This document shows positions 1 through 45,911 of a stretch of 45,911 bases of DNA, in pieces. Position 1 is the stretch's first letter; every line of letters starts with the position of its first letter. The stretch lies in assembly GCA_003576845.1 (NCBI GenBank), contig QEVJ01000080.1, positions 1 through 45,911 on the forward strand. The letters are read 5' to 3'. The notes beneath the pieces are model-generated. The model searched no databases. It saw only the letters and a program-made list of their open reading frames with translations, and was not told the origin of the DNA. The translations under genes and the position numbers were made by a program. The stretch is from Planctomycetota bacterium (lineage in GTDB: Bacteria; Planctomycetota; Planctomycetia; Pirellulales; PLA5).

Positions 1-1
1 C

Positions 2-400
2 AAGAAGTTCACCGACAGCTTTACGAAGGCGTATCCGGAAATCGCCCGCCGCGCGACGGTCTACGGCGAGCTGCGGAACCTCATCGACCTGTCGGTGGCG
101 GCGGCGTTCATGCAGAAGCACGATTACTTTGCGAAGGCGGACTGGACGATGGATGTCTTGGGCGACGAAGCGAAGTTCGCGGTCGAAACGCATAACGCGC
201 CGAAACAAGTCAGCACGGCGTGCATCGCGCTGATGAAAGGCGCAAGAGTCTCGTTCCCGATCGGCGGCGGCGTTCACGTCGAGCCGCGTCAAGCGCTCGC
301 AACATCGAATCTCCTCAGCGACGAAGACGGCAAAGTGTCGAAGCAGCGCGAAAAGGTGAGCCTCGACAAGCTCGCCGAAAACCAATGGTGGTGGGACTAA
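2..400 (+). CDS. DUF1598-type protein, C-terminal fragment
   Basis: This is the last 132 codons of a gene that begins before the window; the frame is open from base 2 to the TAA at 398-400. The visible part holds the segment YGELRNLIDLSVAAAF and later IGGGVHVEPRQAL, which resembles the C-terminal half of DUF1598 proteins, a family of unknown function largely confined to planctomycetes. That match is from memory of the family. The fragment is soluble in character, with no membrane segment, and ends in a tryptophan-rich tail (NQWWWD). It converges on the DUF1501 gene, with a hairpin between them. Function unknown. Confidence 0.6.
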   Translation, partial: KKFTDSFTKAYPEIARRATVYGELRNLIDLSVAAAFMQKHDYFAKADWTMDVLGDEAKFAVETHNAPKQVSTACIALMKGARVSFPIGGGVHVEPRQALATSNLLSDEDGKVSKQREKVSLDKLAENQWWWD

Positions 401-406
401 CATTTA

Positions 407-430
407 GCCCCCGGTGAATACACCGGGGGC
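407..430. terminator. Hairpin between convergent genes
   Basis: A perfect 10-base-pair GC-rich stem (GCCCCCGGTG / CACCGGGGGC) with a four-base loop (AATA) starts 7 bases after the DUF1598 stop. There is no run of T on the plus side, so it is not a classic intrinsic terminator. Its place between two convergent genes suggests transcript-end stabilisation or bidirectional termination. Confidence 0.6.
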
Positions 431-544
431 AAACCGCCCACCACGCCAATCGCACCTCAACGCCACAAACCAACCCGGCGACGGTCCGTCCTCACGACGA
501 GCCGCCGCCGATTTTCTTCGCGCTTTGGTCGAGATTCATAACTC

Positions 545-565
545 CCCGAATCCCGAATGCTGAAT
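545..565. repeat. Heptanucleotide tandem repeat (CCCGAAT)n
   Basis: Three consecutive 7-base units, CCCGAAT CCCGAAT GCTGAAT, lie in the gap between the DUF1598 and DUF1501 genes. The same unit is repeated at 43355-43377 inside the 5' end of the HtrA-like protease gene, so this is one copy of a dispersed family. Confidence 0.7.
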
Positions 566-621
566 CGAACGGCACTCGGTTAAGCCCGGATACCACTATA
601 TGTCGCATTGCTAGCGACGGT

Positions 622-2040
622 CTAAACCACAACTGGTTGATGATAGCAGTGCTTAACCGAGTGCCATTCCTCGCGAATCACCTCGCCGTGCTCTACCGCG
701 GTCACTGGCCGGCCGGAATGGTCCGTGAACGCGACGTGCGGATCGACGCCCAAGCAGTGGAACATCGTGGCGTGAATGTCGCCCGGCGTCAGCGGACGAT
801 CGAGCGGCGCTTCTCCTAAGCGGTTCGTCGAGCCGACGATCTGGCCGCCTTTCACGCCGCCGCCGCCCATGAGGCAAAACATGGCGTTGCCCCAGTGGTC
901 TCGGCCGGGCGTGCCTTGGCTGCCGGGAGGGCCGCCGTTCCCGCCGTCGTTCATCCGCGGCGTCCGGCTGAATTCGCCACACAGCATCACCAGCACTTTC
1001 TTGTCGAGCCCGCGCTGCGCCAGGTCGGTGAACAAGCCCGCTACCGCCGCGTCGACCTGCGGCAACAGCGATTCGTAACCCGATTGCAGATTCCAGTGAT
1101 GGTCCCAGCCGCCGTAATGCACGGTGACGAACGTCGAACCCGCCTCGACCAGCCGCCGAGCGAGCAGCGTGCATTGTCCCCAGTGCGTCCGGCCGTACAG
1201 ATCGCGCGTCTTCGGGTCTTCTTGCGAAATGTCGAACGCCTTGCGGGCCTCCGGGCTGGTGACCATCTCATAAGCATCGCGGTCGAACCGATCCACCGCG
1301 TCGAGCACGCCCGAGTTGTCCACCTGCCGCCGGAATGTGTCGAACCGCGCAAGCATCGCCCGCCGGTCCGATAACCGCTCGATCGACATGCCGCCGACAA
1401 GGTCCAGATTGTTCACCCGAAACCCGTCGCTGTTCGGATCGCCGTTCGTCTCAAACGGGTCGTACTGCTGGCCGACGTAGTTCGCGCCAAAGTAGCCAGG
1501 CCGCAAGCCGACGCTCGACGCATAAGGTACCGCCACGTGGGCAGGCATTCCGGCCTTTCGCGCGCCGAGGACGCGCGTGGCGATCGAACCGACCGACGGA
1601 TACTTGCCGGCGGTGTTCGCGCCGGTCGCGCCGAAGCGGCCCGTGAGCATCCGATGGGCCCCGTCGAAGTGGTCGCCCGTGTTGTGATAGAGCGAGCGAA
1701 CGATCGAGAACTTGTCGGCGACCTTCGCCTGCCGCGGGAAAAGTTCGGTAATCTCGAAGCCCGGCACATTCGTGTTGATCGGCCGCCAGATGCCGCGGTA
1801 CTCGGCCGGGGCTTCCGGCTTCATATCGTACATGTCCATGTGCCCGGGACCGCCGTCGAGCCAGATGAGAATGACGGACGTGTCCTTGGCCGCGGCTCCG
1901 GCGGCGGCGCTGACCGCCTTCGCCCGCAGCAAATCGCCGAGGCCCAGCGACGCCATCCCGGTCATGGCCAGTTGGACGAAATTCCTCCGCGACAGGCCAT
2001 CACAATACGGAGCGGTAGAACCGGCGTCGATCCGCAGCAT
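622..2040 (-). CDS. DUF1501 domain protein, Tat-exported
   Basis: A 472-residue member of the DUF1501 family, abundant in planctomycetes and related to the alkaline-phosphatase/sulfatase fold. The N-terminus has a twin-arginine signal (SRRNFVQLA followed by a hydrophobic stretch). The early motif ILIWLDGGPGHMDMYDMKP and the later LCGEFSRTPRMN and GRDHW segments are typical of the family. An in-frame ATG lies at 2049, but the AGGAG at 2050-2054 is 9 bases from the ATG at 2040 and touches the one at 2049, so 2040 is preferred. These genes usually follow a DUF1549/DUF1553 cytochrome-like gene; none is present here, so this is an orphan copy. The substrate is unknown. Confidence 0.9.
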   Translation of the reverse strand: MLRIDAGSTAPYCDGLSRRNFVQLAMTGMASLGLGDLLRAKAVSAAAGAAAKDTSVILIWLDGGPGHMDMYDMKPEAPAEYRGIWRPINTNVPGFEITELFPRQAKVADKFSIVRSLYHNTGDHFDGAHRMLTGRFGATGANTAGKYPSVGSIATRVLGARKAGMPAHVAVPYASSVGLRPGYFGANYVGQQYDPFETNGDPNSDGFRVNNLDLVGGMSIERLSDRRAMLARFDTFRRQVDNSGVLDAVDRFDRDAYEMVTSPEARKAFDISQEDPKTRDLYGRTHWGQCTLLARRLVEAGSTFVTVHYGGWDHHWNLQSGYESLLPQVDAAVAGLFTDLAQRGLDKKVLVMLCGEFSRTPRMNDGGNGGPPGSQGTPGRDHWGNAMFCLMGGGGVKGGQIVGSTNRLGEAPLDRPLTPGDIHATMFHCLGVDPHVAFTDHSGRPVTAVEHGEVIREEWHSVKHCYHQPVVV

Positions 2041-2173
2041 TGCCGACATCTCCTAACGGCGTCGTTCGCCGGCGTGCTTCCGCGACGCAAACATCGACGA
2101 ACGTTGATCCGTCAGGATTCTAATGCCGCTGCCACACGGCCGTCAAGCGAAACGCTCGTCGGCCCCACCGACG

Positions 2174-2536
2174 CTAGCAGCCATGCTTCGCCAGCTTCTC
2201 GCGGAGCGTATCCGCCGTGAACGGCTTGACGAGATAGTCCGAAACGCCGGCCTGAATCGCTTCGAGCACCCGCGACTTTTCCGCTTCGGTGGTGACCATG
2301 ATGATCGGCACTTCCTTGTTCGTCGTGCGAATCGCCTGGATGACCTCCAGACCGCTCTTGCCGGGCATGTTCCAATCGGTCAGGACGAGATTGAACCCGC
2401 CGCCGCCGAACAGCTTGATCGCCTCATCGCCGTCCGCCGCTTCGGTGATGTCGGTCACGCCGACCGCGTTGAGCGAACGCAAAATGATCTTCCGCATCGT
2501 GCTCGAATCGTCGGCGACAAGACAGCGCGTGGCCAT
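2174..2536 (-). CDS. cheY: CheY-like single-domain response regulator
   Basis: A 120-residue stand-alone receiver domain. It has the acidic pair D9-D10, the phospho-acceptor D54 in the motif LTDWNMPGKSG, the conserved Thr in VTTEA and the Lys in YLVKPF. DWNMP is the same context as in classical chemotaxis CheY. The frame is open further upstream, but the ATG at 2536 has GAGG about 7 bases before it and gives the normal family length. The gene is divergent from the cheW-cheA operon and is the likely diffusible output of that kinase. It has no output domain. Confidence 0.93.
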   Translation of the reverse strand: MATRCLVADDSSTMRKIILRSLNAVGVTDITEAADGDEAIKLFGGGGFNLVLTDWNMPGKSGLEVIQAIRTTNKEVPIIMVTTEAEKSRVLEAIQAGVSDYLVKPFTADTLREKLAKHGC

Positions 2537-3127
2537 GAAAACCTCGACCGGTGGCAATGAATGAATTTGCGAACAGGACGCTACGAACGACCGCAGCAAG
2601 GGGCCCGGTTCCTCGTAGCTCGAGGGATGCAGCGCATGTCGAACACGCCGCGCTGCGATAGCCAAAGATAGACCGCAGATAATCGGCGTCAAACGCTCCC
2701 ACGGTTGCCGGCCAATCCGCTTCGCCGCTGCGCTGCGGCCATTCGCCGTCTACGCGGCTCCGGCGTCTGCGCCGTCGCTACAGACGATACATACGGAGTC
2801 GATCCGTCCGTAATGCGTTGCACGCCGCCAATTCTCGTTCGCCAATTCGCCGCAAAAGCGGTCGTCCACGCCTTGGTGCCAGGCGTTCTTGTTGCGGGTT
2901 GTCGCAGAAAGCGCCGCGCCATCCGCCAGCAACCTACGTTTGCTTGCCGGTTGACCGCGGCGGGGCCCGGGTACGCGCCCGGGCACGCGTCGGCACGCAG
3001 TTCGGCGCCGCTTTGGTTCTCAAACCCGCATAAGTCCGCGCGGCGCCCGGCCGCATTTCCGTTCTTCCGTACGACAACCTCGTTACCTTCGCATCCGACT
3101 GATTTGTTATCGACAAGGAGCACGATC
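2537..3127. promoter_or_regulatory. Divergent intergenic region, cheY / cheW
   Basis: This 591-base gap separates two divergently transcribed chemotaxis genes and must hold both promoters, but I could not fix a -35/-10 pair by eye. A frame open from 2705 runs into cheW; it is rich in Arg and Ala and is read here as non-coding. The only clear structure is an inverted repeat at 2965-2984 (GCCCGGG, six bases, CCCGGGC), which could be an operator or a hairpin. The cheW ribosome-binding site AAGGAG is at 3115-3120. Confidence 0.5.
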
Positions 3128-3637
3128 GTGGCCACCAAGACCCAAGATTCGACCGTATTCGACCGCCAGCGCACCGCCGGCGACGGCATCGGCAGCATGC
3201 AACTGGTCAGCTTTCGCCTCGCGCAGGAGGAATACGGCATCGAGATCACCAAAGTTCAGGAAATCATCCTGATGGGCGAGATCACCCGCGTGCCGCAAAC
3301 GCCCGACTACATCAAGGGACTCATCAACCTGCGAAACACCGTGATCCCGATCGTCGACTTGCGGCTGCGGTTCGGACTGGAGCAAGAACCGGCCGGCGAC
3401 GAGACGCGGATCATGGTCGTCAACGTGCAAGGCAAGACGATCGGCATCATCGTCGACGCCGTCAGCGAAGTGCTGCGGATTTCGCCGGAACAAATTGCCG
3501 CCCCGCCGCCGACCGTCGCGGGTCTCGGCCAGGAATACCTGACCGGCCTTGTGAAATTCGAGAAGCGGCTGTTGATCATGCTCGACATCGACAAGATTCT
3601 GAGCGAACAAGAAGTCGCCGAAGCCACGGCCGCTTAA
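3128..3637 (+). CDS. cheW: Chemotaxis coupling protein CheW
   Basis: A 169-residue CheW adaptor, which links receptors to the CheA kinase. Family landmarks are LVSFRLAQEEYGIEI, the segment ITRVPQTPDYIKGLINLR, then VIPIVDLRLRFG and GIIVDAVSEVLRI. The start is GTG at 3128: AAGGAG lies 7 bases upstream, and this start gives a family-sized protein with a short polar N-terminal arm. It opens a run of plus-strand signalling genes ending at 9307. Confidence 0.95.
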   Translation: MATKTQDSTVFDRQRTAGDGIGSMQLVSFRLAQEEYGIEITKVQEIILMGEITRVPQTPDYIKGLINLRNTVIPIVDLRLRFGLEQEPAGDETRIMVVNVQGKTIGIIVDAVSEVLRISPEQIAAPPPTVAGLGQEYLTGLVKFEKRLLIMLDIDKILSEQEVAEATAA

Positions 3638-3813
3638 CGCGGCCGCACTCTGCGACGGTCGGTGCGAGCCGGTCGGCGGCGTCATCGACGCGCTGACGCA
3701 CGGCAATCGAGCGTCGGTACCCTGATTCGTGCCGCAAGCCGCCGCGCCGGACGCAAGGTCCGCCGCAAACCGGGGCCCTCAGAGCAAAACGCGACGATCG
3801 CGTCCACCTGCCT

Positions 3814-4656
3814 ATGCCGATCAATCTCATTCACGAAACCGTCACACCCGACCAACTCACGCGCTATGCGCGGCTGATCTACGACCGCACGGGGATCGTG
3901 ATCTCGCCGCAAAAGCGAACGTTGCTCTCGAATCGGTTGCGCCGGCGGCTGCGCGAAACGGGTATCGAGGGCTACGAAGCGTATTACAAGCACCTCTCGA
4001 AGCTACGCGACGCCGATCCGGAGTGGGATGCGTTCCTGCAAGAGATCACCACGCACGAAACGTACCTGTTCCGCGACGAAACGCATTGGAAGTGGTTCCG
4101 CGAGCAGTTCGTCGCGGAAGTCGCCGAGGCGGCCCGGCGCGGACAGCGGCAGCGCACGTTGCGGATTCTTTCCGCCGCGTGCAGCACCGGCGACGAACCC
4201 TTCACGATCGCCGCGTGCATCGCCGCCTGTATGCCTAACCTTTCGCAGTGGAAGATCGACGTACTGGGAACCGATATCGGCGCGGGCGCATTGGAAGAAG
4301 CCAAGGCCGCGACGTTCAACGAACGGGCGATGCGGCTCGTTCCCGACGATTACCGCAAACGGTTCTTCATCAAGTCGCCGACGGCCACATTGTGGACGGC
4401 CAAGCCGACCCTCATGTCACTGGTTCGATTTCGACAGCACAATCTGATGGCCGCGCTGTCCGAGCGCCCGTTCGATCTGGTGTTCGTCAAAAACGTGCTC
4501 ATCTATTTCGACAAGCCGTCGAAACAAAAAGTGCTCGACCACCTTCGCAAGGCGATCGCCCCGGGTGGATTGCTCGTCGCCGGCGCGGCCGAGGGCGTTT
4601 CCGATTTGCTCAACGATTTCCAACGCCTGGAACCGTGGCTCTACCGCAAGGCCTAA
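3814..4656 (+). CDS. cheR: Chemotaxis protein methyltransferase CheR
   Basis: A 280-residue CheR, which methylates receptor glutamates using S-adenosylmethionine. An all-helical N-terminal domain (about residues 8-65) leads into the motif THETYLFRD (80-88), the SAM-binding loop SAACSTGDEPFTIA (120-133) and FVKNVLIYFDKP (224-235). No strong ribosome-binding site is visible before the ATG at 3814, but the length and N-terminus fit the family. It follows cheW by 176 bases and precedes cheA. A CheR normally implies a CheB methylesterase and receptors, neither of which is in this window. Confidence 0.94.
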   Translation: MPINLIHETVTPDQLTRYARLIYDRTGIVISPQKRTLLSNRLRRRLRETGIEGYEAYYKHLSKLRDADPEWDAFLQEITTHETYLFRDETHWKWFREQFVAEVAEAARRGQRQRTLRILSAACSTGDEPFTIAACIAACMPNLSQWKIDVLGTDIGAGALEEAKAATFNERAMRLVPDDYRKRFFIKSPTATLWTAKPTLMSLVRFRQHNLMAALSERPFDLVFVKNVLIYFDKPSKQKVLDHLRKAIAPGGLLVAGAAEGVSDLLNDFQRLEPWLYRKA

Positions 4657-4690
4657 GGGCCGCAAACCGACGCATAGGGGGCAGCGACGC

Positions 4691-7606
4691 ATGACGCCTT
4701 ACGAAACGGCCGGCGGCCCGGAAATCGAGTTCGCACTGGCAGATTTCCTCGACGAAGCCCGTCAACTGATCCGGCGGATTCGCGAGAACCTGCTCGCGTT
4801 GGGAGCGACCTCCGCCGAGATCGGTTTGAGCCGCGCACGCGACGATGATGCTCGGGCGCTCGACGAGGCGTTCCGCGCAGTCCATTCGATCAAAAGCGTT
4901 GCGGGACTCTTGGGTTTGGAGGGAATCGAACGACTCGCGCTCGCAGTTCACGGCGCCTTCGGCGCCGTGAGAACCGGCGATGTCCGGCCTACGGCCGATC
5001 TGGTCGGCGCAGCGCGGACGGCCTGCGAACGCCTCGAAGCGATGATCGAGTCGCTCTCATCGCCGGCGACCGAGGAGCCTCGTTGCGACGACGTCCTCGG
5101 CGCGATCGCGGTCGCGATGCACGCGGCACAAGCTCAGCCAGAGGCCCAACATGCCGGGTCCTGCCGATCGCCCAATGCTTTGCCTGGCGACGACATCCCG
5201 CCGCCGCGCCCCGCACCCTCCCGCGAATGGCCCGCGGCAACGACCGACCATTTCAATGGCCTCGTCGACGAGCAGGCGCCGTCGAAATACCTGGCGATCT
5301 TCATCGACGAAGCGGAAATGTCGATCGACAGCATGACGGAAGTGCTGCTCGCCGAGGGCGGCGACGCGCGGGCGACGACCGAGACGTTGCTCATCACGTC
5401 GCACCGCATCAAGGGTTCCGCGGCGTCCATCGGCCTCCACCGGCCGGCAAAGCTCGCCCACTTGATGGAAGACATCCTCCAGGACTTGCGCGATCGGGGC
5501 GAGAACCTTTCGGCGACGCTCGTGGACGCCATCCTGCGCTGCACCGACGCGCTACGGACCTACGTGCAACAACTCCGCGGCGGCGCCCCCCAATCCGAAC
5601 ACTTCGGACAATTGGCCCACGAACTTCTCGCCGCGCACGCGCCCGCATCGGCCGCGCAGGGCGCCGAGGGCGTTCCGTCGTTCGGCCCCAACGGCGCTCC
5701 GCGGGCCACCGTGACCGTCTCCCTCACGGAGAACCAGCGGAACGAAATCCTGCGCCTTGCCCCGCGCGCCATGCCGTCGCTCGCAGGAATGGTCCGTTTC
5801 GAACCGGGCTTGATGCTCAGCGGACTCAAAGCGCGGCTGTTGTACGAGAAGTTGTCTCAAGAGGGACAAGTCTACTACTGCGATCCGGCCGCGGAACGAC
5901 TCGACGAGCTGGACGATCTTTGCGCTTTCGCCTTCGCCGTCGCTACGAGCACGCCCGAAGCCGAGATTGCCGCGAAACTGCAAATGGCCGGCGTGGCAAG
6001 CGTTATGTTGGAATCAGCGTTCGGACAGTCGGGCTCCGAAGCCGTGCTCTCAGCGACGGAGGAAACCCCAACTCCTGCCGACGCGACGGCGCGCGAGGCT
6101 GGCAGCAGCGGCGATTGCGGCGATGTGCGAAAGTCGCCCCAGCGGTACGCCGCCGCCAACGCCGCCGATGCAGCGAACGCCATATCCCGCGACGGATCCC
6201 GCCCGGTTGAGACGCTGCGGGTGGATATCCACCGGCTCGACCAGTTGATGAATCTCGCCGGCCAGTTGGTGATCAACAAGGCTCGCTTCGCCCGCGTCGG
6301 CGAAGGAATGCGAACGGCGATGCCGACCAAGCAGACGACCCAAGCGGTCGACAACGTGCGTTCGGTCCTCGAAGGCATCGCCGCCGGAAGCGCATCGGAC
6401 GAACCTCGCCGGGCTGCGGCGGAACTCCAGTCGATTCGTTCGCAGGTGCGCCGTGCCGCAGCCGACGTCGAGATGATCCAGCGCGAGATGCAGAAGATCG
6501 CCCAGCTTCGCGCGTCGATCGCCGACCTGGGCGATGCCGTGCATCAGCTCGACCGCGTGGCCGACGGGATTCAGAAGAGCGTCATGGACACCCGCATGGT
6601 CCCGGTCGGACCGCTCTTCAGCCGCTTCAAGCGAGTCGTTCGCGACATCACCCGCGCCAACCACAAGCAAGTGGAGCTCGTCATTCGCGGCGAGAAGACC
6701 GAACTCGACAAACGGATGATCGACGAATTGGGCGATCCCCTGATCCATATGGTCCGCAACGCGGCCGATCACGGCATCGAATCGCCCGAGGTCCGCAAAG
6801 CGGCGGGCAAGCCGGCGAACGGCACGATCTTCCTCGAAGCATACCACCGCGGAAACAGCATCGTGATCGTCGTTGGCGACGACGGCCGGGGCATGGACCC
6901 CGAGCACATCCGCCGCAAGGCGATCGAAAAAGGAATCGTCTCCGAGTCCGACGCCGAACGCCTCAGCGATGCACAGTCGCTGGCGCTGATCTGGGAACCC
7001 GGCTTCAGCACGGCCGAAAAGGTCACGGAGATCTCGGGCCGCGGCATGGGGATGGACATCGTCCGGTCGAAGATCGAGCAACTCAATGGCACCGTCGAGC
7101 TCGCCAGCCGCAAAGGCGAGGGCACGACGTTCACGATCAAACTGCCGCTGACGTTGGCGATTCTGCCGAGCCTGTTGGTGCGAGTCGACGGCGACGTGTT
7201 CGCCGTGCCGCTCGACGCCGTCGTCGAAATCGTAACGATCGCGCCGCACGACCTAAGAACAGTTCACCGCAAAGCGACCGCTCGCGTCCGCGATCGGATC
7301 GTTTCCGTAGTACGCTTGAATGAGATTTTTTGTTGGCGGCACGGGACGCTGCGCCTCGACGCGGACCACCGCCAGACGACGCTGGTCGTGCTCGGCGCCG
7401 ATGGATGCGAAATCGGCCTGGTGGTCGACCGTCCGCTCGGCGAGGAGGACATCGTCATCAAGTCGATGGCCGAGAACTATCGCAACGTTCCCGGAATCGC
7501 CGGGGCCAGCATCCTCGGCGATGGACGCGTATCGCTGATTCTCGACCCGAACGCGCTCGTCGAAATGGCGTCGCGCCGCGAAGTCGCAGTGCGGTGTCCG
7601 AGTTGA
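4691..7606 (+). CDS. cheA: Chemotaxis-type histidine kinase CheA, two Hpt domains
   Basis: A 971-residue CheA. Order of domains: first Hpt with phospho-His at 65 (RAVHSIKSVAG), second Hpt with His 238 (SHRIKGSAASIG), a linker domain (about 340-445) that may be a divergent P2 regulator-binding domain, dimerisation domain from about 507 with a long helical insertion (530-620), ATP-binding domain with N box HMVRNAADHG (686-695), G1 box VGDDGRGMD (728-736), the GFSTAEKVTEISGRGMGMD segment, then a C-terminal CheW-like domain (about 820-960). The frame is open back to 4565, but the ATG at 4691 lies just after a purine-rich AGGGGGCAG and outside cheR. Two Hpt domains in one CheA resemble gliding or pili-type chemosensory kinases more than enteric CheA. 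Confidence 0.95.
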   Translation: MTPYETAGGPEIEFALADFLDEARQLIRRIRENLLALGATSAEIGLSRARDDDARALDEAFRAVHSIKSVAGLLGLEGIERLALAVHGAFGAVRTGDVRPTADLVGAARTACERLEAMIESLSSPATEEPRCDDVLGAIAVAMHAAQAQPEAQHAGSCRSPNALPGDDIPPPRPAPSREWPAATTDHFNGLVDEQAPSKYLAIFIDEAEMSIDSMTEVLLAEGGDARATTETLLITSHRIKGSAASIGLHRPAKLAHLMEDILQDLRDRGENLSATLVDAILRCTDALRTYVQQLRGGAPQSEHFGQLAHELLAAHAPASAAQGAEGVPSFGPNGAPRATVTVSLTENQRNEILRLAPRAMPSLAGMVRFEPGLMLSGLKARLLYEKLSQEGQVYYCDPAAERLDELDDLCAFAFAVATSTPEAEIAAKLQMAGVASVMLESAFGQSGSEAVLSATEETPTPADATAREAGSSGDCGDVRKSPQRYAAANAADAANAISRDGSRPVETLRVDIHRLDQLMNLAGQLVINKARFARVGEGMRTAMPTKQTTQAVDNVRSVLEGIAAGSASDEPRRAAAELQSIRSQVRRAAADVEMIQREMQKIAQLRASIADLGDAVHQLDRVADGIQKSVMDTRMVPVGPLFSRFKRVVRDITRANHKQVELVIRGEKTELDKRMIDELGDPLIHMVRNAADHGIESPEVRKAAGKPANGTIFLEAYHRGNSIVIVVGDDGRGMDPEHIRRKAIEKGIVSESDAERLSDAQSLALIWEPGFSTAEKVTEISGRGMGMDIVRSKIEQLNGTVELASRKGEGTTFTIKLPLTLAILPSLLVRVDGDVFAVPLDAVVEIVTIAPHDLRTVHRKATARVRDRIVSVVRLNEIFCWRHGTLRLDADHRQTTLVVLGADGCEIGLVVDRPLGEEDIVIKSMAENYRNVPGIAGASILGDGRVSLILDPNALVEMASRREVAVRCPS

Positions 7607-7616
7607 GTTCCGCCCG

Positions 7617-7634
7617 CACTGCCCACTGTCCACT
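7617..7634. repeat. Heptanucleotide tandem repeat CACTGCC/CACTGTC
   Basis: Units CACTGCC and CACTGTC plus a partial CACT lie in the short gap between cheA and the cheC-like gene. GTTGAGT at 7602-7608, overlapping the cheA stop, can pair with ACTCAAC at 7632-7638, giving a small hairpin around the repeat. It resembles the other 7-base repeats in the window. Confidence 0.5.
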
Positions 7635-7672
7635 CAACCCGAGTTTCCGTTGCTGCCAACAGCTGCTCTGCA

Positions 7673-8278
7673 ATGACCCAAGTCACCAACGACAACCGCG
7701 TCGAACTCCTGCATTGCTTCTTCTCGGCCGCGACGCACGACGCCTCGGCCGCGATGTGCCGCTGGACCGGCGGGCTGATTTCAATGCAACTCGACGAAGT
7801 CTGCGAGATCCCGCTCGAAGAAGTCTGCGCCGAGTACGACTTCGGCGATGGCCCGTCGACGATGATCGTGCTCTCGCTTCAGGGCGAGTTGGGCGGCGAC
7901 ATGATTCTTTCGTTCGACGACAACAACGGCCGCCGCCTCGCCGCGACGCTGCTGAAGCAGCCCCTGAACGCGGCGGCCGAATGGACGCCGCTCGAAAAGT
8001 CGGCGCTCATGGAAACCGGCAACATTCTCGGCTGCGCTTACATGAACGCGCTGACCCGACTCGTCGGCACGCAACTCGTTCCATCGCCGCCCACGTTTCT
8101 GCAAGACTACGGCGCGAGCGTGTTGCAGCAAGCGCTCGTGGCCCAGGCGATGACTTGCGAAAAGGCGCTCATCTGCCGCACGCGCTTCGAGGAACGCGGT
8201 GCGGCACTCGATTGGAACGTGTTCTTCGTCCCTTCCGATGCCCTCCGCGCGGCCATGCAAGACGCGCTCGACAACTAG
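7673..8278 (+). CDS. cheC: CheC-like phosphatase family protein
   Basis: A 201-residue CheC-family protein; these dephosphorylate CheY-P and often partner with CheD. The second half has the active-site pattern SALMETGNILGCAYMNAL, with the Ser, Glu and Asn spacing of the family and a Pro at the expected distance (LVPSPP). The first half, where classical two-site CheC carries an equivalent helix, reads HCFFSAATHDASAAM and lacks the Glu and Asn. So only the second site looks competent. The start at 7673 has no clear ribosome-binding site. It lies between cheA and cheD. Confidence 0.82.
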   Translation: MTQVTNDNRVELLHCFFSAATHDASAAMCRWTGGLISMQLDEVCEIPLEEVCAEYDFGDGPSTMIVLSLQGELGGDMILSFDDNNGRRLAATLLKQPLNAAAEWTPLEKSALMETGNILGCAYMNALTRLVGTQLVPSPPTFLQDYGASVLQQALVAQAMTCEKALICRTRFEERGAALDWNVFFVPSDALRAAMQDALDN

Positions 8279-8339
8279 CGTGGGCGGCCGCACGCTCGAA
8301 CGCCCCGCACAAGCCGAACGCACTCCGAAGCCCGCAGCC

Positions 8340-8834
8340 ATGCTCGCCACCGCCGACGCCAAAACCATCGCATCCGTACAAACGGCCGGCATGGGCCAGG
8401 CCGTCATGGGACGCCATGCCGAATCGCTCGTGGCCGTGCTCGGCTCGTGCATCGGAGTGGCGGCGTACCACCCGCGTTCGCACGTCGGCGTCCTGGCGCA
8501 CGTCGTACTGCCGGATTCGAACGGCCGCAGCGGACCGCCCGCGAAATTCGCCGACACCGCCGTCCCGTACTTGCTCGAATTGCTCAAGGCCGAAGGGGTA
8601 AACTCGACGGGCCTTACCGTCAAAATTGCCGGCGGGGCCAGCATGTTCGCCTCCAGCGGTCCGATGCAGGTCGGAGCCGCGAACATCGAAGCCGTCGGGG
8701 CAGCACTCGCCAAGGCCGGGCTGCACGTCGCCGCGCAACACGTCGGTGGGCCGAAAGGCCGCCGCGTGACCCTCGATTGCCGCACCGGCGAACTCCGCGT
8801 CGAGATCGCCGGCGTCATTTCCGCCATCCTTTAG
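8340..8834 (+). CDS. cheD: Chemoreceptor glutamine deamidase CheD
   Basis: A 164-residue CheD, which deamidates receptor glutamines and binds CheC. The catalytic Cys is in VLGSCIGVA, the His in GVLAHVVLPDS, and the conserved KIAGGASMF and NIEAVGAAL segments follow. The frame is also open from a GTG at 8280 that overlaps the end of cheC by proximity; the ATG at 8340 leaves a normal short lead before the family motif GMGQAV. Neither start has a strong ribosome-binding site. CheC-CheD adjacency supports a functional pair. Confidence 0.92.
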   Translation: MLATADAKTIASVQTAGMGQAVMGRHAESLVAVLGSCIGVAAYHPRSHVGVLAHVVLPDSNGRSGPPAKFADTAVPYLLELLKAEGVNSTGLTVKIAGGASMFASSGPMQVGAANIEAVGAALAKAGLHVAAQHVGGPKGRRVTLDCRTGELRVEIAGVISAIL

Positions 8835-8929
8835 CCACGAATTTTTTGCCGGACCGAATCGCGCCCAAGTCGCAACTTCGAACCGCGGGCCGCTTTGAGC
8901 GGCGCCGCCAACGTTCAAGGGACATCGCC

Positions 8930-9307
8930 ATGTCGCGCACGCTATTGGTAACCGACGACGCCCTGATCATCCGCGAAATGATCAAAGACGCTGCCGTCGC
9001 GGCCGGCTGGGAAATCGTCGGCGAAGCGGAAAACGGGCAGCAGGCAATCGAGCGCTACGAGCAGTTCCAGCCCGACGCGGTCACGCTCGACATGGTCATG
9101 CCGGAGTACGACGGCATCCACGCGCTCGCCGGAATTAAGCAACTCGACCCCGACGCACGGGTGTTGGTGATCAGCGCCCTCGACCAGAAACAGACGCTCA
9201 AGGAAGCGTTTCGTCTCGGCGCGGCCGACTTCATCGTCAAGCCGTTCGATCCCAAGAACCTCGTGGCGACGCTGGAAAAGATCGTTCCCGTGCCGGCGTC
9301 TGCATAG
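8930..9307 (+). CDS. cheY: CheY-like single-domain response regulator
   Basis: A second stand-alone receiver of 125 residues: acidic pair D9-D10, phospho-acceptor D54 in VTLDMVMPEYDG, Ser in VISALD and Lys in FIVKPFDP. The start at 8930 has AAGGGA upstream. DMVMP and the IIREMI helix resemble CheY proteins of the Thermotoga/Bacillus type, which fits their company with CheC and CheD. It is the last gene of the che run and converges on the symporter gene with only 13 bases between them. Confidence 0.93.
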   Translation: MSRTLLVTDDALIIREMIKDAAVAAGWEIVGEAENGQQAIERYEQFQPDAVTLDMVMPEYDGIHALAGIKQLDPDARVLVISALDQKQTLKEAFRLGAADFIVKPFDPKNLVATLEKIVPVPASA

Positions 9308-9320
9308 CAATCCGCGCCGC

Positions 9321-10942
9321 TTACGCGAAGTACCAGCAGCACGCCAGCGCCAGCGCGACGAGCACGGCGGCAAGGACCTTGTCGCTTTGCCGGCGGTCGG
9401 CGGCGTCGGCCGGATCGCGGCGATAGCGCGACCAAAGGTATTGTTCGCGCTCAGCGGATCGCTCGGCTGCGTGCGCGAACTGACGAGCGCCAGCACGGCG
9501 TAGCAGATTGCCGTGACGAGCGCCACGCGGTGAAACGATTGGATTTCGCGCCCGAGGAGCCGCGGCCAACCCAGGTCGATCGCCAGCGACATCACCGGCC
9601 CCACCAGGATCGAGGCCACGGCGCCCGTCGCAGTTGCGAAGCGATGGAAAATGCCGCACATGAACGCCACGAGCACGCCGGGGACAAGGTACGACTCGTA
9701 GTCCACCATCTTCAAGAACACGTTGTTCCGCTCGCCGGCGAACGCCAGCGAACCGGCAATCGCGATCGCGACGACGGCGGTCATCGCGAAGCGGCCGACC
9801 CAGATCAGGCGATGTTCCGAGGCGTGCGGATCGACGTACTTGCGATAGATGTCGAACGTGAAGAGGGTGGCGCTCGAGTTCATCATCGAGTCGATGGTCG
9901 ACAGGATCGCCCCGACCAAGCCAGCCATCACAAGGCCGAGCAAGCCGTACCCTGCCGGAATCAACGCCCGCGCAAGTCCGGCAAACGCCGCGTCGCTCTC
10001 GTTCGGGTCGAGATCGAGAATGAACGCCGCCGCCATTCCGGGCACGATGCACAGAAAGGGAATGAGCAGCTTGAAGTAGCCGGCCGTGATGATGCCGACG
10101 CGGGCGTCCCAGCCGCTCTTCGCGCCGAGGGCCCGCTGCACCATGTATTGATTCGTCGCCCAATAGTTGAAATGCAGCACCATCAGGCCCGTGAGCACTC
10201 CGGTCCAGGGCAGCTTCGGATGGGCGGCGGGAAAGAAGACGTGAAAGCGATCGGCGTCTTTTTCCATAAGGCCCGCGATGCCGCCGACATTCTCGTGCCA
10301 GATGGCCCTCACGGCGATGATGCCGACGCCAACGAGCAGGAGAATGCTCTGCACGACGTCGGTGTAGATGACCGCCTTGAGCCCGCCGAACACGGTATAC
10401 GCGGCGGCCACGAGCGCGAGGCCCCAGATGGCAGCTTCGACGCTGGTCTCGAACGACGTGTCGCGCGTCAGGGCGTTGATCGTGATCGCGCCGAGCAGCA
10501 GCGCCCCGCACATCTGAATCGTGACGAACGCCATGTTGCTCAGCGAGTAGAGCAACCGGCTGCGGTCGTCGTAGCGGCGGCCGAGGTATTCCGACAGCGT
10601 ATACAAGCCCATTCGCCGATAGAGCGGCAGAAAGAAGAAACAGAGCATCATCAGGCCGAAGATTGCGCCGTACTCGAAATTCGCCTGGGCGAAGCCTTGC
10701 GACAGGCCGATGCCCATCATGCCGACCAGATGGTGCGAGCTAATGTTGCTACCGAGAATCGACCCGGCGACGGCCCACCAGGCGACGCTGCGCCCGGCCA
10801 GAAAATAGTCGGTCGCGCCTTCCTCGCGGCGCCCCATGTACATGCCGAACGCGGCGACGGAAAGCGTCGCCACGACCAGCACCACAACGTCCAAGCGATC
10901 GAGCGTCAACGTCCCGTCCGCCAACAACGGGCAAAACAGCAT
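9321..10942 (-). CDS. Sodium:solute symporter (SSF), frameshifted near the 3' end
   Basis: A multi-pass inner-membrane transporter of the SSF family with about 13 hydrophobic segments. Family traits include RSVAWWAVAGSILGSNISS and GAILSTIDSMMNSSATLFTFD. The ATG at 10942 is preceded by AAAGGA at 8 bases. The frame that encodes nearly all of it runs past LVSSRTQPSDPLSAN and then becomes nonsense, ending only at 8942 opposite the cheY gene. The -1 frame from about 9446 instead gives QYLWSRYRR, a charged linker, and a last membrane segment VLAAVLVALALACCWYFA with a stop at 9321, which is what this family normally has. So there is one indel at roughly 9436-9480, either real or a sequencing error. 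The substrate cannot be read from sequence. Confidence 0.85.
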
Positions 10943-10974
10943 TTGCGGATTCCTTTGGGCCGAAGAAATAAGAA

Positions 10975-10993
10975 CTCTCGCCGGGTGCGAGAG
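10975..10993. other. Small hairpin upstream of the symporter gene
   Basis: A 7-base-pair stem (CTCTCGC / GCGAGAG) with a five-base loop lies 33 bases before the symporter start. It could be a leader structure or an end-of-transcript hairpin for the gene upstream. No T run follows it on either strand. Confidence 0.35.
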
Positions 10994-11045
10994 AGCGTTC
11001 GCGCCCCGGGATGATAGCGGCGCAGCCGCGGCGCGACAATTACGC

Positions 11046-11064
11046 GTGCCACGCCAGTGGGCAC
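11046..11064. repeat. Imperfect palindrome after the ADP-ribosylglycohydrolase stop
   Basis: GTGCCAC and GTGGGCAC pair with one bulged base around GCCA, two bases beyond the TAA of the minus-strand gene. The sequence is close to the CACTGGC/GCCAGTG palindrome family found in the MG2 gene and may be a worn copy acting as a terminator hairpin. Confidence 0.35.
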
Positions 11065-11066
11065 GA

Positions 11067-11990
11067 TTACGACTCGGCAATGCCAACGATTTGCAGCCGC
11101 TCGCGCGAGTCGATCCACTCTACGGGAACGCCGTCGGTTCCGTTCGCGGCCGCGACGATTCCGCCAACGATTGCACAGTTCGTGTCGACATCGCCCTCGA
11201 CGCGCATCGTCGCCCACATCGCGTCGGTGAACGAATCGAGATGCGCCGCGGCTGACCACAGGCAAAACGGCACCGTGTCGCGGGCCGTGATTCGCGAACC
11301 GTTGCCCAAGAGGCTAGCAGCCGTAAACTCCCATGCGTCAAGCTCGATTCCCAGCGCCTCCTCGATGCCCAGCCGAATCGGACCTCGCGGGGTATGGTCG
11401 CGTACAACGTCGAGCATCTCCTTGCCCGAGAGTTCTTTGCCGCACGGTTGACGGCAACACCACGCCGTGGCGACGGCAATCGCGATTGCGCCGGCGATTC
11501 CTTCTTCGTGTGCGTGCGTGATTTCCGCGGACGCCGCCGCCTGCGCGACAACCTCATTCAGATCGCTGCAAAAGTACGCTCCGATCGGCGCAACCCGCAT
11601 CGCGCTGCCGTTGCCAAAAGAGCCGGTTCCCCCGAAAGCGGATCGGCCCACGGTACGCCACGACTCGCCTTGGGAAATCGCGTGCAGAATGCGAATTGCC
11701 GCCGGGCCGTAGCCGCGCGCGGGTTCGGCAGCAAATCGCTCGCCAAAGCGAATCGCGAGCGCATCCTGGTCGATTCGCCCGTGCGCCGAGAGTATCTCGA
11801 CGATTCCAATCGCCATCTCGGAATCGTCGGTGTAGCGCCACACGGGCGGCGGTGGCCGTCGTTGGTTGATGCACCACACGGGAATGCCAGGCGTGAAAAA
11901 CTGCTGGCCAAAGGCGTCGCCCACCGACAAGCCGTGAAGCACGGAAAGAGCGCGACGGAGTCGGTCGTTGTGGTCATCTGGCATCGACAT
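11067..11990 (-). CDS. ADP-ribosylglycohydrolase family protein
   Basis: A 307-residue member of the ADP-ribosylglycohydrolase (DraG/ARH) fold, which removes ADP-ribose from proteins or related adducts using two divalent metal ions. The metal ligands are visible: YTDDSEMA near residue 53 and GDVDTNCAIVGG near 265. GDAFG near the start and GSFGNGSAMRVAPIG in the middle are the other family signatures. GGAG lies 7 bases before the ATG at 11990. It sits 73 bases downstream of copA and 124 upstream of the symporter on the same strand. The cellular substrate is unknown. Confidence 0.9.
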   Translation of the reverse strand: MSMPDDHNDRLRRALSVLHGLSVGDAFGQQFFTPGIPVWCINQRRPPPPVWRYTDDSEMAIGIVEILSAHGRIDQDALAIRFGERFAAEPARGYGPAAIRILHAISQGESWRTVGRSAFGGTGSFGNGSAMRVAPIGAYFCSDLNEVVAQAAASAEITHAHEEGIAGAIAIAVATAWCCRQPCGKELSGKEMLDVVRDHTPRGPIRLGIEEALGIELDAWEFTAASLLGNGSRITARDTVPFCLWSAAAHLDSFTDAMWATMRVEGDVDTNCAIVGGIVAAANGTDGVPVEWIDSRERLQIVGIAES

Positions 11991-12063
11991 GGATCGGCTC
12001 CAGCGCCCGTAGAGATTCGGATTCCAGTTGGACGCGACGCAACGTCGTCGGGTTCACGCGGCG

Positions 12064-14550
12064 TCAGTTTTGGCGGCCAAAACCGCGCAGCCGCAGACTA
12101 TTCGTCACCACGCACACGCTCGAAAGCGACATGGCCGCGCTGGCGAGAATTGGCGAGAGGAGCCAACCCGTGAACGGAAACAACACGCCGGCGGCAATCG
12201 GGACACTAGCGACGTTGTAGACGAACGACAGAAACAGATTCTGCTTGATCGTGCGCAGCGTCGCTCGGGCGAGCGCGATCGACTCGACGGCCAGACGAAT
12301 ATCGTCGCCGACGAGCGTTACGTCCGCCGCGGCGACCGCGACATCCGCGCCGCGACCGATGGCGATCCCCACGTCGGCTTGAGCCAAAGCAGGGGCGTCG
12401 TTCACGCCGTCGCCGACCATCGCCACGCGCTTGCCGGATTGTTGAAGCCGCGCAACTTCCGCCGCCTTGTCGCCGGGAAGCACTTCCGCGAGCACGCGAT
12501 CGACGCCGACCTCGCGGGCAATGGCCTCTGCCACATGTCGGTTGTCGCCGGTAAGCATCGCCGTCTCGAGGCCGATCGCATGAGCCAAGGCGATGGCCTG
12601 GCGAGCTTGCGGCTTCACCTCGTCGGCCACGCCGAGAACGCCTTGCGGCGCGCCGTCAACGAGCACGAAGATCGGCGTGTGTCCCGCGGCGGCGATTCGG
12701 TCGGCGGCAGCGATCGCGGCGGAATGGTTCGGAGCGGCTTGTTCGAGCAAACGCCGATTGCCGACGACGACCGAATGGCCATCGACTTGAGCGCGAACGC
12801 CGAAACCGGCTTCCGCGGCGAACGCCGTTGCTTCTCCAACGGTTACGCCGCGGTTCTGAGCTCCCGCGACGATTGCCGCGGCGAGCGGATGCTCGCTGCC
12901 GCGCTCGGCCGTCGCCGCAAACCGCAAGACGTCGCTCTCGGGCATCTCGCCGACCGTCGCCACATCGAACAGCGCGGGTTGGCCCTTGGTCAGTGTGCCC
13001 GTCTTGTCGAACACGATCGCGTCGATTCGGGCCGCCTGTTCGAGACTTGCGCCGCCTTTGATCAAAATGCCCAACTCCGCGCCACGGCCCGTGCCGACCA
13101 TGATCGCCGTCGGCGTCGCGAGGCCCAGCGCGCAAGGGCAGGCGACGATCAGCACCGACACAAACGTCAGCACGGCCAGGTTGAGCCGCGTCGCTTCCGG
13201 TCCCCAGACGTACCATGCAGCAAACGTCGCGATGGCCACGATAATCACCACCGGCACAAAGATACCGCTCACCACGTCGGCCAGCCGCGCGATCGGCGCT
13301 TTCGACGATTGGGCTTGCCGCACCATCTCGACGATCCGGGCAATCGCCGTCTCTCGGCCGACGCGCGACGCCCGATACCGAAGCGCGCCGGTCGCGTTCA
13401 TCGCCCCGCCGAAGACGTTCGCACCCGGCTGCTTCTCGACGGGCAGGCTTTCGCCGGTGAGCAGCGACTCGTCGACGGCCGACGAGCCGCTTTCGACGAC
13501 ACCATCGACGGCGATCCGCTCGCCGGGCCGGGCCACGACGACATCGCCGACCACAACGTCGCCGATCGGAACGTCGACTTCGAGGCCGTCGCGGATCACG
13601 CGGGCCGACTTCGCTTGAAGCCGGGCGAGTTCGCGGAGCGCGTTCCCGGCGGCCCGAGTCGCGCGGCCTTCGAGCCATCGTCCCAACAGCACGAGCACGA
13701 TGATGACCGCCGCCGCTTCGAAGTAGACCGGGGCGACGGCGTGCGCGCCGTGTTCGCCCACCGCGGCGACCGTGAAAAACCGCGGAGCGAGCGTCGCCGC
13801 GACGGAATAGACGTATGCCGCGCCGGTGCCGACGGCAACGAGCGTGTTCATGTCGGCCGAGCCGCGTTTAAGTGCGGCCCATGCGTCGCGGAAGAACTGT
13901 CCGCCGCCGTAGACCATGATCGCGGTGGTCAGCAGCAGTTGGATCCAATGGCCGAGCAATCCCGCGAGCGGCGTGAATGCGCCGTGCGCCATCGCGATGA
14001 ACACGACGGGAAACGAAAGGGCGGCACTCACCAGAAACCGCGTCTTGAGCGCGGCGAGGTTCATCTCGCGGTGGTGCGCTTCGAGCTCGAGTGGGTCGGC
14101 GGCGTCGGTCGTAGCTCGCCCGCCGGCAAGAACACCCGATGCCGAAAGGACGCGCTTCAGGTCGGCAAGCGACGCCGCTTCGCCAAGATAGGCGACGTCG
14201 GCGGCGCGATTCGACGCATCGGGTTCGACCGCGACGACTCCCGGCGACTTTGCGAGCCGATCCCACGCTTCAAGCGAAGGCTTATCGAGCGTGAGCCGGG
14301 CGTGGGCCGGTTCGACGGGCTTGTAGCCGAGTTCGACGATGGCTTCGAGCACATTCGCAAGCGGGCGGTCGTGCGGATGATAGGTTACGACCGCCCGCGA
14401 CGTCGGAAAGCTGACGTTGGCGCGTTCGACGCCGGCGACGGAAGAAAGGCGGCGCTCGATTTTCTGCGCACAACCGGCGCAGTGCATGCCCGAGAGAAAG
14501 ATCTCGGCTTGGGCGTTCTCTGCCGATGGGGTTTGCGTTGCCGTGGCCAT
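12064..14550 (-). CDS. copA: Copper-exporting P1B-type ATPase
   Basis: An 828-residue heavy-metal ATPase that pumps Cu(I) out of the cytoplasm. It has an N-terminal metal-binding domain with C24 and C27 (GMHCAGC), the membrane CPC motif (471-473) in [10 protein letters not shown], phosphorylated D515 in [15 protein letters not shown] (552-557) and GDGVNDAP (713-720). The C-terminal membrane helices carry YNVASVP and the MSLSS pattern of Cu(I) pumps. Residues about 84-140 look like a second metal-binding domain that has lost its CxxC pair. GAGGAG lies 7 bases before the ATG. No CopZ or MerR-type regulator gene is adjacent. Confidence 0.95.
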
Positions 14551-14705
14551 GTCGAGGCTCCTCGTGCGAGGATCGACTGCGAACGAATCGGCGTCGCGCG
14601 ACGCTCGCCGATTCGCGCGCTACATGCAAAGCGTAGGCATCTGTCGGGCAGAGGGCAACCGGGCCGCGTGCGGTGCTCGGATGGCGTCGATGCCTTCCCC
14701 CGCGA

Positions 14706-14734
14706 TTGGAAGCGGAGGTCATCGCGTGTATACT
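14706..14734 (+). promoter_or_regulatory. Candidate housekeeping-type promoter upstream of the Uma2 gene
   Basis: TTGGAA (14706-14711) and TATACT (14729-14734) are separated by 17 bases, a good match to the sigma-70 type consensus. It lies 64 bases upstream of the Uma2 start in the 247-base gap between it and the divergent copA. Assigned by eye only. Confidence 0.45.
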
Positions 14735-14797
14735 AGGCGCAGCGGTGATCACGCTGCATTGGCGGTAATCGCGAGATTGCATTTCAGGAGCCGGATC

Positions 14798-15496
14798 ATG
14801 GCTGCTGGTTTTTCTGAATTCGATGCCTGGACTCCGGCTGCGTATGTCCCGCGCCTGCTGACCGTCGTGGATTTCGCGATCTTGCCCGACGAGTTGCCTT
14901 CGGGACCGGTGCGCTACGAACTCGATAACGGGCGGCTCGTGACGGATCGCTTGTTGACCATCGAGGATTTGGAGGGGCTGCCCGACGACTTGCCCACGGG
15001 ACCGGTAAAGTTCGAACTCGACAACGGAAGGTTGGTGCCGATGTCTCCGCCGGTTGACGAACATGGAGCGGTACAGTCGAACATCGCTGCGGAGTTAAAG
15101 TTCAACGCCGAACGATCCGGGATGGGACGCGCTCGCACCGAGACGAGCGTGGTCTTGTGGCGCGACCCGGACCGGATGATCATTCCGGATGTGCTCTTCG
15201 TTGCAAACCGTTCGCTGCCAATTCGATGCACTCGCGAAGGTTACCTGGCGACCATCCCCGAGCTTGTCGTCGAAGTGCGCAGCAGGAACGACAGCGCGTC
15301 GATGATCTCGGCGAAGGTCGCCGACTATCTCAAAGCGGGCGTGCAAGTCGTCTGGGTTGCAGACCCGGCGACGAAGACTGTGACTGTCCATCGCCCCGGC
15401 CGCGATGCGGAAGTCTTTCACGACAACGACGTGCTTGTATGCGAGGATGTGTTACCCGGATTTCGCATGACGCTGGCGTCGGCTTTCGCATCGTAG
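14798..15496 (+). CDS. Uma2/DUF820-family protein with internal N-terminal duplication
   Basis: A 232-residue protein of the Uma2 (DUF820) family, which has a PD-(D/E)XK nuclease-like fold; members are numerous in planctomycetes and cyanobacteria and their role is unknown. The core motifs are MIIPDVLFV, PELVVEVRSRND and a Lys-containing helix SAKVADYLKAG. The N-terminus repeats a 32-residue unit: residues 19-50 and 51-82 both read RLLT..D...LPD.LP.GPV..ELDNGRLV. In single-copy members that segment occurs once. AGGAG at 14786-14790 supports the ATG at 14798 rather than the longer open frame from 14417, which lies opposite copA. Confidence 0.85.
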   Translation: MAAGFSEFDAWTPAAYVPRLLTVVDFAILPDELPSGPVRYELDNGRLVTDRLLTIEDLEGLPDDLPTGPVKFELDNGRLVPMSPPVDEHGAVQSNIAAELKFNAERSGMGRARTETSVVLWRDPDRMIIPDVLFVANRSLPIRCTREGYLATIPELVVEVRSRNDSASMISAKVADYLKAGVQVVWVADPATKTVTVHRPGRDAEVFHDNDVLVCEDVLPGFRMTLASAFAS

Positions 15497-15545
15497 CCCG
15501 GTGAGCGATCGAGTTCGCTACTCCAGATAGATCGACAACTGGATA

Positions 15546-15737
15546 ATGAACGAACCGCCTTTCCGTCGACCTCCTCTTGGTTTCTGGGAGCTTTCGTGGC
15601 TGGTCGTTTCCCGCATCGGGGCTGTGGTGCTGTTCGTCGCTGCGCTGGACGATCCGCGCGTCGGCTTCGCATTTGTTGGGTTGTCCATTCTGATAGCGGC
15701 GCACGCGATTTCCAGAGCAATCCGCGAATCGCATTGA
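15546..15737 (+). CDS. Small membrane protein
   Basis: A 63-residue hypothetical protein with a proline-rich, basic N-terminus (NEPPFRRPPLG) and two hydrophobic stretches (about 20-34 and 42-55), likely a small integral membrane protein. Its TGA stop is directly followed by the ATG of the next gene, which has no ribosome-binding site of its own, so the two may be translationally coupled. No family was recognised; the ribosome-binding site is weak. Confidence 0.5.
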   Translation: MNEPPFRRPPLGFWELSWLVVSRIGAVVLFVAALDDPRVGFAFVGLSILIAAHAISRAIRESH

Positions 15738-16853
15738 ATGTACGTGAATATCCCTCGGGAATTGCCGAAGTACGATCCCGGTCAGTCGTATGACTGGAAC
15801 TACGACCATGCGCCAAAGGCAACGCCGACCGAGATTGTGCCGCCGATGCCCGGCGCTCTCGCCGGCGGATGGCGCTTCTGCGGCCTCAGCGTCGCTTCGC
15901 CGCTGGGTATTGCCGCCGGACCGTTGCTCAATGGGCGGTGGCTGTTGTATTACGCGGGCCTCGGCTTCGACGTGCTGACGTATAAGACCGTGCGGAGCGT
16001 GGCGCGGCCGTGTTATCCGCTGCCGAACTTGCAGCCCGTCGATTGCTCCGCGGTCAACGGTGCCGGCGTCGCAGGACAAGTCGACGAGCACGTCGACTCG
16101 CTGCCGGCCGCAGACGAAATGCGCGGGACGTGGGCCGTGTCGTTCGGTATGCCGTCGAAATCGCCGGAAGTCTGGCGGGCGGACGTGGCCGAGACGCGGC
16201 GGCGCTTACCGCGCGACAAGGTGCTCTCGGTGTCGGTCGTCGGCACCATTCAAGACGGCTGGTCGCTCGACGAGCTTGCCGACGACTACGCCCAATGCAC
16301 CCGGTGGGCGGTCGAAGCCGGCGCCGATGCGGTCGAGACGAATTTTTCGTGCCCGAACGTCAACACGTGCGACGGGCAGCTTTATCAGCAGCCCTCCGAC
16401 GCGGCGGTCGTGGCCGAGCGCGTGCGGCACGCGATCGACGACGTGCCGCTCGTCGTGAAAATCGGGTGCGTCGCCGACGACGAAGAGGCGGCCCGGCTTG
16501 TCGCGGCGCTCGGGCCTTGGGTCAGCGGCCTGGCGATGACCAACAGCGTGTCGACGACGGTTCGCGGCGGCGACGGCTTGCCCCTGTTTGGCGGGGCGAA
16601 GCGGGGAATCTGCGGCCAGGCGATTCGCGAGGCGTCCTTGCGGCAGGTCGAGTGCTTTGCTCGCTTGCGCAACCGGCAAGGTCTCGCGTTTTCGATCGTC
16701 GGTTGCGGCGGCGCAGCGACCGCGGAGGACGTGCGCCGCTATCTCGACGCGGGGGCCGACGCGGTTCACATGGCGACCGCTGCGATGGTCGATCCGACGG
16801 TCGCGGTGCGGATACGCGCCGCCCCCCAGCCGGCCTCCGTCGCCGAGACGTAA
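15738..16853 (+). CDS. Dihydroorotate dehydrogenase-like flavoprotein
   Basis: A 371-residue TIM-barrel flavoprotein related to class 1 dihydroorotate dehydrogenase and the dihydropyrimidine dehydrogenase PreA subunit. Visible landmarks are SPLGIAAGPLLNG, the Lys in VLTYKT, the catalytic-loop motif ETNFSCPNVNT (Cys as in class 1), VVKIG, and the phosphate-binding end GCGGAATAEDV with the GADAVHMATAAM helix. The N-terminal 35 residues are an unusual lead. It could act on dihydroorotate or on another pyrimidine or quinone substrate; no pyrimidine-pathway gene is adjacent. It starts immediately after the stop of the small membrane protein. Confidence 0.8.
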   Translation: MYVNIPRELPKYDPGQSYDWNYDHAPKATPTEIVPPMPGALAGGWRFCGLSVASPLGIAAGPLLNGRWLLYYAGLGFDVLTYKTVRSVARPCYPLPNLQPVDCSAVNGAGVAGQVDEHVDSLPAADEMRGTWAVSFGMPSKSPEVWRADVAETRRRLPRDKVLSVSVVGTIQDGWSLDELADDYAQCTRWAVEAGADAVETNFSCPNVNTCDGQLYQQPSDAAVVAERVRHAIDDVPLVVKIGCVADDEEAARLVAALGPWVSGLAMTNSVSTTVRGGDGLPLFGGAKRGICGQAIREASLRQVECFARLRNRQGLAFSIVGCGGAATAEDVRRYLDAGADAVHMATAAMVDPTVAVRIRAAPQPASVAET

Positions 16854-16993
16854 GCTCCTTTGCCTACTTGATTTCCTTCGACGGCGCGGACAAAATGCAC
16901 GAGTCGGCGGAACGGCGGCCAAGCGGCGCTGCAAAAGCCCCGTTCCGGGTAATAAAACATGGCGAAATCCGTAAGAAAACCGTGAGGCACGAC

Positions 16994-17116
16994 ATGGCGA
17001 TCTTGGCCGCTTTCATTGGTTCGATTTGGTGGTATCTGATGTGCGGGGCGATTCTTGCGGTTGCCATCGCGGCGTTCGTTATAATGAAAAAGAAGCAGAA
17101 GGAAGAGGAAGACTAG
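16994..17116 (+). CDS. Tiny single-pass membrane protein
   Basis: A 40-residue open frame: a hydrophobic segment (FIGSIWWYLMCGAILAVAI and on) ends in a strongly charged tail, KKKQKEEED. GAGG at 16984-16987 sits about 6 bases before the ATG. The composition (one helix plus a charged cytoplasmic tail) is that of real small membrane proteins rather than of GC-driven chance frames. Function unknown. Confidence 0.5.
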   Translation: MAILAAFIGSIWWYLMCGAILAVAIAAFVIMKKKQKEEED

Positions 17117-17161
17117 TCGCCTCGGAATGAGCGGCCAGCCACGAGTAGAAAGGCCGGACCC

Positions 17162-18241
17162 ATGCCTCGCGGACTCCGTTTTTTGGCGTCGCGAGCGAGG
17201 GCCCGGCCTTTTCGTTGGGCGACGGCTCTGTGCAGCGTGCTCGTTGTCTGGGGCGCGGCTGCTGCATCCGCAAGCGGCCAGGCCAGTACGTGGACGCTCA
17301 AGCCCGGCCCGACGTACCACGGCATGTGCGACGCATCGGCGGCCGTGGCGATCGACTCCGAGCGGTTCGCGGTCGCCAACGACGAAGACAATGTCCTGCG
17401 AATCTACCACCGCGACCGGCCGACCGAGCCGCTGATGACCGTCGACGTGTCGACGCACTTGGAGGTCGACCCGGCCGAACCGGAGAGCGACATCGAAGGG
17501 GCGTGCCTGCTCGACGGTCGCATCTACTGGATCACCTCGCACGGCCGCAATAAGAAAGACAAGCTCCGCGAAAGCCGCCATCGGCTCTTCTGCACGGAGG
17601 TCCGCGGCAAGGGCGATTCGGCGACGCTCGTCGGCGTGGGCAAGGTGTATCAGGGATTGCTTGAGGCGCTCGTGGCCGATGCCCGGTACGCGAAATACGG
17701 CCTCGCCGGTGCGGCCGAACTCGCGCCGAAAAAGGAAGGCGGATTCAATATCGAGGGCCTCGCCGCGACGCCCGGCGGGCAGTTGCTCGTCGCGTTTCGC
17801 AATCCACAACCCCGCGGCAAGGCGCTCATCGCCCGGATTGACAACCCGAAGGAAATCATCGACGACGGGGCGGACGCCAAGCTCGGCGACCCGTTCGAAT
17901 TGGACCTCTCCGACGGCGGGCGGCCGCTGGGGATCCGCAGCATCGAATGGGATACCGTCGGCAACCGGTATTGGATCGTCGGCGGCGAATACGACGGGGG
18001 CAACCGCTTCAAGCTCTTCGAGTGGTCGAGCCGCACGGGCAAGCAAGCCGTGGCCGTGAAAACCGTCGATTTCGGCCTGCTCGACTTCAATCCCGAGGCG
18101 ATCTTCCTCTATCCGGGCGAAAAAGGACGAATCCAAATCCTCAGCGACGATGGCACGCGCAAGGTCGACGGCAAGGAATGCAAAAAGCTCCAGGATTCGA
18201 GCGCGCAGAGCTTTCGGTCGGCGTATTTGGAATCGCCCTAA
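17162..18241 (+). CDS. DUF3616 domain protein, secreted
   Basis: A 359-residue protein with an N-terminal signal peptide (basic start, hydrophobic core ATALCSVLVVWGAAAASASG, cleavage likely after residue 39-40). The body matches the DUF3616 family, probably a beta-propeller: it contains HGMCDASAAVAI, SDIEGACLLDGRIYWITSHG, GGFNIEGLAATPGGQLLVAF and RSIEWDTVGNRYWIVGG, alternating beta-strand blades. It likely acts in the periplasm. Its biochemical role is unknown. AAAGG lies upstream of the ATG. Confidence 0.85.
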   Translation: MPRGLRFLASRARARPFRWATALCSVLVVWGAAAASASGQASTWTLKPGPTYHGMCDASAAVAIDSERFAVANDEDNVLRIYHRDRPTEPLMTVDVSTHLEVDPAEPESDIEGACLLDGRIYWITSHGRNKKDKLRESRHRLFCTEVRGKGDSATLVGVGKVYQGLLEALVADARYAKYGLAGAAELAPKKEGGFNIEGLAATPGGQLLVAFRNPQPRGKALIARIDNPKEIIDDGADAKLGDPFELDLSDGGRPLGIRSIEWDTVGNRYWIVGGEYDGGNRFKLFEWSSRTGKQAVAVKTVDFGLLDFNPEAIFLYPGEKGRIQILSDDGTRKVDGKECKKLQDSSAQSFRSAYLESP

Positions 18242-18535
18242 CCCGGGCCTCGGTCGCATTGCGGTTTTGCGGCGGAACTTTCTCGGCGATCGGGCGTCTA
18301 ACGACTCGGGCGGGGTCTTTCGGCCCGATTTCGGCCGATTCGCGTAACGTAACCTTTTGCGGCCGACCCAGGCCCGGGCGTAGCACGGCGAAGGTTTTGG
18401 CCCGCTCGGTGACATAATTCCGGTCGCGGAAAGTCGTCCGGCATTTACCAGGTTCCGGATTGTGGGTGAGCCGCATCGCCGGGTGCGATCGCGAAGCGGC
18501 CTGACGCCGCGGAATACTCTTTACGAGGAACCCCG
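18242..18535. other. Intergenic region with no assignable feature
   Basis: Between the DUF3616 gene and the next secreted-protein gene lie 294 bases. Several frames are open on the minus strand, but they are Arg/Pro-rich and show no family signal. I see no convincing terminator or promoter. Confidence 0.5.
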
Positions 18536-19036
18536 ATGTATCGCGCGATTACGTTGGTCGCAGTCTTGGCTCTCTTGGGCGCAGCTTCGGCGCACGCGAT
18601 TTGGGGCGTGAGCGACAAAGGAACGTGGCCGGCGACCTGGCCCAAGGAGTTGGAGCCGCTCCGCACGCAATCGAAATCGTACACGGGCAGCCTGGTGAAT
18701 CGCACGTTCCACGAAATCCGCTTTGCGACCCGCGAGGAGTTCGAGGCCGCCTGGCCGCACTTGCTTAAGGTCAAAACCGACAAGGCGCCGATCTTTCTGT
18801 CGCGCAGCCCGGTGACGTATCTCGGGCCGGTGGAAAGCGGCGTCCGCGTGTGGATGGCGCTCGCTTCGAGCAAGCCCATGCCGCCGGGTCCGATCGCGGG
18901 CGTGAAGAACGAGCGCGAGCGATGGATATACACCACGCACATCGAGCTGATCGTCGATGGTAAGATCGTCGATTTGAACCGCATCCCGTTGCCGAAGGAC
19001 ACGCCGATCGTCGACGAACGGTTCGACAAGAAATAG
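18536..19036 (+). CDS. Small secreted protein of unknown function
   Basis: A 166-residue protein with a clean signal peptide (MYRAITLVAVLALLGAASAHA, cleavage after about residue 21). The mature part is mixed alpha/beta with the segment FHEIRFATREEFEAAWPHLL and ends in a charged tail. CGAGGAA lies 6 bases upstream. It is 73 bases upstream of the giant MG2 gene on the same strand and may share its transcript. I do not recognise the family. Confidence 0.75.
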   Translation: MYRAITLVAVLALLGAASAHAIWGVSDKGTWPATWPKELEPLRTQSKSYTGSLVNRTFHEIRFATREEFEAAWPHLLKVKTDKAPIFLSRSPVTYLGPVESGVRVWMALASSKPMPPGPIAGVKNERERWIYTTHIELIVDGKIVDLNRIPLPKDTPIVDERFDKK

Positions 19037-19109
19037 CAAACGTCCCGACGAAACATCACGCACCCCATGGCCCGCGGAAGCGGGCCGTCACGATTCGAGG
19101 AGTTCATCC

Positions 19110-22100
19110 ATGTCCCGTCGTTCTCTTTCGCGCTACGGCACGCTTGCCGTAATTGCTCTGGCTGTCGGCGCCGCGACGCATTTTGCTTTGGCCCAGAACG
19201 CGGCGACTCCCGACAAGAAGCCGGAAGAATCCTCAGCGTTGACGCCCGAACCGGAAGCCCCAGCGGCGGTGCGGCAGGCGATGCAGGACCGCGACTATGC
19301 GGCGGCCATCAAGGCCATCGACGCCGCGATGTCCGCCGAGGGCGCGGCCAAGGACTATCTCGCCTATCTCAAGGGCCGCGCGCTGCATTTGAGCGAGAAG
19401 TACGACGAAGCGATCGCCCGCTTCGACACGATCGAGAAGGAGTTCCCTAAGAGTCCTTGGATTCGCCGGGCGCGATTCGGGATGGCGGTGTCGCTCGCTC
19501 GCAAGGGCGACTTCCGCGCGGCCGAATTGATCTATCGCCGCGAGGCGGAGTATTTGCTGTCGGCCGATCGCAAACAGGAGATTGCGAACTTGTACCTGGA
19601 GTTCGCGCAGACGTACTTCAAGCCGCCGAAGGAAGACCAGAAGCCGGACTATCAGAAGGCACTCGGCTTTTTCCAGAACGCCCTCGCCGTCGGACCAAAG
19701 CCGGAGAAGAAACGCGAAGTCGAGATGCTCGTGGCCGAGTGCTTCTTCAATCTCGGCAACTTTGCCGAAGCGGCCCGGCTCTATGCCCAGTTCGTAAAGG
19801 ACTATCCCGACGCGGCCGAATTGATCGAGGCGAAGTTCCGCTTGGGCGATAGCCAGTTGAAGCAGGGCCAACTTGCCGATGCCCGCCGCACGTGGCAGGA
19901 CCTGCTCGCGGCGCATGCGGACAACAAGAGTCCGCGGATCGCCGAAGCGACGTTCAATCTGTCGCTGACGTACCAGATGCCGAATCCGCAGAGCGATGAG
20001 GACTTGGGGCTCGGCGTGGCGGCGCTCGATGCGTTCGTGAAGAAGTTTCCGGAGCACAAGCTGGCGAGCACGGCCCATTTGCGGATCGCCCAGGCGTACG
20101 TGAATCGCGGTCGGCACGAGGACGCGGCCAAGCGACTCGCGGCGTATCTAGCCGATGCCCGCTATGCCGATCGCGAAGAAACGCCGGACGCGCGCTCGCT
20201 GCTGGGGCAGGCGAATCTGCTGCAAAAGAAGTTCACGGAAGCCATCGCGGCCTGGCGCGACTATCTCGCCAAGCATCCGACGCACAGCGCGTGGAGCGGC
20301 GTGCAACAGGCGATCGTCGACGCACAGTTCGCGATGGCCGCCGACCGCCGCGAGGCGAAGGCTTACGACGAAGCTCGCAAACTGTGGACGGAGTTTTTGG
20401 CGAATTATCCGCTCGATCCGCGCGGGCCGACGATCTGGTACACGTTCGGCGCGATGAACTTCGACCAAAAGAAATGGGACGAAGCGATCGCCGATTGGAC
20501 ACGGCTCGTGTCGAAGTATCCGAACACCGGCGAAGCGTCGCGCGCGCAGTTGATGATCGGCCACGTGCTCGAAACCAAGCAGGGCAAGCTCGCCGCGGCG
20601 CTTGAACAGTATCGCAAAGTCGCCGGTCTGTCGCAGCCCGACGCGGCTCAGCGGATCGTGCAACTTACGGCCAAGACGATGGCCGTGGCGACCGAGCGGG
20701 TGTTCCGGTCGAACGAAACGCCGAAGCTCAAGTTCACGAGCCGCAACATCGACTCGGTGACCGTTCGCATCTATGCCATCGACCTGGAAACGTATTTCCG
20801 CAAGATGCACCTGGCCAGCGGCGTCGAGGGCCTCGATATCTCGCTGATCGATCCCGACCGCAGCTTCGAATTCAAGGTGCCGAAATACGCCGAGTATCAA
20901 GAACTCGAAAGCCAGATCGAGGTGCCGCTGCCGCAGAAGTCTGCACTGGCTGAGCCAGTGGCACCCGGCACTGGGCCAGTGCCACCCGGGAAGAGCGGCG
21001 CGATGGCGATTACCGTGTCGAGCAAGACGCTGACGGCCACGACGCTCGTCCTGCAATCGGACCTCGACATCATCGTCAAAAGCTCGCGGAACGAGGTGTT
21101 CGTGCTTGCCGAGAACATGGTCACTGGCCAGCCGTGGAAGGACGTGAAGCTGCTGATTTCGAACGGCCAGACGGTGTTTGCCGAAGCGAAAACCGGCGAC
21201 GACGGCGTGTTCAAGGGCGATTACAAAGCGTTGATTCCGGCCGGTGGCACCGGCTCAGCCAGTGGCTTGGCCAGCGATGACGTCCGCGTATTCGCGGTGG
21301 CCGGTTCGCATACCGGATCGAACGTCGTCGGTCTTCAGGGGGTCGGCGTCGCGACCGGGCTGGCCGACAAAGGTTACATCTACACGGACCGCCCGGCGTA
21401 TCGCCCTGGCGACATGGTTCATGTCCGCGGCGTGATTCGCGGCGTGTCCGGCGATGCCTTTACCATAGCCGAAGGGGCGAAGTACACGATCCAGGTGTTC
21501 GATCCGCGGAACCGGATGCTGCATCAAGAGGAAGCGGCGCTGTCGGAGTTCGGCGGCTTGGGAACGCACTTCTTGCTGCCCACCGCGGCCGTGCAGGGCG
21601 AGTACCGCGTGCTCGTGACCGAGGCGGCCAAGGAGATCGCCTCGCCGAAGAGCTATCAAGGAACGTTCGGCGTCCACGAGTATCGCCTCGAACCGGTGCG
21701 AATCGCCGTCGATTCGGACCGCGCGGTTTACTACCGCGGCGAAGAGATCAAGGGGAAGATTCGCGTGCAGTTCTACTACGGCGCGCCGGTCGTCGGAGCC
21801 GACGTGCGCTATCAACTGTCCGACGGCGCGGTCGCGACGGCCAAGACGAACGACAAGGGCGAGATCGACTTCACGTTCCCCACGCGCGAATTTCGCGAGA
21901 CGCAGACGTTGCCGCTCGTCGTGACGCTGCCCGAACGGAACATCGGCGCGGTCAAGCCGTTCGTGCTGGCGACCAAGGGCTTTTCGATCAATATCTCGAC
22001 CGTGCGGCCGTTATACTTGGCGGGCGAGTCGTTCGAGGCGTCGATCAAGACCGTCGACGCGGAAGGCAAACCGATCGCCCAGAAGCTCAATCTCAAGGTG

Positions 22101-25100
22101 CTCGAACGCACCACGGTCGAGGGCCGCGTCGGCGAACGGCTCGTGTCGGAGCACGCGATCGAAACCGACAAGGAAGGCAACGCGCGGCAAACGCTCAAGC
22201 TCGACGCCGGCGGGCAGTACATCTTGCGAGCCGAAGGGACGGATCGGTTCGAGAACCCGATATACGGCGCGGCGCAAGTGCAACTTTCGGACGACAAGGA
22301 CACGGTGCGACTGCGGCTCTTGGCCGATAAGCACACCTTCAAGGTCGGCGACGTGGCGAAGGTGAATTTGCACTGGCGCGAAGCGCCGGCGCTCGCGCTC
22401 GTGACGTTTCAGGGCGCTCGGGTGCTCGATTACAAGCTGGTCACGCTCAAAACGGGCGACAACCCGCTCGAACTACCGATGACGGCGCCGCTTGCGCCGA
22501 ACTTCGAGTTGGCCGTGGCGGTGATGACCGACACGCGGCCGCAATTGGACGCCGAGGGAAAAACGAAGGACGCCGACAAGCCGATCACGCGGCTGCATCT
22601 CGCGTCCAGCCCGATTACGGTCAATCGTGAGCTCAAAGTTACGGTTGAAGTCAAGCGGAAGAACGGCGCGGCCGCCGGCACTGGCGTAGCCAGTGGCACC
22701 CCCGCCAAACCGGGCGAGGAGGTCGACGTCGTTGTCGCAACGACAGACGCCCAGGGCAAGCCCATCGCGGCGGAAGTGAGCTTAGCCATGATCGAGCAAT
22801 CGCTGCTCGAACAGTTCTCGTTCGCGGTGCCGGCGATTCAGGACTTTTTCGGCGGCGGGCGGCGCGAAACGGCGGTCCGCACCACGGCGAGCATTACGTT
22901 CGCCTATCGTCCGGCGACCCAGGCGATCAATCCGCGGCTCCTGGCAGACGAAGATCGAAAGATGCTCGAACTGGACGAGTCACGGCGGCTTAGCGAACTC
23001 AGTAAGCAGATGGCGGCGAGCGGCTTTACGCCGCAGTCGACGCGTCCTGGCCCGACGGGCGGCGGAGAATGGGCCGGACGGCGTTCCGGCGCCGGCGGCG
23101 AGCGGGGCGAAGGAGTGGCCGACGAAGCGCCGGCACCAGTCGATTGGTCCACGATCGCGGCCGACCCGAATGCGCCGATGGACGCCCCCGCGGAGGAGTT
23201 CGCCACGGCGGGAGCGCTCGATCTGCATGCGCGCAACGGCCAGGCCGCCGCGGAGGATCGGCTTGGGACGCGATCCAAGAGCGAGGCGGCAAAACGCAAG
23301 CTGCAGCAATACTCTGCCGGCGGTATGGCGGGCAAGGCGAACTCAAGGGGCATTTCAATGGGATTGCAAGGCGCACCGGCCGAATCCGATCTCGATGGCG
23401 ACGGTAAGCCAGACGTTTCCGCGGCGTTGGGCGCCCAAACGCTGGCTTTCGACTATGCCCAAACGTTCGCTGGCGACGCGGTTACCTATGGCATTCCGAT
23501 GGGCAGCACGGACGGGACGGTCGCCTTCGGTCGAATGCTGGGCGCGGGCCGCCGCGACGTCGTGGCCGTCGATCGCTGGGGTAAGATGGGGAACGTGTAC
23601 TTCGCCGACCTCTCCGACGCCGAGCAGAAGGCCGAAGGCAAACGCCTCGCCGACGCCGGCGCGCTTCTGCTGCCGCAACTGGTCATTCAAGAAACTGGGT
23701 ATTGGAATCCGTCGGTCGTCACCGACAACGCCGGCAAGGCGACAGTGGCGGTGACGCTGCCCGATCGGTCGACGGCATGGAAGCTGCTCGCCAAGGGTGC
23801 GACGAAAGAGACGCTGTGCGGCGAGGCCGACGCTTCGCTCGCTGTGAAGAAGGACCTGTTCGGTGAGCTCAAGTTGCCGCTGGCGTTCACCGACGGCGAC
23901 GACGCCGAGATCGCAGCGTCGATCCACAACCATGCCATCGACAAGGGGACGATCAAGGTCACGCTCAAGACGACGGTCGGCGGCAAGAGCGACGTGGCGA
24001 CGAAGACGGTCGACGTGTCGAAGCAGGGGATCGAGCAATTGACGTTTGGGCAAAAGATTCGACGTTCGGCTGCGGAAGGTGAGCCCAGTGCCGACGAAAT
24101 GCTCATTGAGTTGACCGTCGAAGCCGACGGCAAGAGCGACGTCGTTCGCCGCCGGCTGCCGATTCAGCCCTACGGTCTGCCGGTTTACAACATTTCCGGC
24201 GGTTCTGCGGCCGCGGACACGACGGCGTGGGTGGAAGCCCCGGCAAACGTGGCCGACGACGCCCGAAGTTTGCAGATTCTTCTCGGCCCGACGGTCGAGC
24301 GGAGCCTGCTCGACGTGCTGTTCGGTCCGGCGACGGTGTGTCAGATCGACAACGTGCGGCTCGCCGCGAGCCTCGACACGGCGACGAGCGACGCGCTCTC
24401 GGCGATCGCGCTGGGGAAGCTTCTAAGCGCCGACGACAAGGCGAGCACGACCGTGCAAGCGCTCGACGCGCGGCTGCGATCGACGGTCTCGCTGCTCGTC
24501 GCGGCGCAAAATGACGACGGCGGGTGGAGTTGGACCGGTCAAAAAGGTACGGCCAGCCATCGCTATACGTCGGCCCGCGTGGTATGGGCGTTGGCCCTCG
24601 CCCGCAAGTCCGGCTATCGCGTGCCCGACGACGGTTTCGACAAGGGCTGCAATTATCTGGCCAGCGAAATCGCCAAGACGCGCGACGACGATTACGAGAG
24701 CAAGGCGATTCTGCTGCACGCCCTCGCGGTTGCCGGGCGAGACGACTTTGCGCTCGCGAATCGTCTGCATCGCAATCGGCCGGCGCTCTCGACGAGCGCG
24801 CTGTTGCACGTGGCGCTGGCGCTGGCCGAAATGGAGCGCAAGCCGATGGCGGAGGACCTGCTCAAGGTCGTCGCCGAACAGAATCTCGACGCGCCGCAAG
24901 CCAAGCGAACGATTGGCGCGTCGCTGCCGTGGACGCACGCGTCGGCCGAAACGCGGGCGCTGTATGCGCTGGCTTTGATTCGCACGTCGCCCGAATCGAC
25001 GAAGCTCAAGGAGCAAGTCGACTGGCTGCTCGCCCATCGCGCCGGCCATCGTTGGTCGCCGGACAAGGCGACCGGCCCGGCGATGCTCGCATTGTGCGAA

Positions 25101-27593
25101 TGGAACGCCAAGAACCGCGTGAAGGCGGCGCAGTACGAGCTCGACATTTTCGTCAACGACGTGAAGGCCAAAACGGTCGTCGTCGACGATACGACCGCGA
25201 CGCAGACGATCGACGTCGCCGCGAACCTTTTGAAGAAGGGCAAGCAGCGGATCAACTTCGTGATTCGCGGCCGCGGCGAATATACGTATCAGGCCGTGCT
25301 CGGCGGTTTCGTGCCGGCCGAGAAGCTCGCGTCGACGACGCAGGACTGGCACGTCCGCCGCTATTACGAACCCGCGCCGCTCGAATTCGAAGGCAAAGAA
25401 ATCCCCCGCGGCTTCGGCGTGATCGAAGGGCAGTACACGCCGTTCCGCAACGCGCTCACGCAACTGCCCGTCGGGCAGCGTGGTCACGTCGAACTGACCG
25501 TGTCGCGGATCAATGTGCCGGGCAACGTGCCGGAAGAGCAACTCGAATACCTCGTCGTGACCGAGCCGCTGCCGAGCGGGGCGAGCGTGGTCGAGAACTC
25601 GGTCCGCGGCGGGTTCGAGCGGTATGAAATCTCGCCCGGCGCGATCACGTTCTACGTCGGCAGTCGCCGGTACGTCGAGCCGATCCACTACGACATCTAC
25701 GGCTACGTGTCCGGCAACTATCAGGCCGCGCCGACCGTCGTTCGCAACGCCTATCGGCCCGACCAGCTCGCCGCGGCGGGCGTCAATAAGCTCGCGGTGC
25801 TCGCGGCTGGCAAGCCGAGCGGCGACGCCTATCGCCTTTCGCCGCAGGAGTTGTACGAACTGGGCAAGCGCTCGTTCGACAAGCAGGATTTCGACGCGGC
25901 CGGCAAGCACTTGGGCGAGCTCATCGCGAACTGGAATCTGCGGCCCGAGTTCTACAAGGAGACGGCCCGCATGTTGCTCGACGTGCATCTGGCCCGCGGT
26001 CCGGCGAGCGGTGTGGTCAAGTATTTCGAGATCGTCAAGGAGAAGTGGCCGGACCTCGAAATGCCGTTCGACAAGATCGTCAAGGTCGGCGCCGCGTACC
26101 ACGACATGGGCGAGTACGAACGGGCGTATCTCATCTTCCGGGCGACCGTCGAAAGCAGCTTTTCGCGCGAAAGCGGTGTGGCCGGGTTCTTGGACGGCCA
26201 GGGCGAGTTCGTCCGCAGCGTCGACGTGATGCGGCGGCTGCTGCTCGAATACCCGGCCGAGTCTTACGCGGCGGTGGCGACATACGCGCTCGCGCAGCAG
26301 GTTTACGGCAAAGCGGCGAACGTCCTCGCCGATGAAAAGCTGAAGGAGAAGAAGATCAATCGCGTCGACTTGATTCGTCAGGCCCACGCGATGCTCGAAG
26401 GCTTCTTGACGATGTATCCCGAGGACCCGGCGGCCGATCAGGCGTCGTTCTCGGCGGCCAATGCGCTGCTCGATCTCAAAGCCTACAAACCGGCCATCGC
26501 CGCCTGCGAGGCGTATGCCCTGCGGTATCCCAAGAGCGATTATCTGGACAGCTACTGGTATTTGATCGGCTATTGCCACTTCGCCCAACACGAGCACGAG
26601 GCGGCCTTGGCCATGTGCAAGAAAGTCGCCGAGGCGAAGCGGGTCGATAGGAGCACGGGCCGCGAGATGGAGAGCGTGAACAAAGACCGCGCGATCTACA
26701 TTATGGGGCAGGTGTATCACAGCTTGGGCAAGGCGGCCGAGGCGATCGTCGAGTACACGCGGGTGAAGGAACGCTTCGCCGACGCGGCGCAGGCGATCGA
26801 GTATTTCGCCCGCAAGGAGATCAAGCTGCCGGAGATCACGACGATCCGGCCCGGCAAACCGGCGGAAGTGAAGCTCGCGTTCCGCAACGTGGCAAACTGC
26901 GAAGTGATGGTGTATCGCATCGACCTGATGAAGTTCAGCCTGCTGCGGCGGAACTTGGGCGAGATCACGGCGATCAACCTCGCCGGCATTCGTCCGTATC
27001 ACGAATCGACGGAAAAACTCGGCGACGGCAAGGATTATCGCGACCGCGAGCACGTGCTGACGCTGCCGCTCAAGGACGAAGGCGCGTATCTCGTGGTGTG
27101 CCGGGGCGAGAACTTGCACACGAGCGGGCTGGCGGTCGTTTCGCCGCTGGAGGTCGAGATTCAGGAAGATGCCGCGTCGGGACGCGTGCGGACGACGGTC
27201 AAGGACGTCGCCAAGGACGCATACGTCGGCGACGCGCACGTGAAGGTGATCGGCTCGCGGAACGACGACTTCCACAGCGGCGCGACCGATCTTCGCGGCG
27301 TGTTCATCGCCGACGGCATCGTCGGCACGTCGACGGTCATTGCCCAGGTCGACGAACGGCGGTATGCGTTCTACCGCGGCAAAGTCGAACTCGGCCCGCC
27401 GCCGGCTCCGGCGACGCCGCCGCCGGCCGCGAAAGAACCGGCTCAACAACCGGCTTCGGCGAAGGATGCGGAAGGGGAACTGCTCGAAGGACTGCGCAGC
27501 GGCAATCAGATGATCATCCAGGAGCAGCAGCAGAACCTCAAGCAGCTCTACGAGAACAAGCCCAGCGGCGTCGAGGTGCAGAAGGCGTACTGA
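19110..27593 (+). CDS. Giant MG2/alpha-2-macroglobulin-like protein with terminal TPR modules
   Basis: A 2,827-residue envelope protein. Signal peptide 1-29; TPR-like repeats to about residue 520; a beta domain (about 530-610, with VTVRIYAIDLETYFRK); macroglobulin-type beta domains including the MG2 segment YIYTDRPAYRPGDMVHVRGV near 757; a low-complexity region (about 1300-1420) and a calcium-site-like DLDGDGKPD near 1427; an alpha-2-macroglobulin core with LPDRSTAWKLLAKG and a helical toroid (QNDDGGWSW, about 1797). The usual thioester CxEQ is missing; the matching region reads LFGPATVCQIDNVRL. After about 2245 there are more TPR repeats and a second copy of the 530-610 domain type (CEVMVYRIDLMKFSLLRR). 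Bacterial relatives are thought to trap proteases or guard the envelope. GAGGAG precedes the ATG. Palindromic repeats lie in the coding sequence at three sites. Confidence 0.9.
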   Translation: MSRRSLSRYGTLAVIALAVGAATHFALAQNAATPDKKPEESSALTPEPEAPAAVRQAMQDRDYAAAIKAIDAAMSAEGAAKDYLAYLKGRALHLSEKYDEAIARFDTIEKEFPKSPWIRRARFGMAVSLARKGDFRAAELIYRREAEYLLSADRKQEIANLYLEFAQTYFKPPKEDQKPDYQKALGFFQNALAVGPKPEKKREVEMLVAECFFNLGNFAEAARLYAQFVKDYPDAAELIEAKFRLGDSQLKQGQLADARRTWQDLLAAHADNKSPRIAEATFNLSLTYQMPNPQSDEDLGLGVAALDAFVKKFPEHKLASTAHLRIAQAYVNRGRHEDAAKRLAAYLADARYADREETPDARSLLGQANLLQKKFTEAIAAWRDYLAKHPTHSAWSGVQQAIVDAQFAMAADRREAKAYDEARKLWTEFLANYPLDPRGPTIWYTFGAMNFDQKKWDEAIADWTRLVSKYPNTGEASRAQLMIGHVLETKQGKLAAALEQYRKVAGLSQPDAAQRIVQLTAKTMAVATERVFRSNETPKLKFTSRNIDSVTVRIYAIDLETYFRKMHLASGVEGLDISLIDPDRSFEFKVPKYAEYQELESQIEVPLPQKSALAEPVAPGTGPVPPGKSGAMAITVSSKTLTATTLVLQSDLDIIVKSSRNEVFVLAENMVTGQPWKDVKLLISNGQTVFAEAKTGDDGVFKGDYKALIPAGGTGSASGLASDDVRVFAVAGSHTGSNVVGLQGVGVATGLADKGYIYTDRPAYRPGDMVHVRGVIRGVSGDAFTIAEGAKYTIQVFDPRNRMLHQEEAALSEFGGLGTHFLLPTAAVQGEYRVLVTEAAKEIASPKSYQGTFGVHEYRLEPVRIAVDSDRAVYYRGEEIKGKIRVQFYYGAPVVGADVRYQLSDGAVATAKTNDKGEIDFTFPTREFRETQTLPLVVTLPERNIGAVKPFVLATKGFSINISTVRPLYLAGESFEASIKTVDAEGKPIAQKLNLKVLERTTVEGRVGERLVSEHAIETDKEGNARQTLKLDAGGQYILRAEGTDRFENPIYGAAQVQLSDDKDTVRLRLLADKHTFKVGDVAKVNLHWREAPALALVTFQGARVLDYKLVTLKTGDNPLELPMTAPLAPNFELAVAVMTDTRPQLDAEGKTKDADKPITRLHLASSPITVNRELKVTVEVKRKNGAAAGTGVASGTPAKPGEEVDVVVATTDAQGKPIAAEVSLAMIEQSLLEQFSFAVPAIQDFFGGGRRETAVRTTASITFAYRPATQAINPRLLADEDRKMLELDESRRLSELSKQMAASGFTPQSTRPGPTGGGEWAGRRSGAGGERGEGVADEAPAPVDWSTIAADPNAPMDAPAEEFATAGALDLHARNGQAAAEDRLGTRSKSEAAKRKLQQYSAGGMAGKANSRGISMGLQGAPAESDLDGDGKPDVSAALGAQTLAFDYAQTFAGDAVTYGIPMGSTDGTVAFGRMLGAGRRDVVAVDRWGKMGNVYFADLSDAEQKAEGKRLADAGALLLPQLVIQETGYWNPSVVTDNAGKATVAVTLPDRSTAWKLLAKGATKETLCGEADASLAVKKDLFGELKLPLAFTDGDDAEIAASIHNHAIDKGTIKVTLKTTVGGKSDVATKTVDVSKQGIEQLTFGQKIRRSAAEGEPSADEMLIELTVEADGKSDVVRRRLPIQPYGLPVYNISGGSAAADTTAWVEAPANVADDARSLQILLGPTVERSLLDVLFGPATVCQIDNVRLAASLDTATSDALSAIALGKLLSADDKASTTVQALDARLRSTVSLLVAAQNDDGGWSWTGQKGTASHRYTSARVVWALALARKSGYRVPDDGFDKGCNYLASEIAKTRDDDYESKAILLHALAVAGRDDFALANRLHRNRPALSTSALLHVALALAEMERKPMAEDLLKVVAEQNLDAPQAKRTIGASLPWTHASAETRALYALALIRTSPESTKLKEQVDWLLAHRAGHRWSPDKATGPAMLALCEWNAKNRVKAAQYELDIFVNDVKAKTVVVDDTTATQTIDVAANLLKKGKQRINFVIRGRGEYTYQAVLGGFVPAEKLASTTQDWHVRRYYEPAPLEFEGKEIPRGFGVIEGQYTPFRNALTQLPVGQRGHVELTVSRINVPGNVPEEQLEYLVVTEPLPSGASVVENSVRGGFERYEISPGAITFYVGSRRYVEPIHYDIYGYVSGNYQAAPTVVRNAYRPDQLAAAGVNKLAVLAAGKPSGDAYRLSPQELYELGKRSFDKQDFDAAGKHLGELIANWNLRPEFYKETARMLLDVHLARGPASGVVKYFEIVKEKWPDLEMPFDKIVKVGAAYHDMGEYERAYLIFRATVESSFSRESGVAGFLDGQGEFVRSVDVMRRLLLEYPAESYAAVATYALAQQVYGKAANVLADEKLKEKKINRVDLIRQAHAMLEGFLTMYPEDPAADQASFSAANALLDLKAYKPAIAACEAYALRYPKSDYLDSYWYLIGYCHFAQHEHEAALAMCKKVAEAKRVDRSTGREMESVNKDRAIYIMGQVYHSLGKAAEAIVEYTRVKERFADAAQAIEYFARKEIKLPEITTIRPGKPAEVKLAFRNVANCEVMVYRIDLMKFSLLRRNLGEITAINLAGIRPYHESTEKLGDGKDYRDREHVLTLPLKDEGAYLVVCRGENLHTSGLAVVSPLEVEIQEDAASGRVRTTVKDVAKDAYVGDAHVKVIGSRNDDFHSGATDLRGVFIADGIVGTSTVIAQVDERRYAFYRGKVELGPPPAPATPPPAAKEPAQQPASAKDAEGELLEGLRSGNQMIIQEQQQNLKQLYENKPSGVEVQKAY
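20944..20983. repeat. In-frame double palindrome inside the MG2 gene (site A)
   Basis: CACTGGC-TGA-GCCAGTG (20944-20960), GCACCC, then GGCACTGG-G-CCAGTGCC (20967-20983). It encodes a Pro/Gly-rich loop (ALAEPVAPGTGPVPPG) at about residues 612-627, between two beta domains. It is the most complete of three copies inside the gene. Confidence 0.8.
21246..21266. repeat. In-frame palindrome inside the MG2 gene (site B)
   Basis: GGCACCGGCTCAGCCAGTGGC, i.e. CACCGGC-TCA-GCCAGTG, one mismatch from the site A core. Read in the gene frame it gives GTGSASG in a Gly/Ser-rich linker near residue 715. Confidence 0.65.
22677..22701. repeat. In-frame palindrome inside the MG2 gene (site C)
   Basis: GG then CACTGGC-GTA-GCCAGTG then GCACCC: perfect 7-base arms with a three-base loop and the same GCACCC flank as site A. 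It encodes GTGVASGTP near residue 1192, in a linker. Its reading frame differs from the first palindrome of site A. Confidence 0.75.
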
Positions 27594-27621
27594 TGCACCG
27601 GGGCCCTGTCGCAGCTAAACT

Positions 27622-27720
27622 CGCGGGTGCCACTGCTGGCTCGTCCAGCAGTGATGAGAGTTGCCGTTTGACGTCGCCTCGCGAATCGCACTGCTGGACG
27701 AGCCAGCAGTGGCACCCGCG
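27622..27720. terminator. 32-base perfect inverted repeat between convergent genes
   Basis: Arms 27622-27653 and 27689-27720 are exact reverse complements (32 of 32) around a 35-base spacer. Each arm is itself a hairpin, CACTGCTGG-CTCGT-CCAGCAGTG, flanked by the GGCACCCG box also seen next to the palindromes inside the MG2 gene. It fills most of the gap between the MG2 gene and the convergent cyanophycinase gene, so it probably ends both transcripts. There is no T run. Confidence 0.75.
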
Positions 27721-27757
27721 CGCACGCTCCAGAATGAAATCGAGCAAGCACTGACGG

Positions 27758-28666
27758 CTATTTCTCCGCCAAGCGCCGCAGGTCGAACCGCTTGCCCGCG
27801 GCGTCGCCGGCCGCGACGAAGTCGGCCCGTTCGCTCGCGGCCAGCGTGTGCAGCGACACTTCCTTATTTGGCCGCGATAGCACAACCGTCGCGTTGTGAC
27901 TGCCGATCACGCGGACGCGGCTCCCTTCGACGACGACGGCTGTTCCCTCGTCGACGCCGATGCCGACCTTGTCCTGATGCTGTTCGACGGCGGTGAGCAG
28001 CCGCTTGAGCCGCTTGCGCTGGGTGAAATGCTGATCGACGATGGCCATTTCCAACAGTCCCAGCCCGCGGTCGATGACGATTTCTTCGTCGCGTCCGCTG
28101 CGGATCATTACCCGCGACATCGCCGCGGCGCCGGCCGAGATGCCGCCGATCACACCGCCCCGCTCGACGATCGCCCGGAGCGTCGCTTCGGCCTTGGTTC
28201 CGGCATAGATTGCGGCGAGGCGGCTCTGGAATCCGCCGCCCAGCCAGACGCCGGTGGCCTCTTCGAGCTTCTTATTGAACGCGGCGCCGTCGGCCATATC
28301 GCGCGACTGGGCATCCAGCACGTCGAGCGCCTTGGGTTCGTAGCGGCTCCAACCGGCATACCGCTGCTTGACCACGAGGGTGCTGGAATACTTGTACGCC
28401 GATGGAATGATGACGATCTTCGCGGACTTCCCGCCGGCCAGCCTGGCGAACTCGTCGTACACGCTGACCGGCGTCCGCCCGCCGCCGCAGATGATCAGCG
28501 AACCGCCGGTTTCGACCGCCTTGGCGGGCAGGCCCAAAGGATTCGCCGGAGCTACTTTTTCCGGCGACGCGGCATGGGTAATCGGCGTCGACGTCACGAG
28601 GAGCGCCGCCACTAACAAACGAACCAATCCGACAACAATTCCCGGCCTGGCAGTAATCAGTTTCAC
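27758..28666 (-). CDS. Cyanophycinase-like S51 peptidase, exported
   Basis: A 302-residue protein of peptidase family S51 (cyanophycinase), serine hydrolases that cleave cyanophycin or related peptides. A signal peptide (hydrophobic LVRLLVAALLVTSTPITHA) is followed by IICGGGRTPVSVYDEF, the nucleophile motif GGISAGAAAMS, GLGLLEMAIVDQHF with a likely catalytic His, and GIGVDEGTAVVV. The start is GTG at 28666: GGAGGA lies 8 bases upstream, and the longer open frame to 28909 overlaps the neighbouring gene. No cyanophycin synthetase is in the window, so the substrate may be an external peptide. It follows the membrane-protein gene by 38 bases. Confidence 0.87.
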   Translation of the reverse strand: MKLITARPGIVVGLVRLLVAALLVTSTPITHAASPEKVAPANPLGLPAKAVETGGSLIICGGGRTPVSVYDEFARLAGGKSAKIVIIPSAYKYSSTLVVKQRYAGWSRYEPKALDVLDAQSRDMADGAAFNKKLEEATGVWLGGGFQSRLAAIYAGTKAEATLRAIVERGGVIGGISAGAAAMSRVMIRSGRDEEIVIDRGLGLLEMAIVDQHFTQRKRLKRLLTAVEQHQDKVGIGVDEGTAVVVEGSRVRVIGSHNATVVLSRPNKEVSLHTLAASERADFVAAGDAAGKRFDLRRLAEK

Positions 28667-28704
28667 AATGAACGTCCTCCCGCCCGAGGCAAGCGAGGTT
28701 ACGC

Positions 28705-29427
28705 TTACGACGACTCTTCGCTCGGGACAAAAAGTTTCCACCGTTTCCCAGCCATTCGGTAGCAAGCCAACGCCGCGATTAGGCTCATTGCGGCCGCGAC
28801 CCAAAACATGATCGGCATGCCGCCATTCTGATGGGACAGAAATCCAACTACTGCAAACAGAACGGCAAACCCGAACAACAACGTCCCGTTGAATGCATAA
28901 TACTTCCACGCTTGGCGTTTGCGTCGCGCTGTCGTTGGCGGCGCAACGGATTCGCCGATGGTGGCCGCTTCCGGATGAAACGACCGCAGCATTTCGCCGA
29001 TGGCATCGATATCTTGACTTTCGACGAGAACGAATCGCCGCCGCTCGCCGGTGCAGAATTCGACTACCAGATCACCGACGCTATCCAAGGCCCAAAACCA
29101 GCACCGTCGCCGATTCACCGTAATGTTGAGGACGCGCGTACGCTCAAATCGGAAATTACGGGCGTCCTCGGCAAGGAACTCGGGGCCAGCCAGATCGATT
29201 TCGTTATATCGTGCCTCGCGAACCGCCCGAAGCTTCAGCAGGCGACCGACCCACGAACGGAGAAAGATCAATAACGCATGTAGCTGGACCGCCGCGGTCG
29301 CGTTGTCGTAGAATTGACCGGCGACATACGCCCCGAAAAGTACGTCGCGGGTGACAAAAATCTTGTAAAGGCGATTGGCGCCAAACCAGCGTGGTTCCAA
29401 TCCATAGAAATACGGCTTCGCGTTCAT
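28705..29427 (-). CDS. Hypothetical membrane protein
   Basis: A 240-residue protein. The N-terminal 150 residues are mostly soluble, with a moderately hydrophobic start (YKIFVTRDVLFGAYVAG) and a beta-rich middle. The C-terminus has two membrane helices (GTLLFGFAVLFAVVGFL and MFWVAAAMSLIAALACY) and ends in SEESS. No family was recognised. It is the likely first gene of a two-gene unit with the cyanophycinase. The ATG at 29427 has no clear ribosome-binding site, so the start is uncertain. Confidence 0.7.
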   Translation of the reverse strand: MNAKPYFYGLEPRWFGANRLYKIFVTRDVLFGAYVAGQFYDNATAAVQLHALLIFLRSWVGRLLKLRAVREARYNEIDLAGPEFLAEDARNFRFERTRVLNITVNRRRCWFWALDSVGDLVVEFCTGERRRFVLVESQDIDAIGEMLRSFHPEAATIGESVAPPTTARRKRQAWKYYAFNGTLLFGFAVLFAVVGFLSHQNGGMPIMFWVAAAMSLIAALACYRMAGKRWKLFVPSEESS

Positions 29428-29470
29428 CGTATCATTGTCGTGTCAGAGGCAGGCGATTCCACTCGGGCAA

Positions 29471-29498
29471 CGATGCCCGATGCCTGAACCCGAAGCCC
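29471..29498. repeat. Heptanucleotide tandem repeat (CGATGCC)n
   Basis: Four 7-base steps, CGATGCC CGATGCC TGAACCC GAAGCCC, lie 43 bases upstream of the minus-strand membrane-protein start, in the divergent gap with the next gene. They are part of the same class of short-period repeats as those at 40003, 43355 and 44641. Confidence 0.5.
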
Positions 29499-29724
29499 GG
29501 TATCCCAAATCGCCATTCTCGATCCGCCGCAACGGCAATTCGGTGGTTCTTTCCACACACACTATACGTGGCTTCGTTCGATTTTTGTTCGATGAGCCTG
29601 AATTTTGCCCCAAATACGTCGTCCGACGCAAGGGCGGCCGAGCTCTCGGCGCGGCGTATACTTGTCAGGTAGGCGGGGCGAACCGGTTTTTTTGGCAATG
29701 CCTCCTAACCGGCGGGTACAGTCG

Positions 29725-30204
29725 ATGCCGAAACTTCGCAAAATGTTGATTGTTGCGGCGATGACCGTCCTCGTCCCCGCGTTCGTGGCGATGGCGATTC
29801 TGGCGTTGCCGCTCGTCGCGCTCGAACGCCTTTGGGATTTCGCGCTGCTCCGTTGGCATTGCTGGCGGACGAACGTCTGGACGTACCTCGTCTGTTCGCC
29901 GCGACGAGGGTGGAACGAGTTTCTGGTCAACAACGTCCTGCCCGCGATCCCCAGCGGTCTCGGCTGCATCTGGACGACGCGGCAAGGCGCCAAAAACGGC
30001 CACCGAGCCGAAAACCTGCTCGTCTGGTCGGGCATCGGCAAGGCCAAGCCGTATCTCGCCGAAGTCACGCCGTTCCGCGTCCGCTACCGGTCGCTCAACG
30101 ACCGCCTTCAGCCACTCAAGTCGCGCTCCCGCGTCGACGAACCGACGCGGCAAGAGTTGCAGACGTTGCTAGGCGAAGAATTGCAGAATCTGCACTCGGC
30201 ATGA
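29725..30204 (+). CDS. Hypothetical protein with N-terminal membrane segment
   Basis: A 159-residue protein with a hydrophobic segment at about 8-31 (LIVAAMTVLVPAFVAMAILA) and a basic soluble remainder ending in a helical, Glu-rich tail. It may be a membrane-anchored or secreted protein. The frame is open back to 29605, with another ATG at 29698; 29725 was chosen because it places the hydrophobic segment at the N-terminus. No family recognised. Confidence 0.55.
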   Translation: MPKLRKMLIVAAMTVLVPAFVAMAILALPLVALERLWDFALLRWHCWRTNVWTYLVCSPRRGWNEFLVNNVLPAIPSGLGCIWTTRQGAKNGHRAENLLVWSGIGKAKPYLAEVTPFRVRYRSLNDRLQPLKSRSRVDEPTRQELQTLLGEELQNLHSA

Positions 30205-30287
30205 ACCGCGCAGCCGCCCGTCATAGTGCGGTCGAACGGCGCGAGGCTCACCACGCGATCGTCAAGCGCCATGCACCTAGCCGACCG

Positions 30288-30614
30288 TCATCCGCGCGGC
30301 CGCATGTCGAACACGCGCATCACGACGATGAGCGCGACCAATGTCGCGAAGAATCGAACTGCCCAGTCGAGCCAGTCTGGAGAACGCATCCGATGCGGCG
30401 CGACGACCATGACCACGGCGTAGACCCCAAAGCCAAGGCAGGCAATCACCAACACGACGATCGCGATCGCAAGCACCACGTAAGCAAACGACGAGTAGGC
30501 GAAGAGGATCGGCCGCTTCTCGCGCTCCGGCGTCGCGGAAGGAAAGTCGTACCCGCAGTGGGGACAGCGAACGTCGCGCATTTCCATCTGGCCGTTGCAT
30601 TTCGGGCAGAACAT
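30288..30614 (-). CDS. Small zinc-ribbon membrane protein
   Basis: A 108-residue protein that begins with a zinc ribbon (CPKC at 3-6 and CPHC at 17-20), followed by a short charged linker and two membrane helices (about 45-70 and 85-100). GAGGAG precedes the ATG at 30614. Such proteins are common in planctomycetes and their role is unknown. The two CxxC pairs should bind one zinc ion on the cytoplasmic side. Confidence 0.75.
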   Translation of the reverse strand: MFCPKCNGQMEMRDVRCPHCGYDFPSATPEREKRPILFAYSSFAYVVLAIAIVVLVIACLGFGVYAVVMVVAPHRMRSPDWLDWAVRFFATLVALIVVMRVFDMRPRG

Positions 30615-30796
30615 GGCCGTCTCCTCGTTCGGTTGCCGCAAAGGCCGCGCGCTGGCGTCGCGCCCCCACGGGATGTATCATACTACCGCGATGCGTCCCG
30701 CGACGAACCGGCGTCGTCCGGCGTTGCGATCGACGAACGCGCTTCCAACCCACCAGTCTCCGGCCTACCGCCTCACGCCTTCCTCGGAGCCTCGTC

Positions 30797-32260
30797 ATGT
30801 CGAATTCTCCAACCGCCGTCACCCGCCGCCAGTTCGTCCGCCGCGCCGCTTCGGCCGCTGCGGCAAGTTCCGCCTTCTCGCTCTTTACCATCGCGGGCAC
30901 GAAAGCTTCCGGCCGCGTGCTCGGGGCGAACGACACGATTCGCCTCGGCGTGGCCGGCATCAACGGTCGCGGCGGTTCGCACATCGGCGGCTTCGGCAAG
31001 ATGGACGGCGTGCAGATCACCTACTTGATCGATCCCGACACGCGGCTCTTCAAGTCGCGCGGCGAGAACGTGAAGAAGCTCTCCGGCAGCTTGCCGAAGA
31101 CCGTCGCCGATATCCGCGAAGCGCTCGCCGACAAGAATCTCGACGCGGTGTCGGTCGCCACGTGTAACCACTGGCATTCGCTGATTACGATTTGGGCGTG
31201 CGAAGCCGGCAAGGACGTGTACGTCGAAAAGCCGCTCAGCCACAACGTCCACGAAGGCCGGATCGCGCTGGGCATGGCGCGCAAGCACGACCGGATCGTG
31301 CAGCACGGCACGCAGAGCCGTTCGAGCCAAGGCACGGCGCAGGAAGTCGCCGCCGCCCGCAGCGGCCGGTTCGGCAAGCTCGTGCTCTCCAAGGGTTATT
31401 GCCACAAAGCCCGCTGGAGCATCGGGACGAAACCGATCGCGCCGCCGCCGGCCGGACTCGATTTCAATCTGTGGCTCGGCCCGGCGCCGGAGCAGCCGTA
31501 TCACGACAACCTGGTCCACTACAACTGGCATTGGTTCTGGGACTTCGGCAACGGCGACATCGGAAACCAGGGCGTGCATCAGATGGACATTGCCCGTTGG
31601 GCGATCGCGGGCCCGGCGCTGCCCAAGAGCGTGGTCAGCTTCGGCGGCCGCTTCGGTTATGAAGACCAGGGCCAGACGCCGAACACGCTGATGACCGTGT
31701 TCGACTACGGCGACGTCAAGCTGGCCTTTGAGACCTGTGGCCTGGTCCAGGGCAAGTCGAAAGCCAAGAGCCGCGTCGACAACGAGTTCTTCACGACCGA
31801 CGGCCGGATCGCCGGCGGCAAGTTCCATCCCAACGGCGGCGGCGATCCCGTTTCGCTCAAGGACGTCCCGACCGAGATCCGCCGCGAAGAGCATTTCGCC
31901 AATTTCATTACCGCCGTCCGCTCGCGAAAGATCGAAGACCTCAACGCCGATGTGGAGGTTGCCCACTATTCTTCCGCCCTGTGCCACTTGGGCAACATCG
32001 CCTATCGCGTCGGCAAGGAATGCCCCTACGAACAGGCGAAGGAAGAACTCAAGCCAAACACCGCGGCAATGGACCTGTTCGAGTCGATGACGCACAACCT
32101 GGCCAAGGGGAACGATATCGCCGTCGACAAGCTCGCGGTCCGCGTCAGCCCGACGCTGGCGTTCGACGCCGCACAAGAGCGGTTCGTCGACAACAACGCG
32201 GCGAACGAGTTGCTAACGAGGAAGTATCGCGAGCCGTTCGTGGTGCCGAGTAACGCATAG
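30797..32260 (+). CDS. Gfo/Idh/MocA family oxidoreductase, Tat-exported
   Basis: A 487-residue NAD(P)-dependent sugar oxidoreductase relative. A twin-arginine signal (TRRQFVRRAASAAAASSAFS) is followed by the Rossmann motif GVAGINGRGGSHIGGF, the EKPLSHNVHEG motif that holds the conserved Lys, and a C-terminal half with HYNWHWFWDFGNGDIGNQG and GVHQMDIARWA, typical of the planctomycete branch. The presence of a Tat signal suggests folding with bound cofactor before export. The sugar substrate cannot be read from sequence. Confidence 0.92.
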   Translation: MSNSPTAVTRRQFVRRAASAAAASSAFSLFTIAGTKASGRVLGANDTIRLGVAGINGRGGSHIGGFGKMDGVQITYLIDPDTRLFKSRGENVKKLSGSLPKTVADIREALADKNLDAVSVATCNHWHSLITIWACEAGKDVYVEKPLSHNVHEGRIALGMARKHDRIVQHGTQSRSSQGTAQEVAAARSGRFGKLVLSKGYCHKARWSIGTKPIAPPPAGLDFNLWLGPAPEQPYHDNLVHYNWHWFWDFGNGDIGNQGVHQMDIARWAIAGPALPKSVVSFGGRFGYEDQGQTPNTLMTVFDYGDVKLAFETCGLVQGKSKAKSRVDNEFFTTDGRIAGGKFHPNGGGDPVSLKDVPTEIRREEHFANFITAVRSRKIEDLNADVEVAHYSSALCHLGNIAYRVGKECPYEQAKEELKPNTAAMDLFESMTHNLAKGNDIAVDKLAVRVSPTLAFDAAQERFVDNNAANELLTRKYREPFVVPSNA

Positions 32261-32329
32261 TTTCCGCAGCATCGAAGCGCTACGGTATTTCGGGATCTTG
32301 CCGCATTTGCACTTGCCACGGCCTCGCCT

Positions 32330-32923
32330 ATGCCTCGCGTTTTGCTTACCGCTTTCGGCCCGTACGACGAGTGGCGGGAGAATGCCAGTTGGTTGGCGCT
32401 GGTGCGGCTCACCCAGGAATTGCCCGAGAGACCGCCGGTGACGACGCGGCGGTATCCAGTGGATTTCGACGCGATGCGGCGGATGGTCGCCCGGGATTTG
32501 GAAACGCCCTACGATATTGCGCTACATCTCGGCCAGGCGCCCGGCAGCGCGGCCATGCACCTGGAGATGTTCGGCCTGAACATCGCGGGCATGAGCAGCC
32601 AGCGGCCGGAGGACTACGGTCCGCTCGTGGCCGATGGTCCGGCGGCCTATTGTTCCGAGTTGCCGCTGGCGGATTGGGCGCGCAAACTGCGCGCGGCCGG
32701 GATTCCCGCCCAGGTTTCTCACCACGCCGGCACGTACCTCTGCAACGCCACGCTGTACTGGTCGCACCACGTGATCCGCGAACGCAGCCTGCCGACCAAG
32801 GCAGGATTCATCCACGTGCCGCTCGACACGTCGCAAGCCGTGGCCAGCGCGCGGGAGTTGCCCTCGCTGCCGACGGAAGTGGTCGTCGAAGGATTGAAGG
32901 CGATTCTGAGCGAACTGCGGTGA
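32330..32923 (+). CDS. Pyroglutamyl-peptidase I family protein
   Basis: A 197-residue member of peptidase family C15, which removes N-terminal pyroglutamate. It has LLTAFGPYDEW at the start, the Glu segment LGQAPGSAAMHLEMFGLN, the catalytic Cys in HHAGTYLCNATLY and the His in AGFIHVPL. The Arg that usually follows the Gly of the first motif (GR) is replaced (GSAA), and the protein is short for the family, so specificity may differ. No strong ribosome-binding site precedes the ATG. Confidence 0.83.
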   Translation: MPRVLLTAFGPYDEWRENASWLALVRLTQELPERPPVTTRRYPVDFDAMRRMVARDLETPYDIALHLGQAPGSAAMHLEMFGLNIAGMSSQRPEDYGPLVADGPAAYCSELPLADWARKLRAAGIPAQVSHHAGTYLCNATLYWSHHVIRERSLPTKAGFIHVPLDTSQAVASARELPSLPTEVVVEGLKAILSELR

Positions 32924-33033
32924 CAGCGGCGCCATCGCGCGGCGGATCAATTCTGGTATATAGAAGCCAGGAGTCGGGAGGAGTTTGCACGGTTCACTCT
33001 CTCCATATCGCTTGGCTCCAGTCGTGTTCCCCG

Positions 33034-33063
33034 AGTCCCGCGCCCCTAGCCCCGCGCCCCTCT
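33034..33063. repeat. GC-rich short tandem repeat before a start codon
   Basis: Two near copies of a CCCGCGCCCCTAG-like unit (CCCGCGCCCCTAG, CCCCGCGCCCCTCTC) end directly at the ATG of the methylisocitrate lyase gene. Where a ribosome-binding site would be expected there is only this pyrimidine-rich repeat. Confidence 0.5.
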
Positions 33064-33064
33064 C

Positions 33065-33937
33065 ATGCCCACCCTCCGCCAACTCGTCGAACGCGACACG
33101 ATCCAAGCCCCCGGCGCGCCGACCGCGCTCTTCGGCCGGTTGATCGAGCGGTGCGGATTCGAAGCCGTGTATCTCTCCGGCGCGGCGTTCTCGGCCGGCA
33201 CGCTCGCCCTGCCCGACGTCGGGCTGTTCACGCTCAGCGAACTCGTCGAGCACACGCGGCAACTCACGCGGGCCGTCGGCATTCCCGTAATCGTCGACGC
33301 CGATACGGGTTTCGGCGCGGCGGTAAACGTCGCCCGGACCGTCGAAGAACTCGAAGCCGCCGGCGCGGCGGCGATCCAGCTCGAGGACCAGCAGTTGCCC
33401 AAGCGCTGCGGGCATCTCTCCGGAAAATCGCTCGTCGACGCCGAGGAGATGTGCACGAAGCTCCGCGCCGCCGCAGCAGCGCGGGCCGACGAAGAAACCG
33501 TCATCGTCGCCCGCACCGACGCCCGCGGCGTCACGTCGCTCGACGACGCGATCGACCGCGCGAAGAAGTATCTCTCGGCCGGGGCGGACTGGATCTTTCC
33601 CGAAGCGCTCGCCGACGAGACGGAGTTCGAGCGGTTCGCCCGAGAGGTCGACGCGCCGCTGGTCGCGAACATGACCGAGTTCGGCAAGAGCAAGCTGCTC
33701 ACGCTCGATCAGTTGGCCGATCTCGGCGTGGCGGTCGTGATCTACCCGGTCACGCTCCTGCGAATCGCGATGAAAGCCGCCGAAGCGGCGCTTGGAACGA
33801 TCATCGACGAAGGCTCGCAGGCCAGTCTGCTCGACCTGATGCAATCCCGCGAAGAGCTATACGAGCTGCTCGATTACAGCGACTTCGAAGTGCGCGACCG
33901 AGCGTACTTCGGCGGAACGGGGAAGCAAGGCTTGTAG
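33065..33937 (+). CDS. prpB: Methylisocitrate lyase / PEP mutase family protein
   Basis: A 290-residue TIM-barrel lyase. 2-Methylisocitrate lyase splits its substrate into pyruvate and succinate in propionate breakdown. The diagnostic motifs are VYLSGAAFSA, DADTGFGAA (metal site), QLEDQQLPKRCGHLSGK with the active-site Cys, VARTDARG, and the later ANMTEFGKS. No prpC or prpD gene is near, so a related lyase activity such as oxaloacetate decarboxylation is possible. The TAG stop codon lies inside the left arm of the inverted repeat at 33933-34003. Confidence 0.88.
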   Translation: MPTLRQLVERDTIQAPGAPTALFGRLIERCGFEAVYLSGAAFSAGTLALPDVGLFTLSELVEHTRQLTRAVGIPVIVDADTGFGAAVNVARTVEELEAAGAAAIQLEDQQLPKRCGHLSGKSLVDAEEMCTKLRAAAAARADEETVIVARTDARGVTSLDDAIDRAKKYLSAGADWIFPEALADETEFERFAREVDAPLVANMTEFGKSKLLTLDQLADLGVAVVIYPVTLLRIAMKAAEAALGTIIDEGSQASLLDLMQSREELYELLDYSDFEVRDRAYFGGTGKQGL

Positions 33938-34003
33938 GAGGCGAATCCCTTCGCCGAACGCACGGATTGGCAACGCCATAGGCGAAAGGATTCGCCTCCT
34001 ACA
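33933..34003. terminator. 23-base inverted repeat between convergent genes
   Basis: Left arm 33933-33955 (TGTAGGAGGCGAATCC and on) and right arm 33981-34003 pair at 22 of 23 positions around a 25-base spacer. The left arm includes the TAG stop codon of the methylisocitrate lyase gene. It lies between two convergent genes, so a bidirectional terminator role is likely. There is no T run. Confidence 0.7.
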
Positions 34004-34017
34004 GTCGCAACTCTCGT

Positions 34018-35577
34018 TTACGCCACGCCGAGCAACTTGCAAGCCTCGTCGTAGCCCGGCGCGCGTTGCCCGAACTCGCTGGCCGTCACGCGGGCGAGCC
34101 CCACCAACTGCCGCCAGCGGAACGCCGCCCGCGAATTGGCAAACTCGTCGGTCGTCGTGCGGAAGTACTTCTCGGCGTGGAGCGCGCCGTCTTCGCTGAT
34201 CGCGTATTTGAGCATCACGTCCGTGACGCCCGCCGCGTCATGGCCCACTTGTCCGTAGCGATGCACGATCGCCGCGGCGAGTTCCTGGTTCTGCTCGCGG
34301 ATCGCGGCGTCGAGTTGTGCTATCAACTCCGCTTTGTCCTGCGAGGTCACCTTCGCCACGTGCTCCTCGAGCGGCCGCGGCTTCCAGGCGAGGAAGTCGC
34401 CGCCCCGCTGCACGCGGTCGCGGGCAGCTTGATAACCCGAAAGGATCAAGCTCGCCATCGCGTTCCGCGGGTTGCTCGACAGCGCAATGTGTCGCCAGGC
34501 GTTCGCCGAGTCGCACGCATGCACGCCGATCGAGTCGCCGTGGACGCTGCCTTCCGGCTTGCCGGGCTGAACCTGGCGGCCCGTGCGGCCCGAATCGCGG
34601 AGCACGAGTTGATTCGTCGCGAGCGACACGGCTTCGGCAATCGCGGCTTGAGCGATTCCCTCGGCGATCGCGCCGGCCACGATGTCGGCGGCCTGATCCG
34701 CGGTCGCGGCGAATATCTCCATCCCCACTCGTTCAACCCAGGCGTCGTCGACCCGCCGGTCGCCGAACGACCGCCCGGCGAGCTTGAACTGGTCGAACAC
34801 GCGGGGCAACATCTGCCGCGGGCCGGAGCCGTTCTTCGCCGAGTGGGGCTCGTTCTTGATGCAATATCGCAGCGACTGCCGCAGCAGCGAGCCGGCGTGT
34901 TCCTTGCCGGCCAGTTCGTGCATGTCCCAGGCGCGATGGGCCAGCACGACGCGATGCACCTCCGCGTCGTCGCAAACGGTTTCGAGCAAGTCGTTGAACG
35001 CCTCGTCCGCGGAGCGTTCGGCCGCGGCGACGAGCAGCGTTTCGGCGTCGGTCGTCTTTTGCTCGCGGACGGCGGCGTGAATCGCGTCGGCCGACGACTT
35101 GCCCGAGGGCAGCGTCGCCGGATTCACTTTGCGCAGCACTTCCTTTTCGTGCCCGCCGAATTCGCCGATCCGCCGGCTGTTGCGGTGCAAGACCTTGAGC
35201 ACGGGCAAGGCTTGCTGCGCCTTCGGCAACAGGCTCGCCATGTGATAGGCCGGCGCAAGGGCCATCATCGTATGGAAGCCGACGTAATCTTCGCCGCCGA
35301 ACGTCCGCGCGTTGGCCAGAGCGGCCGCGGCGACGATGTCGCGAAGTTGCGTTCCCGAGTTGAGCAGCTCGACCGCGGTCGGCAGGATTTTCTCCGCCGG
35401 CGTTTGCTGCAATAGATCGACGAGCCGCTCGCGGTCGCCGAAAGTGAGCTCGCCCGAGGCGTCGTCGGCAACGGCGGGCGTAAGCCCCATGTCGAACGCC
35501 GTCGCGTATCCGACGCTGGCGACGATCATTCCCCGACCGACCTGAGCCAAGAAATCGCGACGATGCGCAAGAGCCAT
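34018..35577 (-). CDS. Tat-signal protein of unknown function
   Basis: A 519-residue, mostly helical exported protein. The N-terminus carries HRRDFLAQVGRG and a hydrophobic stretch, a plausible twin-arginine signal. Histidine-containing helices recur (YVGFHTMMALAPAYHM, VVLAHRAWDMHELAGKEHAG, GVHACDSANAWRHIA), which suggests a metal- or haem-binding helical bundle, but no known motif is complete. GGGAGG lies upstream of the ATG at 35577; the frame is open to 35673. It is 117 bases downstream of the MFS transporter gene on the same strand. Confidence 0.7.
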   Translation of the reverse strand: MALAHRRDFLAQVGRGMIVASVGYATAFDMGLTPAVADDASGELTFGDRERLVDLLQQTPAEKILPTAVELLNSGTQLRDIVAAAALANARTFGGEDYVGFHTMMALAPAYHMASLLPKAQQALPVLKVLHRNSRRIGEFGGHEKEVLRKVNPATLPSGKSSADAIHAAVREQKTTDAETLLVAAAERSADEAFNDLLETVCDDAEVHRVVLAHRAWDMHELAGKEHAGSLLRQSLRYCIKNEPHSAKNGSGPRQMLPRVFDQFKLAGRSFGDRRVDDAWVERVGMEIFAATADQAADIVAGAIAEGIAQAAIAEAVSLATNQLVLRDSGRTGRQVQPGKPEGSVHGDSIGVHACDSANAWRHIALSSNPRNAMASLILSGYQAARDRVQRGGDFLAWKPRPLEEHVAKVTSQDKAELIAQLDAAIREQNQELAAAIVHRYGQVGHDAAGVTDVMLKYAISEDGALHAEKYFRTTTDEFANSRAAFRWRQLVGLARVTASEFGQRAPGYDEACKLLGVA

Positions 35578-35694
35578 GACCGCACCTCCCGCCGAAGGCG
35601 ATTGAGTGGGACGCGAAACGCACGAATTCCCCAACACCCCACCATCGTATCCGGCAGCGCGCGGCGACGCCATAGTGCCCGGTCTCGACGAGCG

Positions 35695-37812
35695 TCACGC
35701 CGCAGCGGCCGTCGTGGCGAGAAACTCCCACGCCGCATCGGGTGGTTCGTTCGGTCCGATCGCGTGGCCGACACGAAGATGCACGTGCTTCACGCGGGCA
35801 TCGTGGCCCGGTTGCGCGACCAACGGCTCGTATCGCAGCGGCACGATCGTCGCGGCAACTTCCGCGCGGAGCGCGGCGACGAACCGCTCGATTTCGGCGA
35901 TGTCGGCCGCACTTCCGGCCGCTACGGCGAGAATGTCTTCGCGCCGCAACGCCGAGAGCGCGTCGCTGCGCAGCGTCTCGAACGTCGTGGCATTCGCCCG
36001 CTCGGCGACGAGCGTCACGTACCCGGCCCGGCGGGCAACGAACCGCGTAATCCGCTCGGCCGAATCCGCGCCGGCGGCCGCCGGTTCGACGACGATGAAC
36101 TTGCACGCCCGATCCGTCGCCGATACTACTTGCAGCGCCTCGCCGAGCGTACCCGCGTTCGTCAGCAGAATCACCGGTCCCGTTCCCGGCAGATTGTGTA
36201 CCTGGTGCAGCGAAAGCTTGACGCGGCCGTAGTTTCGCATCCACGCCACGCTCCGCAGGAAGAAATCGGGTATCCGCCGCCGCAAGTACACGAGCATCCC
36301 GATCGTCGTCACCGCAGCCGTTAGGAAGAGGAGTCGCGGAATGAACATTTTGCGTTCGAGGCCGACGATCTTCTCGTCGTCCGTGCCGAGCGATTCGAGC
36401 ACGCTGCGGCTGGCTTGCATGGTCCCTTCGAACACGGTCGTTACGAGCAGGAAGATGGCGACGGCCGCCAGCCCCGCCGTGGAGTTCAGAAAGTTGCTCG
36501 TGGCGACGAGACTGCCCTTGCTTTGCTTCGGCGCCCGGTCTTGCAAGAGCGTATAAAGCGGCACGATGTACAAACCGGCCGAAACTCCGACGAGGATCAA
36601 ACAGATCACCGTCGGCCAGGTCGACCCGCCGTCGTTCGTCGCCGCCGCGAGCGCCGCGGCCGCCGCCGCGATGAACACGCCGCCGATCGGCACCAGACCC
36701 AACTCGATCTTCGCGCCGCTCAAATATCCGGCCAGCCAACTGCCGATGCCGACGCCCATGCCGATGAACGCCACGAGCATCGCCACGCGCATTTCGGCCT
36801 GCTGGGCTTCGGATGCGTCGGGCACGAAAGCCGCCGTCTCCTCGGCGCCCGGCGGCGGGTTCTCCGCGCCGTCCGGTCGCTCGCCGTGCAGCAGCCTGTC
36901 GAACACGGTCTTCGCCTGATGAGCACGGGCCCGGGCCGCTTGCAGATCCTTCGACGTTTCGCCTTCGTACAATAGAGTCTGACGCAAATAGAGCACCATC
37001 GACGTGAAGAACGCGATGCCGATGACCGCGAGAATCAGCGGCTTCGATCGGCGCACGACGCTGAGGTTGTTGGCCAGCGGGGCCAGAGGATTGAACGTCA
37101 GCGCCCTGTCCCGTGCGGCAGGCGGCACGCGGCCCATGAACATCGAAGCGACCGCCCCGATCACAGCCAGCAAGAACAGCACGAGACCGATGATCCACGT
37201 GCTCCCCGCTACGAGTTCGCCCGATTCGAACGTCGGCTTGAGCGGGCCGTAGAGCAATCCGCCGAACGACGTGCCGATGATTTGCGCGAGAAAGCTCGAA
37301 CCCTCCAAAAACCCGTTGCCCTTGGAGAGTACCGCCGGATGCAGGATTTCGGGCATGATGCCGTACTTGGCGGGCACGAAGAACGCGCTGTGCGTGCCCA
37401 TCAAGAACACGGAGCCAATGGCGATCGCGGCGCTCCAGATGGCCATCGTCCGCGGTTCGCCCCAACCGGCCGCCGCGAGCGTCGGTAACAAGAACCCGAC
37501 CATCGCCAGACCCATCATCGCCACTTCGGCCATTTTCCAGAACACGACGATGTTGCGTTTGCTATACTTGTCCGCCAGCACTCCGGCGAGGGGCGAGAAC
37601 AGGAAGAACGGCGCGACGAAGCACGCGGGCACGATGAAGACGACCGTCTTCTCGTCGATCCACGGCACTTTGGCATAGCGCACGAGCATATCGCTCGCGT
37701 AGAACACCGCGATGATGTGCGTCGCCTGGTCGTTAAACCCGGCGAGAAACTGAGAGAACACCAACCCGAGGTAGGTCGGCGTCTTGAGTGTCGGGGATGG
37801 CCCCTCGGCCAT
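35695..37812 (-). CDS. LplT-like MFS transporter fused to a degenerate acyltransferase domain
   Basis: A 705-residue protein. Residues 1-515 are an MFS permease with the LplT signatures GFNDQATHIIAVFYA and HSAFFVPAKYGIMPE; LplT flips lysophospholipids across the inner membrane. A long charged loop (about 285-340) divides the halves. Residues 525-690 look like a PlsC/Aas acyltransferase (GRVKLSLHQVHNLPGTGPV, then TNAGTLGEAL at 551-560), as in LplT-Aas fusions. The catalytic HxxxxD is replaced by A553 and E558, so this domain should be inactive. AAGGA lies 8 bases before the ATG. Confidence 0.82.
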   Translation of the reverse strand: MAEGPSPTLKTPTYLGLVFSQFLAGFNDQATHIIAVFYASDMLVRYAKVPWIDEKTVVFIVPACFVAPFFLFSPLAGVLADKYSKRNIVVFWKMAEVAMMGLAMVGFLLPTLAAAGWGEPRTMAIWSAAIAIGSVFLMGTHSAFFVPAKYGIMPEILHPAVLSKGNGFLEGSSFLAQIIGTSFGGLLYGPLKPTFESGELVAGSTWIIGLVLFLLAVIGAVASMFMGRVPPAARDRALTFNPLAPLANNLSVVRRSKPLILAVIGIAFFTSMVLYLRQTLLYEGETSKDLQAARARAHQAKTVFDRLLHGERPDGAENPPPGAEETAAFVPDASEAQQAEMRVAMLVAFIGMGVGIGSWLAGYLSGAKIELGLVPIGGVFIAAAAAALAAATNDGGSTWPTVICLILVGVSAGLYIVPLYTLLQDRAPKQSKGSLVATSNFLNSTAGLAAVAIFLLVTTVFEGTMQASRSVLESLGTDDEKIVGLERKMFIPRLLFLTAAVTTIGMLVYLRRRIPDFFLRSVAWMRNYGRVKLSLHQVHNLPGTGPVILLTNAGTLGEALQVVSATDRACKFIVVEPAAAGADSAERITRFVARRAGYVTLVAERANATTFETLRSDALSALRREDILAVAAGSAADIAEIERFVAALRAEVAATIVPLRYEPLVAQPGHDARVKHVHLRVGHAIGPNEPPDAAWEFLATTAAAA

Positions 37813-38014
37813 AGCGCGGATCCTTCGCCAGAGGCGGCGCGGCGGGAAACTCTCGACGAGGACAAGGGTCGCGTTTGCGGCTTAAGAAGCCTTGCGAGGC
37901 CGCCTCAAAAGTCTAGGTTAGACTACTCAGGTTATCACAGGTCCGGGCCGGGGCAAAGGGCGGGGCGCCGATCCAATCGGAGGGGGTTGAGGCATCCACC
38001 GCATGCGCGCACGC

Positions 38015-40087
38015 CTACAACCGATCCAGCGAATCGAGCCACCGCCCCAGGTCCGCCAGATCGTCGCCAGTGAGCGCCGTCATGCCGGCCGGGAGCGACT
38101 TGCCCGTCACCGGATACTTGAGCGCGCGCCAGCGCGCGAGTCCCGCGTCGATGCGGCGGGCTTGGCGCGAATCGGTTGCGTGAGCGCTGTAAATCGCCAA
38201 CGGCGCGAGTGGCTCGGTCGGCGACAATTCGACGGTTGGCGGGAGTGCGGCTTCCGCGACCGCAGCCGCCGTAACGCGACCGCGCAGCGCCGCGGCGAGC
38301 GAAAGTGCGAACGCGCCGTCGGCTCCTTCGCCGAAGAGCGCGACGCGCGTCCGATCGACGCCGTATTTCCCGGCGACGTGTTCCATCGCCCGGCGAACGA
38401 ATTCCGCTTCGCCCGGTTCCCAGACCGCTTGCTTCTTCGAGCGAATGACGAGCAGGATCAATTCGCTCGCGTCGCAGGTCGCTTTCCAGCGCTCGATGAG
38501 TTGCGCTTCGTTCTCTCCGGCGGCGGCTTTCGTCCAGACGACGAGGCCCAGCGGCACGCGGCCTTCGAAACGCTCGGGCACATAGGCCGCCGCCGTTTCG
38601 GCGAACTCGGGCAGCTTGATCGGCGCCGTGCCGAGGTCCAACGACGGCTTCTCGCCCGTGCCAAGACTCGCCCGTGCCGGCGGCAACATGCCCGGCAGCG
38701 CTATGTCGAACCCGCCGAGCACGACATCCACCGTCGCACTCGCCCCGTCGCGCTCGTAAGTGACGCTAAGCTTCTCGCCGGGCGACTTTTCCGTCATCGC
38801 AGCGGCGGCATCGGAACGCGAGGCGATCGGCTTGTCGTCGAGCTTCACGATCTTGTCGCCCGGCTTGAGTCCGGCGGTTTCCGCACCGCTGCCCGGAAGG
38901 ACGTGGCGCACGACGAGCGCCATTTCGTCGCGCCGCGGCAACACACCGAGCGTCGCCCGGACATACGCGGGCAACTCGGCGACCAGTTCGACTTCGTGCG
39001 TGCTCTTGGCGCCGTCGCGTTCGACCTCGATCGTCGCGCGATCGCCGGCGTATTTGCGGCCGAGCGCTTGCCGCAACTGCGCCCCGCGTTCGATCGCCGC
39101 GCCGTCGACGGCGACGATGCGATCGCCGGGCTTGAGTCCCGCCTTCTTCGCCGGCGAGCCGGTCTGGCACGCGCCGATCACCGCGGGCTGCGAGAACAGG
39201 TCCGGACTTTTCAGGCCGATTCCTAGTCGTCCCGGCTTGAGGTTCTCGCCTTTGGCCAGCCGCCGCCAGACCTGCGCGATATGTTCCCACGGCACCGCGA
39301 ACCCGATGCCGGAGTCGTATAATTCGCCGCCTTCGGTTCCGCCGGCGCCGTCGAGCGGCAGCTCGGTGATGAGTCCGAGCACACGGCCGCGGATGTCGAC
39401 GAGCGGCCCGCCGACGTTGTGCGGCGAGATCTTGGCGTCGGTCTGAATCGCCTTACCCCAGACGCGGCCGACCGCGCTCACGACGCCGACGGAAACGCTG
39501 GCGTCCGGTCCGTCGAACGTGCGGCCCAGCGCGATCGCCCATTGACCGGCGGCGATTTCGCGCTGCGGCGCGGCGGTCGGCACGAAAAGCTTCTCCGGCG
39601 AGTCGACTTTGAGCAGCACGACTTGCCGCGACTCGTCCGTCGCCACGCGGCGTGCGGCAAGGCGTTTGCCGTCTGCGAGCGTGACGAGAATCGTCTTGGG
39701 ATCGCCCTCCATCGCCGCCGTGCTGGTAACGATCCAGCCGGCCGCGTCGATTACCACGCCGCTCGATCGCCGCGCGCTCGCGACCGAAGCATCGCCCTCG
39801 GCGGCGCCGAGCGTTTCGACCCGCACGACCGACGGAGCGACATGCTTTGCGGCCGCTCGCAAAGCGAACTCCTCCCGCGCCGAGAAATCGTCAGATTGCG
39901 CAGCGGCGCTCAATTGAAACACGGAGACACGGAGACACGGAGAGAAAAGGCATACGAGCGCGGCGATCACGAGCGACGGAATCGGAATGCAAAAACGAGC
40001 CGCATTCTTCATTCTGCATTCTCCATTCTGCATTCCTCCTCCGTGTCTCCGTGTCTCCGTGTTTCGGAATTGCACGGCGATTCTCAT
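38015..40087 (-). CDS. Secreted trypsin-fold pseudoprotease with two PDZ domains and a hydrolase-like tail
   Basis: A 690-residue HtrA-like protein whose triad is lost. Compared with the active paralogue at 41463-43391, His is replaced by A124 (IVTSTAAME), Asp by Q155 (RQVVLLKV) and Ser by V225 (SPHNVGGPL). Two PDZ domains follow (about 285-370 and 378-458). Residues 500-690 resemble an alpha/beta-hydrolase, but the elbow reads GEGADG (586-591) with Gly in place of the nucleophile Ser. The ATG at 40087 overlaps the previous gene's stop as ATGA. The first 60 residues are mostly repeat-encoded: FRNTETRRH, then MQNGECRMKN, and FSPCLRVSVF in the signal peptide. It is probably a binding or scaffold protein in the periplasm. 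An internal start at the codon for M26 is possible. Confidence 0.85.
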   Translation of the reverse strand: MRIAVQFRNTETRRHGGGMQNGECRMKNAARFCIPIPSLVIAALVCLFSPCLRVSVFQLSAAAQSDDFSAREEFALRAAAKHVAPSVVRVETLGAAEGDASVASARRSSGVVIDAAGWIVTSTAAMEGDPKTILVTLADGKRLAARRVATDESRQVVLLKVDSPEKLFVPTAAPQREIAAGQWAIALGRTFDGPDASVSVGVVSAVGRVWGKAIQTDAKISPHNVGGPLVDIRGRVLGLITELPLDGAGGTEGGELYDSGIGFAVPWEHIAQVWRRLAKGENLKPGRLGIGLKSPDLFSQPAVIGACQTGSPAKKAGLKPGDRIVAVDGAAIERGAQLRQALGRKYAGDRATIEVERDGAKSTHEVELVAELPAYVRATLGVLPRRDEMALVVRHVLPGSGAETAGLKPGDKIVKLDDKPIASRSDAAAAMTEKSPGEKLSVTYERDGASATVDVVLGGFDIALPGMLPPARASLGTGEKPSLDLGTAPIKLPEFAETAAAYVPERFEGRVPLGLVVWTKAAAGENEAQLIERWKATCDASELILLVIRSKKQAVWEPGEAEFVRRAMEHVAGKYGVDRTRVALFGEGADGAFALSLAAALRGRVTAAAVAEAALPPTVELSPTEPLAPLAIYSAHATDSRQARRIDAGLARWRALKYPVTGKSLPAGMTALTGDDLADLGRWLDSLDRL
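39916..40065. repeat. Octanucleotide repeat (ACACGGAG)n, inverted pair
   Basis: Three ACACGGAG units at 39916-39942 and an exact 27-base inverted copy at 40039-40065 flank a 96-base segment. The pair lies in the 5' coding end of the pseudoprotease gene: the copy nearer the start encodes RNTETRRH and the other encodes SPCLRVSVF. It is the same repeat as at 41061 and 41288. Confidence 0.8.
40003..40037. repeat. Heptanucleotide repeat (CATTCTN)n carrying start codons
   Basis: Five 7-base units (CATTCTT, CATTCTG, CATTCTC, CATTCTG, CATTCCT). On the coding minus strand they read GAATGNA repeats just after GGAGGAGG, so they supply several possible ATG codons and a strong ribosome-binding site inside the 5' end of the pseudoprotease gene. 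Confidence 0.75.
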
Positions 40088-41466
40088 GGTTTCGCCCCCG
40101 CTGCTTCGAGCTTGATCTCGACGAGTTCTTCGCCGCGTAAGAGCGTCAGCTTCACCGCGTCGGCCCGGTCGATGCGCTCCAGTCCTTCGACGACGGCGCG
40201 GCACGACGGCGCGAGCTGGTCGTCGATCATCAACACCAGATCGTCCGGGCGAATTCCCGCCCCCGCGGCCGGGCTGCCGTCGCGAACGCGGTCCACATAC
40301 GGCGGCGTTTTCGGCAGCGCGTCGGGCACGAGCACGATGCCCAATCCGGCTAGCGTGTGCGGCTGTTCGGGCTGCGACGCTCGCTCGGTCGTTCGCCGTG
40401 GTCCGCGGCCCGCGGCAAGTTCCGCCACGGCGCCGCGAATCTCGCTCGCCGGCAACGCATAGTTCAACCAGGCGTTCGTTTCCTGACTTCGCAGCTCCTT
40501 ACCGAGCACGCCCAGCAGTTCGCCGCGCGCATTGACGAGCGCGCCGCCGGCCGCTCCCGGATTATTCGTCACCGCGTCGATCACCAGCACGTTGCCGGTA
40601 TACGGCGTGCGATAACTTCCGCGACGCGCGGCAAGCGACGCCTTCGCCGCAACTACGCCGCGCTGCACGCTTGCCGGTTCGTCGCCCGTCGCCACGTTGT
40701 AGAGATTGCTCACCGCGAACACGCGCGAACCCGCGTCAATCGCGTCGAGCGGCGGCGCCTTGGTCAAATCGAAATGCGGAGCGTCTTGCACGTCGACCTT
40801 CAGCACGGCCAGCTCCAGCTTGGGATCGGCGCCGATGAGTGTCCCTTCTAGCCGCCGCCCGTCGTGGAGAATCACCACGACGGTATCCGTGTCGAGCACA
40901 TAGCTCCAGGCCGTAAGGACGTGCCCCTCGGCGGAAATCAACACACCGGTCTGATAAGCCTCCAGGCCGCTCGTTCCGCCGGCGCCGTAAATCTTCACCA
41001 CACGCTGCTGTGTGGACTCGATTGCCGACGCAGGCGCGGCTTGCGCAAGACACATCGATGAAAACACGGAGACACGGAGACACGGAGAGAAGGCTAGCAG
41101 GAGAGCGCACAACGCAACAATTGAAGAACGACGGCCCAGCAGCAGGCCATTGCCGCCGGAAGGTCTACCGAAGACGTTGGGCTTGGTTCGTTTTTTAACG
41201 CAGAGGGCGCAGAGGTTGCGCAGAGGGCGCAGAGAATTCGGCAAGGCACTATCACTTCTGCTTTTCCCATCCGCTGTCTCACAGGCCCTCCGTGCCTCCG
41301 TGTCTCCGTGTTTCAATAGGCGCCTCAACCTCCGGGACGATGTCCTCTGCGTCCTCTGCGCGACCTCCGTGCCCTCTGCGTTAAAAAAGTACCCGCTCGT
41401 TCTTGAGCGAGGCCGAGAACCGTCACGCATCTGCGTCCGAAGCATCGCCAGCCAGGAAGCGTTCAT
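40084..41466 (-). CDS. Secreted trypsin-fold pseudoprotease with one PDZ domain and a repeat-derived leader
   Basis: A 460-residue HtrA-like protein with all three catalytic positions changed: His to S188 (TAWSYV), Asp to E218 (LELAVLKV) and Ser to A306 (NPGAAGGAL). One PDZ domain follows (about 350-440, GSPAAGAGIRPDDLV). The protease domain starts near residue 150, after an apparent signal segment (IVALCALLLAFSPCLRVSVF). The preceding 115 residues are Arg-rich and partly encoded by two nested inverted repeats. ATG 41466 overlaps the stop of the active protease gene as ATGA; no ATG lies between residue 13 and the signal segment, so this start or a non-ATG internal start must be used. Confidence 0.8.
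   Translation of the reverse strand: MNASWLAMLRTQMRDGSRPRSRTSGYFFNAEGTEVAQRTQRTSSRRLRRLLKHGDTEARRACETADGKSRSDSALPNSLRPLRNLCALCVKKRTKPNVFGRPSGGNGLLLGRRSSIVALCALLLAFSPCLRVSVFSSMCLAQAAPASAIESTQQRVVKIYGAGGTSGLEAYQTGVLISAEGHVLTAWSYVLDTDTVVVILHDGRRLEGTLIGADPKLELAVLKVDVQDAPHFDLTKAPPLDAIDAGSRVFAVSNLYNVATGDEPASVQRGVVAAKASLAARRGSYRTPYTGNVLVIDAVTNNPGAAGGALVNARGELLGVLGKELRSQETNAWLNYALPASEIRGAVAELAAGRGPRRTTERASQPEQPHTLAGLGIVLVPDALPKTPPYVDRVRDGSPAAGAGIRPDDLVLMIDDQLAPSCRAVVEGLERIDRADAVKLTLLRGEELVEIKLEAAGAKP
41061..41314. repeat. Outer inverted pair of octanucleotide repeats
   Basis: AACACGGAGACACGGAGACA and on at 41061-41090, and its inverted counterpart at 41288-41314 with one base change, enclose about 200 bases within the 5' coding end of the pseudoprotease gene. 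The inner copy encodes the FSPCLRVSVF part of the signal segment, as in the neighbouring gene. Confidence 0.75.
41191..41388. repeat. Inverted pair of CGCAGAGGG-type repeats
   Basis: TTTTTTAACGCAGAGGGC and further CGCAGAGG units at 41191-41235, with an imperfect inverted copy at 41343-41388 ending GCGTTAAAAAA. They interleave with the octanucleotide pair in the same leader. Translated on the minus strand they give FFNAEGTEVAQRTQR and RPLRNLCALCVKK. The whole region stays free of stop codons in the gene frame. Confidence 0.75.
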
Positions 41467-43391
41467 TTCGCCGCCTCCGGCGCAAGGCGCCATTCCTTGA
41501 CCGATACGGCCGCGAACACGGCTTCGCCGTAGCGGACGTCGATCTTCGTCGGCACACGGAGGCCGTCCTGCTCGCGATAGTCGCCGAAAGCAATCTCGCA
41601 CGGATCGACGCCGTCGTCGGCGAACATCTCCAGCAATACCAGGTCGCCGCCGTTCGGTGTGAAGTAAAACCGCGCCTCGACGCTGCCGTTCACGGCCGCG
41701 AGCACGTCGCATAAATCCTCACGGCCGACGACCGGCGCCGTGCCCCAATAGGTCACTTGCCCGAAGCGTTCCGGACCGTGCCGCAACAGCCGCTGCCAAA
41801 GGTGCAGTGCCACGAGCAGCCCGCCGCTACCGGGCGGATCGCGCGTCGCCGCGAGCTCGGAAGCGAACTTCACTCGCGACAATGCCGCGGGCAGGTCGGC
41901 GAGCGCCTCGCTTTCGCCAATCTCGAAGATCGCCAGGCTATTGTCCGGCAGCACGCCTTTGACGCGCCACACCGGCGCCGTCCGCTCGAACGAGCCCTTT
42001 GACACAAACGCCTTCCACACGCGGTCGCGCTCCCGCTTGTTGAAATGGTAATTCGCGAACCCGCTGCGGGCTTCGTACCAGCGCTTGACCTCCTCCGGCA
42101 TCGCAGGCTTCTTCGCCGCGCCGCCCCACGGACCGGGCAGCGGAATCTTTGGTTCGTCTCGTTCTGCGTCTTTGTCTTTCTCTTTGCCGCCATCGGGCGC
42201 GTCGTCGCTCGGCTTCTCGTCGCTCGGCTTCTTTTCGTCGGGCTGCTTGTCCTCCGGCTGCGGTTTCTTGGGCGGCTGCATTTCTGCCGTCGCGGCTTGG
42301 ACCATCGCCAGCAGTTCCGCTTCGCGATGCACGCCGGCGAGCCGCACGTGCGTCTCGAACCGCTGCCCTTCGCGGCGAAACACGATCGGCACGCGCCAGC
42401 CTTTGGGATGCGAGCCGAGCACGTTCTTCACGGCATTGGCGGAACTCACACGCCGACCGGCGAGGATTTCGATCGCGTCGTCGTAGCGCAGGCCGCGGCG
42501 GTAGGCGTCGGAATCGTCGAGAATGCTGTCGACCCGCGGCCGGCCCTGGTCGTCGCTCGAGACGGTCGCCCCGAGCGTGGCATGATCGACGATTCGCCCG
42601 CCGCGGAGTTGGCCCATGAACCGCTTGATCTGGTTGATCGAGATCGCGTAACCCACGCCGACGTTCACGCGGCCGCGCTTCTCGAACGAGCCGCGGCCGT
42701 TGATGCCGATCACTTTGCCCGCGGCATCGAACAGCGGCCCGCCGGAGTTGCCCGGATTGATCGCCGCGTCGGTCTGAATGCAATCGGCGTATTCAAGCAG
42801 CGTTCCTTCGGGATATTGATAGCGTCCCACTCCGGAGACGATGCCATAGGTGACGGTCGGCTTGAAATCGGTGGCGAGCAGAAACGGATTGCCCGAGCAG
42901 AAAACCCACTGTCCGACTTTCACGGCGTCGCTGTCGGCGAGCTCGGCATGCGGAAAATCGTCGCGGCCGAGCAGCTTGATGAGTCCCACGTCGCCGACGG
43001 GATCGATGCCCACGATCACCGCGTCGTACAGCTTGCCGTCGGCGAGTCCGCACTTCATCCAGTCGCCGCACGCCGACGTGACGTGAAAGTTCGACAGCGC
43101 GTATCCATCGGCGGAGATCAACACGCCCGACCCGCCGCCCTGTCCATCCTGGCCGAACACGGCAACGGTCGTCGCGCGGGCCTGCTCCATCACCTTCACC
43201 CGCCGAGCCTCGGCCGCCAGCACGTCGGCAGGAACATCGAGCGCCTTAGCCGTATCGTCCGCATGAATCGGCAACGCGCACGAAAAGACCGCCGCAAGCG
43301 CAACACTCGCGAAGGTGACCACCTTCGATGCTCGTTGGACCAAGCGAAGCATTCCCCGAATCCCGAATCCCGAATCCTGACCCCCGTTCAT
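41463..43391 (-). CDS. HtrA-like trypsin-fold serine protease, active-site residues intact
   Basis: A 642-residue secreted serine protease of the DegP/HtrA type. The triad is complete: H103 in LSNFHVTSA, D134 in PVGDVGLIKL and S216 in INPGNSGGPLF. A PDZ-like domain (about 265-350) is followed by a Lys/Glu/Pro-rich low-complexity linker (about 370-420) and an unassigned C-terminal domain of about 200 residues. The signal peptide core is VVTFASVALAAVFSCALPIHA. ATG 43391 overlaps the stop of the NPCBM gene as ATGA; the first 13 residues come from a (CCCGAAT)n repeat. A second ATG at 43352 would give a conventional signal peptide. It is the only catalytically plausible member of the three paralogues. 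Confidence 0.9.
   Translation of the reverse strand: MNGGQDSGFGIRGMLRLVQRASKVVTFASVALAAVFSCALPIHADDTAKALDVPADVLAAEARRVKVMEQARATTVAVFGQDGQGGGSGVLISADGYALSNFHVTSACGDWMKCGLADGKLYDAVIVGIDPVGDVGLIKLLGRDDFPHAELADSDAVKVGQWVFCSGNPFLLATDFKPTVTYGIVSGVGRYQYPEGTLLEYADCIQTDAAINPGNSGGPLFDAAGKVIGINGRGSFEKRGRVNVGVGYAISINQIKRFMGQLRGGRIVDHATLGATVSSDDQGRPRVDSILDDSDAYRRGLRYDDAIEILAGRRVSSANAVKNVLGSHPKGWRVPIVFRREGQRFETHVRLAGVHREAELLAMVQAATAEMQPPKKPQPEDKQPDEKKPSDEKPSDDAPDGGKEKDKDAERDEPKIPLPGPWGGAAKKPAMPEEVKRWYEARSGFANYHFNKRERDRVWKAFVSKGSFERTAPVWRVKGVLPDNSLAIFEIGESEALADLPAALSRVKFASELAATRDPPGSGGLLVALHLWQRLLRHGPERFGQVTYWGTAPVVGREDLCDVLAAVNGSVEARFYFTPNGGDLVLLEMFADDGVDPCEIAFGDYREQDGLRVPTKIDVRYGEAVFAAVSVKEWRLAPEAAK
43355..43377. 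repeat. Heptanucleotide repeat (CCCGAAT)n at the protease gene start
   Basis: Three exact CCCGAAT units plus a partial one lie between the ATGA overlap and the signal-peptide codons of the active protease. On the coding strand they read ATTCGGG and supply a GGGG just before the second ATG. The same unit occurs at 545-565. Confidence 0.8.
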
Positions 43392-44626
43392 TCCACCAAC
43401 CGCGCATCGCACAAGTTCAAATGATCCGCCACGTCCAAGTCCTCGCCGAAGTCGACGAGAATCGTCAGCCGCTTGACGCCGGCCAGATCGAGCGACAGCG
43501 CGACCGGAGCATCGTTGCCGGCGATCGTGCCCTCGTAAAGCGGTTTGTCGTCGCCGGCAATTGTCAGCCGCACATTTCCCGCCGGGCGAACGCGGCTGTC
43601 GATGCCGACCGTCGCCGAGAAGGAGCGGAACGCCCGCGGCAAGCGATAGACGAGCTTCGTGCGGCTATGAATCGCAATTCCCTTGGCATACGCCCACGCC
43701 GGCGCCGTCCGTCCGTTCTCCTCGCGCGGCAATTGCAACGGGCCGCCGAACAGCGCTCGGTCGACGCGCGGTTGAAACAACTGCGCCAATTCCGGGCTCG
43801 CCTTGTCGCCGACGAGCGGCGCGTATTCGACCGACTCCGGCTTGAGGTCGCCGAGAAACAGCGTCTTGGCCGCCGCGAAATCGATCCGCTTCACGGCATC
43901 GAGCGAGCGCGCAAATTCCAACCCGGCCGGCGTCGTAATCGTCACCTTGCCGTCGGCCAGTTGCATCGCGGCGGCGGGAAGCGCCATCCCGGCCGCGTCC
44001 GTCAGCACGCACGCGGTCTTCTTGAGCTCCCGTCCGACCGGTTGGTAGAACACGATGCCGAACACGCGTTTCATCGCCACGGGCCGCGTTTCGCCGTCGA
44101 TCTCGAACTGCACCGCGTCGGCGGAAATGTCGCGGACGATGCCCGAGAGCGAGTCGATCGTCGTCTCGCCGCGGCGAATGACGATCTGGTCGCCGCTGGC
44201 CTTGCGTGAAGCGATTTCGGCGAACCGATCGAGCACGGCGTCGTCGGCCGCCTGAAAGCGGACCGTGCGGACGTCGCGCCCTTCGAGCGACGCCGGAGCG
44301 GCCTCGGCCGATTCGAGCGGGGAGCGCCACGCGAACTTGCCCTTCGTGCGCGTCAGCTCCGTCGCGACGAGTTGCGTGCCGTCGACCAACTCGACCCAAG
44401 CGGCCGGCTTTGTGGGTTCGCCGCCGGGCTTGGCGGAAAATGTCACCCGCGCGACATCGGCCGCCGCAAACTTCGCGTCGCCCTCCGCGCCGCGAACGAC
44501 GACTTCATCGGCCGACATTGCCAGAATCGCCCCGGCAACGCGACGGCCAGCGAGGGTTTCCACCTCGGCGTCCGTCCGCGCGTCGGCAGCGGCGATCGCG
44601 GCAATGGCAAGTAGCAGTGCGGTCAT
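43388..44626 (-). CDS. Secreted protein with C-terminal NPCBM-like domain
   Basis: A 412-residue exported protein. A short signal peptide (MTALLLAIAAIAAADA) is followed by beta-rich domains, including AGAILAMSADEVVVRG and VELVDGTQLVATELTR, that resemble small beta-barrel repeats. The C-terminal 140 residues look like an NPCBM carbohydrate-binding module (AYAKGIAIHSRTKLVYRLP, FSATVGIDSRVRP, LTILVDFGED). The frame extends to a TTG at 44680 through a repeat, but the ATG at 44626 directly precedes the signal peptide and is preferred. The stop overlaps the protease start as ATGA. It may direct the complex to cell-wall or extracellular glycans. Confidence 0.82.
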   Translation of the reverse strand: MTALLLAIAAIAAADARTDAEVETLAGRRVAGAILAMSADEVVVRGAEGDAKFAAADVARVTFSAKPGGEPTKPAAWVELVDGTQLVATELTRTKGKFAWRSPLESAEAAPASLEGRDVRTVRFQAADDAVLDRFAEIASRKASGDQIVIRRGETTIDSLSGIVRDISADAVQFEIDGETRPVAMKRVFGIVFYQPVGRELKKTACVLTDAAGMALPAAAMQLADGKVTITTPAGLEFARSLDAVKRIDFAAAKTLFLGDLKPESVEYAPLVGDKASPELAQLFQPRVDRALFGGPLQLPREENGRTAPAWAYAKGIAIHSRTKLVYRLPRAFRSFSATVGIDSRVRPAGNVRLTIAGDDKPLYEGTIAGNDAPVALSLDLAGVKRLTILVDFGEDLDVADHLNLCDARLVE

Positions 44627-44640
44627 GTCTGTTTTGGGCT

Positions 44641-44668
44641 GGAGGTTAGAGGTTAGAGGTTGGAGGTT
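44641..44668. repeat. Heptanucleotide repeat (AGAGGTT)n
   Basis: Four 7-base units (GGAGGTT, AGAGGTT, AGAGGTT, GGAGGTT) lie 14 bases upstream of the NPCBM-protein start on the minus strand, in the 102-base gap after the previous gene. Confidence 0.8.
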
Positions 44669-44707
44669 GAAGAGACACAACCGCGAGGCGATTCCATTCC
44701 CTCAAGC

Positions 44708-44728
44708 CTCACTCCTCGCTCCTCGCTC
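44708..44728. repeat. Heptanucleotide repeat (CTCGCTC)n at a stop codon
   Basis: CTCACTC, CTCGCTC, CTCGCTC: three 7-base units directly abutting the TAG stop (44729-44731) of the upstream minus-strand gene. With the repeat at 44641, almost the whole gap between the two genes is short-period repeat. Confidence 0.75.
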
Positions 44729-45880
44729 CTACTCTTCCTCCGCCGCCAATCGCCGGAAGTACTCCTCGATGATCTCGCGATAGTGGGCCGGAAAGTCTTT
44801 GCCGATCTGTTGCAGTGCGGCGTCGCGGAGTTTCGCCGGCAGATTCCCCCAATCGCGGCCCGTGCCGATCTGCTTGTGCTCAACTTTACCTTCGCCTTTG
44901 CCTTCGAGCGGGCGGCTTTCCTGCGCGGGCCGGCCCGAGGGCGCGCCGCGACTTGCCTGCGGGTTTTGCTTTTCCCGTTCGCTTTCGGCCTTTTTGATCA
45001 GGTCGTCGAGCGAATTGACCACTTCGGCCGCCAGTTCGTTCGTCCGCGGCCCGGCCTGACCGAGTTCGATCCTGCGACCGACGTGGTCCATCCGCCGGGC
45101 GATGTCGTCGAGCGAGCCGTGCTCCACGCCTTCGATGTCCGCCCGCATCAGCTTTGCGACGGCAGCGTACCTGGCAGGGATCAACGCCTCGTTCTCGAGC
45201 AGCGTCGCCGCGGTCGCCGCGCACGCCTCCGGGCGCACGAGCTGATGCTCGGCCACCGCCCGCATGAACAGGAGCGCCGCGGGATCGGCGACGTCGCCCA
45301 CATCGAGACCCTTGAGCGCTTCGAGCAAGTCCTCGAACCGCCGCTCCTCGGCAAGCCGCCGTGCCGCAAGCAACCGCAGATTGCTTCGTAGGAAAGCCGG
45401 CGTCTTTTCGTCGGTGAGCCAGGCCGCATGAGGCCAAGGGATTGCCGGGCCGGCTCCTTTGGCGTAGCTCACGACGTCCGCGGCTTTCGGCTCGATCACC
45501 GCGAGCACCGTAGCCGCGCGATCGACGAGGGCGGCATCCGTTGGCAAAGCGTCCGCAGGCCAAACTTCGGCGGCTGTCGCGAGCGCCTCGGCCGTCGCCT
45601 TCCGTTCGGCCAGAAACGCAAACGTCGCCGCCCGCACGGCCCGCGGCTCGGCAACGTCCCAGCTAGCCGTTGTCGCAGTCAGTCCGCCCACAAGGTCACG
45701 ATTGTCTGCGTGCACCAAGTCCCGACCTGCCGCGAGACAGACGAGCATCAACCCCAAAGTGGTTAGCAAGCGCGCCGTCGTATTCGATCCGCGCGCAGCG
45801 TTCCCGCAATGAGCTCTCCGTGTCTCCGTACTACTATTCCCTGAATCCTTGCTCGCTTGGAAGGATTTTGACCGGTTCAT
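44729..45880 (-). CDS. Secreted hypothetical protein with helical repeats
   Basis: A 383-residue protein, first gene of the operon seen in the window. A hydrophobic signal segment (LLTTLGLMLVCLAAG) is preceded by about 35 polar residues, part of which (STETRR) is encoded by an octanucleotide repeat copy at 45814-45830. The mature part is Ala-rich and helical (possible TPR-like), then a Lys/Glu/Gly-rich linker and a C-terminal motif DWGNLPAKLRDAALQQIGKDFPAHYREIIEEYFRRLA, shortened here in function to a helix pair seen in planctomycete secreted proteins. The frame is open to a TTG at 45910; the ATG at 45880 is used. The start is uncertain. Confidence 0.65.
   Translation of the reverse strand: MNRSKSFQASKDSGNSSTETRRAHCGNAARGSNTTARLLTTLGLMLVCLAAGRDLVHADNRDLVGGLTATTASWDVAEPRAVRAATFAFLAERKATAEALATAAEVWPADALPTDAALVDRAATVLAVIEPKAADVVSYAKGAGPAIPWPHAAWLTDEKTPAFLRSNLRLLAARRLAEERRFEDLLEALKGLDVGDVADPAALLFMRAVAEHQLVRPEACAATAATLLENEALIPARYAAVAKLMRADIEGVEHGSLDDIARRMDHVGRRIELGQAGPRTNELAAEVVNSLDDLIKKAESEREKQNPQASRGAPSGRPAQESRPLEGKGEGKVEHKQIGTGRDWGNLPAKLRDAALQQIGKDFPAHYREIIEEYFRRLAAEEE
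45814..45830. repeat. Octanucleotide repeat copy (TCTCCGTG)n
   Basis: CTCTCCGTGTCTCCGTA is a shorter copy of the repeat at 39916 and 41061. It lies inside the 5' coding end of the last minus-strand gene, between its start codon and signal peptide. Confidence 0.65.
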
Positions 45881-45911
45881 TTTGCCGCAACGGTTGCACG
45901 CGCCAGTCAAT

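Follow-up and report, generated by a model that had tools for sequence, protein, structure and literature searches.

A single open reading frame of the planctomycete contig stretch analysed here (the window, 45,911 nucleotides), at 19110-27593 on the plus strand, encodes a TPR and alpha-2-macroglobulin-like protein of 2827 amino acids, of which GTGVASGTPAKPGEE is a part. Its Pfam domains comprise MG2 (residues 754-853), A2M_BRD (bait-region, 1068-1233), and A2M (1531-1619). A short palindrome recurs within this gene without breaking the frame, which raises the question of whether a mobile repeat has entered the coding sequence or whether the protein itself has favoured these segments.

Palindromic copies in and after the host gene

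The core CACTGGC-NNN-GCCAGTG is found exactly at 20944-20960 and 22679-22695 and with one mismatch at 21248-21264. When up to two mismatches are allowed, the window contains four matches against 0.09 expected, a number equalled in none of 100 shuffles. The first-pass annotation had reported three in-frame occurrences in the MG2 gene, and this is confirmed; its first and third positions are exact, whereas the second had been placed at 21246, two bases off.

Copy 1 (20944-20966, minus strand; reverse complement GGGTGC CACTGGC TCA GCCAGTG) is read as ALAEPVAP in phase 1. It stands in tandem with a degenerate second unit (20969-20987, minus strand; reverse complement GGGTGG CACTGGCCCAGTG) whose loop is shortened, and the palindrome beside copy 1, GGCACTGGGCCAGTGCC at 20967-20983, is the one that had been noted at 20967. 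Copy 2 (21241-21264, plus strand; CCGGTGG CACCGGC TCA GCCAGTG) is older and diverged, and is read as GTGSASG. Copy 3 (22679-22702, minus strand; reverse complement GGGGTGC CACTGGC TAC GCCAGTG) is read as GTGVASGTP, has no mismatch to the 24-mer consensus described below, and falls inside the A2M_BRD-matched region. GCACCC directly follows the cores of copies 1 and 3, as had also been observed. All copies preserve the frame of 19110-27593. Copy 1 gives ALAEPVA, whereas copies 2 and 3 give GTGSASG and GTGVASG, respectively, so that one DNA element is translated in two phases, in agreement with the earlier statement that more than one frame is used. An AlphaFold model was built on 26 orthologues for 699 residues of the protein (codons from window position 20700 on). 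Four of its segments have a pLDDT below 50, and the insert residues fall in three of these (80-96, 181-191, and 661-665), each of which lies between strands; the low values are partly due to the absence of homologues at the inserts.

Beginning 32 bp beyond the stop codon of the host gene, an inverted pair is present whose first half (27625-27653, plus strand) has the sequence GGGTGC CACTGCTGG CTCGT CCAGCAGTG and whose second half lies at 27689-27717 on the minus strand; the pair folds as one hairpin (z -11.8). Its palindrome, GGGTGC-CACTGCTGG-NNNNN-CCAGCAGTG, is related to the in-gene element and longer. The element after the gene had been assigned to the same repeat family; a related repeat is indeed there, but it belongs to a sister family of longer form, which is often found in inverted pairs with a spacing of about 55 bp.

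The repeat family in the genome

In the source assembly (7.05 Mb, 289 contigs), 43 exact cores were detected and none of the reversed control, while the 24-mer consensus with up to three mismatches gave 73 matches against one for the reversed control. The consensus of the 43 aligned and oriented copies, GGGGTG[GC]-CACTGGC-TNN-GCCAGTG, is asymmetric and 24 bp long. It combines a 7-bp stem and a 3-nt loop with a one-sided head, GGGTG, each position of which is kept in 40-42 of the 43 oriented copies. This shape lies within the limits of repetitive extragenic palindromes (REPs; 20-40 bp, stem of 5-13 bp), and the many copies occur, like REPs, both singly and as inverted dimers, the latter with heads outward, about 100-150 bp long, and forming strong hairpins. 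The head tetranucleotide, always on the same side, is GTGG in 20 of the 43 copies and GTGC in 22, so that only half of the heads fit GTRG. Two sister families have the same head, namely CACTGCTGG-N5-CCAGCAGTG (92 genome copies) and CACTGGTGG-N6-CCACCAGTG (14 copies). No description of the repeat in Pirellulales was found in the open-licence literature.

For the in-gene census, loci were fetched around each copy and genes were predicted by a codon-usage gene caller rather than by a standard annotator. The count of intergenic against in-gene copies that the first-pass annotation had proposed gave 22 and 21 of the 43, respectively, in sampled DNA that is 84% coding; the tendency of REPs to be mainly extragenic, which is not a strict criterion, thus does not hold in this genome. 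The 21 in-gene copies are spread over about 13 genes; 13 of them are robust, being flanked on either side by good coding signal, while the other eight calls are weak, and copies within one gene are not independent.

The 24-bp unit corresponds to exactly eight codons in which stop codons are rare, and two of its three phases encode bland linkers (GTGSASG, ALAxPVAP). The phases are used 14/7/0 times by the 21 in-gene copies and 9/4/0 times by the 13 robust ones; the probability of finding none in the HWxxQ phase is 0.005. Because the HWxxQ[CW] phase is free of stops and yet never used in this genome, the pattern points to selection on the encoded peptide. A stronger version, in which the family is itself coding-adapted, its eight-codon length and two linker-like phases having been selected since genes are often hit, is unlikely; if true, it would make the system a natural source of in-frame linkers for this lineage.

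Empty and occupied sites in MG2 orthologues

The closest MG2 orthologue (L055) is carried by G058, which has the same matches and coordinates as G001 and was therefore treated as one genome with it; G001 is the only same-genus genome sampled. At the copy 3 site, this orthologue shows an exact 24-bp gap whose edges coincide with the ends of the consensus. The copy 1 site corresponds to a net gap of 39 bp, the second degenerate unit included. Copy 2 is present in decayed form, and three of its four changed codons are synonymous. None of the three insert peptides was found in about 30 further MG2 orthologues. The alignment suggested earlier thus gave absence of copies 1 and 3 in the same-genus relative and of all three elsewhere, and the pattern named as contrary to insertion, that of distant orthologues carrying the same peptides with unrelated codons, was not encountered, only copy 2 being common to the same-genus relative. 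Protein-level conservation of the linkers was accordingly rejected for copies 1 and 3. The MG2-type gene took at least three hits, of which copy 2 is older than the split from the sampled same-genus relative, and copies 1 and 3 probably arrived after it.

Some orthologues have different, unrelated inserts in these MG2 linkers. Two of them (L060, 4125-6227; L087, 5001-7091) contain inserts resembling other palindromic repeats, such as CCCTCACCCCAGCCCTCTCACGGGAGAGG and TTTCGCTCCGCGAAAGTCGCGATCGCGG. Judged by these sequences, the linker loops look as if they were general landing sites.

Copies in other genes

In the source genome, further copies lie, among other places, in the genes for RNase R, transketolase, and PurQ; a hydantoinase gene holds four, and genes for a CotH protein and a FabA/acyltransferase protein are also hosts. 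Compared with six or seven relatives each, insertions of about 21 amino acids in RNase R, six amino acids in transketolase, and about 15 and about 23 amino acids at two clear sites of the hydantoinase have empty counterparts, with a short unrelated insert in one relative at one of these sites; the other hydantoinase site lies in a variable linker. The insertion pattern also agrees with PDB homologues of transketolase, PurQ, and RNase R. The PurQ copy is common to the source genome and the same-genus relative, and in these two genus members the element is better kept than its immediate flanks. No transketolase orthologue was found in the same-genus relative's assembly.

The FabA/acyltransferase gene (L038, G000:C117) encodes a fatty-acid/polyketide-type synthase and contains a whole inverted REP pair, about 140 bp long (2439-2582), which separates the acyltransferase domain in frame from the FabA domain; the codon usage of the pair is non-coding-like. 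At L052 (G000:C247:28561-28577), the apparent signal peptide of an amidohydrolase (VLMVSV-ALAQPVHA-ADE) ends in a REP copy, which may supply the signal-peptidase site.

Distribution in other genomes

The core is present in 15 of 58 genomes of the order, with up to 118 copies, and the same-genus genome has 16. In two other genera, copies in called genes number 1 of 27 (G035) and 9 of 29 (G016), and intergenic copies 25 of 27 and 20 of 29, respectively. The pooled in-gene share of these two genomes differs from that of the source genome with a Fisher P of about 0.002, calculated on copies that are not independent. An in-gene excess as a general trait of the family was rejected, both genomes being lower. 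In G016 and in a further genome of another genus, G002, copies (L184-L193) were also seen with a GTGTGC head on the same core, replacing GGGTG[GC], which suggests that head and stem evolve separately.

Probable transposase linkage and proposed mechanism

Four Y1 transposase genes were identified in the source genome, one of which (G000:C70:1370-1972) passes the NF047646 model, 'REP-associated tyrosine transposase' (RAYT), with 87.2 bits at a cutoff of 80 and has the motifs PNHVHLL (HUH) and YIHQNPVR. Just upstream of it is an inverted pair, GGGGTGGCACTGGTGGSTTAACCCACCAGTG, which represents a longer-stem variant with 14 copies genome-wide. This variant has the same head and stem start (GGGGTGG-CACTGG) as the 24-bp form and is found with it in mixed clusters, e.g., at L041; the nearest 24-bp copy lies about 700 bp downstream of the RAYT. 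Such flanks were seen for one RAYT. None of the RAYT loci scanned in other genera had the core in its flanks, and only one, L110 in G009, had the sister long form. At that locus (528-1912), a Y1 gene stands amid four CACTGCTGG-N5-CCAGCAGTG copies, in a genome without the exact 24-bp core, which makes the locus a candidate long-family REPtron. In the same-genus genome (790 contigs, 92% complete), no Y1 gene was detected. On this sequence evidence, RAYT linkage of the 24-bp family appears probable but not tight.

With a probability of about 0.78, the repeat is a RAYT-linked REP family of this planctomycete lineage that is tolerant of coding sequence. In the proposed mechanism, the RAYT, a Y1/HUH tyrosine transposase of the same genome, probably mobilises the 24-bp hairpin as a single strand, with GGGGTGGCACTGGCTCGGCCAGTG, a sequence of the repeat, as the putative single-stranded substrate. 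That this enzyme moves the exact 24-bp form is inferred by analogy with known IS200/IS605 and RAYT biology. The element would insert widely in the genome, and copies in permissive gene loops would survive if the net length gained is divisible by three, each in-frame insertion adding about eight linker amino acids. The inserted peptides would be near neutral.

Comparison with known repeat systems

Opitutus terrae and Rickettsia conorii are among the bacteria for which intragenic REPs have been described, and the intragenic CGTC REPs of R. conorii were identified with RPE-4 and RPE-6 (PMC3733652). It was also reported that most GTAG-20 elements of Opitutus terrae have GTGG heads and that R. baltica has several REP families (PMC3733652). 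No description of a GTGC head for REPs was found in the literature compared. The kind of element is therefore already known as intragenic REPs, and what is unusual here is the high in-gene share, about half of the copies.

With GTAG/GTRG REPs and their RAYTs (REPtrons), the present family has in common a short stem-loop with a one-sided head and a stem within 5-13 bp, inverted dimers, multiple copies, a RAYT flanked by a repeat variant, and intragenic units; it differs in having GTGG or GTGC instead of the GTAG head and half of its copies in called genes. The CGTC REPs were reported without a transposase link, whereas a candidate RAYT is available here. MITE-like inverted REP dimers and BIMEs resemble the present pairs in their outward heads, length, strong hairpins, and the pair in frame in the FabA/acyltransferase gene (L038), but the target-site duplication and dedicated TIR transposase were not seen for this family. 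Rickettsia palindromic elements (RPEs) likewise lie in frame in unrelated protein genes at permissive sites, and in-frame insertion in genes with empty sites in relatives was found here as well. They belong to another phylum, however, and RPE-1 is described as longer than the 24 bp found here. Of the RPE comparison made in the first-pass annotation, the in-frame insertion behaviour stands, but RAYT-linked REP is the better classification of the element. Because half of the heads are GTGC, the RAYT linkage is not tight, and the in-gene share is high, it was filed as REP-like and not as a proven member of the GTAG class or of the RPEs.

Alternative explanations

A selfish, coding-adapted palindrome of the RPE kind might instead have spread by a route independent of the RAYT, which would then serve only its own flank variant. 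The 24-bp form was never seen at the immediate ends of a RAYT, the genus relative has copies with no Y1 match, and called genes hold about half of the copies. This reading is nonetheless improbable, given the head and stem start shared with the RAYT-flank variant, the mixed clusters of the two forms, and the fact that REP dimers together with RAYT linkage make up the standard REP picture (PMC3733652).

A protein-level origin, in which Gly/Ala/Ser/Pro linkers are selected and the palindrome results incidentally from codon choice and from slippage in low-complexity linkers, would account for the location of the copies in linkers, for the local expansion of CACTGGCTC-type units in two genes of the source genome (L001, L006), and for the kept peptide and mostly synonymous changes of copy 2. 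It is largely refuted by the occurrence of the same 24-mer in intergenic DNA in about half of the cases and in two phases; at the site of copy 3, moreover, the relative lacks exactly one element length, and conserved enzymes carry inserts where all relatives compared have nothing, which leaves this origin very unlikely. Least credible is spread through recombination or gene conversion among existing copies rather than transposition to new sites: the PurQ element is better kept than its flanks, but such exchange cannot alone make a copy at an empty site, and MG2 copy 3 and the hydantoinase and RNase R inserts all have empty counterparts.

Implications

The initial proposal, that a palindromic repeat is spreading and enters genes in frame, is supported by the genome count, the empty sites, and the two phases, as well as by the like insertions in RNase R, hydantoinase, and transketolase. 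On the RAYT-linked REP reading, this genome offers a clear example from outside Rickettsia of a REP family that coexists with a candidate transposase and has extended housekeeping enzymes by peptide segments. Empty and occupied sites can be ordered in time, and whether new protein segments arise from palindromic repeats, a long-standing question, becomes testable where the type of transposase is known.
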